Shown: positions 1-64,000 of the stretch, piece by piece
How positions within the stretch are numbered: the first letter of the stretch is position 1
Layout of the letters: each line of letters begins with the position of its first letter
Origin: Zetaproteobacteria bacterium CG_4_9_14_3_um_filter_54_145
GTDB taxonomy: Bacteria; Pseudomonadota; Zetaproteobacteria; Mariprofundales; Mariprofundaceae
Assembly (NCBI GenBank): GCA_002791575.1
Contig: PFXI01000079.1
Location: 1-64,000 of the forward strand
DNA: 64,000 nucleotides
Direction of reading: 5' to 3'
Program-made: the position numbers and the translations under genes
Notes under the pieces: model-generated
Seen by the model: the letters and a program-made list of their open reading frames with translations, nothing else
Told to the model about the DNA's origin: nothing
Database searches by the model: none

Positions 1-92
1 GGGGTGTCGACTTCACCGGAATCAGGTGCCGACTTCAATCGGAATGGGGTGCCGCGTTCCAGCGGAATCAGGTGTCACGTTCGACCGGAATA
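1..92. repeat. Four tandem degenerate 23-bp repeats, resembling multiple terminal repeats of an IS21-type element end
   Basis: Units 1-23, 24-46, 47-69, 70-92 share (g/a)ggtg(t/c)c...ttc...cGGAAT; GGAAT occurs at 18, 41, 64 and 87, an exact 23-bp period. Any element body lies outside the window. Confidence 0.55.
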
Positions 93-555
93 CGCAGAAT
101 TCCCCGGAAAGGTTAGGATAGTTACATATTTTATAGCAATTAGAAGTTTCCATCTTTTCAGTCACACTGTCCATGCATAAGTAGGACCGGCTCAAAAAGT
201 AGGCCTTTCCCTGGCTGCCATTCTGTATATCTGACTATGCCAGAAGCACACTTGTCATCGTTCGTGCAGGGGCAAAATGAAAGTGTCCGCTTTTAGCAAA
301 GTAGAAACGTCCTCTTTACGGTGTTCACCCAAGAGGTGTTTTATGAAAGCGAGGATTGAACACATGAGCGAGCCAGTGCAAGCAGAAAACTGAATATCCG
401 GTTCTGACTGACTGTCGCCTCTGGTGATCGGCAGTAGTCTGCCATGAACGGGCGTTCGCAGTTCATTATAAGTATGCGACAAATTGTCACACAAAAACAC
501 AATCAAAACTTGCTATAATAAGTCTATGTAGACCTCGCATCACTAAAGGAATGCC

Positions 556-801
556 ATGGTGGTTGGCGGTTTGATTGAAATTGTTGCTTTCCCAACGGAT
601 AAAATATTGACGATCTTGTTTGAAATACGACATTCACTCGGCCGCATGGTCTTGGCAGGCGTTGGTATTTTGTCGATTTACGCCGCTTTGAAGCTTGTTT
701 TTTTGACACTCGTCAAAAAACCGCCGATATCCTCAAAGGATGCTGGCCCTGCGAGCTTATGGGTGGGGTCAGATGTTTTCAGGCAAATGAATAGCCTGTG
801 A
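556..801 (+). CDS. Small hypothetical, possibly membrane-associated protein
   Basis: 81-aa ORF with a hydrophobic segment (MVLAGVGILSIYAALKLVFLTLV), followed by a possible terminator; no family recognised. Confidence 0.3.
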   Translation: MVVGGLIEIVAFPTDKILTILFEIRHSLGRMVLAGVGILSIYAALKLVFLTLVKKPPISSKDAGPASLWVGSDVFRQMNSL

Positions 802-820
802 TATGTAGTCATATCTATAT

Positions 821-850
821 AACCTGTTTATAAACATAAGGTTTTTTCTT
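821..850 (+). terminator. Possible rho-independent terminator after the 81-aa ORF
   Basis: AACCTgtTTAT/ATAAGGTT imperfect hairpin followed by TTTTTTCTT. Confidence 0.3.
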
Positions 851-1092
851 AGTGTCGATTTCTGGCTGAAATGGCCTGTAATTGTATAATTGCATGTATT
901 TAAAAGGATAATACCCTGTTAGGTACATTTCCAAAGATGCTTGCATAACCTCGATTGTTTATATCCATATATTCTGTATGTACCAATGATATGTAGTTGG
1001 CCTCTTACTTGGTATAGATATTTACTAATACGCCTATGAATGATTTTTTTGTGGAAGACAAGGTGTGTAGACCCATAATTTAGGAGGGCGAA

Positions 1093-1524
1093 ATGCGAGT
1101 CAATGAGCCGGTTACCAACAATGAGGTAACTTTCAGTGATGATGATTTGTTAATCTCCAAAACTGATACCAAAGGTATTATCACTTATTGCAATGAAGTA
1201 TTTATGCGTATTGCCGGTTTTGAAGAGCATGAGTTGCTCGGGAAAAACCACAATATGGTCAGGCATCCTGATATGCCACCGGAAGCATTTCAGGATTTAT
1301 GGGATACCGTGCGCGAAGGAAAGGAGTGGCACGGCCTTGTAAAAAACCGTTGTGCAAATGGTGATTACTACTGGGTAGATGCAACTGTCACCCCGGATGT
1401 GGATGCTGGAACAGGGCGTATTACCGGTTATATGTCAGCTCGGCGCAGAGCAACCAGCCAGCAAATTAATGATGCAACAGCATTGTATAAGCAGATGAAT
1501 GCCAAGCGCGGCGGACGGAGATAA
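1093..1524 (+). CDS. Stand-alone Aer-type PAS protein (CetB-like)
   Basis: PAS signature ITYCNEVFMRIAGFEEHELLGKNHNMVRHPDMPPEAFQDLW...GLVKNRCANGDYYWVDATVTP; no signalling domain; 3 nt before the next MCP ORF. Confidence 0.85.
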   Translation: MRVNEPVTNNEVTFSDDDLLISKTDTKGIITYCNEVFMRIAGFEEHELLGKNHNMVRHPDMPPEAFQDLWDTVREGKEWHGLVKNRCANGDYYWVDATVTPDVDAGTGRITGYMSARRRATSQQINDATALYKQMNAKRGGRR

Positions 1525-1527
1525 GAG

Positions 1528-2913
1528 ATGGCCAGAAAAGAGAAGAAGAAAATGGGTATGGTCGAGTCCTTGACGCGCAAAATGTCGGTAGAAAAGGTTA
1601 TGGCAACCGGTTTTTTGCTGGTCACGTTATGTGCATTCGCTATGGCTGCATTCACGCTTACGGTTTTAGCTACATGGGCATATTGGGCAGCCGCTATCGT
1701 TATAGCAGTAGTTGCGATGCTGTTTTATTCCGTGGCGGTAAAGGTGTTGGGGCGGAGGCTGCTTAAGATCCATGATGCGCTGGAAACCTGGTCTGGCGGG
1801 GATTTGTCGGCGCGTATTACCGATATTCAGGGTGGGGGTGATATAGGCAAGATCAGCTGGGAGGTGAATAACACAGGTGATCGTGTTGAAACCTTCCTGC
1901 GTGAAGTGCAGGCCTCTGTGGAAGGGATTGCTGGTGGTAATATGAACCGGCGCATTGATACACGCGGTCTTTACTCCGATATGACACGTGTTGGTGATGT
2001 CATCAATGAGAGTCTGGACCAGATGGCTACGTTTAAACGCAAGGCAATCCGGGACCAGCAGCGTACTGCTGTCTTTGAAACGATGATCAGCAGGATATCT
2101 GAAAGCCTTAACAGCCTCTCCAGTACGGCTGATGACACGGCTGATTCATTGGCTGCGATGGCTACGGAGGCGGCAGCTCAGGCAGGTAATGTGGTGACTG
2201 GTGCCCAGCAGGCTTCCGATAATGTAAGTACAGTGGCAGCGGCTACGGAGGAGTTGACGGCGTCAATCTCTGAAGTGACACGTCAGGTGATGGAGGCTGC
2301 CCGGGTAACAGAGCAGGCCGTGACTCAGGCCAATGAGACAACCGAAACGGTGGCGAAACTGGGCAAGGAGTCTCAGGAGATCGGTTCCGTTATCCAGGTG
2401 ATCAGCGATATTGCCGAGCAGACCAACCTGTTGGCGCTCAACGCCAGTATTGAGGCAGCCCGTGCAGGGGAAGCTGGACGCGGTTTTGCCGTGGTTGCGG
2501 ATGAGGTGAAAGAGCTTGCTTCTGAAACAGCACGTGCAACGGACCGTATTGCACGTCAGGTCAAGGAGATTCAGGCCGAAAGTGCCAATGCGGCCACCAC
2601 GATTGAAGCGATAAGCACTATTATCCGTCGCATCAATGAGATTAACAGCCATATCAGCATATCGGCAGACCAGCAGGCCCAGGCTGCGCAGGAGATCTCC
2701 TCGAGTATTCAGCATGCCAATCAGAGTGTGCTGGATGTTTCCAGCAATATGTCCGATGTGGCTGTGGCGGTAGAGGAGACAGGCAAGTCTGCCAATGGGC
2801 TCAGTGAAACATCCGAGAACCTGAAACGGTTGTCTGGTGAACTCTCATCAGTGGTGCACTCTTTCCTGAGTGATCTGGCTAGCAATGAGGATGTGAAAGA
2901 ATCGGTTGTATGA
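1528..2913 (+). CDS. Methyl-accepting chemotaxis protein with TM hairpin and HAMP, no periplasmic sensor (CetA-like)
   Basis: Two close TM segments, HAMP-like stretch, canonical MCP hairpin tip ([37 protein letters not shown]). Confidence 0.9.
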
Positions 2914-3012
2914 ACAGCCCCGTTGCCTTGTCGAATTGATAGACAGGCTGAGATCACCGTGGGTGGTCATGAGAAACCGGTCCAGAAGGCAGCGGTAAAG
3001 AGGAGCAGTGTC

Positions 3013-6000
3013 GTGAAGGAAGCAGCTTCAAGTCATCATTCCCGCAGGGAGTGGATGTATCTGGCCGAACGGGTGTTTTCACACCCGCGATACTCGCTGC
3101 TTATTGTCGCTGCACTGGCATTGTCTTCGTTTGAACGCCTCTGGTTTGTGATTGCCCCGCTGACTCTCTTTTTCTCTGTTGAGCTGGTGCTGCGTCTCTG
3201 GTTGCAAAAGGAGCAGGGATGGCGTGACCGCAATGAGATGATCTTCATTGTATTTGATGCGCTGGCAACGATAGGTCTTTATCTGATCCTGTTTGCGCCG
3301 GTCGGCCTGGTTGGTAACTCGATCTATCTGCGCATGGCTCGTCTGTTGCGCGGCATGTACATGCTCAGAATGATGAGGGTCTTTCATTTCGTTACCTATG
3401 AGAGCTTTATCTATTCATTGCCCATGGCGGTGATGGCCCTCGGGCTCTGTGCGGTTGCGCTTGGTATGGAGTCGATTGCACCGTATATGGCGATTGCACT
3501 GCTTGTAGAGCTAGCTGCCCGTCTGGTGGCGATAGGCAAGGTGCTGCCGGGTGGGAAAAGAAGAAAAGCAGAGTACTGCTTTATTGCCTTTGACCTTGTT
3601 ACCACGCTGGCATTATTCAATATGATTGAAGGCGTGCCAATGGCTGTCGCTTTGCTGCGAGCGGTTCGCGTTCTGGTGATGCTTAATCCGCTGGGCAGTC
3701 TGGTTCTGGCCGCCAGGCAGGTTGCGATGATGCCGGAAGTTAGAAAAGAGTCCGGGATGCTGGTGTCGATGCTGGTTATCCTGATGTTTTTCTCGGCATT
3801 AATGGTCTACTTTATATATCCGCATATGGATCTGTCTGGCGATGGCCTGATTAATAGTGATGACTATAACCCGTTACAGGTGGCAATGTTTGCATTTATC
3901 TGGTTGGTTGACCCAGGCACAACACCGGAGCAGGCATTTTCACCCGGTCTTAGTCTGCTGACTATTGGCATTGCCCTGACCGGCGTATTCTTCTTTGCCT
4001 TGCTGGTTGGTCTTGGTGCCAACGTTATGGGCGCGCTGCTACGCGAGCTTACCAATAGCCCGCTCTCTTCACGTGTGCAGTTGGTGTTTTCGGGGGATAA
4101 TGAGAAAGCCGAGGGTATACTCAAGGTGTTTGGCGAAATGTGCTCGCGTATGCGCCGGGCCTATTTTTCTGCCTGGATATTTTTTGATCATAAAGAGCGA
4201 GTTATCTCCGGTTTTGGCAGCTGGCTTAATATCAGACAGACGGATGAGGGGAGTAGGCAGGTACTTTCCCATTTTAACCTGAATGGCATCAAGGAGATAT
4301 TTTTCTTCCATAAAGGATACGCAGATCCGGAATCGATAGTGGATCATCATGCACTCGTTCAGGAAGCCCGGCTGAAGAAGATGGATATCGGTGTATCTCT
4401 GCTTTCTGAATCCGGAGTAAGCCGGAATCTGGAAAGTGTTTATCATCAGACTCTTGATGCTGAAGTGTTTAACTCGGCAGCCATTACGGCACGTATGCTC
4501 TACCAGATGCATCACTGTCCCTTTATGCCGGAATTGGGTAGTCAGATGCTTGATGCGGTTGAAGGTGACACGGGTCTGTTTACGGTTTCCTGGCAGGCGC
4601 GCATTGTTCCCGGTAACAGCGGTTCAAAACTGGTTGCGGGAAATACCGAAGCGCCACTCGTTGATTGGGCTACCAACCTGTTTGCATCCGGTGTGAATGC
4701 ATTGGCCTTCAGGAGCAAGGAGGGGGATTACCGCTTGCTCAGCGATATGGTGAAGATCAGCAGGCCCTTTGAGATCGAAGATGTGATAGCCATGGGCAGA
4801 GAAGCGAGTCTGTGGCCAGGTATGATGGAGCAGGCAGTCGACAAGGGTATCCCTCCTATACGCAACAAGGTGATCAGGATGTTCGAGTGGCCTGAAACGT
4901 GGGACTTGAATCTGCTGTTTATGGGCTGGCATGATGGCCTGCCATCAATGATCGAGGAGATGGCGGAGAAACATCATAAGCTGACCTTGAATGTGCTAAA
5001 TCCATCATCGGAAAAAATGGTCCGATATCATCAGATGCGTCTGGATGCAGTGGGCGAAAAGGTCAAAGCACTAAATTGCGATCTGAAGGTACAGATACAT
5101 CCGTGGGATGGCCTTGATATCTCAGAGGTCACACCGCTGCTGCGAAACTGCAAGGTGATCATGCTCTATCCGGTTGAGCGTGAGGACGACAGTGAGGATT
5201 CACTGCTTGAGATGTGGTATCACTCGCTGGCCCGGCTTCTTTCTGCCCGTAAACAGGAAGTGAAGTGGTGGACACCACCGAAAATCATGATTCTTCCCCG
5301 CAACAGGGTGAATAGTGAATCCTTTGTAAAATCTACGGAATCCTATCCGTTGTTGAAGATTGATATCGGCTCCCCAGATTCATTTCACGATGTCTATATG
5401 GCCAGAAAGATACTCTCCTTTGCCAATCGTAGCAGGGATAGCAAAGGCTTTGAGCAGGAGTCAAAAACCTTCGAGTTCATGGATATGATGCTTGGTGATG
5501 CTGTGCTGGTTGAAGGTGAAAACACCAATAGCCTGCTTGAGCAAAAAGATGCGACATGGGAAGAGGTTTACCGGGAAGGTTTACGTCGTGGTTGGGTTCC
5601 TGTGGCCTATGGTCTGGAGTCATCCAAAGCGACGCATTTGAACCTGTACCGGGTGATTGACCACCTCTTTCCTATCCAATGGAGTGTTGCCGGCGAGCAA
5701 CTACACCTGCTTGCTGGAACGCTGATTGATGAGTTTGAGATGCCCTCATCCTCCTCAGTAACGCTGTTTTGTCGCAGGGGCATTATCCTGAAAGAAGAGA
5801 AGGTCGTTACGACTGAGCCAGCAGCGGCTGAAGTCGCAGAGGTTCATGTAGCAGAAGCAGCGGTTCAGCCAGCAGCGACTGAAGTAGCAGAGACTGAAGT
5901 AGCAGAGACTGAGGTTGCAGAGGCTGAGGTTGCAGAGGCTGAGGTTGCAGAGACTGAGGTTGCAGAGACTGAGGTTGCAGAGACTGAGGTTGCAGAGACT

Positions 6001-6573
6001 GAGGTTGCAGAGACTGAGGTTGCAGAGACTGAGGTTGCAGTGGCTGAGGTTGCAGAAGCTGAGGTTGCAGAGGCTGAAGCAGCAGTGACTGAGGCAGTAG
6101 CAGAGGTTGAGGTCGCACAGTCTGAAGTAGCAGTAACTGAGCCCGTAGAGGCTCAGGAAACAGAAATGCAGGAAGAACAGAACAGCGGGCTGGCAACGAT
6201 AGCCCTGGAAGGAGAAGTGATGGCAGAAATATGGCCGAAAAGTGCAGATCCCAAGTTGTTGCGCGTGCTGATGCGTCAGCTCGAAGGTTCACTGCAGCTG
6301 TTAAACGAATCAACGGAAAACGGATTGATGAAGCTTTCCGAGGTGCTGGAGAAGAATGCCGGTACCGAAGTTGAAGAGGATATCATGCTGGCTCTGACCG
6401 AGTTGCAGAATATCGATCGCGTGATGCAACGTATGAATAATGTGAAAAGCTGTCTGGATGAGTGGTCGCAAGCAGTGAAAGAACAGGATACGAGCGAAGC
6501 AATGTGGAAAGAGAGTGTGTCTGGCCGCTATGTTATGGAAGAAGAGAGACTTGTATTGAGGGATGAGCTATGA
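3013..6573 (+). CDS. Large ion-channel-like membrane protein: tandem voltage-sensor-like domains, pore segment, degenerate CASTOR/POLLUX/RCK-like cytoplasmic region, acidic repeat and helical tail
   Basis: ORF track starts at a TTG (2923). GTG 3013 has an SD-like AGAGGAG 7 nt upstream. Two S1-S4-like blocks with Arg-spaced S4 (LRMARLLRGMYMLRMMRVF; LLRAVRVLVML), EF-hand-like DLSGDGLINSDD, pore-like WLVDPGTTPEQ, GW-type RCK start (LLFMGWHDGLPSMIEEM). Confidence 0.7.
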   Translation: MKEAASSHHSRREWMYLAERVFSHPRYSLLIVAALALSSFERLWFVIAPLTLFFSVELVLRLWLQKEQGWRDRNEMIFIVFDALATIGLYLILFAPVGLVGNSIYLRMARLLRGMYMLRMMRVFHFVTYESFIYSLPMAVMALGLCAVALGMESIAPYMAIALLVELAARLVAIGKVLPGGKRRKAEYCFIAFDLVTTLALFNMIEGVPMAVALLRAVRVLVMLNPLGSLVLAARQVAMMPEVRKESGMLVSMLVILMFFSALMVYFIYPHMDLSGDGLINSDDYNPLQVAMFAFIWLVDPGTTPEQAFSPGLSLLTIGIALTGVFFFALLVGLGANVMGALLRELTNSPLSSRVQLVFSGDNEKAEGILKVFGEMCSRMRRAYFSAWIFFDHKERVISGFGSWLNIRQTDEGSRQVLSHFNLNGIKEIFFFHKGYADPESIVDHHALVQEARLKKMDIGVSLLSESGVSRNLESVYHQTLDAEVFNSAAITARMLYQMHHCPFMPELGSQMLDAVEGDTGLFTVSWQARIVPGNSGSKLVAGNTEAPLVDWATNLFASGVNALAFRSKEGDYRLLSDMVKISRPFEIEDVIAMGREASLWPGMMEQAVDKGIPPIRNKVIRMFEWPETWDLNLLFMGWHDGLPSMIEEMAEKHHKLTLNVLNPSSEKMVRYHQMRLDAVGEKVKALNCDLKVQIHPWDGLDISEVTPLLRNCKVIMLYPVEREDDSEDSLLEMWYHSLARLLSARKQEVKWWTPPKIMILPRNRVNSESFVKSTESYPLLKIDIGSPDSFHDVYMARKILSFANRSRDSKGFEQESKTFEFMDMMLGDAVLVEGENTNSLLEQKDATWEEVYREGLRRGWVPVAYGLESSKATHLNLYRVIDHLFPIQWSVAGEQLHLLAGTLIDEFEMPSSSSVTLFCRRGIILKEEKVVTTEPAAAEVAEVHVAEAAVQPAATEVAETEVAETEVAEAEVAEAEVAETEVAETEVAETEVAETEVAETEVAETEVAVAEVAEAEVAEAEAAVTEAVAEVEVAQSEVAVTEPVEAQETEMQEEQNSGLATIALEGEVMAEIWPKSADPKLLRVLMRQLEGSLQLLNESTENGLMKLSEVLEKNAGTEVEEDIMLALTELQNIDRVMQRMNNVKSCLDEWSQAVKEQDTSEAMWKESVSGRYVMEEERLVLRDEL
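5872..6120 (+). repeat. 15-bp coding minisatellite encoding (T/A)EVAE pentapeptides
   Basis: actgaggttgcagag / gctgaggttgcagag tandem units, most homogeneous around 5900-6050. Confidence 0.9.
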
Positions 6574-6941
6574 GTGGTGCACCTAAAATTCTCATTGTTG
6601 ACGATTCAATGATGGTTCGCATGACCGTAAAGCGAACGCTGCTCAGCGTGGATTTCGAAGTGGTTGAGGCTAAAGATGGCGCTGAAGGGCTGGCCAAAGC
6701 TCAGGAGTCAGTCTATGACCTGATTTTGACGGATCTGAATATGCCCAATATGGATGGCTTGACGATGATTCAAAATATTCGTCAGCTACCTGCTTATGCG
6801 GAGATACCGATTGTGATGCTGACAACAGAGTCAGGCGACGATAAGAAATCCATAGGTCATGAGTCAGGAGTGTCGGCCTGGCTTGTGAAGCCATTTCAGC
6901 CGGATCATCTGATTGAAGTTGTCGGCAGTATGTTGTTTTGA
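6570..6941 (+). CDS. cheY: CheY-family single-domain response regulator
   Basis: ILIVDDSMMVR...DLILTDLNMPNMDG...VKPF; ATGA overlap with the upstream channel gene. Confidence 0.9.
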   Translation: MSGAPKILIVDDSMMVRMTVKRTLLSVDFEVVEAKDGAEGLAKAQESVYDLILTDLNMPNMDGLTMIQNIRQLPAYAEIPIVMLTTESGDDKKSIGHESGVSAWLVKPFQPDHLIEVVGSMLF

Positions 6942-6969
6942 TGAAAGATATCCGGATTGGGGTGTGATT

Positions 6970-9810
6970 ATGGATGAAGAACTACTTGCCGAATTTCTAA
7001 CCGAGAGTAACGAGAACCTTGCCTCGATTGAAGAGCAGCTATTGGATCTTGAAGCAGACCCCGGTAATGCCGACACCGTGGATTCCATATTCCGTGTGAT
7101 CCATACGGTCAAAGGCAGCTGCGGCTTTCTTGGTCTCAAAGGGTTGGAGAAGGTGGCGCATGCAGGTGAAAACCTGCTTGGTAAAGTTCGCTCAACAAAG
7201 TTCAAGGCTGACGGTGATATTATATCACTGCTGCTGGAGAGCACCGATATGATCAAGGAGCTCATTGCCGGGATTGAAGAGAGTGGAAGCGAGCCTGTCA
7301 TTGATTCGGCTGATCTATGCATCAGGTTGGCTGCAGCTGAGCGTTTGATTGAAGGTGGCGGTGCTTCAGTGGCCAGTGAGATCACTGACGTGGTGTCTAT
7401 GGACTGGCTTGAAGGCATTGAAGAGCAAGATATAGAGATTCTGCAGCAGGCAGGCCTTTGTACACAGGCTTTGGTGCTGGCGGCCGGGTTTGAAAAACTG
7501 CGGGCTATTGAGGGGATTAAGCCGGCAGTGGCGCTGAAGGTGCTGGGGATTGCCAAGGCAAGCTCAATGGCATCAACTAAAGCAGTACCGATAGAACAGC
7601 CGCTGCCCGCCGAGGTTCAGACGCAGGCGGTAGTGGTTGCGGATGCAGTTGAAGAGCAGAAAGAGCCAGAGCAGAAAGAGTCATTGCCCGTGGTTGCAGC
7701 GGTGAATACCCAGGTTCAGCCCACGCGCAAGCCCAAGGCTGAAGGTAGTATCAGGGTTGATGTCGCTCTGCTTGATGAACTGATGAATCAGGTTGGTGAG
7801 CTGGTACTCTCCCGTAACAGGCTACTGCGTCTGGTTGAGCAGAGCACTGATACCGAATTGGTACGTACCAGCCGTGGTGTCAGTCAGATTACAAGTCGTT
7901 TGCAGGAGAAGCTACTGCATACCCGCATGCAGCCTATTTCAACATTGTGGAGTACTGTCCCTCGTTTGTTGCGGGACATTACCAAGAATCTGGGTAAAAA
8001 AATCCGGGTTGAAATGGAGGGGCAGGAGACCGAGCTGGATAGAACTATTCTGGCTGCCCTGAAAGATCCGATGACACATATTATCCGCAACTCTTGTGAT
8101 CATGGTATTGAGTCACCAGAGGTTCGTCGGGCCAAAGGTAAGCCGGAAGAGGGGAAAATATCCCTCGAGGCGCGCCAGGAGAGTGGCTTTATTGTCATCG
8201 ATATTAATGATAATGGTGGCGGCATAGACCCGAAAAAAATTCGCGACAAAGCACTGAAGATGGGCGTGATCACAGCTGAGCAGGCGACTACGATGAGTGA
8301 CAAGGCTGCACTGCAGCTGATCTTTCACGCCGGTCTCTCTACAGTGGAGAAGATCAGCAACCTCTCCGGCCGTGGTGTCGGAATGGATGTGGTTCGCTCC
8401 GAGATTGAGGGTGTTGGCGGCACTGTAGAAATCGACAGTGAACTAGGTGCGGGAACCACGTTACACATTCGCATACCACTTACACTTGCCATTATCCCGG
8501 CCATGATTGTTGCCAGCTCAGGCCAGCATTTTGCTATTCCGCAGATGGTCGTGCAGGAGCTGATCTCTATCAGTCGTAATAATGGCGACTGGGAAGATAT
8601 TGCCGGCAAACCATTTTACCGCCTGCGCGGTCGACTGTTGCCGATTATTGGTCTCAGTGAGGTGCTGAAGCAGGAAGCAAGCCAGAAAGAGATGAGTTCT
8701 TTTGTTGTCATTAATATAGCTGATCGTCAGTTCGGTATCGGTGTGGATCATATTCTGGGCGCGGAAGAGATCGTAGTTAAGCCATTGGGGTGCCATTTTA
8801 ATAACCTCGATGTGTATGGCGGCTGTAGCATCCTTGGCGATGGCATGGTTGTGCCTATCCTGGATTGCATGGGGATTACCAAGGATCTTCGCCAGGGACA
8901 GGAAGTTGCATCGGTTGTTGCTGAGCATGAAGCAGATCGGCTTTCTATTGCAGAGGAGAGCCAGTATATCCTTGTGTTTGCAGTGGGTGAGCAGTGGTAC
9001 GCTATTCCCATGGCTCTGGTTGAGCGTATTGAGGAGATTGATACGCAGGCGATTGAAAAATCGGGTCGCAGAGAGGTTGTTCAGTATCGGGGTGACGTTG
9101 TTCAGGTGGTGCGTCTCTCCGAGGTGCTGGAGATCGTGGCGGCCGAGAAGGGTGATAGTGAACCCTGTCTGATCATTGCTGATCAGGGGCGAAGGCTTTG
9201 CATACAGGTCGACAGAATCATCGATATCGTCAAGCAGAAACTGGAGATCCATCTGGAGAGCAGTGAGCCATATTTCCTGGGGACGGCAGTGATAGAAGAT
9301 CGCTCAACTGAAGTGATTGATATTTTCGAGGTGATTAAAAAGTCTGCTCCGAACTGGTTTGCCAAGAAGGGTGGCGATCGTCGTTCGCGCGTACAGAGGA
9401 TCGTTTATGTAGAAGATGCTCTCTTTTTCAGAAATCTGGTGCTGCCTGTGCTTGAAGGGCTTGGTTGTGAAATCCTTATGGCCAGAGATGGTATAGAAGC
9501 GCAGGAGATTCTTAAGCATCAGCAACCGGATCTGATTTTAACCGATATAGAAATGCCGCGTCTGGATGGATTTGCACTTGCAACATGGATCCGTGAACAG
9601 CCGAACCTGGAGAAAACACCGATCATTTCTCTGTCATCGCTGGACCCGTCCGAATTCGCTGGTCAGGCGCATCTGTTTAATGCCTGTGTGAAGAAGTTCG
9701 ACCGGGAGATACTGATCGAGCACCTTACACAGCTCCTGGGTAGGAAGAGGCCAGAGAAGCAAAATAGCTTGACCAGTGCCAGTGTGATAGATGGTCAACT
9801 GGTAGATTAG
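6970..9810 (+). CDS. cheA: Chemotaxis histidine kinase CheA, hybrid with tandem CheW-like domains and C-terminal receiver
   Basis: Start MDEELLAEFLTES at 6970; Hpt (IFRVIHTVKGSCGFLG), HATPase (IIRNSCDHGIESPEVR, GRGVGMDVV), two CheW-like regions, REC (RIVYVEDALFF...LILTDIEMPRLDG). Confidence 0.93.
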   Translation: MDEELLAEFLTESNENLASIEEQLLDLEADPGNADTVDSIFRVIHTVKGSCGFLGLKGLEKVAHAGENLLGKVRSTKFKADGDIISLLLESTDMIKELIAGIEESGSEPVIDSADLCIRLAAAERLIEGGGASVASEITDVVSMDWLEGIEEQDIEILQQAGLCTQALVLAAGFEKLRAIEGIKPAVALKVLGIAKASSMASTKAVPIEQPLPAEVQTQAVVVADAVEEQKEPEQKESLPVVAAVNTQVQPTRKPKAEGSIRVDVALLDELMNQVGELVLSRNRLLRLVEQSTDTELVRTSRGVSQITSRLQEKLLHTRMQPISTLWSTVPRLLRDITKNLGKKIRVEMEGQETELDRTILAALKDPMTHIIRNSCDHGIESPEVRRAKGKPEEGKISLEARQESGFIVIDINDNGGGIDPKKIRDKALKMGVITAEQATTMSDKAALQLIFHAGLSTVEKISNLSGRGVGMDVVRSEIEGVGGTVEIDSELGAGTTLHIRIPLTLAIIPAMIVASSGQHFAIPQMVVQELISISRNNGDWEDIAGKPFYRLRGRLLPIIGLSEVLKQEASQKEMSSFVVINIADRQFGIGVDHILGAEEIVVKPLGCHFNNLDVYGGCSILGDGMVVPILDCMGITKDLRQGQEVASVVAEHEADRLSIAEESQYILVFAVGEQWYAIPMALVERIEEIDTQAIEKSGRREVVQYRGDVVQVVRLSEVLEIVAAEKGDSEPCLIIADQGRRLCIQVDRIIDIVKQKLEIHLESSEPYFLGTAVIEDRSTEVIDIFEVIKKSAPNWFAKKGGDRRSRVQRIVYVEDALFFRNLVLPVLEGLGCEILMARDGIEAQEILKHQQPDLILTDIEMPRLDGFALATWIREQPNLEKTPIISLSSLDPSEFAGQAHLFNACVKKFDREILIEHLTQLLGRKRPEKQNSLTSASVIDGQLVD

Positions 9811-9820
9811 GGGGCGTAAT

Positions 9821-10270
9821 ATGAATGGTGAACCGATAACGCAATCACGTTTGCTGACATGTATAGTGGCCGGGCAGTGGCTTGCACTGCCTGTGGATCA
9901 GCTGTCGGAAGTAGTGGTGCCACAGGTGCGTACCAAGGTTCCGCTATCGACAGCTTCGGTAAACGGCCTGATTAATCTGCGTGGCAAGATCCTTACTGAA
10001 CTGGATATGCTAAGGATTCTGGATCTGCCAGCCAGGGAAGATGAAAGCCGGTATCGTACCATCATTGTTGAGAGTGATGAGGGTGAAAACTTCGGGCTGA
10101 CAGTGGATAGTGTAGGCGAGGTGATAGATATACAGGCCGGTGCTTATGAGCCAACTCCGGATACGCTGGATGCAAGGTGGAAAAGCGTGTGTCACGGTGT
10201 TCTTAAGCAGGACAAACGTATACTGGTTATGCTGGATGTTGAGAAAGTTATAGCGATGAGTATGCCGTGA
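9821..10270 (+). CDS. cheW: Chemotaxis coupling protein CheW
   Basis: CheW fold signature VAGQWLALPVDQLSEVV...GLINLRGKILTELDM. Confidence 0.9.
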   Translation: MNGEPITQSRLLTCIVAGQWLALPVDQLSEVVVPQVRTKVPLSTASVNGLINLRGKILTELDMLRILDLPAREDESRYRTIIVESDEGENFGLTVDSVGEVIDIQAGAYEPTPDTLDARWKSVCHGVLKQDKRILVMLDVEKVIAMSMP

Positions 10271-10683
10271 CTGGTTTGAATGCGGCTATGGAGGCGTGTA
10301 TGTTGGGCGAAGTACTTGTTATTGATGATGCAAAGGTCGTGCGTACCTCTCTGGGGCGAATCATGCGCAGGTGTGGTTACGCTCTGCTCGAGGCAGAAAA
10401 TGGTGAGCTTGGTTTGCAGCTGTTGGCCTTGCATCCGGAGGTGCGGGTAGTTTTTCTGGATATCAATATGCCAGTAATGGATGGCATGACCTTTCTTGAG
10501 CAAATTAAATCCCGCTTTGCCGACAGAGAGTTGCCGCCTGTGATTATTGTTTCGACAGAAACTGAAATGAAATCCATCCTCAAGGCGCTGGCACTGGGTG
10601 CCAGTGAATATGTCATGAAACCATTTGATGAGAGTATTATCAAAAGCAAGCTTGATATCGTAGGGATTGGATACAATACATGA
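10267..10683 (+). CDS. CheY-like response regulator; true start may be downstream (10291 or 10300)
   Basis: VLVIDDAKVVR...VVFLDINMPVMDG...VMKPFDE receiver domain. Confidence 0.88.
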   Translation: MTGLNAAMEACMLGEVLVIDDAKVVRTSLGRIMRRCGYALLEAENGELGLQLLALHPEVRVVFLDINMPVMDGMTFLEQIKSRFADRELPPVIIVSTETEMKSILKALALGASEYVMKPFDESIIKSKLDIVGIGYNT

Positions 10684-11741
10684 TCAGAGTGCTGGTCGTC
10701 GATGATTCCGGTGTCTATCGCATGCTTCTGAGCAAGGCTTTGAAAGAGTACCAGGATATCGAAGTTGTCGGGGCCGCTGTAGACGGGCAGGAGGCTGTGG
10801 AGTTGATTCCCAAGCTTAAGCCCGACGTAATCACGCTGGACATGAATATGCCGCGTATGAACGGTATGGAGACGCTGGCTGTGCTGGCAGTGAAGTATCC
10901 GGATATACAGGTGATCGTTGTAGCCGCTGAAACAAGAAACGATGCCGAGCGAGTTGTGCTGGTGTTAGAGGCAGGGGCCTTTGATATGGTGCTTAAGCCG
11001 AAAGCAACTGATGCGACGCCGATGCAGACTTTGCGGGAAGGCTTATACCCGAAACTGAAAGCCGCAGCGGAACGAAAGAGTGGCCTGAAACAGCAAAGAA
11101 CAGTGCCGCCGCGACCGGCAACGGTTGCAACGCCCGGCAGGGTGAGGGGAGTGTTTACCCCGGATATTGTAGCTATCGGCTCGAGTACCGGTGGGCCCGC
11201 CGCACTACGCGAGGTGATTGCGGCACTTCCTGCCAATTTCCCAGTACCGGTCATTGTGGTCCAGCATATGCCCAAGCTGTTTATTGAATCACTTGCCAGC
11301 AGGCTGGATCGGGATTGTCCTGTTCGTTGCCTTGTTGCACAGGAGCAGATGAAGCTGGAAGCCGGACATGTCTATTTTAACCCCGGTGAGATTCATATGG
11401 ATGTGGTCAGGGCAGCTGGCGGCGGGCTAACTGTTCGCTTTAATGATGGAGCGCCAGAGCACCACTGTAAACCTGCAGTTGATGTGGCACTTCGATCCCT
11501 GCACCGCCTGGCGCCGACAATACGTACGCTGGTTGTGATACTAACCGGTATGGGAGCCGATGGTGCTGCCGGCGCCAAGATGCTCTCTGATGTTCATGCA
11601 CGAGTCATTGCGCAGGATCAACAGAGCAGTGTGGTTTGGGGAATGCCCGGCCAGACCGTGAAGCTGGGGGCGGCAGATGAGGTGTTGCCACTTGCAGAGA
11701 TTGGTCCTGCCATTGCCTGCATTGGCAGAGGTATGGCCTGA
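10680..11741 (+). CDS. cheB: Chemotaxis protein-glutamate methylesterase CheB
   Basis: REC plus CheB methylesterase (GSSTGGPAALREV, VVQHMP, LTGMGADGAAG). Confidence 0.95.
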   Translation: MIRVLVVDDSGVYRMLLSKALKEYQDIEVVGAAVDGQEAVELIPKLKPDVITLDMNMPRMNGMETLAVLAVKYPDIQVIVVAAETRNDAERVVLVLEAGAFDMVLKPKATDATPMQTLREGLYPKLKAAAERKSGLKQQRTVPPRPATVATPGRVRGVFTPDIVAIGSSTGGPAALREVIAALPANFPVPVIVVQHMPKLFIESLASRLDRDCPVRCLVAQEQMKLEAGHVYFNPGEIHMDVVRAAGGGLTVRFNDGAPEHHCKPAVDVALRSLHRLAPTIRTLVVILTGMGADGAAGAKMLSDVHARVIAQDQQSSVVWGMPGQTVKLGAADEVLPLAEIGPAIACIGRGMA

Positions 11742-12583
11742 TGCCTGTCACTAGCGCCCATTTCATCTACCTTTCGGATTTTTTGAGGAAAGAGAGCGGC
11801 ATTTCATTGAATGAAAGCAAACTCTATCTGATTCGTACACGATTGCTGCCGTTGGTAAAAGACCACGGCTTTGAAAGCCTGAATACCTTGATTGATGCAA
11901 TCAAGAGAAACGAACGGGGAGAGCTGGCGCGGTTGGTTATTGATAAAATGACGACCAATGAAACCCTGTTCTTTCGTGATGCATATCCGTTTGAGGTACT
12001 GAAAAAACACCTGTTTCCAAAGCTGCTGCAGCAAAAACAGTCGTTCGCGAAAATAAAGATCTGGTCTGCTGCGTCGTCTACCGGGCAGGAAGCTACCTCA
12101 ATTGCGATTAGCGCCATGAACCAGATTCCGAACGCTGCGAACCGGGTTAAAATTATTGGCACAGACCTTTCTCCTGAGGCAATTCGATATGCCAAGGCCG
12201 CAACGTATAAGCAGATGGAAGTGCAGCGTGGGTTGCCGATTCAGGATCTGGTTAAATACTTTAAGCAGGTTGATGAACATGCATGGCAGGTCAATGATGC
12301 GTTAAGATCAATGATTCATTTTCAGGAGGCAAACCTGATTGCGCCAACACTGATTGGAACCCTGCGGCACTATTCGCCATTTGATATTGTTTTTTGCCGC
12401 AATGTGCTGATCTATTTTGATGTTGAACAGCGCAAAGAGGTGATTGACCAGATTGCCCAGTTGACAGATATAGGTGGTTATCTATTTACCGGTGCGGGCG
12501 AAATGGTTGAAGGAAAAAAATCAAAATGGGAAACGGTTCGTCTTGAAAACAGGCCAGTCTGGCGACTGGTCTCACGTAATTGA
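11741..12583 (+). CDS. cheR: Chemotaxis protein methyltransferase CheR
   Basis: [42 protein letters not shown]. Confidence 0.95.
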
Positions 12584-12599
12584 TACAGAGGAGTGGGTT

Positions 12600-13907
12600 A
12601 TGAGTAGTGATGGGATGATCAGCAGTACGCTGGAGAAGTTTGCCTCAGGAGACTTTACTGCACGGGTGGGCGGTAAGGATGCTATGGCAGTGACAGTCGA
12701 CCGATTGGGTGCATCGCTGGAGAAGATGGTTGAGGACCTGATGGAGAGCCAGGCCAGAAACTGCATGAATATCTTTGAGGTGGTTGCGACGATGAGCCGC
12801 ATGTCCGATGGCGTGGGCAATATGAATGATCGTATGCTCTCGATGGCGGCGGCTACCGAAGAGCTGGCGGCGACCAACGAGCAGATTGCCTGTAGTTCGG
12901 ATGAGGCGGTTGCACTGGCCTCACAGGCTGTTGAGGCAGCAAATATGGGCTCTTCATCGGTTGAAAGTGCGCTGGGAGTGCTCAGTGAGATGGCCACTCG
13001 GGCCCGCGCGGCGATGGGTGATGTGGAGACGTTGGTACAATTTTCAGGTGATATTGGCGCCATTGTTGCATCCATCCAGCGTATTGCCGGCCAGACCAAT
13101 ATGCTGGCCCTGAATGCAACCATTGAGGCTGCCCGGGCGGGTGATGCAGGCAAAGGCTTTGCCGTGGTGGCTGGTGAAGTGAAGGCGCTTTCCCAGCAGA
13201 CAGCCAAGGCCGCCAGTGAAATCAGCCAGAAAATTGCGCAGTTGCAGGGCGAAATCGACAGCGTAGTGACGCTATTCAGTGAAAATGTAGAGCGCGCGGA
13301 GCGCGGCGGTGCGGCGGCTGAAGATGCGGGACGTAGCATGATGGATGTGATTACAGCCTTCAGTACCGTTTCCGAGCAGGTAAGTCATATCAAAATGGCG
13401 GCCTCTGATCAGGGCGAAGCATCACGTGAGATAGCCAGACGAACGCATGAGGTCTCAGAACTGGTCACGCATGAGAACGATGAAATTAGTCATACCTCAG
13501 ACCAGATGCGTGAACTCGAAGGCGGCATCCGGGGTCAACTCGAAAGCCTGGCGAAAAACAGGGTTGGCAAAGGTGTACTTAGCCTCGCAAAAACCGACCA
13601 CATGCTGTGGAAGAAACGGCTGGTGGATATGATGCTGGGAAATGAGCATATATCGTCGTCAGATGTAACCGATCACCGCAATTGCAGACTGGGTAAATGG
13701 TACTATGCTGAAGGCGGAAGCAGCTATGGTCAGGAGTCGGCATTTGCCGCGCTGGAGAAACCACATGCCGAGGTACACAGGTTAGCACGGGAAGTGGTGG
13801 ATCGTTTCAATAAGGGTGATAAACGTGGCGCAAGTGAGGCGCTGGACAAGATCAATGCCCCATCCAGTGAAGTGGTTCAGCTACTCGGTCGATTGCAGGC
13901 CAAGTAG
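12600..13907 (+). CDS. Soluble methyl-accepting chemotaxis protein with C-terminal CZB zinc-binding domain
   Basis: No TM; MCP core ([34 protein letters not shown]); CZB pattern DHMLWKKRL...[12 protein letters not shown]...PHAEVHRLA. Confidence 0.9.
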
Positions 13908-14020
13908 CCGGTTGGCTTCGCGCTGCGGAATGGTGCGCGGGTGGTCGATGATGTTGCGGAGCTTAACGGTGCTGATGTGTATAGCCGCGTAATCTGGCCA
14001 AATCGGTGAGCGTCGAGTAG

Positions 14021-15108
14021 CTATTGCCGCTTCAGTTTGACCGTAATCTTCAGCGGCTCCGGGCTGGTGGTGGTGATGGTGAGCGATTCGTAGCGGACGA
14101 CCTTGTATGACTCGCGTGCGATAACGAAGCTGTAGCTCTTGCCGTTTAGCAGGCTCGGATGAAGCGCCACCATACCGGATGCATCCGAGATGCCGTGAGA
14201 GGCTACGAACCGTTTGTCGAAGCCGGCGCTTATCCACTGCGCCGTACTGATTCCCGGCTGCAGAACTGAAAATGCAGCACCCGCCACCGGTGTGCCGGTA
14301 GCCTGATCGTAAACCATCGCATAGACGATATGTGTTGATGCCGCTGTCTGCGAGGGGGAATGTTGCTGGCTGCTTTTGTTCTGCGCAGGTGTATTTTTGA
14401 TGCTCGCCGCCGGCTTCTCTATGCCATGGTCGAAATATTCCGCGACCTTTTTCAGCACTTTGCCACAAGTGCCGCTACGATACAGCTTGTGAATATCCTC
14501 AAAGCGAATGCGAATGCCGGCCCAGCTCTCCAGTTGCCCCGTTTCCGGAATAAACGTCTTTTCTGCCGATTGCAGGTTGGCTTGCAGATTACGGTAAATA
14601 TTCAAGGTCTCTTCTGCTGTGCGAACGCCGCCCATTGCCTGCTGCTCTGTGAGCTTCCATAGCCGGAGTATTCCTGTGACCCTGTCCAGATAATCGGTAT
14701 TGCGCTCTGACCGCGGATTGCTGTTGGGCAGCTTAACATTGTGAACCCATTCGATCTGGTGTGTAGCTTCATGATACAGTGATTGCATCTCACTCCTGCC
14801 AAGCGGGTGTAGTTTTGGATCGGCGGGCATGTCGAAGCTGATATGTAACTCGCTGGGGGGCGCTATACCACCAGTGCTCGAAAGTCTGCAGGTGGGCGAT
14901 GGCTTTTTTGCTAATGGCCTTGCTGTCGGATATAGGTCTCCACAGCATCAGCAACATCACCTACCTTGCTGCGGCCTTTGTTCGGTGCCGTGAGCCAGCC
15001 TTTGTGCAAATAGACCAGATCTTGTGGCTCAAGATAGCTGGCTGTGCTGCGATCACCTTCATAGCGTTTGACCCCCTGCATCGAAGTGTTTCGGCCCGAT
15101 TCGTCCAT
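14021..15108 (-). pseudogene. Frameshifted metallopeptidase-like protein (HEATH motif) with C-terminal carboxypeptidase-regulatory-like domain
   Basis: ORFs 14911-15231(-) and 14021-14830(-) join through readable peptide DSKAISKKAIAHLQTFEHWWYSAP | PSELHISFDMPADPKL in different frames; HEATH at 14759-14773; one shift at a 6-G run 14855-14860. Confidence 0.55.
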
Positions 15109-15421
15109 TATAGTCTGTTTTCTCTCTTTTTTAGGGCGTACAGGAGCAGCGGTTCGTCCGGGCTGCCTGAACTCATGCAGAGGAGTCGTCCGGTGAGTCG
15201 TCAGGGTGCGCATGCAGATGACAGGAGTCATGCATGATTAGGCCGTTTGCAGAAGCTGGTGCGTGTGGCTACCTGTGCGAATATGACAGGATGATGTGCT
15301 CCGGATGTGGTTTGGAGGATGTGAAGTGGTACAATACGGCAAAATGGCTGGTCAGAGCGCTGGGTTCTTTCGCGCGATGGACTTCAGACAGGTCATTACG
15401 GTTTGATCGAGGTTTGACTCA

Positions 15422-16618
15422 ATGATTCTGATCATCAATAGCGGCAGTTCTTCTATCAAGATGGCTTTGATTGATATGCCATCAGAGAAGCTCTTTGCCG
15501 AGGGGATGGCGGAGCGACTGGGCGAGCCGGGAGCGGCACTGGGCTGGCATGTCGCAGGCGAAACGCACCACGTTGATCTGCAGGCTGCCGAGCATCTTAC
15601 GGCCATGGAGCAGATGCTGGCAGCTCTTTTTTGTCGCATGGATAAAGAGCGTATTGTCGCAGTCGGGCACAGGGTCGTCCACGGTGGTGAGCGCTTTATT
15701 GCACCGACCCTGCTGGATGATTCGGTCATTGCAGGTATTGAAGCACTGTCGCATCTAGCACCACTGCATAATCCGGCCAATCTGCTTGGTATTCGCGCGG
15801 CAATAGGGGACTTGCCGAGCATTCCGCATGTTGCTGTATTCGATACCGCCTTTCATCATGCCATGCCACTGCACGCCAGTCTGTATGCCGTGCCCTACCA
15901 CTGGTATAGCGAATACGGCGTGCGCCGCTATGGCTTCCACGGAACCAGTCATCACTATGTTGGTCTTGAAGCCGCGGCCGTTCTGGGACGCGCATTTACT
16001 GATCTGCGGCTACTGACTGCGCATCTCGGCAACGGTTGCAGCGCGACAGCCATTGCCGGTGGCATAAGTGTGGATACTTCCATGGGCATGACGCCGCTGG
16101 AGGGGCTGGTGATGGGCACGCGCAGCGGTGATGTGGATCCGGGCCTGCATGACTTTATTGCCAGAGAGAGCGGTCAATCGCTGGCAGAGATTACCAGTGT
16201 ACTGAATCGACAATCGGGGCTGCTGGGGCTCTCCGGCCGCAGCAATGATATGCGGGAGCTGCTTGCTGCCGCCGATGAGGGTGATGAACGGGCTGCTCTG
16301 GCCGTTGATATGTTCTGCTATCGCTTGGCGAAATCACTGGCCGGCCTTGCCGTCGCACTGGGCCATATTGATGCCATCGTGTTTACCGGCGGAATCGGTG
16401 AGCATGCGGCTGTGATCCGGGCGAAAACGGTTGCGCAACTGGCCATGCTGGGCGCGGATCTGGATAGCACGCGCAATAACAACCACGGACGGGATTCGCA
16501 GGGCTATATCAGCAGCAGCGACGGGGCCTTGCCGGTTCTGGTGATTGCAACGAACGAGGAAAAGATGATTGCACGTTATGTGTCTGATATTACCAGCAGA
16601 GAGGAGAAGAACCGATGA
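15422..16618 (+). CDS. ackA: Acetate kinase
   Basis: ILIINSGSSSIKMAL, RRYGFHGTSHHYV, VFTGGIGEHA. Confidence 0.96.
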   Translation: MILIINSGSSSIKMALIDMPSEKLFAEGMAERLGEPGAALGWHVAGETHHVDLQAAEHLTAMEQMLAALFCRMDKERIVAVGHRVVHGGERFIAPTLLDDSVIAGIEALSHLAPLHNPANLLGIRAAIGDLPSIPHVAVFDTAFHHAMPLHASLYAVPYHWYSEYGVRRYGFHGTSHHYVGLEAAAVLGRAFTDLRLLTAHLGNGCSATAIAGGISVDTSMGMTPLEGLVMGTRSGDVDPGLHDFIARESGQSLAEITSVLNRQSGLLGLSGRSNDMRELLAAADEGDERAALAVDMFCYRLAKSLAGLAVALGHIDAIVFTGGIGEHAAVIRAKTVAQLAMLGADLDSTRNNNHGRDSQGYISSSDGALPVLVIATNEEKMIARYVSDITSREEKNR

Positions 16619-18738
16619 GTCATGCATTTTTGCTTGTGTCCACAGGCGCGGGCGCGGGCCTGACAACCGTAAGCTTGGGACTGGTGCGGGCGCTGGATCG
16701 GTTAGGTGTCCGTGCCGGTTTTTATAAGCCGATCGCCCAGTTGCGCGATGGCGATCACGGACCGGAACGCTCCACACAGTTGATTGAACATATGAGCAAT
16801 ATCACCACCCCTCAGCCGATCAGTCTCCGGCGGGCAACCGCCTTGCTGGGTGCTGATCAGGAAGGGTTGTTGATGGAAGAGGTGATTGCACTCTACCGCC
16901 AGTGTGCCAGCCATGCTGATGTGGTGGTGGTCGAAGGACTGGTGGCCGATGGCCATGCCGGTTATGCCACGCGTCTGAATGCTGCAGTTGCACGTGCTCT
17001 GGATGCGGAAGTCATCCTGGTCGGTAAGCCGGAAGCTGATCTGGAAGAGTATATCGATATAGCCGCCAGTGCCTTTACCAGTGACAATGGTACGGCATTG
17101 ATCGGTACCATCCTCAACAGGGTGGGGCCTGCCGGTGACGGGCAGGCTGCATTGCAGGCGGATGAGCTGCAGGTCGGGGCCGACCGCAGCGAGAGTCAGA
17201 AAGTCTCGGATATCATGTGTCGGAAGATGGAGGATAAGCCCTTTCATTTTATCGGTGCGATTCCATGGCAGGCTACATTGATCGCTCCGCGCATGAGCGA
17301 TGTCGCCAGCTATCTGGGGGCAAAAGTACTGTGTGCCGGCGAGTTGACCCTGCGCCGGGTAGAGCGCATGGAAGTGTGTGCCCGTACAGTCGCCAATACG
17401 CTCAGTGTGTATCACCCGCATACACTGCTCATCTTTCCCGGTGACCGTGATGATGTGTTTATTGCCGCATGTATGTCCGCCATGAATGGTGTGCCGCTTG
17501 CCGGTATTCTGCTGACCGGCGACCTGCATCCGCATCCGCGTGTGATGGAGCTGTGCGCTCAGGCGATCCATACCGGCCTCCCTGTGCTGCTGGTCGATGG
17601 CTCCTCTTATCAGACAGCGGCAAAGCTGGCACAGATGCCGGGGGAAGTGGCTGTCGATGATTATGACCTGATCAATCAGGCCATGGATCATGTCGCCAAT
17701 CATCTGGATATGGAGTGGTTAAGGGCGCGTTGTGCGATTGAGCGTCAGCCGCGTTTGTCGCCGGCAGCATTCCGTTATCAGTTGATCCAGCAGGCCAGCC
17801 AGGCCAACCGCCGCATTGTGCTGCCCGAAGGTGAAGAGCCGCGCACGATTATGGCAGCTTTTCAGTGCCACAGGCGACATATTGCCCAGTGCATTCTGCT
17901 CGGTAAACCAGACAGGGTTCATCAGGTTGCATCTTCGCAGGGTATCACACTGGATGAAAGCATCACGATTATTGATCCTGCCAGTATCCGGCAGCGCTAT
18001 ATTGAACCGATGGTGGCACTGCGCCAGCACAAGGGTATGACCGGTCAGATAGCCGAAGATCAACTGCAGGCGCGTATTGTGTTGGGTACGATGATGCTGG
18101 CGCTGGGTGAAGTGGATGGTCTGGTTGCCGGTGCCCTGCATTCGACGGCCAATACGGTGCGGCCTGCTTTTCAACTGATCGGCACCAGTGATGCAGCAGA
18201 GCTGGTCTCGTCGATTTTCTTCATGTGCCTGCCTGATCAGGTGGTGGTTTATGGCGATTGCGCCATCAACCCGGATCCGGATGCCGCACAGTTGGCCGAC
18301 ATTGCCATTCAGAGTGCGGACTCCGCGCGTCGTTTCGGACTGGAGCCGAGAGTGGCGATGATCAGTTACAGTACCGGTGAATCGGGCGTCGGCCTGGACG
18401 TTGATAAGGTGCGTCAGGCAACACAGATCGTGCGTCAGCGCCGACCGGACCTGCTTGTGGATGGGCCACTGCAATATGATGCCGCAGCGATTATCTCTGT
18501 CGGCAAGAGCAAGGCGCCAGAGAGTCGGGTGGCGGGCAAGGCTAATGTGTTTATCTTTCCAGACCTGAACACCGGTAATACCACCTACAAGGCGGTTCAG
18601 CGCAGTGCCCATGTGGTTAGCATCGGACCAATGCTGCAGGGCCTGCGCAAGCCGGTAAACGACCTGTCTCGCGGTGCATCTGTTGAAGATATTGTATATA
18701 CCATCGCGCTGACGGCTATTCAGGCGGAGAGTGGCTGA
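16615..18738 (+). CDS. pta: Phosphate acetyltransferase, long form with N-terminal dethiobiotin-synthase-like/DRTGG region
   Basis: C-terminal PTA domain (IVLPEGEEPRTIMAA, LVAGALHSTANTVRPAFQLI, GPLQYDAA); ATGA overlap with ackA. Confidence 0.95.
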   Translation: MSHAFLLVSTGAGAGLTTVSLGLVRALDRLGVRAGFYKPIAQLRDGDHGPERSTQLIEHMSNITTPQPISLRRATALLGADQEGLLMEEVIALYRQCASHADVVVVEGLVADGHAGYATRLNAAVARALDAEVILVGKPEADLEEYIDIAASAFTSDNGTALIGTILNRVGPAGDGQAALQADELQVGADRSESQKVSDIMCRKMEDKPFHFIGAIPWQATLIAPRMSDVASYLGAKVLCAGELTLRRVERMEVCARTVANTLSVYHPHTLLIFPGDRDDVFIAACMSAMNGVPLAGILLTGDLHPHPRVMELCAQAIHTGLPVLLVDGSSYQTAAKLAQMPGEVAVDDYDLINQAMDHVANHLDMEWLRARCAIERQPRLSPAAFRYQLIQQASQANRRIVLPEGEEPRTIMAAFQCHRRHIAQCILLGKPDRVHQVASSQGITLDESITIIDPASIRQRYIEPMVALRQHKGMTGQIAEDQLQARIVLGTMMLALGEVDGLVAGALHSTANTVRPAFQLIGTSDAAELVSSIFFMCLPDQVVVYGDCAINPDPDAAQLADIAIQSADSARRFGLEPRVAMISYSTGESGVGLDVDKVRQATQIVRQRRPDLLVDGPLQYDAAAIISVGKSKAPESRVAGKANVFIFPDLNTGNTTYKAVQRSAHVVSIGPMLQGLRKPVNDLSRGASVEDIVYTIALTAIQAESG

Positions 18739-18828
18739 GACAATAGTGCCAGTTTAGCTGCTGCAAAAGGATGCTTATGTGCGACAGGCTTTGACACCGT
18801 GGCCTTACCTTTCTAAGCTCACGGGAGC

Positions 18829-19713
18829 ATGGAAATCAATGGAATGACAAAGCTTTATGGCATCGTCGGCTGGCCGGTATCGCACTCGCTTTCACCGCTG
18901 TTTCAGAGCTGTTTTATCGAGGATACGGGTATCAATGCCGCATATCTGCCTTTTGCCGTGGAGCCGGAGCAGCTGGGCGTTGCGCTGGACGGTTTGCTGG
19001 CGCTCGGGGTTGAGGGTTTTAATGTCACCGTACCGCACAAGGAACAGGTGTTGCAGATGGTTGATGCCGATGCCGATGCGCGCAAGATCGGCGCGGTGAA
19101 TAGCGTACGTCGTTGCGCCAGTGGCTGGCAGGCGACCAATACCGACTGGCGCGGTTTCAAGGCTGTCGTTGAAGGGTTGGAGCTGGACCTGACGGGGCAG
19201 AATGTGTTGCTGTTCGGAGCCGGTGGTACCTCGCGTGCAGTATTGCATGCGCTGGCCGCATTGGGGGTCGGCAGGGTGTTTATATGCAACCGTAACCCTC
19301 AGCGTCTGGCAGTGCTGATCGAACATGCCACAGCGACATATCCGCACATGAGCTGCTTGCCGCTGGCATGGGCTGCCGATGCGGTGGATGCCGCCTGCCG
19401 TTCATCGCTATTATTGATTAATACAACCACTATCGGTTTGCAGGATGGGCAGCCATTCCCGTTTGTGCCAGCCGGTGTTGGTGCGGCCATTGATGCGGTC
19501 TATAGACCGGATGGGATGACGGCTTTTTGTCTGGCGGCAGCAAAGGCCGGCCGCGCTGCTGTAGACGGACTGCCGATGCTGATTGCTCAGGGAGCAGCAT
19601 CATTCGCCTGGTGGCATGACTGCCCGTCGCCGGATTGCAGTGCTACGCTGCGTCGTATCGAGTCCCGTTTGGGGCGCCCTGCACTGGGTCTGCCCGGCTG
19701 GTCCGGATTATGA
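18829..19713 (+). CDS. aroE: Shikimate dehydrogenase
   Basis: YGIVGWPVSHSLSP, FNVTVPHKE, NTDWRGF, LLFGAGGTSRAV. Confidence 0.95.
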   Translation: MEINGMTKLYGIVGWPVSHSLSPLFQSCFIEDTGINAAYLPFAVEPEQLGVALDGLLALGVEGFNVTVPHKEQVLQMVDADADARKIGAVNSVRRCASGWQATNTDWRGFKAVVEGLELDLTGQNVLLFGAGGTSRAVLHALAALGVGRVFICNRNPQRLAVLIEHATATYPHMSCLPLAWAADAVDAACRSSLLLINTTTIGLQDGQPFPFVPAGVGAAIDAVYRPDGMTAFCLAAAKAGRAAVDGLPMLIAQGAASFAWWHDCPSPDCSATLRRIESRLGRPALGLPGWSGL

Positions 19714-21407
19714 GTCGTTCACGACTCGGCGAGATCCTGCTCAAACACGGCCGTATAGATCGCGCTCAGCTTGATAGCCTGCTCAGGGAAACGCGTCTGC
19801 ATGGCAACACGTTGACCTCGCAGCTGGTTAAGCAGGGCGTATTCAGTGAAAATGAGCTGGTGGCATTTATTGCCCGCACTTATGGCTGTCGCGTTGTTGA
19901 AGTATCACTGCCGGTGGCCGGGGATGAGGCCAATACACTGCCGATAGACCTGCTGCGCAAAAACATGATGGTCCCCATTGGTCGCAAGGGCAATACGCTG
20001 AAGCTGGCGGTAGCTGATCCCTATGATATCAGCGGACTTGATGAGGTTTCCTTTATCACCGGCTGTCAGCTTGATCTCGCAGTGGCGGCTGAAAGTCATC
20101 TGGTGGCAGCTCTTGAGCAGCTGAGCCAGAGTGATACCCATTTGCAGGAGGTGATGGCCGACCTCGGAGCGATGGACGTCGAGGTTATCGATACCAGCGA
20201 GGATCAGGTGGATGAGCTGTCGCTCTCTGTAAAAACAGAGGCGGCGCCAGTTGTCCGGCTGGTAAATCTGATTTTACTCGAGGCCATCAAACGCGGCGCT
20301 TCCGATATTCACCTTGAGCCTTATGAAAAGGTGATGCGTGTGCGCTATCGGGTGGATGGGGTGCTGCATGAAATTATGCGGCCGAGCATGGGTATGAGGG
20401 AAGCACTGGTGTCGCGGCTGAAGATTTTGGCCCGTCTGGATATTTCCGAGCGCAGGCTGCCACAGGACGGGCGTATCAAGCTGCGCTTGTCACGCACAAA
20501 AACGGTGGATTTTCGTGTCTCCGTGCTACCTACATTGTTTGGTGAAAAGGTGGTGATGCGTTTGCTGGACCCATCCAGCCTGCAGCTGGATATGACCAAA
20601 CTGGGTTATAACACTCAGGCACTTGGCTGGTTGAAAGAGGCCATTCACCGTCCCTACGGCATGGTGCTGGTGACCGGCCCGACAGGTTCGGGTAAAACGG
20701 TCAGTCTCTATTCCGCCGTGGCCGAATTGAACCAGCCGGAAGTGAATATTTCGACGGCCGAGGATCCTGTTGAGTTCAATTTCATGGGAATCAATCAGGT
20801 TAATGTGCATCCGGAAATAGGTCTGGACTTTCCTGCCGTGCTGCGCTCATTTCTGCGTCAGGATCCGGATATTATTCTGGTCGGTGAAATTCGTGATCAC
20901 GATACGGCGGCTATCGCCATCAAGGCAGCATTGACCGGACATATGGTGCTTGCGACACTGCACACCAATGACGCACCATCGACGATGATCCGTTTGGTGA
21001 ATATGGGGATTGAGCCGTTTCTGGTCGGCTCGGCCATTAATCTGGTGAGTGCACAGCGTCTGGCGCGCTGTATTTGCAGTAAATGCCGGACAGCAGATCA
21101 TGTGCCTGCCGAGGCACTGCTCGAGGCGGGGGTGCCGGAGAGTGAGTTGGCGGCATATCATCCGATGCATGGTGCAGGCTGCTCTACCTGTAATGGTACG
21201 GGCTATAAGGGGCGTACCGGCATTTATCAGGTGATGCCGGTTTTTGATGAAATCAGGGAAGCGGTCTATGCTGGCGGCAATACGGATGTCATCAGTGCAG
21301 TGGCGGTACGTATGGGCGTTAAAACACTGCGTATGGAGGCACTGGAGAAGGTGAAAATGGGTGAGATATCTTTTGCGGAGTGTCTGCGCGTGACGGTGGC
21401 TGACTGA
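19710..21407 (+). CDS. pilB: Type IV pilus assembly ATPase PilB
   Basis: Walker A GPTGSGKTVSLYSAV, Asp/His boxes, tetracysteine CICSKC...CSTC; start MSRSRLGEILL at 19710. Confidence 0.93.
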   Translation: MSRSRLGEILLKHGRIDRAQLDSLLRETRLHGNTLTSQLVKQGVFSENELVAFIARTYGCRVVEVSLPVAGDEANTLPIDLLRKNMMVPIGRKGNTLKLAVADPYDISGLDEVSFITGCQLDLAVAAESHLVAALEQLSQSDTHLQEVMADLGAMDVEVIDTSEDQVDELSLSVKTEAAPVVRLVNLILLEAIKRGASDIHLEPYEKVMRVRYRVDGVLHEIMRPSMGMREALVSRLKILARLDISERRLPQDGRIKLRLSRTKTVDFRVSVLPTLFGEKVVMRLLDPSSLQLDMTKLGYNTQALGWLKEAIHRPYGMVLVTGPTGSGKTVSLYSAVAELNQPEVNISTAEDPVEFNFMGINQVNVHPEIGLDFPAVLRSFLRQDPDIILVGEIRDHDTAAIAIKAALTGHMVLATLHTNDAPSTMIRLVNMGIEPFLVGSAINLVSAQRLARCICSKCRTADHVPAEALLEAGVPESELAAYHPMHGAGCSTCNGTGYKGRTGIYQVMPVFDEIREAVYAGGNTDVISAVAVRMGVKTLRMEALEKVKMGEISFAECLRVTVAD

Positions 21408-22600
21408 TGAGTATTTTTGTCTGGCAGGCGAAAAATAAACAGGGCGTGGCTCAGAGTGGTGAGTTGGAGGCTGTTAATGCCGGTACTGCCACGGCGATCC
21501 TGCGTCGTCGTGGACTGCTCGATCTCAAGGTAAAAAAGAAGCCGATTGAAATCAACCTGTTTCCCGAGAAGGTGGATGAGAAGGATATATCAATATTTTT
21601 CCGTCAGCTCTCGACCATGATTAATGCCGGCCTGCCGCTGGTTCAGTGTTTTGAGCTGGCCGAGCGCGGCAGCGAAAAGAAAGCGCTGCTCAAGCTGCTC
21701 AAGGATATACGGCAGAATCTCGAAGGTGGTAATCCGCTGGGTGAAACCCTGCGCAAGTTTCCCAAGGAGTTCGATCGCTTGACCTGTGCACTGGTCGAGG
21801 CCGGCGAGCAAGGCGGCATACTTGATACCATTCTGCTGCGTTTGTGCCAGTACAAGGAAAAAGCGCTGGCGCTGAAGGCGAAAATCAAATCAGCCATGGT
21901 GTATCCGATTGCCATTCTGGCCGTGTCATTTATTGTGACCTCGATTCTGATGATTTTCGTAATTCCTGTGTTTGGTGAGATGTTCGGCGATATGGGGGCG
22001 GAGCTGCCTGCACCGACGCAGATTGCGATGTCTGTATCCGATTTCTTTGTTGAATTCTGGTACATGGTAGTAGGTACTCCCATTGCACTGGTGATGGCGA
22101 TCCGGGCACTCTACAATACCCCGAAAGGGAGATATCAACTGGATAAGTTGCTGCTGTCGCTACCCGTACTGGGTGATGTGCTGCGCAAGGCATCTGTGGC
22201 GCGCTTCTGCCGAACCTTTTCGACATTGAGTGCAGCCGGCGTGCCGATTCTGGAGGCGCTGGATACGGTGGCGGAAACATCCGGCAATATGGTGATTGAG
22301 GAGGTGATTCTTTCATCCAAGGCTTCGATCTCTCAGGGGCAGACGCTGACGGCTCCGCTGGAGGCTAGTAAAATTTTTCCGATCATGGTTACCCAGATGA
22401 TTTCGATAGGCGAGCAGACCGGCAGTATGGAAGAGATGCTGGCAAAAATTGCCGACTTTTATGAGGAAGAGGTGGATACTGCGGTTAATAATATGCAGCA
22501 GCTGATGGAGCCTTTGATTATGGCATTCCTCGGTGTAGTGATCGGCGGTCTGGTGATCTCGATGTACCTGCCCATCTTCCAGATGGCATCGCTGGTCTGA
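21407..22600 (+). CDS. pilC: Type IV pilus inner-membrane platform protein PilC
   Basis: T2SSF domains (FFRQLSTMINAGLPLVQCFELAERG; FCRTFSTLSAAGVPILEALDTVAE). Confidence 0.93.
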   Translation: MSIFVWQAKNKQGVAQSGELEAVNAGTATAILRRRGLLDLKVKKKPIEINLFPEKVDEKDISIFFRQLSTMINAGLPLVQCFELAERGSEKKALLKLLKDIRQNLEGGNPLGETLRKFPKEFDRLTCALVEAGEQGGILDTILLRLCQYKEKALALKAKIKSAMVYPIAILAVSFIVTSILMIFVIPVFGEMFGDMGAELPAPTQIAMSVSDFFVEFWYMVVGTPIALVMAIRALYNTPKGRYQLDKLLLSLPVLGDVLRKASVARFCRTFSTLSAAGVPILEALDTVAETSGNMVIEEVILSSKASISQGQTLTAPLEASKIFPIMVTQMISIGEQTGSMEEMLAKIADFYEEEVDTAVNNMQQLMEPLIMAFLGVVIGGLVISMYLPIFQMASLV

Positions 22601-22631
22601 TCGCGATCCTCAGGCAGGGCGTCGTGATGCG

Positions 22632-24170
22632 ATGCGGTTCGCTCTGCTGATGCGACTGATTCTATATCGTACGTTTGCCGGTAGTGCCATTGCGCTGGTG
22701 TTGATCGCATGGATTTATCAGGCCGCGCCATTTCAACAACTTGTGGTATTCATCGGTGGCCTGTTCATGTTGCTGCTGCTGTTGCAGGCGGGACTGACAT
22801 TTACCCTGATCAACGAGCGCAGTCAGTGGGTATTCCAGTTTGCAACAGATACGCTGCTTGCCTCAGGGCTGGTCTTTGCCACTGGCGGCATTGACAGCCC
22901 GTTCTCGATTCTGCTCGGTTTACTGATTATTTCTGCAGGGGCATTTGCCTGGTTTATGCTGCCGCTGGCCATCACGATGCTGGCCTGTGCCGGTTATTTG
23001 ACGGCTGTTTACAGTGAGATGTGGCTGACCAGTGTGCCGCTGCCAGATACACAGCAGGCTTTGCATATCCTGTTGCAGGTTTCCGCTCTGATGCTGGTTG
23101 GCGGTATTATGGCGGCGATTGCCAGACGCCATGCCGGCCTGCGTGCCACCAGTGATCGGGCGTTGCGTCAGCATCGCAAGCTGAAGGATTTGCACGACAA
23201 ACTGATGGGGGCCATGTGTGAGGGCGTGATTGTACTCGATGACCGGCTCGAGCTCAGCGACATGAATATGGCGGCTGCCGCCCTGCTGGCGGATCGGCCT
23301 GTTTCCGTGCTGACCGGCATCCCCGAAATTCATCACGCTCTGCGACAGCCGGGCAGGCCCGCCTGCCAGTGCGAGTACCGGCGTGGTGATCAGGTGCTGC
23401 TGGTTGCGCTTACCCACCTGAGCGATGATGATGATGCACGCTGGTTGTTGACGCTGGTTGATATTTCCGATCTGCGCCGGATGGAGTGGCAGATGCATCA
23501 GCAGGAAAAAATGGCGGCTCTGGGCCAGATGGCGGCAATGCTGGCGCATGAAATTCGCAATCCGGTTCAGATCATGGTACAGGGGCTGGAGATGCTGCCC
23601 GGTGGTGAAGTGAAAGGGGTGAATATCCGTGACATCCTGCATGATGAAATGCTGCGCCTGAACAGGCTGGTAACGACAATGCTGGATTACTCTCAGCCGC
23701 TGAAGCCTGCGCCTGTTCTCAGTTATATGCCGGCCGTGATTGAGGCGGCCATGAAGCAGCTCGAACTCTCCAGGACGTGCGCCATTGATATGCACTGCAC
23801 ACTGGAGCAGCTCTGGCTTGATGGCGACCACTTTCGCCTGGTGCTGGATAATCTGCTGGCCAATGCGGCGGCAAACAGCACACCCGGCAGCAGTGTTGGT
23901 ATCAGTCTGGATGGGCAGGATGATCGCTGGTGTTTGTGTGTATCTAATCAGGGGCATATCAGTGAACAGGTTCGCGATAAACTCTTCGAGCCTTTTGTCA
24001 GTGGTCGCTCTACCGGCATCGGCCTGGGCCTGGCGACAGTCAAACAGGTTTGCGATATGAATGGATGGCGTGTGAACGTGACGCAGGAGGGCGAATTGAT
24101 CTGTTTTTGTGTGGATGCCCTGATCGAGAGTGCATCAGATAATGCGCTGGCGAGGCTGGCGCATGGCTGA
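22632..24170 (+). CDS. pilS: PilS-type sensor histidine kinase
   Basis: N-terminal TM cluster, H-box MAAMLAHEIRNPVQIM, HATPase; followed by pilR. Confidence 0.83.
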   Translation: MRFALLMRLILYRTFAGSAIALVLIAWIYQAAPFQQLVVFIGGLFMLLLLLQAGLTFTLINERSQWVFQFATDTLLASGLVFATGGIDSPFSILLGLLIISAGAFAWFMLPLAITMLACAGYLTAVYSEMWLTSVPLPDTQQALHILLQVSALMLVGGIMAAIARRHAGLRATSDRALRQHRKLKDLHDKLMGAMCEGVIVLDDRLELSDMNMAAAALLADRPVSVLTGIPEIHHALRQPGRPACQCEYRRGDQVLLVALTHLSDDDDARWLLTLVDISDLRRMEWQMHQQEKMAALGQMAAMLAHEIRNPVQIMVQGLEMLPGGEVKGVNIRDILHDEMLRLNRLVTTMLDYSQPLKPAPVLSYMPAVIEAAMKQLELSRTCAIDMHCTLEQLWLDGDHFRLVLDNLLANAAANSTPGSSVGISLDGQDDRWCLCVSNQGHISEQVRDKLFEPFVSGRSTGIGLGLATVKQVCDMNGWRVNVTQEGELICFCVDALIESASDNALARLAHG

Positions 24171-25548
24171 CTTGCTGCTGGTTGAGGATGAAGCCAATGC
24201 CCGCCGGATTCTGGCGTTGGGGCTGGAGTTACAGGGGCACAGAGTGCAGACATGCGCTTCGCCTGAGGAGGCCGAGGCCTGCATGAAAGCAGCCACATTT
24301 GATGTGGTGCTGACCGATCTGCGTATGGAAGGGCGTGATGCGGGGCTGGACGTGATTCGCATGAGTCAGACCCTGCAGCCCGATGCCCGCGTGTTGCTGC
24401 TGACGGCTTATGCCAGTGCTGATACAGCTGTATTGGCGATGAAGCAGGGTGCCTTCGATTATCTTACCAAGCCAGTTTCCGGCGAGGAGTTGGCTGCGGC
24501 TGTTGAGCGAGCCCTGTTTGATGCCGTGGATGATCGTGCCGAAACCGGTTCTGTCGTGCTGCCTGAGCCACCGATAGCGGGTGACGCAAGTGAAGATGGT
24601 ATCCTGATTGGTAACTCCGCGGCGATGCAGCGTGTGCGTCAGCGCTTGCAACGGGCTGGAAAATCCCAGTTTACGGTACTGATCAGCGGCGAGTCAGGTA
24701 CAGGCAAGGAGCTGGCAGCGCGATATGTGCATGCCAGCTCAGCACGCAGCAAGGAGGCGTTCACCCCTGTGCATTGTGGTGCGATTCCGGAAGGGCTGTT
24801 TGAATCGGAATTGTTCGGCTATCGCAAGGGTGCGTTTACCGGCGCCGAAACTGACCGGGCAGGGCTGATTGAGTCAACCAACGGCGGCACCCTGTTTCTC
24901 GATGAGATAGGTGATATGCCGTTATCTGCACAGGTCAAGTTGCTCAGGGTGCTGCAGGAGCGTCGTATTCGCAGAGTGGGTGATGAGCGGGAGCGTGATG
25001 TGGATATTCGCGTGATTGCCGCCACCAACCGGGATTTGGAAGCCGATGTGCGGCAGGGACATTTTCGCGAGGATCTGTTTTTCAGACTCAATGTCGTGCC
25101 GGTACATATGCCGGCGCTCAGGCAGCGGCGTGAGGATATCCCGGCTCTGGCCAGGGTCATCGTGCGCCGCTGGAGCGAAGGCCGGGGACGTCTTAGTGAA
25201 GCCTGTCTGAATCGACTGATGACATTGCCGTTTATGGGTAATGTGCGTGAGCTGGAGAACCTGCTGCAGCGTATGCTGGCCTTGTCGGATAACCATGAGC
25301 TGGATATAGCCTTACTTGATGAGATGTATTCCGGCCTGCAGAGCCACCCGCAGGTATCGTTACAAAGCTTGCAGGAAGCGGAACTGAATCTGGATACATG
25401 GCTGGAGACAAACGAGCGTCAGCTGATAGAGCAGGCATTGCTGAAAACAGGCGGCAATATCACGCGTGCGGCGGAAGAGCTGGGTATCAGCTTTCGCTCA
25501 CTGCGATACCGTCTGAAAAAAACTGGTCAAGGGGATGATTTGGCATGA
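24163..25548 (+). CDS. pilR: Sigma-54-dependent response regulator PilR
   Basis: [25 protein letters not shown]-terminal Fis-type HTH; start [14 protein letters not shown] at 24163. Confidence 0.87.
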
Positions 25549-26315
25549 TCAGTCTGACGCTGTTATGCGGTTTACTCGGCCTGCTGTTTGGCAGTTTTGC
25601 CAATGTATGTGTTTATCGCATCCCGCGCCGTGAATCTATTGCGATGCCGGGCAGCCACTGCCCGGCATGCAATCATGCGATTGGCCCGCTGGATAATATC
25701 CCCGTACTCTCCTGGCTGCTGCTGCGTGGTCGTTGCCGCCACTGCCAGAGCCAAATCGCATGGCGATATCCTTTGCTGGAGATTCTGATGGGGCTCAGCT
25801 GGGCGGGCCTCGCATGGCATTATGGCCCCGTTCCCGAGCTGGTCATGGCGCTGGCTCTGTTCTTTCTGCTGTGGGTACTCAGCTTTATTGATCTGGAAAC
25901 CGGTTTGCTGCCGGATGTTCTGACCTTGCCTGGCATTGCCCTGGGGTTGTTGTTTTCGTGGTGGCTGGGTGACTGGCGGGCAGCCGTGATCGGAGCCATT
26001 GCCGGTTATGCGTTGTTCTGGCTGGTTAACCGTCTGTTTCTGCTGCTAAGCGGTCGTGAAGGTATGGGTTACGGTGATTTCAAACTGCTGGCCATGCTCG
26101 GTGCATTTCTGGGCTGGCAGGCCTTGCCCTTTATTATTCTGGTCTCTTCCGTGATCGGTGTGGTGGTCGGCACGCTGTTTTTATGGCTCTCCCGGCGCGG
26201 CTTGCGTGCCGAAATTCCCTTCGGCCCTTATCTTGCGGGTGCAGGTATGATCTGGTTGCTGTGGGGTGATGCCATTCTGCAGTGGTATCTGACGACTTCC
26301 GGCATGCAGGGATGA
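25545..26315 (+). CDS. pilD: Prepilin peptidase
   Basis: [17 protein letters not shown], paired CxxC (CPAC, CRHC), catalytic Asp context [11 protein letters not shown] and [12 protein letters not shown]. Confidence 0.94.
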
Positions 26316-26917
26316 AGCAGGTGCGCTGCATTGGTCTGACCGGAGGCATCGGCAGCGGCAAATCGACAGTGGCATCCATGTTCAGTGAGCTTGGCGTGCC
26401 GGTGCTGGATCTGGATCAGCTGGGCAATGCTGTTACGGAGCCCGGTTCCGAAGGGCTAAAGCATCTGGTGCAGGTTTTTGGTGCGTGGATACTCCATGCT
26501 GATGGTTCATTGCATCGCAAGGCCCTGGCCGATCACTGTTTTGCTGATGCTGATCGTACCGCGCTGCTCAACAGTATCGTGCATCCGCTGATCTGGCAGC
26601 GGGAAGCAGAATGGCTGGGCTGGCAGCACTGCAAGTATGCCCTTATCGAGGCCTCGGTGCTGCTGGAATCAGGCGGGGCATCACGTATGGATCAGGTGGT
26701 GGTGGTGCTGACTGATGAATCAATCCGCTTACAGCGCGTGCTCAAACGGGGCAGGCATGATGCCGCACAGTTCCGGCAGATTATTGCCCGCCAGTGCGAT
26801 GATGCTACACGCCATCGTCTGGCCGATTACCTGATCGATAATAATGGTGACCTCATGTCGCTGCGCAAGCAGGTTCGACGACTGCATGAACAACTGCAGG
26901 CGTCAGCCGGTGGTTGA
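26312..26917 (+). CDS. coaE: Dephospho-CoA kinase
   Basis: [31 protein letters not shown]; start at 26312. Confidence 0.93.
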
Positions 26918-26956
26918 CCGGAGGCTGGTTGCTGTGGACGCTGTGCGCGATTGTGG

Positions 26957-26985
26957 TTGACATGGTTTGCCCGGGTGTTTAGAAA
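26957..26985 (+). promoter_or_regulatory. Predicted sigma-70-type promoter for rho
   Basis: TTGACA - 17 bp - TAGAAA, about 120 nt upstream of the rho ATG. Confidence 0.5.
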
Positions 26986-27108
26986 TGCATTTGTTGCCGG
27001 AGCATCCTCCGGCGTTCCGGTTATCCATCAGGAATTTCAGCCACCAACCCTTTTCAACACAATGATCAGACAGCGTTTTAACCGGTCAGGCTTTTTTTGG
27101 AGTTTTCA

Positions 27109-29040
27109 ATGTCTCAAGAAATCGATTCACCCGTGACGGTGACACAAGCAAACCCTTCTGTTGAGGCCGGTGAGGCCGAGGCTAAGCCGCGCAAGCGAGG
27201 CAGGCCACGCAAGCAGGCGGAAGAGAGTGTTGAGGCACCCAAGCCTGCTTCAGAACCTTCTGATGTGAAACCGGCCAAGCCAAGAGTACGTAAAAAAGTG
27301 GTTAAAGCAGTCGTTGCCGCTACGGATGCGCCCGTTGCTGCCATAGTGGACGCGCCGGTTACGACAGCTCCGGCTGAGAAGCCTGCCCGTCGCAGTCGCC
27401 CGGTCAAAGCCAATAGTCAGGCCACGCCACCAAGCAATCAGGCAGAGACAAAGAGCCCTGTTCAGCGCGAACGTGCTGTGCATACTGATACTCAGGGCGA
27501 TAGCCAGACTGTAGTAAACAACAACGAAAAGTCGACTCGAAGAGATCGCCAGAACCATGCGGATAGTGGCGAACAGAATCCGGGTAACAGATCCGATGCA
27601 GCGACACCCAAGGCTCCTGCCAGAATGCAGGACGAGAAGGGCCGCTCACAGTCAGATACAAACGAAGCGGGCCGTCGTGGCAAGTGGCGTAACAAGTCTG
27701 AGCAGCCTGCTCGTCCTGAAAAACCACGTCGCAAACGTGATGATGGTGAAGAGAAGATTTCTGATGAGATGGAAGGCGTGACGCTGAATCTGAAAGAGAT
27801 ATCAGCCAAAACGCCGACAGAGCTACTGGAGCTGGCAGACTCCTATGAGATCGAGAATGCAGCAGGCATGCGCAAGCAGGAACAGGTATCGGCGATCCTG
27901 CGCGGACATGGTCTGCGCGGCGGCACGATTTACAGTGAGGGTGTGCTGGAGATCTTGCCGGACGGATTCGGTTTCCTGCGCTCGCCGGATGCGAACTATC
28001 TCTCCGGTCCCGACGATGTATATGTCTCCACCCATCAGATTCGCCGGTTTTACTTGCGTAAGGGCGATACCGTAGCCGGTGAAATTCGTTCCCCCCGTCG
28101 CGGAGAAAAATACTTTGCGCTGAAAACTGTGGATACTGCCAACGGTGAGCCGCCTGAAGTGGCGCGTACCAAGGTACTGTTTGATAACCTTACGCCCCTC
28201 TACCCGAATGAGCGTTTGAGAATGGAGGTTGATGACCCGACCCATAAGGATATCACCGGTCGCATCATCGATATCGTTTCGCCGATCGGCAAGGGACAGC
28301 GAGCACTGCTGGTGGCGCCGCCGCGTACCGGTAAAACGGTGATGATGCAGTCCATCGCCCACTCCATTGCAGCCAACCATCCGGAAGTTGAACTGATGGT
28401 CTTGCTGATTGATGAGCGGCCGGAAGAGGTGACCGATATGAAGCGGTCAGTGAAGGGTGAGGTAGTATCCTCCACATTTGACGAGCCGGCTCAGCGTCAT
28501 GTGCAGGTTTCCGAGATGGTCATCGAGAAGGCCAAGCGTCTGGTCGAACATGGTCGTGATGTTGTGATACTACTCGATTCCATTACCCGTCTGGCGCGTG
28601 CCTACAACACTGTGGTGCCATCTTCGGGCAAAATTCTGACCGGTGGTGTGGATGCCAACGCACTGCATCGCCCCAAACGCTTTTTCGGTGCGGCTCGTAA
28701 TATTGAAGGCGGCGGCAGCCTGACTATCATTGCCACTGCCCTCGTTGAAACCGGCTCCAAGATGGATGAGGTGATTTTCGAAGAGTTCAAGGGTACCGGC
28801 AATATGGAGATCAGGCTGGACCGCAAACTGACCGACAAACGCGTGTTCCCGGCCATTGATATCGCACCATCCGGCACCCGCAAGGAAGAGTTGCTGACGC
28901 CGCGCGAGGATCTGCAAAAGGTGTGGATACTGCGCAAGATACTCTCACCCATGGGTACGGTTGATGCCATGGAATTCCTCATCGACAAGTTGGGCGCGAC
29001 AAAGAGCAATGCTGAATTCTTTGACCGGATGAATCAGTAA
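27109..29040 (+). CDS. rho: Transcription termination factor Rho with long low-complexity N-terminal extension
   Basis: [87 protein letters not shown]. Confidence 0.97.
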
Positions 29041-29056
29041 TATTTGCTGTGTGGGG

Positions 29057-29089
29057 CAGGAGTAAGGTGTGGCACTCGCCTTGCTCCTG
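29057..29089. terminator. Bidirectional hairpin between convergent rho and HAD genes
   Basis: CAGGAGTAAGG / CCTTGCTCCTG 11-bp stem (one G-T). Confidence 0.5.
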
Positions 29090-29108
29090 ACTTTATTACA
29101 CCGCCTTT

Positions 29109-29738
29109 CTAACTTACCTTTAACGCATCCGGCAGGTTGTGAAAGCGGGGGATATGATAATCCCATTCACCACTCGCCTCGTGGCATATATGCACGGTTT
29201 TGCAACCCAGTTCGCGTGCGGCTGCCAGATTGTCGGCCATATCGTCCACGACCAGCGTGCGTGCAGGCACGCTGGCTTCCATTGAGATCAGTCTGCTCAG
29301 TGTTTCCGCTGAGGGCTTCGGAATATAGTGATTGAACCGGATGTCGTAGATGCGCTGGAAGTGATGCGCAATGCCAAGGGCATCCAGAATGCGCCCGGCA
29401 TGTTCATGGATGCCATTGGTATGGATCACCTTGCGGCCAGGTAAGCGCCCGAGGGCTGCATCAAGTGCAGGATCCGGCTGCAGAATTTCATGCGCATTTA
29501 TATCATGCACATCGTGCAGAAATGGCTCAGCCTCCATACCGTGGTGCAGCATCATGCCGCGAAGTGTGGTGCCGTACTCCTGCCAGTATTTGACTCTGAG
29601 GCGGTCTGCCTCGCTATGATCCACACCCAGCTCATTGGCGACAAAGGCGGTCATACGTTTGTCCATACGTGCAAAGACGCCTGAATCGGCGGCATAGAGT
29701 GTGTTGTCCAGATCAATAACAGCTAAATCAAATGGCAT
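29109..29738 (-). CDS. HAD-family hydrolase, pyrimidine 5'-nucleotidase type
   Basis: LAVIDLDNTLYAADSGVF, KVIHTNGIHEHAGRIL, LVVDDMADNLAAARELGCKTV. Confidence 0.88.
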   Translation of the reverse strand: MPFDLAVIDLDNTLYAADSGVFARMDKRMTAFVANELGVDHSEADRLRVKYWQEYGTTLRGMMLHHGMEAEPFLHDVHDINAHEILQPDPALDAALGRLPGRKVIHTNGIHEHAGRILDALGIAHHFQRIYDIRFNHYIPKPSAETLSRLISMEASVPARTLVVDDMADNLAAARELGCKTVHICHEASGEWDYHIPRFHNLPDALKVS

Positions 29739-29780
29739 GGGGTGATGCTAGCAGGGGAGTTGCTCTGCTAGTAGTAGTGC

Positions 29781-29890
29781 GCCGTCCGGGCCAAACGAAA
29801 CCGCAACGCGTGTCGACCCGCTGCCGCTGCTTCCTTCCGGATCTGACGGGGTTCACGGGGGTTCACCGTGCGGGGCTCAACCCGGACGAC
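29781..29890 (-). ncRNA. ffs: Signal recognition particle RNA (4.5S type)
   Basis: Minus strand carries GTCAGATCCGGAAGGAAGCAGCGGCAG; ends pair as GTCGTCCGGG with CCCGGACGGC (one G-U); about 110 nt. Confidence 0.9.
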
Positions 29891-29897
29891 ACCTGGG

Positions 29898-30128
29898 TTC
29901 CACTTGTGTGGAAACTGGTGGTGAGATCTGTGATCTCATTAAACTCAAGATATTGGTATGCTGAGAGGGATTGATTCGGATCATCCATGATCCTCACCCT
30001 TCGGGCAGTCTGGCGACTGTCTAAATCGGCAATCGTGCCGATTTATCGAACCCAGTTCAGGGTTCTCTCAAGCCTTCTAATCTCGAGTTTAAATGAACGG
30101 GGCGCTAAAGCGCTCCGTTCGTTTAAAC
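29898..30128. repeat. Array of seven short inverted repeats between SRP RNA and tRNA-Ser
   Basis: Stems at 29898-29913, 29922-29938, 29978-29993, 30005-30020, 30022-30045, 30048-30065, 30087-30128. Confidence 0.75.
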
Positions 30129-30218
30129 TGGCGGAGAGAGAGGGATTCGAACCCTCGGTACGCTTTCACGTACACACGCTTTCCAGGCGTGCTCCTTCGA
30201 CCGCTCAGACATCTCTCC
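30129..30218 (-). tRNA. tRNA-Ser (anticodon GGA), encoded CCA end
   Basis: Minus strand GGAGAGATGTCTGAGCGGTCGAAGGAGCACGCCTGGAAAGCGTG...GAGGGTTCGAATCCCTCTCTCTCCGCCA; long variable arm; anticodon at 30182-30184. Confidence 0.95.
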
Positions 30219-30242
30219 GGTTCCCTTTTTACGGGGCGGCGG

Positions 30243-30271
30243 ATAGTAAGGTTCAACGATCCGATCCGCAA
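30243..30271 (-). promoter_or_regulatory. Predicted promoter for tRNA-Ser
   Basis: Minus strand TTGCGG - 17 bp - TACTAT followed by a GC-rich discriminator (CCGCCGCCCC). Confidence 0.4.
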
Positions 30272-30284
30272 GGAAGATTTAGTT

Positions 30285-32222
30285 TTACGCTTGCAGCGAC
30301 GCAGGTTCACCGAAGTAGTAGCCCTGCATAACATTAATGCCCAGCGCCTGCATGGCTTCTGCATCAGCCGCTGTTTCTATCTGTTCTGCGATGACTTCTA
30401 TATCCAGTCCGTGGGCAATATCGGTCACTGTTTGCAGGAAGAAGCGGTTGTCACTGTTGACCGTGATGTCGCGGGTATAGCTGCCGCTGAGTTTGATATA
30501 GTCCACTTTCAGCTGGCGCAGGGCCTGGAATGAGCTGAGTCGGGTGCCAAAATGCTCCATGACGACTTTGCCCCGGTGAGCATGAACCAGCGTGATGAAT
30601 GCTGCCGCCTGCGTGATATCTTGCAGCAGCCCGTGCTCACTGATCTCAAACAACAGCTGGTCGCCCAGGCCGGCATGTTGAAGGTAGTGCTGCTCCAGCC
30701 AGTGGTTGAACGTTGGGCTTCTGATGGAGTGCGGAGAGAGGTTGACGGCCAGTGGGGAGTGTTTGCCCTTATGTGCTTCAATCAGAGCGCTTGCCTGCAT
30801 GATGGTGAGTTGATCCAGTGACTCATTCAAGCCCAGCCTGTCAGCCATGGCGGAAAAGATGCCGGGAGCAATATCACTATCTGCCTGATCACGAATGCGA
30901 ATCAGTATTTCACTGTATACCACCTGGTGTTGCCGGTTTAGAACCGGCTGTGCCAATAGCCGGATGCTGTTACTCTGTATGGCCTTCTCGATCAGCTGTT
31001 TCCAGGCGATATTGCCCTGCGCCGCACTTGTCTTATTCTGGACCGCGTAGCTGTTACCGCCGCTATGGCTGGCTGTTGCAAGGGCGGCATCGGCATCGAC
31101 CATGATCTCACTGATGCGACTGTCATGATGAAACAGGGCTATGCCGGTATGGGCCAGCTCCACAACACCTGTTGTATCGGCCAGCTCAATCACCGCGCTA
31201 CTGATCGCCTGGCCTGCCTCATGCGCCAGCGTGATATCTGTCTGTGGCAAAATGACGGCAAAATCAGTGCCGGTGATACGGGCAACCGTGGCCATGTGCC
31301 AGGAGGCCGCGGTCACACTCAGCTTGTTTGCGATATCGATCAGCAGGTCATCACCGGCTTGTATGCCATGTTGTCGGTTATAATCGGCAAAACCGCTGAT
31401 ACGAATGATGGCAAGAGAGCCTGCTCCGCCCTGTTCCCGATCATGAATCGCATGTTCGAGCATGGCATTAAATGCCCGGCGATTGGCCAGGCCGGTCAAT
31501 GGATCGGCGAGTGCATCCCTGCGCATCTGCTCAGCACGCTCGCTAAGCTTGCTGATGATACTCTTTAGCTTGGCCGACATCCTGTTCATCGCCAGCACCA
31601 TGCGTTTCAATTCGCGAGTCCGCGGAATTTGCCCCACAATCGGAAAGTCTCTTTCACAGATAGCCAGTGCCTGATCCTCCACGGCCTTTAGCGGGCGCAG
31701 TATGGCTCTGAGAATCGATAACACGGCAATCATGGATACAAGAAATGCGAGCAATGACCATAACAGTGTTTGTTGCGTAGTTTCCCACAGTTTTTTATAG
31801 GCAAAGCCGGGATGGGCGACAAGGGTGAGTCGACCAGCCTGGATCCAGCCGGTGGTAATGATCGACTCTGCATGCGGCGTTTGCAGATTCAGGTGCTCAA
31901 TAAACCATTGCGGCACACCTTCGATACGTGATGTGTTCTCACGCTCAATCAACACCTTGCCGGACATTTTGCTTAGAGATAGCGACTTGTAATAGCCGCT
32001 GTCGAATACGGCATTGATCATCGTATCCATAGCCGCTACATCTCCACGCTGCAGGTGCGGCACCAGTGACAGACCGAGAGAGTTCGCGGTATTCTGCGTC
32101 TGGGTGGCCAGCTGCAGCATCAGGTAAGAGCGGGTGTTCTCCACGGAAATCCAGAATGTGCCTGAGAAAATGAGCAGGAAGGTGATGGAAATGAGGGTGA
32201 TCAGTTGACGGGACAGTGTCAT
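30285..32222 (-). CDS. lapD: LapD-like inner-membrane c-di-GMP receptor with degenerate GGDEF and EAL domains
   Basis: LapD-type N-terminus (ISVENTRSYLMLQLATQTQNTANSLGLSLVPHLQRGD), HAMP, GTDFAVI in place of GGDEF, SEILIRI in place of EAL; adjacent to lapG. Confidence 0.88.
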   Translation of the reverse strand: MTLSRQLITLISITFLLIFSGTFWISVENTRSYLMLQLATQTQNTANSLGLSLVPHLQRGDVAAMDTMINAVFDSGYYKSLSLSKMSGKVLIERENTSRIEGVPQWFIEHLNLQTPHAESIITTGWIQAGRLTLVAHPGFAYKKLWETTQQTLLWSLLAFLVSMIAVLSILRAILRPLKAVEDQALAICERDFPIVGQIPRTRELKRMVLAMNRMSAKLKSIISKLSERAEQMRRDALADPLTGLANRRAFNAMLEHAIHDREQGGAGSLAIIRISGFADYNRQHGIQAGDDLLIDIANKLSVTAASWHMATVARITGTDFAVILPQTDITLAHEAGQAISSAVIELADTTGVVELAHTGIALFHHDSRISEIMVDADAALATASHSGGNSYAVQNKTSAAQGNIAWKQLIEKAIQSNSIRLLAQPVLNRQHQVVYSEILIRIRDQADSDIAPGIFSAMADRLGLNESLDQLTIMQASALIEAHKGKHSPLAVNLSPHSIRSPTFNHWLEQHYLQHAGLGDQLLFEISEHGLLQDITQAAAFITLVHAHRGKVVMEHFGTRLSSFQALRQLKVDYIKLSGSYTRDITVNSDNRFFLQTVTDIAHGLDIEVIAEQIETAADAEAMQALGINVMQGYYFGEPASLQA

Positions 32223-32231
32223 ATTCGTCTC

Positions 32232-32969
32232 CTATTGTGTCATGCTTTTGGCAGTAAAACTGTGTCCACGCTGGCGTTCCTGCTGCATACGCAGGTTTAA
32301 ATCACGCCACAGGTTGATGCGTTGCGAGCCGCCGGCAACTTTACGTCCCTGACCGCGCTCTTTGGACATCCACAGGTTATTACCGTTAAAGCTGTAAACA
32401 GGTAGCAGGTCGGTTCGGCGGTATGCCGGTTCAATGGCGGGAATAAGATTATCCAGAATCAGGGGATCGCTTTCCGGGGTTTCATACCAGGCGAGCACCA
32501 TATGGGCCTGGTTCAGGTTGAGTGCCTTGACATAGGTGATGCGCAAATGCTCATCGGGTACCCCCATCTCGCGCAGGGTAAAATACTTGGCGATAGAAAA
32601 ATCCTCGCAATCACCACCATTGGTGGCTAAAAACTCAACCGGTGTGGCCCAGTAATCTGATCTGTGCCAATGCTGCTGGTCTGAGACAAAGTTCATGCGG
32701 TTGAAGAAAGCATTGACGGATTCGATGCGCTCCGCCTCGCTACTATGGCTTGTCTCTTCGGTTTCAATCAGTTGCTGCCAGTCGAGCACCCGTTGTTTGG
32801 CACTGCTGCCGTATTGCTGCTCGATCTGGGCAAGAAACGCAGGCGAAAAGCCGCCGTTGCCTGCTGTAACAGTCGTGGTTGCAAGCACCAGCGTCAAAAG
32901 CAGGAGGTGTTGAAAAAGTTTCACCATGGTGACAAGAAGAGGTCGCTCGGAATAGGGATTCTCCTGCAA
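32232..32969 (-). CDS. lapG: LapG-like periplasmic cysteine protease; start may be 32927
   Basis: NGGDCEDFSIAKYFTLREMGVP...LNQAHMVLAWY...LILDNL bacterial transglutaminase-like protease motifs. Confidence 0.9.
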   Translation of the reverse strand: MQENPYSERPLLVTMVKLFQHLLLLTLVLATTTVTAGNGGFSPAFLAQIEQQYGSSAKQRVLDWQQLIETEETSHSSEAERIESVNAFFNRMNFVSDQQHWHRSDYWATPVEFLATNGGDCEDFSIAKYFTLREMGVPDEHLRITYVKALNLNQAHMVLAWYETPESDPLILDNLIPAIEPAYRRTDLLPVYSFNGNNLWMSKERGQGRKVAGGSQRINLWRDLNLRMQQERQRGHSFTAKSMTQ

Positions 32970-33030
32970 TACGCGTTCAACGTGAGTTTACATTTATAGC
33001 AGGAATCGGGCCATACAGAAAGGGGCTGCA

Positions 33031-33065
33031 AACAAAACGATGGCGGGAGCAAGCTCCCGCCATCG
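33031..33065 (-). terminator. Rho-independent terminator downstream of flgE
   Basis: Perfect 13-bp stem CGATGGCGGGAGC/GCTCCCGCCATCG, followed on the minus strand by TTTTGTTTG. Confidence 0.8.
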
Positions 33066-33091
33066 CGGTCAGATTATCAGTGATTCAGCGA

Positions 33092-34492
33092 TTAACGCTT
33101 CAGCTGCATCAACGATGAAAGCATCTGGTCTGTGGTCAGAATGGTTTTGGAGTTTGCTTCATAACCACGCTGAACAACGATCAGCTTTACGAATTCAGCC
33201 GCCAGATCCACATTCGACTGCTCGAGCCCGTACGGTGTGATTGTACCCATACCACCATTGCCCGGTTTCTCCAGCACAGGTGTGCCGGACTGAATGGTCT
33301 CCTGCATCAGGTTACCACCGACATGATTGAGCACAGCATCATTAGGGAATTTGGCCAGTGCGACCTGGAACAGGGCACGGCGCTGACCGTTAGTAAAGGA
33401 GCCGAAAACGGTTCCGGAGGAGTCTGTGTTCAAGGTGTCCAGGAAGCCTGCTGCATAACCGTCTTTTGTCACCTGACGGGTGGCAAAGGCACCGGCCATC
33501 TGTACGGTTGCATCCAGACCCGTGCCGGTAATACCCTGGGCATCGGCCGTTGCAACAGGGTAGAGGGCGCCCTGGCCGGATGCATTACCGAAGTTCAGGG
33601 TGATGGTACTGGCGGCAGCACCAGTCCAGTTAAATGTGGCTGGGGGAGCATTCTCCTGCACCAGTTCACCGGCCGGGCCGAACACCAGGCTCTGCGTACC
33701 GATGGCTGTTACGATGCCACCCGCAACCGTGGATGCGGTAGGTGTTCCTACCTCTGTAGGTGTGCCGGCGGTGCCACCCACAAGGTCGGCGCCATCCACT
33801 GAGGTATGGTAGTCCCATACATTATTGCCGGCAGCATCCTGTCCCATGCGGGTAAACTGCTGACTTACGACATGGGTTGCACCGAGAGCATCGAAAACGG
33901 TGACATCGGATTTGAAGTGGAATGTTGCCGGATCAGCCGGGTTGAAGATCGTGCCTACAGGCAGAGCCGGTGCAGTGGAGTCCAGTGTAAGAGCCGAGGT
34001 AACATTGGCTGTAGATTTTGCCTGGGCAGCCAGATTGCCGAACGAGAGGTCGGTGGCGCTGCCAATGGCTTTGCCTGAGAGAGAGTCGATAGCATAGCCC
34101 TGTACAATATTGCCGCCGCCGTCAATCAGATTGAAGTTTTTGTCCAGCTGAAAAGATCCGGCACGGCTGTAGCTGGTCTGGTTGGTTGCAGGATCCCGCA
34201 ATGCAAACAAGCCATTGCCGTTAATAGCCATGTCTGTTGCGCTGGATGTGTTTTGAATGGATCCCTGTATCTGATTACGGGTGATGGTGCCGATTTTTAC
34301 ACCATTACCGACCTGCTGAGAACCAGTGCTGGAGACACCAATGGTCTGTGCCAGTACATCCGTGAATGTGACGCTTTGACTTTTGAAGCCGATGGAGTTG
34401 ACGTTGGCAATGTTGTCACCTACGACACGCACGGCTTCACCGAAAGATGTTAAACCGCTGGCTCCTGCAAATAATGCATTATAAATACCCAT
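33092..34492 (-). CDS. flgE: Flagellar hook protein FlgE
   Basis: N-terminal rod/hook motif (ALFAGASGLTSFGEAVRVVGDNIANVNSIGFKSQ), C-terminal LAAEFVKLIVVQRGYEANSKTILTTDQML. Confidence 0.95.
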   Translation of the reverse strand: MGIYNALFAGASGLTSFGEAVRVVGDNIANVNSIGFKSQSVTFTDVLAQTIGVSSTGSQQVGNGVKIGTITRNQIQGSIQNTSSATDMAINGNGLFALRDPATNQTSYSRAGSFQLDKNFNLIDGGGNIVQGYAIDSLSGKAIGSATDLSFGNLAAQAKSTANVTSALTLDSTAPALPVGTIFNPADPATFHFKSDVTVFDALGATHVVSQQFTRMGQDAAGNNVWDYHTSVDGADLVGGTAGTPTEVGTPTASTVAGGIVTAIGTQSLVFGPAGELVQENAPPATFNWTGAAASTITLNFGNASGQGALYPVATADAQGITGTGLDATVQMAGAFATRQVTKDGYAAGFLDTLNTDSSGTVFGSFTNGQRRALFQVALAKFPNDAVLNHVGGNLMQETIQSGTPVLEKPGNGGMGTITPYGLEQSNVDLAAEFVKLIVVQRGYEANSKTILTTDQMLSSLMQLKR

Positions 34493-34515
34493 GATAGTCT
34501 CCTTTTATTCCTGTT

Positions 34516-35178
34516 TTATAGTCTTATTTCAGTGATGTTGGCTTGCGTGCTGGCAATGCCACCAATGATCATTGTTGTACCGCTTGCTGAGAAACGAACC
34601 GCGTCGACAATGCCGGACTGTTCGATATGCGACGTGACGGTACTGCCCTGGGTGTCTGTGGCCTGAACATCAAGGGTATAGTTTCCCTGAGCTGCTGTTG
34701 CACCACTGTCTGTGATGCCATTCCAGCTTATGTTACTGCTGCCGGCAGGCAGGTTGCTCAGGTTGATTGTACGCACCGCAGCACCTGTGCTGTCGAGCAC
34801 GGTGACCTGAGCCTGTGCCGCGGGATAATCAGCAACGATAGAAAAATTCGATGGCGAACCATTAAAGTTAATCTGGTTCTGCTGGACGGTGACGTTTTTA
34901 CCAAGGTAGCTGGCTCCACCGGCGGATGATGTCGCCTGCGTACCGCCGGCATCTACCAGTTGTTGCAGCAGTGTGTTGCTGCTGGTCTGTTGCTCGACCA
35001 TGTTGAACTGTGCCAGCTGACTGGACATCTGGGTCGGGTCCTGTGGTTTGAGCGGGTTCTGATACTGCATCTGGGCGACCAGCAGTTTCAGGAAGATATC
35101 CTTCTGGCCCAGATCGTTTTGTTTGGTAGCTGCCGGCTGGGAAGCTGTGCCGGCGGCAGTGGCTGTAGGCGTAAGCAT
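34516..35178 (-). CDS. flgD: Flagellar hook assembly protein FlgD
   Basis: DIFLKLLVAQMQYQNPLKPQDPTQMSSQLAQFNMVEQ. Confidence 0.94.
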   Translation of the reverse strand: MLTPTATAAGTASQPAATKQNDLGQKDIFLKLLVAQMQYQNPLKPQDPTQMSSQLAQFNMVEQQTSSNTLLQQLVDAGGTQATSSAGGASYLGKNVTVQQNQINFNGSPSNFSIVADYPAAQAQVTVLDSTGAAVRTINLSNLPAGSSNISWNGITDSGATAAQGNYTLDVQATDTQGSTVTSHIEQSGIVDAVRFSASGTTMIIGGIASTQANITEIRL

Positions 35179-35187
35179 CGTCTCCTC

Positions 35188-37329
35188 CTAAATATGAATG
35201 CTCAGACCACTGTCGTTTCGGGACGCAGTCTGGCGGATGGTTTCTGTGAGTGTGTTGCTGGTCATTTCATTGTCTGATTGCTGTGTTCCTGATGCGGAGT
35301 GACGACCACCGGAGCCGGATGCAGCCTGCTCACCATGAGACCCCATGGAGAAGCCGGAGAGATCCAGTCCCTGCTGAGCCAGCGCATGCCTGAGTGCAGG
35401 GAGTTGCTGATCTATCGCTGCTCTCGTGCTCGATTGATCCACCATCATGTGTACCTGTAGCTGGTTGTTTGCATCGGTTTGCAATGAGATGCGAATTTTC
35501 CCCAGGTTTGCGGGATCCAGCTGAATTTCCAGGCGGGTCTGTCCGTTTTTAGCGGATTGGGCAATGTGCTGGATGGAGTCAAACATGGTCATGGTAGGCG
35601 TGGGCGCGTGACTCAGGTATTGCTTGAAATTGCTGCCCGTAACGGATGCAGATTTGCTATCTGTTGTAATAACCTGAAACCCGTGCGCATCCTGACTTCC
35701 CTTGCCACTCGACTGCTGCCCGGCATCTTCCTGAGCTGCTTCCTGGGAGAGAGGCGGTACGACCGTAGTTGTAACATTGTTCTGGCTAACCGTTGATGGG
35801 CCATTCACTTGTGCAGCAAGGTTAGGGACAGCGAATGGTGATGTCCGCTCTGCTGCGGCACGCTGTTTTGCCTCGTTATGCTGCTGTATAGTTTTGTTGA
35901 TGCCTTTTTCCGCAGCGCGAACCCGCTCTGCATTCTTCTCTGTGAGGGCGTTGTGGACGGCTGCTGGCATCTCCTTGATCTGCTCGGGAGCCAACGATTG
36001 TTGTGCTGATACAGGTGGGGTGACCTGAGCAGCTTGCGTGGTTCTGCCAGCTGCAGGTGATGCTATTTCTGCTTTGGTGCCTCCTACAGACTTCTCCTGT
36101 ATGGCGGTATCTGTTTTGTTTGCCAGTGGCTTTGCTGTTGAGGGTTGATTCTGCTTGGCCATCAGCGGCTCAGTCGTTGCCGAAGGGGATTTTACGTTAT
36201 TGTCAGATGGCTGAAACGCCGCTGCCCGTTTGTTGGTAGTGGTCTGAACCGGCTCCGGCTTGGCAGGAGTGGCCTGAACCAGTTCCGGCTTGGCGGTAGT
36301 GGCCTGGACCTGTTCCTGCTTGGCGGTAGTGGCCTGAACCAGCTCCGGCTTGGCGGCAGTGGCCTGAACCAGTTCCGGCTTGGTAGTAGCAGCGGCCTGA
36401 ACCACCAGCTCCGGCTTGGCGGTAGTGGCCTGAACCAGTTCCGGCTTGGTAGTAGCAGCGGCCTGAACCACCAGCTCCGGCTTGGCGGTAGTGGCCTGGA
36501 CCTGTTCCGGCCTGGTAGTAGCGGCCTGCACCAGCTCCGGCTTGGCGGTAGTGGCCTGGACCTGTTCCGGCCTGGTAGTAGCGGCCTGGACCAGCTCCGG
36601 CCTGGTAGCAGCTGCCTGAACCAGCTCCGGTTTGGCGGCAGCAGTCTGAACCAGCTCCGGTTTGGCGGTAGTGGCCTGCACCTGCTCCTGCCTGGTAGCA
36701 GCGGCCTGAACCAGCTCCGGCTTGGCGGTAGTGGCTTGCACCGGTTCCGGCTTGGTAACAGCGGCCTGAACCAGCTCAGGCTTGGTAGCAACACTCTGGA
36801 CATGTTCCGACTTTGCTGAAGCAAGGCCTCCCTTGGCAGAGCCGGGTTGTGAAATGCTCTTTTTACCGGTACCAGGCTGGGCTTGAGCTTCTTTACCTGT
36901 GCTGCTTTTTTCCTGACTGGATGTTTTCTCACCAGCGACAAATTTGAATCCAGCCGGTTTTAATTTTGTGTTGGGTTGCTGGGCCAATATTTGCAGAGCG
37001 ACGGCCTGAACCGTTGAACCATCCGTTGCAGTGATGATAGATTTTGCTGTCTCTTTTGTGTTTGTTACCTCTTTGCCAGCGCCTGACAACAATACCTTCT
37101 GTATGCCTGCTGTCTGCTGCTTGAGCAGGGTAGGGCGTTGTAAGTCAGTAAGGTTTTGTGCTTTGCCCTGTGTGAGCGGGGATGTTTTTTCATCTGCTTT
37201 GCCATGCTTGCCGAGCATGGCCATCAGTTTGGCAAACAAGCCGTTTGTTGCCTGCTTGCCAGGTTTGCCGCTGTTCTCTGCGATGCCGGATGAGCCGGGT
37301 CCCGTTATTTGTTCTATCATGCCAAACAC
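35188..37329 (-). CDS. fliK: Flagellar hook-length control protein FliK with expanded central repeat region
   Basis: C-terminal LEIQLDPANLGKIRISLQTDANNQLQVHMMVDQSSTRAAIDQQLPALRHALAQQGLDLSGFSM; lies before flgD-flgE. Confidence 0.92.
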   Translation of the reverse strand: MFGMIEQITGPGSSGIAENSGKPGKQATNGLFAKLMAMLGKHGKADEKTSPLTQGKAQNLTDLQRPTLLKQQTAGIQKVLLSGAGKEVTNTKETAKSIITATDGSTVQAVALQILAQQPNTKLKPAGFKFVAGEKTSSQEKSSTGKEAQAQPGTGKKSISQPGSAKGGLASAKSEHVQSVATKPELVQAAVTKPEPVQATTAKPELVQAAATRQEQVQATTAKPELVQTAAAKPELVQAAATRPELVQAATTRPEQVQATTAKPELVQAATTRPEQVQATTAKPELVVQAAATTKPELVQATTAKPELVVQAAATTKPELVQATAAKPELVQATTAKQEQVQATTAKPELVQATPAKPEPVQTTTNKRAAAFQPSDNNVKSPSATTEPLMAKQNQPSTAKPLANKTDTAIQEKSVGGTKAEIASPAAGRTTQAAQVTPPVSAQQSLAPEQIKEMPAAVHNALTEKNAERVRAAEKGINKTIQQHNEAKQRAAAERTSPFAVPNLAAQVNGPSTVSQNNVTTTVVPPLSQEAAQEDAGQQSSGKGSQDAHGFQVITTDSKSASVTGSNFKQYLSHAPTPTMTMFDSIQHIAQSAKNGQTRLEIQLDPANLGKIRISLQTDANNQLQVHMMVDQSSTRAAIDQQLPALRHALAQQGLDLSGFSMGSHGEQAASGSGGRHSASGTQQSDNEMTSNTLTETIRQTASRNDSGLSIHI
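36230..36800 (-). repeat. Coding minisatellite in fliK, about 30-bp units encoding KPELVQATTA variants
   Basis: Roughly 18 units of (T/A)(K/R)(P/Q)E(L/P/Q)VQA(T/A)(T/A), with two inserted VVQAAATT variants. Confidence 0.9.
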
Positions 37330-37611
37330 AAAGCAGGATGGGGGCCATGATAAATATCTATTAAAATCAGGGTGTTATGATTGTGTTCCCAGGTGTTGTG
37401 GGGAAAGTTTTTCCATCAAAGGCAAAACTTTCCTGATTCGGGCGTTCAGCCTGTACCAAATTTGCCGCAGTGTGTTTATCCCCTGAGGGCTTACTGCGAA
37501 GGGTCGGGTTGTTTCAATTACCGATGAAACAGACCAATGCTTGAGTTGTTCTGTATGGAATATACGCATGCATAGAAGAGCCGGATCCGGGTAAATGGAC
37601 AATGACGAACG

Positions 37612-37659
37612 GTAAAGGGTAAAACGCAGAATGCAGGCGATGATTGCCTGCATTCTGCG
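37612..37659 (-). terminator. Rho-independent terminator downstream of the second channel gene
   Basis: Perfect 14-bp stem CGCAGAATGCAGGC/GCCTGCATTCTGCG, 7-nt loop, then TTTTACCCTTT on the minus strand. Confidence 0.8.
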
Positions 37660-37688
37660 CCATGTTGAAAAAGTGGAGTTGTTACCAA

Positions 37689-40532
37689 TCAGTTCTGGCC
37701 GATAACAATCAGCTCGACAATTTCCTGACGATATTTTGTCCATGAGTGGCGGGATACCGGATTACCGAAGGGATTGATAATAATCTGATATTGCCTGAGG
37801 CAGGAGAAGTCTTCCTCACGTGGAAACAGTATGCGAATGGTGTTTTGTACCGGGTCTGTCCAGATGAAGTTTTGCTTCAAACGGTAGCCGATCCACACAT
37901 AGCCCTGTTGCAGCAGGCTGGCAAAGAGAATCTCCGCATTTTCCGGTAGCTCCTGATTGACTTCGAGCGCAATCAGATCCATTTCATCGGTATCTCCGAC
38001 ATCGCCCATGATGTCATCGATGGTATGGCGTAGTGTACGCTGTAGTTCGTAGGACCCTTCACTTTCAGATGCATACATATGGAAACTGGTGTGGGCCAGA
38101 TAGGTACCGTAAAATTCATCGGGTACAGTGACATGAATCTCCATCGGGAAATCAAAGCGTTCCAGCTCCTGCTGCAGCAGACGTGCCTGCTCCCTGCTTT
38201 CCATAACAGGGAAAATGTCCGGGTGTCCATCCTGCTCTTTAATGATGGTGACCAGATGTGACAATACGGTTGCAATACTGGCATAGGCTTGCACTGTCAT
38301 ATGCTGTGGGCGGGAAAGCAGGATGCGATCAATACCCGTCACATATGGGCGGAGAAAGTTCATATCCGAGAAATTCCAGCTGATAATTTCAACGCGAATA
38401 CGCTCATTTGCGCCCGGTGTTTCATCACAACGGCGACGCAGATAGGCCAGCTGGCTTGCCACTTCATCCGCGGTGAGGTCGTCAATCAGGGTCATCTTGA
38501 TTTGATCGTATTCAGCCAGCAGCCGTTGCAGCAACAGAGGCAGGCTGCCCACCCAGCCGGTCACCAGCAAATTCAAGGTCTTGCCGTGACTGGCCGGTGA
38601 AAGGCCAGCAATACCGGGCAGCATTGCCGGCAGGCTCAATTGATGCAGATGTTTGATGGTGTAAAAGATCTCTGCATTCAGCGCATTGGCATTGATGGCA
38701 ACGCCAAGCATGGAAGGGATATCCATTGGTAATGAAACTCGATCGAGCTTATACAGGGGGTGGGACTGGCCATTGTTGTCGACCAGTGCCAGCAATGTGA
38801 CGCCGCGCAAGAGCAGGAATGAAGCCAGTGCGGAGATTTCCATTGAACTGCTCTGATCGGGCAGGGCAAGGTGTATCGCGCCATCAACGCGCTCCAGTCG
38901 GCCTCCCCATTCAGCCACTTGCAGAGAGGACTCTTCCGTACGTTCAGGGATCATCAGTCGCTCCATGACCTGATCAAAGTCACGGTAAACCAGGATGTTA
39001 CGGAACAGATTTGCGCGCACATCAGCCTGTGAATTGACTACGGTAGGCTTGTTGTAAAAACCCTGTGTATCCCAGCCGATTTGCAACATATGGTGATGTG
39101 AACTCAGGTGCGGTTCGGCAAGGCCGGGGGTGGCAAAGTTCAGGTAGATATTCGGATTTACCTTGCGGATCGCAATCAGGGAGAAGGTCGCAATGGCCAG
39201 GTTGTCAGCATCACTATGACCTTCCGGGATGGAGACAATGGCCTGCCTTGCATGCGCCAGATTCACGCGTTGCAGGGATGTGACCTCCTCTACTTTTCCC
39301 CAGCGGTAGGAAACCCATGAATGTTCAATCAACTCATCCGGCATTTTTTCGGCGTCGTTCAGGATCACCAGTTTGAGTTTGGAGAAGCCCCGCTCGGAGA
39401 TAACTTTTAACTGTGACAATATAAATGGAGAGACCGAAGACCAGCCCAGCATCACCATATGATTGGTGATGTTCAGCCGTTCATTGCGCAGCTTGGCCAT
39501 AAGCCCGGATACAATGCTGGCACCGATGCCGATAAAGAAGGCGAAAATGAAGACGCCGATGATAACGGCCACAACGGAGAAGATGGCGATTTCGGAATTA
39601 TCGGGGTAGGTGATGGTGTTGCCCGGATCCGTGAACATACGAAAGGCAAACCAGATTGGCGCCAGCATACCCTTGTCTTCCTGGTTGCTGAGGCCATTCT
39701 GATCGTAATCAAAATTTGCCATGCTGAAGTGACCGATGACGCCGCCGCCGATGGATAGCACCGCCAGCAGCAGTATAATAAGGTTGATCTCCTGCATGAA
39801 CTGACCTTCACGCATGATATCTTTCAGGTTGCGTATTATCACCATCCACGGGCGGAGCAGTCGGATAAGGCGCAGCATACGCAGCGCGCCGCCGTATGGC
39901 ACAAAGGCGAAGGCCGGAACCATGACAATGGTTGCGATCAGGTCCACGCCCCAGTATAGCCACTCTGCAACCTTGTCGCGTCGGGTTTCATATTTGATAT
40001 TACGCATAATCAAAAAGCGGATTGCCAGCTCCACACTGAAGAAGATGATAATGATCCACATCAGGGTGTCTTCGGCAAAAAAGGAGAGCAGGATAATCAG
40101 TGAAATGAGCATGCCATATGTGGGCGAATACATGGCACTCTGCAAATCGATGTAGCGGAACATGCGCAGTGTGCGCAGCAGATAAACGGCGCGCAACAGA
40201 CGTGCCGCGGCCAGATTCTCCGCATCAAGCGGAATATTTAGAATGGTAATCAACAGTGATGCAATACCGATGACATCCAGGACCAGAAACAACGCATCGA
40301 TTTTTTGATTCAGGGATGATCGATAGGGGTTGGTACGTTGCTTGTTCATCATGATGGCAAAACGCATACCCACTTCAATACAGAACACGGCAAAGAGGAC
40401 GGTAGCCAGTATGCGGTTATGCGTGAACGACAGCGCGATCAGCCCCATCATCAGGAAACCGAAGCGGGGGTGCATCAGTACCCATTCCATATGATGATAT
40501 AACAGGGGACGGTCACTGAATACAGTTTTCAT
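37689..40532 (-). CDS. Ion-channel-like protein, CASTOR/POLLUX-like: tandem voltage-sensor-like domains, EF-hand-like turret, pore and two RCK-like domains
   Basis: Two S1-S4-like blocks with S4 LLRAVYLLRTLRMFRYI and LRMLRLIRLLRPWMVI; DYDQNGLSNQED then FRMFTDPGNTITY pore; HMVMLGWSSVSPFILSQLKVI and LNLLVTGWVGSLPLLLQRLL RCK starts. Confidence 0.75.
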   Translation of the reverse strand: MKTVFSDRPLLYHHMEWVLMHPRFGFLMMGLIALSFTHNRILATVLFAVFCIEVGMRFAIMMNKQRTNPYRSSLNQKIDALFLVLDVIGIASLLITILNIPLDAENLAAARLLRAVYLLRTLRMFRYIDLQSAMYSPTYGMLISLIILLSFFAEDTLMWIIIIFFSVELAIRFLIMRNIKYETRRDKVAEWLYWGVDLIATIVMVPAFAFVPYGGALRMLRLIRLLRPWMVIIRNLKDIMREGQFMQEINLIILLLAVLSIGGGVIGHFSMANFDYDQNGLSNQEDKGMLAPIWFAFRMFTDPGNTITYPDNSEIAIFSVVAVIIGVFIFAFFIGIGASIVSGLMAKLRNERLNITNHMVMLGWSSVSPFILSQLKVISERGFSKLKLVILNDAEKMPDELIEHSWVSYRWGKVEEVTSLQRVNLAHARQAIVSIPEGHSDADNLAIATFSLIAIRKVNPNIYLNFATPGLAEPHLSSHHHMLQIGWDTQGFYNKPTVVNSQADVRANLFRNILVYRDFDQVMERLMIPERTEESSLQVAEWGGRLERVDGAIHLALPDQSSSMEISALASFLLLRGVTLLALVDNNGQSHPLYKLDRVSLPMDIPSMLGVAINANALNAEIFYTIKHLHQLSLPAMLPGIAGLSPASHGKTLNLLVTGWVGSLPLLLQRLLAEYDQIKMTLIDDLTADEVASQLAYLRRRCDETPGANERIRVEIISWNFSDMNFLRPYVTGIDRILLSRPQHMTVQAYASIATVLSHLVTIIKEQDGHPDIFPVMESREQARLLQQELERFDFPMEIHVTVPDEFYGTYLAHTSFHMYASESEGSYELQRTLRHTIDDIMGDVGDTDEMDLIALEVNQELPENAEILFASLLQQGYVWIGYRLKQNFIWTDPVQNTIRILFPREEDFSCLRQYQIIINPFGNPVSRHSWTKYRQEIVELIVIGQN

Positions 40533-40648
40533 AATGTTAATCCTCGATAACGGTGGTGGTCATTCATCCTGCATCCGAACATCGGAGCAGGGGCAGTGCT
40601 ATTTGAAGACGGGGGCGAGAGTGCTTGCCCGTGTATGGTGGTATCTGT

Positions 40649-41347
40649 TTATTTGACGGTGCTGATCTGTCGCGTCAGGGCCTGGCTGATTTGCACCGCT
40701 TTTTCGGCAGGCAGAAAGGAGAGGATTTTTCCCACTTTCTTCTCATCCATCAGTGAAAATATCTTGACCACAGTAGTCAGTTCCATGCGGGCAATAACGG
40801 GTGCGGCCTTATCGGGTTTCATGCCTTCATAGACCGCGGTGAGCCGTTTTATTTTTTTGGTTTTAATGCCGGCCTCATCCTGCAGACGCTGCTGAATACT
40901 GGCTTCGAGTTGCTCCAGTTCGGTTACCCGCTGTTGAAGTTTCTCTTCAGCTTTTTTCAGGCTGCTTTCACGTTGATCGAGCTGGTCTGTTCGCTGATCC
41001 AGTGATGCCTTGTAGCTTCTCAGTGAGGCCAGGGTTTTATCATCTGCAGGCAGTGACGATGCTTCGGGGGCTCTGCTGCTCTGGTTGCCTGCGGCACTGG
41101 CTGCAGGGATCAAATAGGCTTCCAGCAGAGCCAATGAATCGCTGGAGGGTGGACCTTTAGTCAAGTCGACAAGGGGAGGGGGGCCGTCCGTTGTTATGCG
41201 TGCCATGCTGACTGCGGTTGACACAGGTGGTGTTGCAGGCACGGCGGCAACTGCAGCCGGGCTGTCAGGTGCCGTCAGGTGGGTAGCGACCCTGATTACC
41301 AGCAGCAGTGTGATACAGAGCATCAGTGTCAGTGTGCGTTTGGCCAT
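40649..41347 (-). CDS. MotE-like flagellar protein (N-terminal TM, coiled coil, MgtE_N-like C-terminus)
   Basis: AVYEGMKPDKAAPVIARMELTTVVKIFSLMDEKKVGKILSFLPAEKAVQISQALT; adjacent to fliJ. Confidence 0.75.
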   Translation of the reverse strand: MAKRTLTLMLCITLLLVIRVATHLTAPDSPAAVAAVPATPPVSTAVSMARITTDGPPPLVDLTKGPPSSDSLALLEAYLIPAASAAGNQSSRAPEASSLPADDKTLASLRSYKASLDQRTDQLDQRESSLKKAEEKLQQRVTELEQLEASIQQRLQDEAGIKTKKIKRLTAVYEGMKPDKAAPVIARMELTTVVKIFSLMDEKKVGKILSFLPAEKAVQISQALTRQISTVK

Positions 41348-41350
41348 GGC

Positions 41351-41803
41351 TTATGCTGTCCCTGTAGCAGCACGTGTGGCAGCGCGACCGGCAACAAGGT
41401 CGTCCATCTCCCGTTGGCTGTGTAATGTTTGCTGACGTTCCAGACGGTGTTCCTCTTTATGATGAACCGTCTGGTAGGCCTGCTCAGTACGGCAGGCTGC
41501 TTTCATGCGGCGCACAACATCATATTTCTCTCGCTCGAGTTTAACAATGCCGGCCTGAATCGATGCAAGCATCTGTTGCTGCTCGATCATGGATGCATTA
41601 AAAGCCTGTAGCAGGGCGGCGCTGTTGCGCTGTTTTGTACACTGGTCCCGCTGTCGGTTTAACTGCTCAACATGCTCACGTCCCTGCTGTTGCTGCTGTT
41701 GCAGATCTTGGAGGCGCTGGTTCAATCCGCTGAGTTCACGCTCAACGTCACTGCGTTCCTGCTCGCTAAGTTGAACCAGTATTTTGGACGTTGCGAGTTT
41801 CAT
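41351..41803 (-). CDS. fliJ: Flagellar export chaperone FliJ
   Basis: About 150-aa coiled coil directly after fliI. Confidence 0.75.
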   Translation of the reverse strand: MKLATSKILVQLSEQERSDVERELSGLNQRLQDLQQQQQQGREHVEQLNRQRDQCTKQRNSAALLQAFNASMIEQQQMLASIQAGIVKLEREKYDVVRRMKAACRTEQAYQTVHHKEEHRLERQQTLHSQREMDDLVAGRAATRAATGTA

Positions 41804-43163
41804 GCTTGCTCTCCTCGTAAGACATCTTGCTTACAAGTTCTAGCAATCGCTGTGCCGAATTGCCGCGGGCATTGCATGTGCTGGATGCCTGTTGGAGGAA
41901 GCTCTTTATTTCCGGCATGTTAGCTATAATGTTGTCCAGCTCGGGGTTGCTGCCCTTATCGTAGGCACCGATGGAAATCATATCTTCCATGCGTTCGAAT
42001 ATTGACATTTTTCTCCGCAACTGGCGCGCGGCCTGCAACTGCTCATCGTTTAGCAGCTGGGTATCCAGGCGGCTGACGCTACGCAGCACATTGATCGCTG
42101 GAAAATGCCCCTGCTCAGCCAGTTTGCGATCGAGAAGGATATGGCCGTCCAGTACAGCCATCGCGGCATCGGCGATTGGGTCGGCGCGCATGTCATCGCC
42201 CTCAACCAGTACCGTGTAAAAGGCACTGATATCACCACCTTTGGCAGTGCCCGGACCTGAGCGTTCAAGCAACTCGGCCAGAATGGAAAAGCATGACGGT
42301 GTATACCCTTTACTTGCCGGGGGCTCGCCAAGCATCAATCCGATTTCTCGCTGGGCCTGGGCTACACGGGTGAGACTGTCCATCAACAATAACACACGTT
42401 TGCCCTGCTCGCGAAATGCTTCAGCGATGGTGGTGGCCATATGAGCGGCGCGCATCCTGAGCACAGGTGGCATGTCCGAGGTGGCTACAATGACGACACT
42501 GTGCTGTAGTGCTTCTGATCCGAGTGCGTGATCCAGGAACTCCCGTACTTCACGACTACGCTCGCCAACCAGTGCGATAATATTGATCTCGGCATCCGAA
42601 TTGCGGGCCAGCATGCCGAGCAGCGTACTTTTGCCGACGCCTGCTCCGGCAAACAGCCCCATGCGCTGGCCCCATCCCATGGGCAGGCAGGCATCAATAG
42701 CCCGCACGCCCAGCTGCATCGGAGTGTCAATCATATGACGAGTGAAGGGGTTCAGGCGTGTGCCATGCAGGGGAAACAGTGTGCCGATCTTGGCAAGCGG
42801 CCGCTCATCCATCGGCATGCCCTGAGCATCGAGCACCCTCCCTAGCAGGTGTGTGCCTACCCGGATGGAGGGGGTGGTCGATAATGGTTCGATGGGGTCG
42901 CCCGGAGCGATGCCGCGGGTACTGCCGACGGGCATCAGCAGCGTATGTTCGCCGCGAAAGCCTACGATTTCGGCTTCAATACTGTGACCGAGACTACAAC
43001 AAATATTGCAGGCGTGGCCGATGCTGGCTTTCAGCCCTGTTGCTTCCAGCATGGGACCCAGCACCTTGTACACTTTGCCGCGCACAGGAAACAGGATGGG
43101 CCTGTGTCCATGCTCGAGTACACGCTGGCGAAGCTCGCTGTTCCACAGCGGGGCCTCACTCAT
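41766..43163 (-). CDS. fliI: Flagellum-specific ATP synthase FliI
   Basis: GAGVGKSTLLGMLARNSDAEINIIALVGERSREVREF, DSLTRVAQAQREI. Confidence 0.96.
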   Translation of the reverse strand: MSEAPLWNSELRQRVLEHGHRPILFPVRGKVYKVLGPMLEATGLKASIGHACNICCSLGHSIEAEIVGFRGEHTLLMPVGSTRGIAPGDPIEPLSTTPSIRVGTHLLGRVLDAQGMPMDERPLAKIGTLFPLHGTRLNPFTRHMIDTPMQLGVRAIDACLPMGWGQRMGLFAGAGVGKSTLLGMLARNSDAEINIIALVGERSREVREFLDHALGSEALQHSVVIVATSDMPPVLRMRAAHMATTIAEAFREQGKRVLLLMDSLTRVAQAQREIGLMLGEPPASKGYTPSCFSILAELLERSGPGTAKGGDISAFYTVLVEGDDMRADPIADAAMAVLDGHILLDRKLAEQGHFPAINVLRSVSRLDTQLLNDEQLQAARQLRRKMSIFERMEDMISIGAYDKGSNPELDNIIANMPEIKSFLQQASSTCNARGNSAQRLLELVSKMSYEESKHETRNVQNTGST

Positions 43164-43857
43164 CCTGACCCGGATCCGGATCTGCGGGTGGTGTCACCGG
43201 CTCAAATAGCAGAGGCTGCAGATGTGACAGGTAGTTGCTAACCGCGGCAACAGGATCGATGAGTATATCCTGATTGGCGGAAATAATACGGCAGGTTCCA
43301 GGCAGAACCGAGGCATCGGAGCTCAGTGCCATGGTTGATGCATCATCATCAAGCATGCGTTTGAATGTGATGTAATCGCTGGCTGCTACGGCGATATGCA
43401 GGTTGGATGTGTCGGGTAACTGGGCTGCAGTCTGCCGGGCGATTGCGAACAGGCTGTCGTCGTTCTGTTCAAGCGCGCGCCCGATAATCTGCTCTGCAAT
43501 ATGTCGGGCCACATCGATGGCTGCATCAGCAAATGATGTGCGTAAGGCAGTAATGTCGCTCTCCGCCCCCTTAAGACTTGTTTGCAGTGCTTCCAGAATC
43601 TGTTCGCCACGCTTTCTGCCCAGAGCCATACCGGCCTTTTCACCGGCCAGATAAGCTTTGTCGTAGGCTTCCTTCTCAACGATCTCGGCTCTGCCCTGAG
43701 CCTCCTGCAGCATCTGTTCCAGCTGCTGCATCCGGTTTTCAACCAGATTGTTCGGACTCAGTTGTGCCTGCGCTGCTGTGGCGAAGGGAAAGGCGGGGGG
43801 CTGATGCCGTGGCAAGCTGGCATCGGCAGGGAAGATAAGTGGTTTGAGTTCTGACAT
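43156..43857 (-). CDS. fliH: Flagellar assembly protein FliH
   Basis: FliH-type helical region and C-terminal stator-like domain, between fliG and fliI. Confidence 0.87.
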   Translation of the reverse strand: MSELKPLIFPADASLPRHQPPAFPFATAAQAQLSPNNLVENRMQQLEQMLQEAQGRAEIVEKEAYDKAYLAGEKAGMALGRKRGEQILEALQTSLKGAESDITALRTSFADAAIDVARHIAEQIIGRALEQNDDSLFAIARQTAAQLPDTSNLHIAVAASDYITFKRMLDDDASTMALSSDASVLPGTCRIISANQDILIDPVAAVSNYLSHLQPLLFEPVTPPADPDPGQDE

Positions 43858-43868
43858 TGTGATGCCGC

Positions 43869-44870
43869 CTAGACCATATCATCGCTGTGGCCGAGTGCTA
43901 CTGCGCCCTCATCGTCCAGTTTGCGAATGATTTTCAGTACACCCTGTTGGGCATCTTCCACATCCGCCAGTTTCATTGGTCCCATAACGGCCATGTCTTC
44001 CTTCATGATTTCAGCGGCACGTTGTGACATATTACTGAAGAAACGGTCACCCACTTCGTCTGTTGCGCCTTTGAGTGCTTTCACCAGATCATCGGATGAG
44101 ATATGTTTAAGAATGGTCTGAATATCACGATCAGACAGCTCTTTGAGGTCCTCGAATATCAGTAGCAGTCGATCCACCTGGGTGAACAGCTCGGCATCCC
44201 TGTCGCGCAACTGGTCGAGAATTGGCCGGGCCACATCTTTTTCCAGACCTTTGAGAATATCCACCACACTGACCATACCATCGAAGCTGATGCCCGATTC
44301 ACCCTGCATGTCAGATAGCTCCTTCTCCAGCGTCTCCTCGATATCCCGTACCAGCTCACGTGGCACCGACTCAATTTTGGACATGCGCATGACCACGGAT
44401 AACTGCATATCTTCCGGCAGGATAGCAATGACCCGGCTGGCTACGGAGCTGTCAATGTTACCCAGGATAAGGGCGATGGTCTGTGGGTGTTCATCTTTAA
44501 TGTAACCGGCAATCATATCGGGTTTCAGGCGGGACAGCTTTTCCCAGATGGTGAATTTCTTCGGTGCGTTGAGTTCACTGACCAGTCGATCAGCACGGCT
44601 GCTTTCGATGGCGAATTTAAACAGATTGACCACATCCTTGTGGGTGGAGCGCAGCAGTGGATCCTCGGACTGGTGCATCTTCAGGTACTCTTCGGTGACA
44701 CTGTTGAGCACATCAGCCTCAATTTTACCCAGGTCGGCCATGCGCCGGCCGAGTCTGGTCAGCATGGCATCATCCATGCATTCAACCAGGGGCGCTGAGG
44801 CTTCCGGCCCGAGTGCGAAGATCAGAATGGCCGCTTTATCCTCACCGCTCAGCTGCTTGTTTGCACTCAT
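43869..44870 (-). CDS. fliG: Flagellar motor switch protein FliG
   Basis: EHPQTIALILGNIDSSVASRVIAILPED, EHPQ motif, LRDRDAELFTQVDRLLLIFEDL. Confidence 0.96.
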   Translation of the reverse strand: MSANKQLSGEDKAAILIFALGPEASAPLVECMDDAMLTRLGRRMADLGKIEADVLNSVTEEYLKMHQSEDPLLRSTHKDVVNLFKFAIESSRADRLVSELNAPKKFTIWEKLSRLKPDMIAGYIKDEHPQTIALILGNIDSSVASRVIAILPEDMQLSVVMRMSKIESVPRELVRDIEETLEKELSDMQGESGISFDGMVSVVDILKGLEKDVARPILDQLRDRDAELFTQVDRLLLIFEDLKELSDRDIQTILKHISSDDLVKALKGATDEVGDRFFSNMSQRAAEIMKEDMAVMGPMKLADVEDAQQGVLKIIRKLDDEGAVALGHSDDMV

Positions 44871-46507
44871 GCCGGATCAACCCACTCACGCAGTACCTTG
44901 TTAGCCCGTTCCGGCTGTTGAGCAATGCTGTGTCTGACCTGTTCCATGTTGGCCAGACGCGTATACGTGGCATCCGATAATTGTTGTGGCCCGCCTAGGG
45001 CCGGCTTGGTTGCGGCGACTTCTGGGCCGGTTGACTCCTGAATACGTTTTGCCAGTGGCCGTAACACGAACCACCCCAGCAGTATCAGGGCCAGTGCGGC
45101 AATGCCATAGCGTGCTGCCTGCATGTAAAATGCTCTGGCTTCTGCTTCATCCAGTGCGGTGCCGTCAGCCTGGCTGGAAATATCCACCAGAGGCATGCTT
45201 TGCACGCTGACAGAGTCGCCCCGATCTTCATCAAAGCCCATGGCGCGCTCAACCAGTTTTTGAATTTCGACGAGTTCAGCCGCGGTGCGCGGGCTGAATT
45301 CCTTTACGCTTGTGGCATCTGTTTGGGCATGGCCACCAACAATAGCTGCAACCGACAGCTTTTTAATATTGCCAAAGGGGACGATACGGTGCTCGCTGGT
45401 GCTGCTGATTTCATAGTTGTTCACATCTTCACTGTGTTTGGCAATATCCTTTGGTGCCGAGGGCGCAGCTGCATCACCCGTGGCCGGGTTTGCGCCGGGG
45501 GTGTTGGATGCAAGCCCGGGCACGCCGACAGCGCTGCCGGAGGTAGATGTGTGAGACTCGTTGATCGCTTTGCTGCTGCGTAGTACCTGCTCATCAGGAT
45601 TGTAGCGCGTACTCTGCTGGTCGATAAATTCCCGATCGATATCAGCGGATACACGCACGACAGCCTGGCCTTCTCCGACAATCTGCTCAAGCATGCCTGT
45701 CAGTCGCATCTCCATACGCTGCTCCAGTTTGGTCTGGTACTCCTGCAAGGTTTGACCTTCACTTGATGGCGACTCTTTTTCGCTACTGGATAACAGTGAG
45801 CCGGAAGCATCAACTACCGTGACATCCGTGATATTCATTTCAGCTACGCTGGCGGCAACTAGATTCTGAATGGCCTGTACTGTATTTTTAGGTAAACGCT
45901 GACCACCTGAAACCTGCAGCATTACCGAGGCAGTAGCCTTGCGATCACGCTCGGCAAAAGCGGACTCCTTGGGCATAACCAGATGCACGCGCGCTGATGA
46001 TATCTGTGGCATCACTTCAATGGTACGGGCCAACTCGCCCTGCATTGCACGTTGCAGGTTTATTTTACGTGTGAAGTCACTGAGTCCGAACTCGTTACTT
46101 TGATCAAATACTTCAAAGCCGGTTTTGCCGCCGGGTGTTATGCCCTGGCCGGCCAGCTTCATGCGTACCTGATAGACCTGACTCTCCGGCACCATGACAG
46201 TGCCGCCACCTTCCAGCCGGTAAGGGATATGTTCTTTTTGCAGCATCTCCACAACTGTGGCGGCATCTTTTTCCGCCATGCCGGCATAGACAGCCCTGTA
46301 TGGCTTTTCAGATGACCACAGAACCAGTCCGAGAAAACCGGCCAGCATCAGGCTGGCTGCGGCAAACAGCATCATACGCCGGTACTTGACCAGTACTTGC
46401 GGGATCTGGATGTTGGCGCCATCCGCGGCTGCGGATTCGGCACTGGCTTCGATCGGGGAGGAGGGATTCATCCCCATCGGGTTACGGGGGGTTAATGCAT
46501 CAGCCAT
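44867..46507 (-). CDS. fliF: Flagellar MS-ring protein FliF
   Basis: YRAVYAGMAEKDAATVVEMLQKEHIPYRLEGGGTVMVP, YQTKLEQRMEMRLTGMLEQIVGEGQAVVRVSADID. Confidence 0.95.
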   Translation of the reverse strand: MADALTPRNPMGMNPSSPIEASAESAAADGANIQIPQVLVKYRRMMLFAAASLMLAGFLGLVLWSSEKPYRAVYAGMAEKDAATVVEMLQKEHIPYRLEGGGTVMVPESQVYQVRMKLAGQGITPGGKTGFEVFDQSNEFGLSDFTRKINLQRAMQGELARTIEVMPQISSARVHLVMPKESAFAERDRKATASVMLQVSGGQRLPKNTVQAIQNLVAASVAEMNITDVTVVDASGSLLSSSEKESPSSEGQTLQEYQTKLEQRMEMRLTGMLEQIVGEGQAVVRVSADIDREFIDQQSTRYNPDEQVLRSSKAINESHTSTSGSAVGVPGLASNTPGANPATGDAAAPSAPKDIAKHSEDVNNYEISSTSEHRIVPFGNIKKLSVAAIVGGHAQTDATSVKEFSPRTAAELVEIQKLVERAMGFDEDRGDSVSVQSMPLVDISSQADGTALDEAEARAFYMQAARYGIAALALILLGWFVLRPLAKRIQESTGPEVAATKPALGGPQQLSDATYTRLANMEQVRHSIAQQPERANKVLREWVDPA

Positions 46508-46519
46508 GACTGCCTACTC

Positions 46520-46825
46520 CTAAACCTGCATGCGTGAGATTTCACGATAGGCATCAACCAGTTTGTTACGCACGCCCATCATCATCTGGAATGAAAGGTC
46601 GGCCTTCTGTATGGCCAGCAGTGCTTCAGAAGTGCTGCCGCCCTTACCGAGGGCCAGGTCCTGAGCGGCACTGTTTGCCACCTTCGTGTCATTGTTCACT
46701 TGTTGGGTGTAGCTGTTCAACAGGGCCGCAAAATTACCGCCATTGCCTGCTGCGGCCTTGCCGGGATCGGCTGCCTTGGTTGCCTGTCCTATGCTTGATA
46801 GCGGTGCGTATCCATGGATATTCAT
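46520..46825 (-). CDS. fliE: Flagellar hook-basal body protein FliE
   Basis: C-terminal ALLAIQKADLSFQMMMGVRNKLVDAYREISRMQV. Confidence 0.95.
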   Translation of the reverse strand: MNIHGYAPLSSIGQATKAADPGKAAAGNGGNFAALLNSYTQQVNNDTKVANSAAQDLALGKGGSTSEALLAIQKADLSFQMMMGVRNKLVDAYREISRMQV

Positions 46826-46835
46826 GTTTGTCTCC

Positions 46836-47282
46836 TTAACGCAGCAATTCCAGTGATTTCAGAAACATGCGTTTAGATGCTTCCATGGTTGTGACATTTG
46901 CTTCGAAGCTTCTAGCCGCCGAATTCATGTCAACCATCTCTTCTACAGGATTGACGTTGGGCATTTTCACCAGTCCGTTCGCATCGGCATCGGGGTGAGA
47001 TGGGTCGTAGACCTCGCGAAAAGGTGTTTTGTCCTGGGCGATATACGCAGCCTTCACTGATTGTTGCCCATTGGCCTGAAAGCTGCTGTTGAACACCTGT
47101 GAAAACGGCTGTGCAGGCGATACAGCCTGAAAGACAACCTGCCGGCGACGGTATGCTCCGCCTTCACTGGTGCGGGTGGATTCGGCATTGGCGATGTTTT
47201 CAGCCACGATATCCATGCGCGTGCGCTGAGCTGACATGCCCGCCGCGCTTATATGCATTGACGATAACAGGTCATTTGCCAT
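46836..47282 (-). CDS. flgC: Flagellar rod protein FlgC
   Basis: ISAAGMSAQRTRMDIVAENIANAEST..., PNVNPVEEMVDMNSAARSFEANVT. Confidence 0.95.
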   Translation of the reverse strand: MANDLLSSMHISAAGMSAQRTRMDIVAENIANAESTRTSEGGAYRRRQVVFQAVSPAQPFSQVFNSSFQANGQQSVKAAYIAQDKTPFREVYDPSHPDADANGLVKMPNVNPVEEMVDMNSAARSFEANVTTMEASKRMFLKSLELLR

Positions 47283-47677
47283 TAGCGGCTAGCCTCCTTG
47301 ATGGTATTGGCCAGGCCGCTGAGCTTTCCCTTGAGCAGGCCCATGGTCATCTCGTACATCAGCTGGTTTTCACTCATGCGTGCCATCTCTTTTTGCATGT
47401 CCACATTATTACCATCCATGCTGGCGGTGGGGGAGCTATCAAGAATACTGACAGATAAATGCGAGCTGTCAGTTTCGCGGATATGCATGGGGTGAGTGGT
47501 TCTTACGTCATTGTGGCCGGTTTGTCTCTCAGCGAGAAAGTCGGCAAACGAGCGCTTGTCAGTGTGAAAATTCGGGGTGTCGGCATTGGCGATGTTGCTT
47601 GTTAATACGCCCTGTACCTTCTCCCTGGCAATGAGAGCTGATTCCAGTTGCGGAAATGTGTTGCCTAACATATTCAT
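47282..47677 (-). CDS. flgB: Flagellar rod protein FlgB
   Basis: LIAREKVQGVLTSNIANADTPNFHTDKRSF. Confidence 0.93.
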   Translation of the reverse strand: MNMLGNTFPQLESALIAREKVQGVLTSNIANADTPNFHTDKRSFADFLAERQTGHNDVRTTHPMHIRETDSSHLSVSILDSSPTASMDGNNVDMQKEMARMSENQLMYEMTMGLLKGKLSGLANTIKEASR

Positions 47678-47736
47678 GACGATTCAACCCTCCTGCACGT
47701 TATCTCATCCAGGCCTGTTTTTTGACACGCCTGATT

Positions 47737-49092
47737 TTACTCAGCAAGCGACATGCCAGATTCGTAAGTATGTAGTTTATTGCGCAGGGTGCGTATGCTG
47801 ATACCGAGCAATTGCGCCGCTTCCGTACGGTTGCCTTTGACGTGTACCAGCGTCTTCTCGATCAATGCGCGCTCCATATCGCGGATGCTGACGCCAGCCT
47901 CGACGGCATCGCCGGATTGCTGCAGATCCGTTGCCGCTTGCGGGCTCAGCGCTTCCAGACAGAGATGTTCCGGGCGCACGGTGTTATCCACGGCCATCAG
48001 GAATGCCCGGTGCATACAGTTTTCCAGCTCACGTGCATTGCCCGGCCACGGGTAGTATTCAAGGCTGTCGGCAGCCTCATCACTCATGACAGGTGCGGGG
48101 CGACGGTACATATCGCTGAAGCAGTGCAAAAAATGCCTGGCAAGAGGAAGAATGTCGCTTTTGCGCTCGCGCAGGGGGGGTAACTGAATGGTGACGACAT
48201 TCAGGCGGTAATAGAGATCCTGCCTGAATGTGCCCTCCTGTACGGCTCTGGTGATGTTTCGATTGCTGGTGGCGATCACACGCACATCGATTTTGACCGG
48301 TTTGCTGCCCCCCAGTCGGTCCACTTCGCCCTCTTGAAGCACGCGCAGCAGCTTGGCTTGCAGGTGGACGGGCATCTCCGTGATCTCATCAAGCAGCAGG
48401 GTGCCTTCATGCGCCAGCTCGAATTTACCCGGCCGGGCGGTCGTAGCACCGGTGAACGCACCTTTTTCATGGCCGAACAGTTCGGCCTCCAGTACACCTT
48501 CAGGAATCGCCGCGCAATTAATGGCGATGAAATTGGTCCTGTTGGAACAGGCATGTACAAAGCGGGAGAGGCGCTCCTTGCCGGTGCCGGATTCGCCTAT
48601 GACCAGAACTGATGCATTGCTCGGTGCGATCAACGCCACCCGATCCAGCAGGCGTCGTGTTTCGATGTCTTCAGTGACAAAGGCATTCTTTGTATCTTCT
48701 TTAGCCGGCTGTTGTGCGCTGGCCTGTTTGGCCAGTGCGCTCTGGTGCCCGCTTTTGCGGATGTAAATTTCCAGCACATCATCCGGTACCGGGATCAGGC
48801 GGTAGTCTATTGCCCCCAGATGCATCAGGTCTGCAGCGCGATCGGCATTACCGTTGTCGGTAAGGATCACGACATTTGCCTGTGGTGAGCTGTCAAACAG
48901 GCGGCGAACCAGGGCGGGTGATGTCATATTATCCCATATCAGGATCAACCCGTCCTTTGCCTCGACCGGCTGCTGGCTGTTTGCCATCTGAGCTTCAATG
49001 CGGGTATCAGGCAGTAATTTCCCCAGCTGGATACGCAGTTCAGCTTCCAGATGCTGGGGGAAGTCGATCATGGTGATGTGTGACAGGCTCAT
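47737..49092 (-). CDS. Sigma-54-dependent flagellar regulator, FleQ/FlrC-like, with degenerate receiver
   Basis: [34 protein letters not shown], Fis-type HTH (GNRTEAAQLLGISIRTLRNKL); next to flgBC-fliEFG. Confidence 0.87.
   Translation of the reverse strand: MSLSHITMIDFPQHLEAELRIQLGKLLPDTRIEAQMANSQQPVEAKDGLILIWDNMTSPALVRRLFDSSPQANVVILTDNGNADRAADLMHLGAIDYRLIPVPDDVLEIYIRKSGHQSALAKQASAQQPAKEDTKNAFVTEDIETRRLLDRVALIAPSNASVLVIGESGTGKERLSRFVHACSNRTNFIAINCAAIPEGVLEAELFGHEKGAFTGATTARPGKFELAHEGTLLLDEITEMPVHLQAKLLRVLQEGEVDRLGGSKPVKIDVRVIATSNRNITRAVQEGTFRQDLYYRLNVVTIQLPPLRERKSDILPLARHFLHCFSDMYRRPAPVMSDEAADSLEYYPWPGNARELENCMHRAFLMAVDNTVRPEHLCLEALSPQAATDLQQSGDAVEAGVSIRDMERALIEKTLVHVKGNRTEAAQLLGISIRTLRNKLHTYESGMSLAE
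47743..47758 (-). promoter_or_regulatory. Predicted sigma-54 (-24/-12) promoter for the flgB operon
   Basis: Minus strand TGGCATGTCGCTTGCT; GG-N10-GC spacing; about 65 nt upstream of flgB ATG. Confidence 0.7.
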
Positions 49093-51053
49093 GGTTTTTC
49101 TCCCAGTAGTGTGCCGGCCTGCAGGTCTGCCAGCTCCAGCTTAGCCAGTACGGCAAAGCGGCCGGCATCTTTATTCATAGTCAGCTCCTGCAATCGCTGC
49201 GCACCCTCTTTCAGCTCACCTGTATGCAGCTGGCATACGCCCATGTGGTACTGCCATGCGGCATCGCGCTGCTTGTCAGGAATTTGCAGGTACTGTCTCC
49301 GGGCTTCGCTGAATTCAGACGCATTGAATAGTGCCTTGGCATGATTTAAAAGTCCCAATGCCTGATCCGAGCCGGCGCTGTTTCGGTACTGCTGCCAGTT
49401 GCGCGCGGCGGTGTGCCATTCATGCATTGCTGCCGCAATATCTGCCTGAGTGAGCCAGAAGGAGACTGTCGATTCCACGGTGAGGTCGTCCGCACTGACA
49501 CGGGCCAGCGTCTGTCTTGCCCGCTCGGGCTGCTTCTGATGCATGTGGATACGAGCGATGATGAGCATCATTTCCGGTCGATAGATGCTGAACTGGTTGC
49601 GATTAAGCCAGTACATGATTTTGTTTATGCCGTCATTATCCTGACGGTCCATCCACAGCTTTGCCAGTTCAACCATGGCCTGCTGGCCGCGGATGCTGGT
49701 TTTGTTGTCGGTATAGATCTCCTGCAACAGATCTTCGGCGGCGTCGAACAGCATCAGCATGCGCATGGCATGGGCGATATCTATCTTCAACTCGGCAGCC
49801 TCACCCCGTGGTGGCTGCAGCTGCGGATATTTCCGCCAGATGGTTGCCGCGCCCAGCCACTGCTGGCTTGCAAGCTGGGCTTTTAATGTGGTCTGCAGCC
49901 ATGTGGCCCCTTCGCGTTTGGCGGCGCTGGCGATGCGCGGGTCGGTGGAGGTGGCGGCATGGGCGAAGGCCTCGAGAGCCGGTGCTTGCCCGATGTTGTC
50001 ATGGCCGGAAAGATCGATACGTGTCCATAGTCTGGCCAGATCCAGCATGGCTTCATCTTCCAGTTTTGATAGCTGGTTACTGTCGGCGACCTGTTTCAGA
50101 GCCACCATGACCGGCACAAGCTTCTCGCGCTCTTGCTCATGCCTGCTCTCCAGCATCAGCTTGCGCATAAATGCCCTGCGGCCGACACCAGTTTCTGCCT
50201 GCGTGCTTGCCAGTATACCATACTCCTTGATGGCTCTGGTTATGCTTGCTTCGTGTTTGCTTAATATGTCAGCTCGGATCAGACGTATGCCGGCGGCCAG
50301 ATGCGTGCCGATATTCCGGTCTATAAAATCTTCTGCGAGTAGCAGTGCCCGGTCATCCTCGCCATGTTCATGCAGTAGCCTGATATAGGCGGCATAAAGG
50401 TACTCCTCGTCGCTCAATACTGTCGGAAACAGCTTGAAGACCGTGCCCAGATTGTCATAAGCGGCTTCGTTACGCTCTTCTCCGCGATCCACGATGGCCA
50501 TCCAGGCCATGCCAATTGCCTGCTCACGACTTTTTGCGGCAACCTGTAGCCCGTATTGCAGCAGATCGCTGCGCGCATATGCATAGTGTTGCTGATCGAT
50601 GTGAATGCGCGCCATCATCAGCCATGCACGGCGTAGATTGGCGGGTTGCTGATCTTTGGCGATGATTTCACGCAGGGCGGTCATAGCCTGTTTGTCGCTG
50701 CCTGCCTGCCGCCATATCCAGGCGCGCTTCCATCTGTATTGGGCTGCACGCGGATGATCCGGAAATTCGTGCAGTAGTGATTCGATGGCCCGGGTCGCGG
50801 CTTCAGTGTGTTGAAAGTGTTGATGTGTGGTGCGCATCTCTTCGGCATCGGCAATCAGGCTAAGCAGTTCGCCCAGTTCATCGCGATTCAAATCCTGCTT
50901 TTTCAGCAGTTTTTGAGCGGTATGGATCGCCTGATCCGGATCGCCATTGCCCAGAAAGATACGCGCCGCCTGCACGCGGTCACTGCTGGATGCGGTGGCG
51001 TGACCGGGCAGCAGTATCAGGAGAGGGATAATAATGAGTAATAGACGGAACAT
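49089..51053 (-). CDS. Exported TPR-repeat protein
   Basis: Signal-peptide-like MFRLLLIIIPLLILLPGHATA at 51053 (track starts at a TTG, 51068), many TPR-like helices; ATGA overlap with the FleQ-like gene. Confidence 0.7.
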   Translation of the reverse strand: MFRLLLIIIPLLILLPGHATASSSDRVQAARIFLGNGDPDQAIHTAQKLLKKQDLNRDELGELLSLIADAEEMRTTHQHFQHTEAATRAIESLLHEFPDHPRAAQYRWKRAWIWRQAGSDKQAMTALREIIAKDQQPANLRRAWLMMARIHIDQQHYAYARSDLLQYGLQVAAKSREQAIGMAWMAIVDRGEERNEAAYDNLGTVFKLFPTVLSDEEYLYAAYIRLLHEHGEDDRALLLAEDFIDRNIGTHLAAGIRLIRADILSKHEASITRAIKEYGILASTQAETGVGRRAFMRKLMLESRHEQEREKLVPVMVALKQVADSNQLSKLEDEAMLDLARLWTRIDLSGHDNIGQAPALEAFAHAATSTDPRIASAAKREGATWLQTTLKAQLASQQWLGAATIWRKYPQLQPPRGEAAELKIDIAHAMRMLMLFDAAEDLLQEIYTDNKTSIRGQQAMVELAKLWMDRQDNDGINKIMYWLNRNQFSIYRPEMMLIIARIHMHQKQPERARQTLARVSADDLTVESTVSFWLTQADIAAAMHEWHTAARNWQQYRNSAGSDQALGLLNHAKALFNASEFSEARRQYLQIPDKQRDAAWQYHMGVCQLHTGELKEGAQRLQELTMNKDAGRFAVLAKLELADLQAGTLLGEKP

Positions 51054-51136
51054 ACGTGTTATTTGCAAGATTCATGCCGAAGTAGCTTGTTGTGGATGCC
51101 GGCGCCCGGCAATAGTGCAATAGCCCCGTTTGTTGT

Positions 51137-52528
<1,392 letters not shown>

Positions 52529-52647
52529 GCCCTGTAGCTCCCTTGTCGTCCCTCTTGATAAAGTCAAAATAATGACGGCGCGCATGCGAAAAGCAAGCAT
52601 TTCTATGTCAGCGGATGATTATCATGTTTAAAACCTGACGCTCTGCC

Positions 52648-52687
52648 CTGCCTGATACCGTACCCGCTCACGGGTTGCGTCAGGCAG
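52648..52687. promoter_or_regulatory. Nested inverted repeat in a divergent intergenic region
   Basis: Outer CTGCCTGA/TCAGGCAG, inner ACCCG/CGGGT. Confidence 0.5.
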
Positions 52688-52811
52688 CTGCGCAGTTTGT
52701 CGATGGCTGCTGTCTTCGTGATCGATTTAGGGTTAAAGTTGTTTCTGTTCCAACCGATAGATGTATTCGCAGGGTTTTCGGCGCGCGGCGACTTGCAGAG
52801 GAGGTATTAAC

Positions 52812-53057
52812 ATGGCTATTAGCGTACAATCTGTTGATGGTTTAATTTATCGTCTGTTGCAGCAGAACAGCAGCAGTTCCTTGAAGGGTGATGTCCAGGC
52901 GCCTGAAAAAGCGGGCCGTGATTCGGTTGATATCTCATCGCAGGCAAGGGATCAGCAACCGATGCACTCTGTCGAGCCATCTGTACATACCCCGAAAGGC
53001 AGTGGCGGGCGCTCTTTGGAGTCACACTTGCTAAGCCTCTATAAGTCGAACAATTGA
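52812..53057 (+). CDS. Small hypothetical protein
   Basis: Strong SD (aggaggtattaac) before ATG 52812; 81 aa MAISVQSVDGLIYRLLQQNSSSSLKG...; precedes a receiver gene. Confidence 0.6.
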   Translation: MAISVQSVDGLIYRLLQQNSSSSLKGDVQAPEKAGRDSVDISSQARDQQPMHSVEPSVHTPKGSGGRSLESHLLSLYKSNN

Positions 53058-53071
53058 CCGGAGGGCCGGAC

Positions 53072-53560
53072 GTGGATTGTAGCCGCTTGTTGCTGGCAGA
53101 GGATGATGAGGCGCTGGCCTCTCTGCTGGAAGAGTATCTGCAGGAAGCAGGTTATGATGTTGTTGTGTTCCGGCGTGGCGATACCGCTCTGGCAGCAATG
53201 GAGAATAGTCATTTTGATCTGGTGTTGACCGATATTGTTATGCCGGGGGCCGATGGCTTGTCGTTGCTGGCATATGCGCGGGAGCATAAGCTGGATACGC
53301 TGGTCATATTGATGACAGGCTATTCCGGTATAGAAGACGCTCTGCATGCGGTGGATAAGGGGGCATATGATTTTGTCAGTAAACCGTTCCAGTTGCCTGA
53401 GATTCGGGTGCGTCTGGATAATGCGGCCCGATACCAGCAATTATTGCGACGATGGCAAGAAGTCAGTGGAGAGGTGACCGTGCAAAGTGATGTGAAGGGC
53501 TCTAGCGGTTCGGCGGCTGTCAAAGCTTACGGCCAGCAAACCGGAAAAGGTTGGCAATGA
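53072..53560 (+). CDS. Response regulator (receiver domain)
   Basis: LLLAEDDEALASLL...LVLTDIVMPGADG...VSKPF; GTG 53072 with SD ggaggg. Confidence 0.87.
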   Translation: MDCSRLLLAEDDEALASLLEEYLQEAGYDVVVFRRGDTALAAMENSHFDLVLTDIVMPGADGLSLLAYAREHKLDTLVILMTGYSGIEDALHAVDKGAYDFVSKPFQLPEIRVRLDNAARYQQLLRRWQEVSGEVTVQSDVKGSSGSAAVKAYGQQTGKGWQ

Positions 53561-55146
53561 TGCTGCGCTTGTTGATCGTAGAGGACCAGCCGGCGGTTCG
53601 TGAAGTGGTGGCTGAAATAGCAGCAGAACTGGATACAGGCGGTGCTGATTCGGGTGTGGAAGTGATGCAGGTGCCCTCCCTTGCCGATGCAAGAATGGCG
53701 CTCTGTTCAGAGCAATGGCAGGGCATGATTACCGATATGAGCCTGGGTGATGGTAATGCGCTGGAAATGATTGCCCAGCTTCGGACAGAGGGGGTTGCCG
53801 TTCCTCCTGTTATTTTAATGTCCGGTTTTCTTACCGCAGCCCGAATGGCTCAGGCCGTTGATCTGGGGATTGAGCATGTACTGTCCAAGCCGTTTTCTCC
53901 TGATGTGTTGCTGGAGTGCCTGAACAAGTTGTTTTGCAGTGATGTGCAGTCCGAGCAGCCGTCGAACAGGGTGGCACGCTCTTCTGATCGTTTATTGCCG
54001 GAAATGTTTGATATGGATCGTCGACTGGGTCTGGTCTACCGGATGTTTGAGGAGATGCCTGCGCATCACGATGTGTCCGAGATCTGCGCCAGTGCATTGG
54101 GTTTGGCTATAGAAGTGGTGCATGCTGACGGTGGCTATCTGGCTCTGTTTGAACGTCAGAGTCAGCAGCTGGTACAAGTCGCTGCTGACGGTATGGCGTC
54201 GGCTGTTGGCTCATGTCATCTGGATGATACCTGCTTTCAGGCCCTGATCAATGGTCATGATGAGCTGCTCCAGGCTGGTGTGGATGGTATGGGCGGGGTT
54301 TGCTGGCCCGGTAAGCAGGAGGCAAGTTTTGTCGCGGTTCCGGTGCGTTTGCAGGGGGTGGCGGTAGGCGTGCTGTGTCTGCTGCGTCCCGGTGAGGTGC
54401 CGCTCAAGAGCGAAACACGTCAAATTCTTGGCTTGTTGGTTAAAAAGCTGGATACCTTGCTGGATAATCGTGCGGTGCATGCCGCACTCGCGGCAAATAT
54501 GCGTGAAACACTGATTGCGCTGGTGCGTTCGCTGGAAGCACGTGATCGTTACACGCGCGACCACTCAGCCAGAGTGGGAACGTTGTCGGCTATTCTGGCT
54601 CAGGACCTGGGGCTGGATAGCGACCATGTGGACCTGATTCGTACGGGCGGATTGTTGCACGATATCGGCAAGTGTGGTGTCCCTGATTCTGTGCTGCTCA
54701 AGCCCGGTCGTTATACCGATCAGGAGTTCGCCATTATGAAGGCCCATCCGGCAATTGGTGATAATATCCTCGCCAACATGGATACCATGGTGCGCGAACG
54801 TCAGATGTTGCGCCACCATCATGAGCGATTCGACGGTTATGGTTACCCGGACAGGCTCGCCGGCGAGGATATCCCGTTTGATGCGCGCATTGTCTGTGCG
54901 GCGGATGCTATCGATGCGATGACGACGCATCGTGTTTACCGTATGGCCAGGCCGCTGTCATTCTGTCTGGAGCAGCTGAAGGCTAATTCTGGCACGCAAT
55001 TTGATCCCCGGGTGGTAGAGGTCGCGATTGCCGCCATCGAGCGTGGCGATGTGAGGACACAGGCTGAAGCCAGTCATCAGCCTGATGGCGTGATGCCATT
55101 GTCGGCTCTAATTTCGGTAAAAACAGAGGTGCGCAAGTATGCCTGA
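53551..55146 (+). CDS. Receiver-GAF-HD-GYP c-di-GMP phosphodiesterase-like protein
   Basis: RLLIVEDQPAVRE; GLLHDIGKCGVPDSVLLKPG; HHERFDGYGYPDRLAGEDIP. Confidence 0.9.
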   Translation: MAMMLRLLIVEDQPAVREVVAEIAAELDTGGADSGVEVMQVPSLADARMALCSEQWQGMITDMSLGDGNALEMIAQLRTEGVAVPPVILMSGFLTAARMAQAVDLGIEHVLSKPFSPDVLLECLNKLFCSDVQSEQPSNRVARSSDRLLPEMFDMDRRLGLVYRMFEEMPAHHDVSEICASALGLAIEVVHADGGYLALFERQSQQLVQVAADGMASAVGSCHLDDTCFQALINGHDELLQAGVDGMGGVCWPGKQEASFVAVPVRLQGVAVGVLCLLRPGEVPLKSETRQILGLLVKKLDTLLDNRAVHAALAANMRETLIALVRSLEARDRYTRDHSARVGTLSAILAQDLGLDSDHVDLIRTGGLLHDIGKCGVPDSVLLKPGRYTDQEFAIMKAHPAIGDNILANMDTMVRERQMLRHHHERFDGYGYPDRLAGEDIPFDARIVCAADAIDAMTTHRVYRMARPLSFCLEQLKANSGTQFDPRVVEVAIAAIERGDVRTQAEASHQPDGVMPLSALISVKTEVRKYA

Positions 55147-55711
55147 GGCAAAAAAGGATCACGGCAGACAGGATTTTCGTATTGACGATATCATCCCTGT
55201 TGGTGACAAAAAAATGACGAAAAGTCAGTTTGACCTGTGCAAAACCAAGGTTAGTGTGCGTGCCCGCCAGAACAGTATGCTGCAGCAGATGGTCGGCAGG
55301 GATATCTTTGCCGGAGATGAGCATGCGGGGCTCAGCGCTGAAGTGGCCGTGGCACTGGAGTCACTGGATTCCAAGCTCAACTATCTGATTGGCGTCAATA
55401 TGCTCAACGATGCCAGCCATTCGGATATGCAGGAGCGACCTGTGAACCTCAGTGTGACCGGGATCAGCTTTATCAGTGACGGTACTTACAAGGTCGGCGA
55501 CTTCGTACAGGTAAATCTGATGCTGCCCTCTTTTCCTCCTTCCATCATGGAGCTCGTCGGTACGATCGTGCGCGCAACCAAGATGTCGGACGGACGCATG
55601 AGAATCGGTACCCGCTTTTATTATCGCTGTGATGATGAAGAGGATACCATCGCCAAATATGTTTATCGGCGGCATCGTGAAATGATCCGCACCGAAAGCA
55701 GGAATGAATAG
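55139..55711 (+). CDS. PilZ-domain protein
   Basis: ERPVNLSVTGISFISDGTYKVGDFVQVNLMLP...RMRIGTRFYYRCDDEEDTIAKYVYRRHRE. Confidence 0.8.
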   Translation: MPEAKKDHGRQDFRIDDIIPVGDKKMTKSQFDLCKTKVSVRARQNSMLQQMVGRDIFAGDEHAGLSAEVAVALESLDSKLNYLIGVNMLNDASHSDMQERPVNLSVTGISFISDGTYKVGDFVQVNLMLPSFPPSIMELVGTIVRATKMSDGRMRIGTRFYYRCDDEEDTIAKYVYRRHREMIRTESRNE

Positions 55712-55725
55712 GTAGAGGAATAAGG

Positions 55726-55752
55726 CCCGGGGCAGTGTCCCCGGGTTTTTTT
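55726..55752 (+). terminator. Rho-independent terminator after the PilZ gene
   Basis: CCCGGGG-cagtgt-CCCCGGG followed by seven T. Confidence 0.9.
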
Positions 55753-56983
55753 ATGCGTTGGCGACAGTCACCTGATTGCGGCCGTTCTCCTTGGAGCTGT
55801 AGAGTGCTTTGTCGGCTGATTTGAATGTTGAAGCATGGGGCGTGCCTTGCGTGTGGGCGGCAACGCCTATGCTTATGGTTACAGGCACGCTGCCCTGATC
55901 GGTTTTGAACGGCTGGATGGCGACCGCCTGACGCAGTGCTTCAGCCAAAGCGGCGCTGCCTTGCAGCTCGGTGTCGGGAAAGATAATGCAGAATTCCTCG
56001 CCGCCGACACGGGCCGCAAAGTCAGTGCTGCGGATACTCTCTTTCAGAATAAGTGCCAGTTGTCGCAGGATTTGGTCGCCGGCATCATGGCCGTATGTGT
56101 CATTTATTTTTTTAAAATAGTCAATGTCACAGATGAGAAAACAGAAGCCACTATCGCCCAGTGTGTTGAGAAATTCAGCCAGATGTCTGCGGTTGGCAAG
56201 TCCTGTTAACGGATCATTGCGTGCTTCTGATTCGGCCAGGGCGAGTTTACCGGACATGGTATTGAGTTGTTCAAGGTTGCTCTGTATGTTGCTCTGCAGT
56301 TTCGCGCTGGCACTGGCCAGCTTGGTGCCTGCAAGCACAATGCCCATGCGGGCATGCTGCAGCAGTTGGCGGGCCTGTTCGGCATCATGCGGCAGTTCCT
56401 GGTCCAGAAGTTGTTTGACCTGCAGCAGTTCCGGTGACTCTTCGCCTGCTTCCTTCAGTAGCTCGGAAATCGCATCCAGCGAAGGAGAGAGTGCCTCAAC
56501 GAGTTGTTGCAGCTCCTGTCTGAGTTCAGCATTCTGTTTCAGATGTATGCTCAGACAGCTGTTCAGGTGGCGTGTTTTCTCCAGCAGGGAGGTCTCATGC
56601 GTCGGTCGTTGCCCTATCAGGGTGCAGCACTGATCCATCATGCGGCAGGCTGCCGGAATGTTCTGCAGTGCGTCCATGAGCAGGGATTGACGCTGTTCGC
56701 CATGAGCCCCGACCGACTGACGCGCCGATGGCGGTATTTCACCATCGGGTCCCGGACGCAAAAGCGCACCGTGTTCGGCATCCAGTAGTCTGGCCGTGAG
56801 TTGGCTGAGCCATAAGTAGGTGGCCGCCGGTACTGCAGGTTCCCGTTGCATCTCTTCCAGATCAGCAATCATGCGGCGGGTTGTGGTGCGTAGCGAAAGA
56901 TCATCAGGCATGGCTGCAATGATAATCGGGCGAATGGTATCCATATCCTCCAGTAGTTGCTGGAGTACCTGTCTCTGGCTCAT
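55751..56983 (-). CDS. Diguanylate cyclase (GGDEF)
   Basis: DPLTGLANRRHL, FLICDIDYFKKINDTYGHDAGDQIL, RSTD-FAARV-GGEEF (I-site plus active site). Confidence 0.92.
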   Translation of the reverse strand: MSQRQVLQQLLEDMDTIRPIIIAAMPDDLSLRTTTRRMIADLEEMQREPAVPAATYLWLSQLTARLLDAEHGALLRPGPDGEIPPSARQSVGAHGEQRQSLLMDALQNIPAACRMMDQCCTLIGQRPTHETSLLEKTRHLNSCLSIHLKQNAELRQELQQLVEALSPSLDAISELLKEAGEESPELLQVKQLLDQELPHDAEQARQLLQHARMGIVLAGTKLASASAKLQSNIQSNLEQLNTMSGKLALAESEARNDPLTGLANRRHLAEFLNTLGDSGFCFLICDIDYFKKINDTYGHDAGDQILRQLALILKESIRSTDFAARVGGEEFCIIFPDTELQGSAALAEALRQAVAIQPFKTDQGSVPVTISIGVAAHTQGTPHASTFKSADKALYSSKENGRNQVTVANA

Positions 56984-56996
56984 CAGCGACTCAGGA

Positions 56997-57371
56997 TTAT
57001 AGTGAACGCATGCGTTCGATCTCGACCGCCAGCAGTATCTCTGCCTGTGTCAGTGTTCTGAGGTCGCTGCCCGATGTCAGTTGCTGGTGCAGGGTGGCAC
57101 GCAGTTGCTCGATATTGTCGACCAGTTCCTGTGTCGGTGTATCACCTGATTCCAGACACTGCATGGCCTGATCCAGTAGTGATATGCTCTCTTGCAGCGA
57201 TTGCCAGGCGTGTTCCGGACGGGCGCCGTCGCCGTTTGTCTGCTGCTCGCCGGCAGGTTGAACGTCGGTGATTTCAGCTTCGAACAGGGCGTGAAAAACG
57301 CCGTCGGAGCGGCTTTGTCCGGAAGCCCTGGTCTGCTTGCCTCTGATCGGAAGATTATTCTGTATTTTCAT
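56997..57371 (-). CDS. Small protein with FliX-like sequence pattern (tentative)
   Basis: MKI start, disordered N-terminus, helical LLDQAMQCLESGDTP...LRTLTQAEILLAVEIERMRSL. Confidence 0.4.
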   Translation of the reverse strand: MKIQNNLPIRGKQTRASGQSRSDGVFHALFEAEITDVQPAGEQQTNGDGARPEHAWQSLQESISLLDQAMQCLESGDTPTQELVDNIEQLRATLHQQLTSGSDLRTLTQAEILLAVEIERMRSL

Positions 57372-57450
57372 GGCACCCGTTCCTCATTCGCAGATTCAGT
57401 AATAAATTCAGCAAGAAATGGGCCAGCGCAATGCTGCAGCGGTTGAATGC

Positions 57451-57720
57451 TTATTTTACTGCCTGATCGATATGAATGCTAAGGGCGTGGATATATTTCG
57501 GGAACAGGCTTGCCAGAGCCTGATTGATCATGCGGTGGCACTGCAGGCGAGATTTGCCGGCAAAATGTGCCGCGCCAATGCGCAGGTGGTAGTGACCACC
57601 GCCATGCTCCCTGACGCCAGCGTGGCCGGCGTGTTTCCACGACTCATCCTCAATAACGAGCATGTGCGGGTGAAATGCTTCCGTCAGCAGGGCATGGATG
57701 CGTTCTGCGGTTTCGTTCAC
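57451..57720 (-). CDS. bolA: BolA-family protein
   Basis: IHALLTEAFHPHMLVIEDESWKHAGHAG...HYHLRIGAAHFAGKSRLQCHRMINQAL. Confidence 0.9.
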   Translation of the reverse strand: MNETAERIHALLTEAFHPHMLVIEDESWKHAGHAGVREHGGGHYHLRIGAAHFAGKSRLQCHRMINQALASLFPKYIHALSIHIDQAVK

Positions 57721-57995
57721 GCCTGTTTCTTCTGCTTGCGATAGAGGATGTAGGTTTTGCCGATATGATCAACCACTTCTGCATGGCTTTGCGAGGCCAG
57801 CTCAAGTCCGCTGAGCTTGCACTGATCACGATCTTCGCCGGAGATGTGGACCTTGATCAGTTCATGGATATCCAGGGCCTGTTCTGTTTCAAGAACCAGA
57901 CTTTCAGTGATACCCTTCTGCCCGACACGAATGACAGGTTTGAGGTGGTGTGCACGCGCTTTAAGATCCTTGCGCTCTTTGCTGCTTAAGGCCAT
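57717..57995 (-). CDS. yhbY: YhbY-family (CRM domain) RNA-binding protein
   Basis: LSSKERKDLKARAHHLKPVIRVGQKGITESLVLETEQALDIHELIKV; start MALSS at 57995. Confidence 0.92.
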   Translation of the reverse strand: MALSSKERKDLKARAHHLKPVIRVGQKGITESLVLETEQALDIHELIKVHISGEDRDQCKLSGLELASQSHAEVVDHIGKTYILYRKQKKQA

Positions 57996-58084
57996 ATTAT
58001 CCTCCGATGGCGAATCATAGCATTCGTTCATGGAGAAGGTATATCATTTGCTTTTTTTTAATGCTGTGAATAGCGGTCATAAGG

Positions 58085-59002
58085 GTGGGGCTTATTTTGC
58101 TAGAGGGTGATGTGAAGACACTACGGGAAGACCCGCATCGGGCAGTCATTCTGGGGGCGGGCCGCGGTGGCACGGCAATTCTTGAGATGTTGCAGAACGA
58201 AGACCTGGTCAGCGTGGTGGCAGTCGTCGATATTGACCCTGATGCACCGGGCCTGAAGATGGCACGCGAGTTGGGTATTCCTGTCTACCATAATGCCGAG
58301 CTGGCACTGCGTGCCTCTGCGCCCTGTGTGGCGTTCAATGTGACGCACAATGAGATGCTGGAGGCGGTCGCATCTGAAGTGCTTGGTGCAGGTGGCGTGA
58401 TTGGCGGGCTGGAGGCCCGTCTGATCTGGCGTATTATCTCGAACATGAGAGATGCTCAGGATGAGCTGCATTTTCAGGCCAGTCATGATGTGTTGACCGG
58501 CTTGTACAACAGACGCCATATTATGACACAGTTGCATCAGGGGGTATCCCAGGCGATGCGCTATGGTCATTCATATGCTGTTGTAGTGATGGATCTGGAT
58601 CACTTCAAGCAGGTTAATGACAGCTATGGTCATGCAGCGGGAGACAAGGTGCTCTCTACCATGGCCTCGGTACTGAAAGAGTGTGTTCGCGATGCCGATA
58701 TTGCCGGCCGTTGGGGTGGTGAAGAGTTTCTGGTGCTACTGCCGCATACCGATCTGGATGGGGCAAGAGTGGCGGCCGAGCAGTGGCTGAAGCGGATCGT
58801 TGCGTCACCTCTGGACGTCGGTGACGGGCAGTCTGTACATGTCAGTTTTTCCGCCGGTGTTGCTGTGCTGGATCCGGATGGCGGCAGTAAAGGCGTACAG
58901 GATATTGAGCTGCAGGTTGAGTCACTGCTGCATCTGGCAGATATGCGTATGTATATGGCCAAGGAGACCGGGCGTAATCGTGTTGTTGTCAGCGGGGAGT
59001 AA
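58085..59002 (+). CDS. Diguanylate cyclase with N-terminal Rossmann-like dinucleotide-binding domain
   Basis: HRAVILGAGRGGTAILEML...VVAVVDIDPDAPGLKMARELGIPVYHN; GGDEF with RDAD-IAGRW-GGEEF. Confidence 0.87.
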   Translation: MGLILLEGDVKTLREDPHRAVILGAGRGGTAILEMLQNEDLVSVVAVVDIDPDAPGLKMARELGIPVYHNAELALRASAPCVAFNVTHNEMLEAVASEVLGAGGVIGGLEARLIWRIISNMRDAQDELHFQASHDVLTGLYNRRHIMTQLHQGVSQAMRYGHSYAVVVMDLDHFKQVNDSYGHAAGDKVLSTMASVLKECVRDADIAGRWGGEEFLVLLPHTDLDGARVAAEQWLKRIVASPLDVGDGQSVHVSFSAGVAVLDPDGGSKGVQDIELQVESLLHLADMRMYMAKETGRNRVVVSGE

Positions 59003-59119
59003 ACAGTTGGCGGGCAGCACTTGTGCGCAGCCATGCCTGCGCTGGCGTGTAAGGCTGTGAAGCCACTGCACCGCAGTGCAGCCGAATCCGCAGCGCTTGC
59101 AGCATCTGAAGAGAATCAG

Positions 59120-60613
59120 ATGCCTGCCCGTTTCCCCCTGCGCATCCCGATCCGCTGGCGTTGGGCCATGCTGGTGGGCTTTGCCGTAGTTGTAGCGGTG
59201 GTCGTTCTGTTTTTTATTATTCTGGATATCGAGCGAGAAGCATGGTTGCAGAATCAGGCCGGGCAGGCCGAGTTGCAGGTGGACCGTCTGGCCGATGAGT
59301 TGAAGCTGCCACTGCTCTCCGGCAGTCGCGCGGAGACCGATCTGGTTGTGCAGAAGTTTCTCGAGAAGGTGCCGACTGTGCTGGGCGCATTGGTCAGGCA
59401 TGCCAATGGCAAGGTCAAAAAATATGGCGGTACGGGCTCCGTGAAGGCCGTGCTGAAGGCGGATGTGGGTAGTGTACAGGTGCGCCGAGTGCCGGGTAAA
59501 TCACTGTGGTATGCCCGCGCGGTGATGTATGCAGGCACACCGCTGGCCATGGTGGCAGTACGCTTTTCCGAGCAGGAGTGGAACCATATAGCCGGCAGGC
59601 TGGTACAGAAAATTTCTATCGCGGCGGTGCTGGTCGCCATGTTCTCGGCCATTCTTGTCTTCTGGATATCGGGGCGCATGTCCCAGCCGATTGAAATGCT
59701 GGCAGAGGCGGCACGCAAGGTGGCTGGTGGTGATTACCGCGTTCGCCTGCCTGTGCGCGGCAATAATGAAATCTCTGATGCCGTAGCCCAGTTTAATGCG
59801 ATGACGCGTGAGCTGGAACACAAGGAAGAGATCAGGGATGTGTTCAGCCGCTACCTCAATCCCAAGCTTATCTCCGATGTGTTTGCCGGTGGCTATGCTG
59901 ATATGGAAAGTCACCGCCAGCCGGTATCGGTACTGTTTGCCGATATGGTGAAATTCACCTCATTTTCGGAGTCCAGTGAGACCGAACATGTTATTCAGGT
60001 GTTGAACAATCATTTTGAGGTGTTTCATCGTGTTGTTGCCTATTACGGCGGCCATGTCGATAAGTATATCGGCGATGCGTTGATGGCCGTGTTTAATCAT
60101 CCGATCAATGATGTCGCACATGTGCGCCATGCAGCTATGGCTGCGCTGGCCATTGATATGGCCTGTGATCGACTGGGGGTGATACGCGAGGATGGTGAGG
60201 CGATTACATTCAGGCTGGGGCTCAATTGCGGTCAGGCGATTGTAGGCAATGTGGGGGCTGCGCAACGGATGGAGTATACGGTTATCGGCGATGCCGTGAA
60301 TGTAGCTTCCCGTATGGGAGCCCTGGGCGGCGGGCGCGATCTGGTTATGTCCCGGGATACATTCGAGTTGCTTGGCGACGGTTTCGGGTTTGCGTCCATC
60401 GGTGAATGCGAGATCAAGGGTGTCAGTCGCAAAATTGAAGCGGGTGTGGTGACAGCGGCAAGTCAAACTGTGCTGCATGATATTAAATCCGCGGTGGATT
60501 TGGCATTCAACGATGATTTGTCACAGGATGGGCGCTGCATTGTTCGGGAGACGATAGCCGGGGAACCGGCTGGAGAGCGGACCGAAGGTGACAATATGAC
60601 AGGAGACGTGTGA
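59120..60613 (+). CDS. Membrane class III adenylate/guanylate cyclase with HAMP; start uncertain (track 59021)
   Basis: TM - sensor - TM - HAMP, PVSVLFADMVKFTSFSE, GGHVDKYIGDALMAVFNHP. Confidence 0.9.
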   Translation: MPARFPLRIPIRWRWAMLVGFAVVVAVVVLFFIILDIEREAWLQNQAGQAELQVDRLADELKLPLLSGSRAETDLVVQKFLEKVPTVLGALVRHANGKVKKYGGTGSVKAVLKADVGSVQVRRVPGKSLWYARAVMYAGTPLAMVAVRFSEQEWNHIAGRLVQKISIAAVLVAMFSAILVFWISGRMSQPIEMLAEAARKVAGGDYRVRLPVRGNNEISDAVAQFNAMTRELEHKEEIRDVFSRYLNPKLISDVFAGGYADMESHRQPVSVLFADMVKFTSFSESSETEHVIQVLNNHFEVFHRVVAYYGGHVDKYIGDALMAVFNHPINDVAHVRHAAMAALAIDMACDRLGVIREDGEAITFRLGLNCGQAIVGNVGAAQRMEYTVIGDAVNVASRMGALGGGRDLVMSRDTFELLGDGFGFASIGECEIKGVSRKIEAGVVTAASQTVLHDIKSAVDLAFNDDLSQDGRCIVRETIAGEPAGERTEGDNMTGDV

Positions 60614-61800
60614 TGCCCCGCTCAGGATGCCTGTTGCTTGCCATAGCCGTACTTTTCACCTCCCTGTTTGCCGGTTGTGCGTCGGGTAAATATGCTCTGA
60701 CTGCCCCGGATATGCTGATTGCCGGTGGTGAGTACATTGGCCTGATCAACTCATATACCATGATTCGACAGGATTTTGATAGTGGCAGAATTATGCGGGC
60801 GCGGGCCAGAGTGCTGGCTCTGCCAAAGGATCATGCCGATTACGAGCGGGCACAGGCCTTTCTGAAGAATACAATTGAACCGGCTCGTATGCGTGTGTTT
60901 GTTCACTACCTGCATATGGCGCAGCAGCGGGAGGCAGACAAGCTGTGGTCGGAAGCGATGTGGGCTTACGATCAGGCAGGTTCCGTGACGATCAAGCCTG
61001 AAATCATGCAGGCCAAACGGACTGAAATGGAGATCAGGCTGCGCCAGCTGCGGCTGGATGAATTGATTGTACACCGGCGCACCCTCGATCAGCTGCTACT
61101 GGCTGATGCGCATCATTATGATGCGCCCCGGGGGCTGGACCCGAATGATGAGACGTATGGACGTCTGCGTGAAGCATACAATGACCAACTCGACGAGCGG
61201 GCCTCACTGGCGATCAGGGAGGCCAGAAGGCAGCTGCGCAAAGGATTGCCAGAAATTGCCTATATGGAGATAGAATCGTATCTGCGTATGCAGCCGGGCG
61301 CATCAGGAGGCATGCTGTTGCGTGACGAGATCCTGGCGGCCATGCCCAAGGGGCTGGTGATTCCACCGTTGCCCGGCAAGGCCTCACCGGGCAGAAAGTC
61401 CAAACTCACAGGTTCCGATGGAACCGATCAGCCGGTGAGTGAGGCGCAGGTTGAGGCGGCCCTGAAAAAGGATGAGCTGATCCGGGCCAGAACACTTGTG
61501 CATCAGTTCCGGCGCAGTGGCGGCAGCGGTGCCGACAGGTTGCTGGCAAAAGTTGAGAAGCAGGTGGCGGCAAGGGCTGCGGAGCTGTTTGCCAAAGGCA
61601 GCAAGGCTTTTCGTCAGGAGAAACTGGCATCGGCTATCGGATACTGGCACGAAGCGGTTGATCTGAAGCCGGATGAGCCCGAATATGTCGAAGCATTGCG
61701 CAGGGCAAGGCAGTTACAGGAGCGTTTAAGCCTGCTGCGCGGACAGGTAGAAAATGACAAGAATGCCCCGGGCGGCAGCAGCGTATCTGAAAAGGAGTAA
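60610..61800 (+). CDS. Lipoprotein with TPR-like helical repeats
   Basis: Lipobox LFAGC; helical repeats; overlaps the end of the cyclase gene. Confidence 0.72.
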
Positions 61801-61801
61801 T

Positions 61802-62908
61802 ATGCAGGATGTGATTGTAAAACCACGCAGGGAAACAAGGCAGGTGCAGGTTGGCAGTGTAAGCGTTGGCGGTGATGCACTGGTCGCAGTGCAATCGATG
61901 ACCAATACGCTGACCACCGATATTGATGCGACGGTAGCGCAAATTCATCGACTGGCAGAAGCGGGTGCCGATATTGTCCGTGTCTCTGTACCTGATCCGG
62001 AGTCGGCGGCAGCCATGCCCGAGATTCTGGCGCAAACCGATGTGCCGCTGATCGCGGATATCCATTTCAGTTATAAAATGGCGCTGGCTTCACTGGAAGC
62101 GGGTGTGCACGGCCTGCGTCTGAATCCGGGCAATATCGGCAGCCGTGAGCGTGTGGAGCGGGTGGTCAGGGCAGCCGCCGAACGGGGAGTATCGATCCGT
62201 ATCGGTGTCAATGCCGGTTCACTGGAGAAAGAGCTGAATGAGAAGTATGGCGAGCCGTGTGCCGACGCCATGGTCGAGTCGGCCATCAACCATATTCGTA
62301 TCCTTGAGGATATGGACTTCCATGATATCAAGGTATCGTTGAAGGCCAGTAATATCCCGATGACAGTGGCGGCCTACCGCAAGCTTGCGGCGCTGGTTGA
62401 TTATCCGCTGCATCTGGGGATCACCGAATCGGGTAGCCGTTTTGGTGGTACGGTAAAATCCTCAATCGGCCTTGGCCTGCTGCTGGCAGACGGCATAGGA
62501 GACACCATTCGCGTGTCGCTGGCCGCCGAGCCGGAGGAGGAGGTGAAGGTTGGTTTTGAGATCCTCAAATCTCTGGGGCTGCGTCATCGGGGTATCAACC
62601 TGATTGCCTGCCCGAGTTGCGCACGTCAGAAGTTCAATGTCATTGAAGTTGTGGCGGAGCTCGAACAACGGCTGTCGCATATCCACGAAAATATGGATGT
62701 GGCGGTGATCGGCTGCGTGGTCAACGGACCCGGTGAGGCAAGAGAGGCGGATGTCGGTATTACCGGCGGTTATCCGGTGCATATGATGTACCGCGACGGT
62801 GAGAAGTCTGAAAAGATCCGCAGCGGCAACATGGTCGATCAACTGGTCGAGGAAGTGGAGAAACGGGCGGCAGCGATACGCGAGCAGCAGGGGAACGAAG
62901 AGAAATGA
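61802..62908 (+). CDS. ispG: 4-hydroxy-3-methylbut-2-enyl diphosphate synthase
   Basis: [62 protein letters not shown] 61802. Confidence 0.96.
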
Positions 62909-64000
62909 GTGCGAAAAAACTGCAGAGTATACGTGGCATCCATGATGGTTTGCCGGTTGAGGTAGCCCGCTGGCAGCGGGTAGAGCAGGCCGCACGCAAG
63001 GTGTTCGGCGGCTATGCCTTTGCCGAGGTGCGCATGCCGATACTGGAGCCGACAGAGCTGTTTGTGCGATCGGTCGGAGAGGATACCGATATTGTCTCCA
63101 AGGAGATGTATGCCTTTACCGATCAGGGGGGCGATAACATCTGTTTGCGGCCGGAAGGTACGGCCGGCGCCGTGCGCGCCTGGTTGCAGGGCGGACTGAC
63201 CCGGGCTGGCGCCCAGCGCTGGTACTATATAGGGCCGATGTTCCGGCGCGAACGGCCGCAAAAAGGGCGTTTGCGTCAGTTTCAGCAGATTGGCGTGGAG
63301 ATGTTTTCTGCGCCGGGTCCCGTTGAAGATGCGGAAGTGCTGGCGATGGCGCATGCTTTTTTGTGCGAGTTGGGTATTCCGGATCTGACGATGGAGATCA
63401 ACTCGCTTGGCTGCGATGCCTGTCGCCCTGCCTATAGGGAGAGGCTGGTAACCTATCTGCAGGCGCGTGCAGCGTGTTTGTGCGAAACCTGTGTGGAGCG
63501 TATTGCACGCAATCCCATGCGGGTGCTCGATTGCAAGGTGGCAAGCTGCCAGCAGGAGTTGGCCGATGCGCCGGAGATGGTCTGCCACCTGTGTGATGAG
63601 TGTGATACGCATTTCACCACGGTGCAGAAGGGGCTGGATGCCCTGCAGATCCCTTACCGCGTGAATCCGCGCATTGTGCGCGGGCTGGATTATTACAATC
63701 GCACAGCCTTCGAGATCGTGACCGACAAGCTGGGTGCGCAGGGTACGGTGCTGGCCGGTGGTCGTTATGACGGACTGGTGCAGGAGCTGGGCGGCCCGGC
63801 CACGCCGGCAATCGGTTTTGCCGCCGGTATTGAGCGCCTGGCGATGTTGCTGGAAGATACTGATGCGGCAGTGCCGGATGTTGCTGTTGTAGCGCTCGGT
63901 GAAGCAGTACATGGCTATGCACTGGCACAGGCAGATTTGCTGCGCAAGGCGGGCCTGTCGGTGGTGCACTGCGGCGGTGGCAGCGCCAAGCGCCAGTTCA
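62905..64000 (+). CDS. hisS: Histidyl-tRNA synthetase, truncated by window end; absent from the ORF track
   Basis: Own translation from 62905: [73 protein letters not shown]...[13 protein letters not shown]...[28 protein letters not shown]. Confidence 0.96.

Follow-up and report, generated by a model that had tools for sequence, protein, structure and literature searches.

A reading frame coding for an apparent ion channel lies between an MCP gene and cheY in a 64,000 nt stretch of DNA (hereafter, the window; contig PFXI01000079.1, positions 1 to 64,000) from Zetaproteobacteria bacterium CG_4_9_14_3_um_filter_54_145, and this raises the question of what such a protein would do inside a chemotaxis operon. 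The source genome totals 2.85 Mb in 124 contigs and is 99% complete. The original prediction for the locus was of two consecutive voltage-sensor-like blocks followed by a pore and RCK-like domains, with a role tied to taxis.

Gene context and distribution

The channel gene begins with a GTG codon at 3013, preceded by a gaggag ribosome site at 3000, and its stop codon (6571–6573) lies within a 4-base overlap (ATGA) with cheY, which starts at 6570. Sequence conservation and structure modeling together show a conserved protein of predicted VSD-VSD-pore-RCK-RCK order (VSD, voltage-sensor-like domain), fused to a chemotaxis-associated helical domain and encoded in a che operon (Table 1). Four features were not part of the original prediction: an EF-hand-type turret loop, a linker coded by 15-bp repeats, the DRVxQ domain at the C-terminus and a paralogue within the window.

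Table 1. Features of the channel gene, its operon and the paralogous gene, in window coordinates.
Feature	Position	Strand	Basis and remarks
PAS-domain protein (CetB/Aer-PAS-like), upstream of MCP	1093..1524	+	Pfam PAS_3 6.9e-17
MCP (CetA-like): hydrophobic N-terminus, HAMP-like region, signaling domain	1528..2913	+	Pfam MCPsignal 4.9e-34
Channel protein ORF	3013..6573	+	1186 codons
Voltage-sensor-like domain 1 (VSD1, residues 25-126)	3085..3390	+	AlphaFold2 helices; conserved ExxxR / D / RxxRxxR
Voltage-sensor-like domain 2 (VSD2, residues 131-240)	3403..3732	+	AlphaFold2; homologous to domain 1 (hhalign)
S5 helix (residues 241-267)	3733..3813	+	AlphaFold2
EF-hand-type loop DLSGDGLINSDDY (residues 273-285), periplasmic turret	3829..3867	+	PROSITE PS00018 pattern
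Pore helix and filter region, invariant D300-P301-G302	3871..3921	+	Alignment, AlphaFold2
S6 helix (residues 311-347)	3943..4053	+	AlphaFold2
Tandem RCK-like gating-ring domains (residues about 355-925)	4075..5787	+	AlphaFold2; Foldseek
15-bp tandem repeat coding (EVAET)n acidic linker	5872..6141	+	Tandem Repeats Finder
C-terminal helical domain (CTD), D1135-R-V-M-Q1139 and RYVMEEER	6205..6570	+	D codon 6415-6417, Q codon 6427-6429
cheY	6570..6941	+	Response_reg 4.3e-27
cheA (Hpt, dimerization, ATPase, CheW, receiver)	6970..9810	+	Pfam
cheW	9821..10270	+	Pfam
Second cheY-like receiver	10267..10683	+	Pfam
cheB	10680..11741	+	Named from translation; cheB reference of synteny search
cheR	11741..12583	+	Named from translation; cheR reference of synteny search
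Paralogous channel, 947 aa, no CTD	37689..40532	-	Flagellar operon, between MotE-like gene and fliK; Pfam Ion_trans 1.9e-9

The place of the channel between an MCP gene and cheY was confirmed and is conserved across orthologous loci. Screening 84,980 species genomes with an alignment of 29 channel sequences returned 41 loci, assigned to Mariprofundus, Ghiorsea, Mariprofundaceae, Mariprofundales and Zetaproteobacteria (two are unclassified proteobacterial MAGs), a number that bounds the che type and not the wider channel family, because the search patterns were specific to the che type. The order MCP-channel-cheY-cheA holds in each of these loci whose contig reaches far enough: every orthologous locus having upstream sequence has an MCP gene immediately 5' of the channel gene, the 29 loci extending beyond the channel stop all continue with cheY as their next chemotaxis gene (most of them with the 4-base overlap), and cheA, cheW, cheB and cheR come after cheY as far as the contigs reach. 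In several relatives, PAS and/or HAMP domains are part of the upstream MCP.

Two distant paralogues are also present in the genome, one on contig C115 and the other in the window, where it sits in a flagellar fliG-fliK operon and scores 37.5 bits against Pfam Ion_trans. Its arrangement between a MotE-like gene and fliK is found in many relatives as well, and homologues of the channel thus adjoin che genes (the che-type loci) or flagellar genes (the paralogue).

When the channel profile was run against 399 genomes of the phylum, matches were obtained in 55 genomes of the class and, weakly, in three elsewhere. The latter span only the pore and RCK1, and one of them (L197) is a bacterial 2TM protein whose filter region reads LTDPG and which has Castor_Poll_mid and Slo-like RCK domains. 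Within the class, 78 genomes were scored for the channel and CheA: 41 have both, 3 the channel only, 7 CheA only and 27 neither (Fisher p 2e-11; such co-occurrence p-values are inflated by shared ancestry). For two of the seven CheA-only genomes, G024 and G064, a contig ends within the che cluster. FliG likewise co-occurs with the flagellar-type paralogue (42, 5, 9 and 22 of the 78 genomes). FliG and the paralogue without CheA or the che-type channel are seen in several genomes, including G001, G003, G019, G061 and G085, while neither channel type is present in the 19 class genomes without CheA and FliG. Synteny and co-occurrence with CheA together support the proposed tie of the channel to chemotaxis.

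Predicted sensors, pore and gating ring

No Pfam family was found above threshold in the channel protein; Ion_trans scored 9.6 bits, below its gathering cut-off of 25, and Castor_Poll_mid gave no match at E 1. PDB sequence searches with the channel, the paralogue, A3 and A4 (the latter being the CTD profile) as queries returned nothing significant, the weak matches being to Kv/KCNQ voltage sensors (E about 2). The AlphaFold2 model of the channel, calculated from a 38-row alignment (pLDDT 80.9, pTM 0.75), has ten TM-type helices and a pore helix, arranged as two four-helix units, an S5-pore helix-S6 module and two Rossmann-type domains. The helices of VSD1 (residues 25-40, 44-67, 73-94 and 104-120) belong to the lower-confidence part of this model (block pLDDT about 55–77), and those of VSD2 span residues 136-151, 153-177, 182-202 and 210-238.

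Both units have the features of a four-helix sensor as in the voltage-gated-like cation channel superfamily, namely an ExxxR in S2, an acidic residue in S3 and arginines at every third residue in S4. Over the 37 che-type rows of the alignment, the S2-like pairs E57/R61 and E166/R170 and the S3 acids D82 and D194 are invariant or nearly so. In S4 of VSD1, R107, R110, R113 and R122 are found in 37/37 rows and R119 in 34; S4 of VSD2 has only two arginines, R216 and R219, which are again invariant or nearly so. Given this conservation, and since most of the motif residues are also common to a paralogue of just about 19–22% identity, the motifs are not a chance occurrence. An hhalign comparison of VSD1 with VSD2 gave a probability of 96.8% (E 3e-10; control pairs, 0.1–0.2%), and on this evidence the two are an internal duplication. 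The two consecutive voltage-sensor-like blocks are therefore borne out by conserved S2, S3 and S4 residues, by the duplication and by the predicted helices, and the model contains a pore helix as well as the sensor folds.

The pore helix is modeled at residues 287-299, and the D-P-G of the filter region is kept in all alignment rows. This is no K+ signature, and the pore could be vestigial. Between S5 and the pore helix is the EF-hand-type loop, which matches PS00018 strictly in 22/38 rows and loosely in 33/38; the flagellar-type paralogues match strictly in 0/21 cases and loosely in 6, so the loop is not a family-wide feature. In a Foldseek search with the channel model, the gating rings of MtDMI1 and LjCASTOR ranked 1–5 (E 1.7e-14 to 7.5e-14), followed by Slo1, Slo2.2, GsuK and MthK (all E < 0.001), and KCNQ2 chains were matched at E about 0.01 (probability 0.99–1.00). 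The predicted fold and the Foldseek matches support the VSD-VSD-pore-RCK order of the original prediction as well as a gating ring akin to that of CASTOR/POLLUX (DMI1).

The C-terminal domain and its relatives

At the end of the channel, a repetitive linker leads into the CTD, a domain of ~120 residues in which the D and Q of the D-R-V-x-Q motif are invariant in a 36-copy alignment, and which is duplicated or triplicated in one reading frame in some orthologues. AlphaFold2 predicts a helical hairpin and two short helices (pLDDT 79). This model had no significant match to any solved PDB structure, and no family was found for the domain in Pfam or NCBIfam; an NCBIfam match to ribonuclease E was discounted, as it falls on the low-complexity linker.

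The CTD profile (A4) matched the tails of two MCP-like proteins outside the class, L195 (9e-6) and L196 (1.6e-4), before their inclusion, and the genes for both immediately precede cheY and cheA. The widened profile added ten more loci (L231-L240) with a CTD-tailed MCP before cheY-cheA; all of these receptors are called McpA-like from gene order and tail, not from a tree or the P. aeruginosa sequence. The tail sequence of McpA/CttP-type receptors (LQ..DRV.Q...V and Y.M..ER) is present in the CTD, which by its sequence is a relative of that conserved tail in McpA/CttP-like chemoreceptors with genes beside cheY. In the window protein it is attached to the channel and not to an MCP signaling domain, the MCP being the product of the neighboring gene. 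Standalone copies were also found, between an MCP gene and cheA in a Zetaproteobacterium without the channel (L194, genome G057) and between cheA and cheY in another (L245); both are internal to their contigs, as is a 121-aa ORF of L082, and all three were retained. Most other standalone CTD genes (G010, G024, G014, G007 and others) were dropped, since they are at or very near contig ends and assemblies break in the repeat. The CTD is the most direct physical link of the channel to chemotaxis.

Among other families CheZ ranked best. With an HMM of the widened family, CheZ proteins took ranks 1–10 among 3,191 non-family ORFs and 14 of the top 20 places (hypergeometric p 8e-26, which overstates independence because the ranked CheZ members are related to each other), and no reversed decoy scored better than E 0.2. 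Like CheZ, the CTD has a catalytic-type D-xxx-Q on a helix in an FQD context, and in most alignments inspected its invariant D and Q fall on the catalytic FQDxxxQ of CheZ (the best alignment of L105 spans a helix other than the motif). Similarity lies mostly within the motif, and masking of 12 motif columns removed the signal, for which reason membership of CheZ is not claimed. The CTD differs from CheZ in that Pfam PF04344 is not matched, in its fusion to a channel and, for the Zeta CTDs, which end EEERxVLRxEL, in the absence of a C-terminal CheY-binding peptide; relatives outside the class end DITFF/DIELF. CheZ itself dimerizes through a long helical hairpin into a four-helix bundle, and the hairpin of the CTD was modeled as a single chain. 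Given the masking result, a negative direct hhalign of CTD and CheZ (0.7%) and no solved-structure match, the shared D/Q could reflect convergence.

CheZ (PF04344), CheX and CheC were not found in the genome itself by profile, a search that a strongly diverged CheZ would escape, and CheZ (PF04344) is absent from nearly all class genomes sampled, the sole match (G061) being below the family cut-off. In two complete genomes with CheA and FliG and no channel (G008 and G011), CheX is matched strongly at a distance of about 8.5 kb from CheA. Some channel-bearing genomes have CheX- or CheC-like matches, so replacement is not exclusive.

Possible role and known systems

The conserved operon place and the CheY-switch-off-like tail suggest that swimming behavior in these iron-oxidizing Zetaproteobacteria responds directly to a membrane-electrical or ion signal. 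That the protein is an ion- or voltage-responsive channel built into the chemotaxis pathway, with a domain that binds CheY~P and most likely dephosphorylates it, is a reading we consider evenly poised. Such a protein would form a tetrameric cation channel in the inner membrane, of 6TM-RCK type but preceded by an additional voltage-sensor-like domain, and its CTD, in one or more copies on a flexible acidic linker, would bind CheY and most likely speed dephosphorylation of CheY~P via a CheZ-type D-xxx-Q pair. The state of the channel may be set by membrane voltage through the VSDs, by periplasmic Ca2+ through the EF-hand-type loop and/or by a ligand that the gating ring binds in the cytoplasm, and would in turn alter ion flux and/or access of the CTD to CheY~P. 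Energy or ion status would thereby be written onto the swimming signal, this being the direction of signal flow that we infer, and membrane potential or Ca2+ would be linked to CheY signaling in one polypeptide. In a stricter version, which we hold as possible rather than probable, gating would directly control a fused CheZ-type CheY~P phosphatase, so that an electrical input reaches the messenger while bypassing receptor and kinase, and the same domain, carried by McpA/CttP-like receptors, would supply F7 systems with their missing signal-termination module; the clusters of these systems at early stages are without cheZ (PMC7184735).

It is rather unlikely, in our estimate, that the CTD lacks phosphatase activity and merely docks, on CheY or on the CheA array, with the state of CheY~P or of the array gating the channel and changing membrane potential or Ca2+. 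The kinship of the CTD with chemoreceptor tails fits docking, a linker with one to three CTD copies suits tethering, and the RCK rings of known channels are gated from the cytoplasm (PMC6697748); however, invariant D/Q residues in helix register with the CheZ catalytic pair suggest more, and no recognizable CheY phosphatase was found elsewhere in the genome. The strong conservation of pore helix, D-P-G filter, S6 and gating ring would be hard to explain if the channel did not conduct, and we think it improbable that the pore is vestigial and that voltage or ion sensing is coupled to the CTD by a logic as in voltage-sensing phosphatases, although the fully conserved S4 charges of VSD1, the unusual filter and the directly fused output domain would all agree with such a sensor. 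Finally, related channels without a CTD do occur in the flagellar operon and some elsewhere, as would be expected of a housekeeping channel for ion homeostasis in marine or flagellar life, with an operon place that serves only co-expression and a CTD unrelated to CheY. This appears very improbable, as the CTD occupies the same slot without the channel (L194) and also forms chemoreceptor tails beside cheY, and the channel strongly co-occurs with CheA.

The double RCK ring of plant DMI1/CASTOR/POLLUX, which are nuclear Ca2+ channels with a pore followed by RCK1-RCK2 as in the window channel, is the best structural match. The filter region of the plant proteins is of the D-[A/P]-G type, and a D-P-G type region also occurs in the bacterial Castor_Poll_mid protein L197. 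Four TM segments are predicted for the plant proteins (PMC6697748), whereas the window channel has ten TM helices, two voltage-sensor-like domains, a CTD, a place in a bacterial chemotaxis operon and no Castor_Poll_mid match; if our reading is correct, it would give the plant symbiosis channels a relative in bacteria that has voltage sensors. Slo1 (BK) and Slo2.2 (VSD-pore-RCK-RCK) and GsuK and MthK (pore-RCK) are significant Foldseek matches, but have one VSD or none, a K+ filter and no CheY-side domain. NaVBP and other prokaryotic Nav channels of alkaliphilic Bacillus are of voltage-gated type and linked to motility in the literature, and NaVBP has a role in taxis. Unlike the window channel, these are 6TM proteins without RCK and, to our knowledge, they are not encoded in a che operon and carry no CheY-side domain. 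We are aware neither of a tandem VSD-VSD-pore channel nor of an ion channel physically fused into a bacterial chemotaxis pathway as a fixed component, and neither was found in the open-access literature searched. McpA/CttP-like chemoreceptors of F7 systems share the C-terminal LQFQDRVSQ...YTM..ER and the gene order receptor-cheY-cheA, with the tail domain borne on an MCP where the window protein bears it on an ion channel. The McpA tail has been called highly conserved and its role unclear (PMC7184735), a question that, if the relationship proposed here is correct, becomes directly testable with a single purified domain.

Channels of the flagellar operon and of a third type

The second channel of the window has the filter TDPGN and lacks the C-terminal helical domain (CTD) of the main channel, and across the sampled genomes of Zetaproteobacteria the presence of its family tracks that of FliG more closely than that of CheA. 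The long in-frame repeat inside the neighboring fliK gives rise to long spurious ORFs on both strands. In a third channel type the DPGN of the filter is replaced by AAGN, and no fli genes adjoin these channels at the loci of this type that were seen.

Features in the window and at loci (L-numbers) of other genomes
Locus	Position	Strand	Feature	Remarks
Window	37689-40532	-	Second channel, same family as main channel	Flagellar operon, flanked by MotE-like gene and fliK
Window	35188-37329	-	fliK	Long in-frame repeat, KPELVQAATT-like, at 36145-36819
L003	883-3702	-	Third-type channel	AAGN filter
L147	7251-10124		Third-type channel	AAGN filter
L141	10291-13167		Third-type channel	AAGN filter
L082	1799-7370		Orthologue of main channel	Single 1715-aa frame holding three CTDs
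L095	10001-11596		Broken channel copy	Frame break; located after MCP

Additional and broken copies

At L082 a fourth CTD forms its own 121-aa ORF upstream of cheY. The MAG with the broken copy also carries an unbroken one (L073).

CTD-like sequences outside the channels

At L195, L196 and L231-L240, MCP genes lie directly 5' of cheY-cheA, and their products have tails with FQDRVSQ-type D/Q residues, frequently ending in DITFF; these tails are candidates for a CheY-side module in systems without cheZ. Standalone proteins of 190-231 aa (L226-L230), with no recognised che neighbor in the 9 kb read, carry FQFYD[KR]L[ST]QRL...Y[ST][LM]..ER...DDIELF, and are possibly stand-alone CheZ-like proteins.
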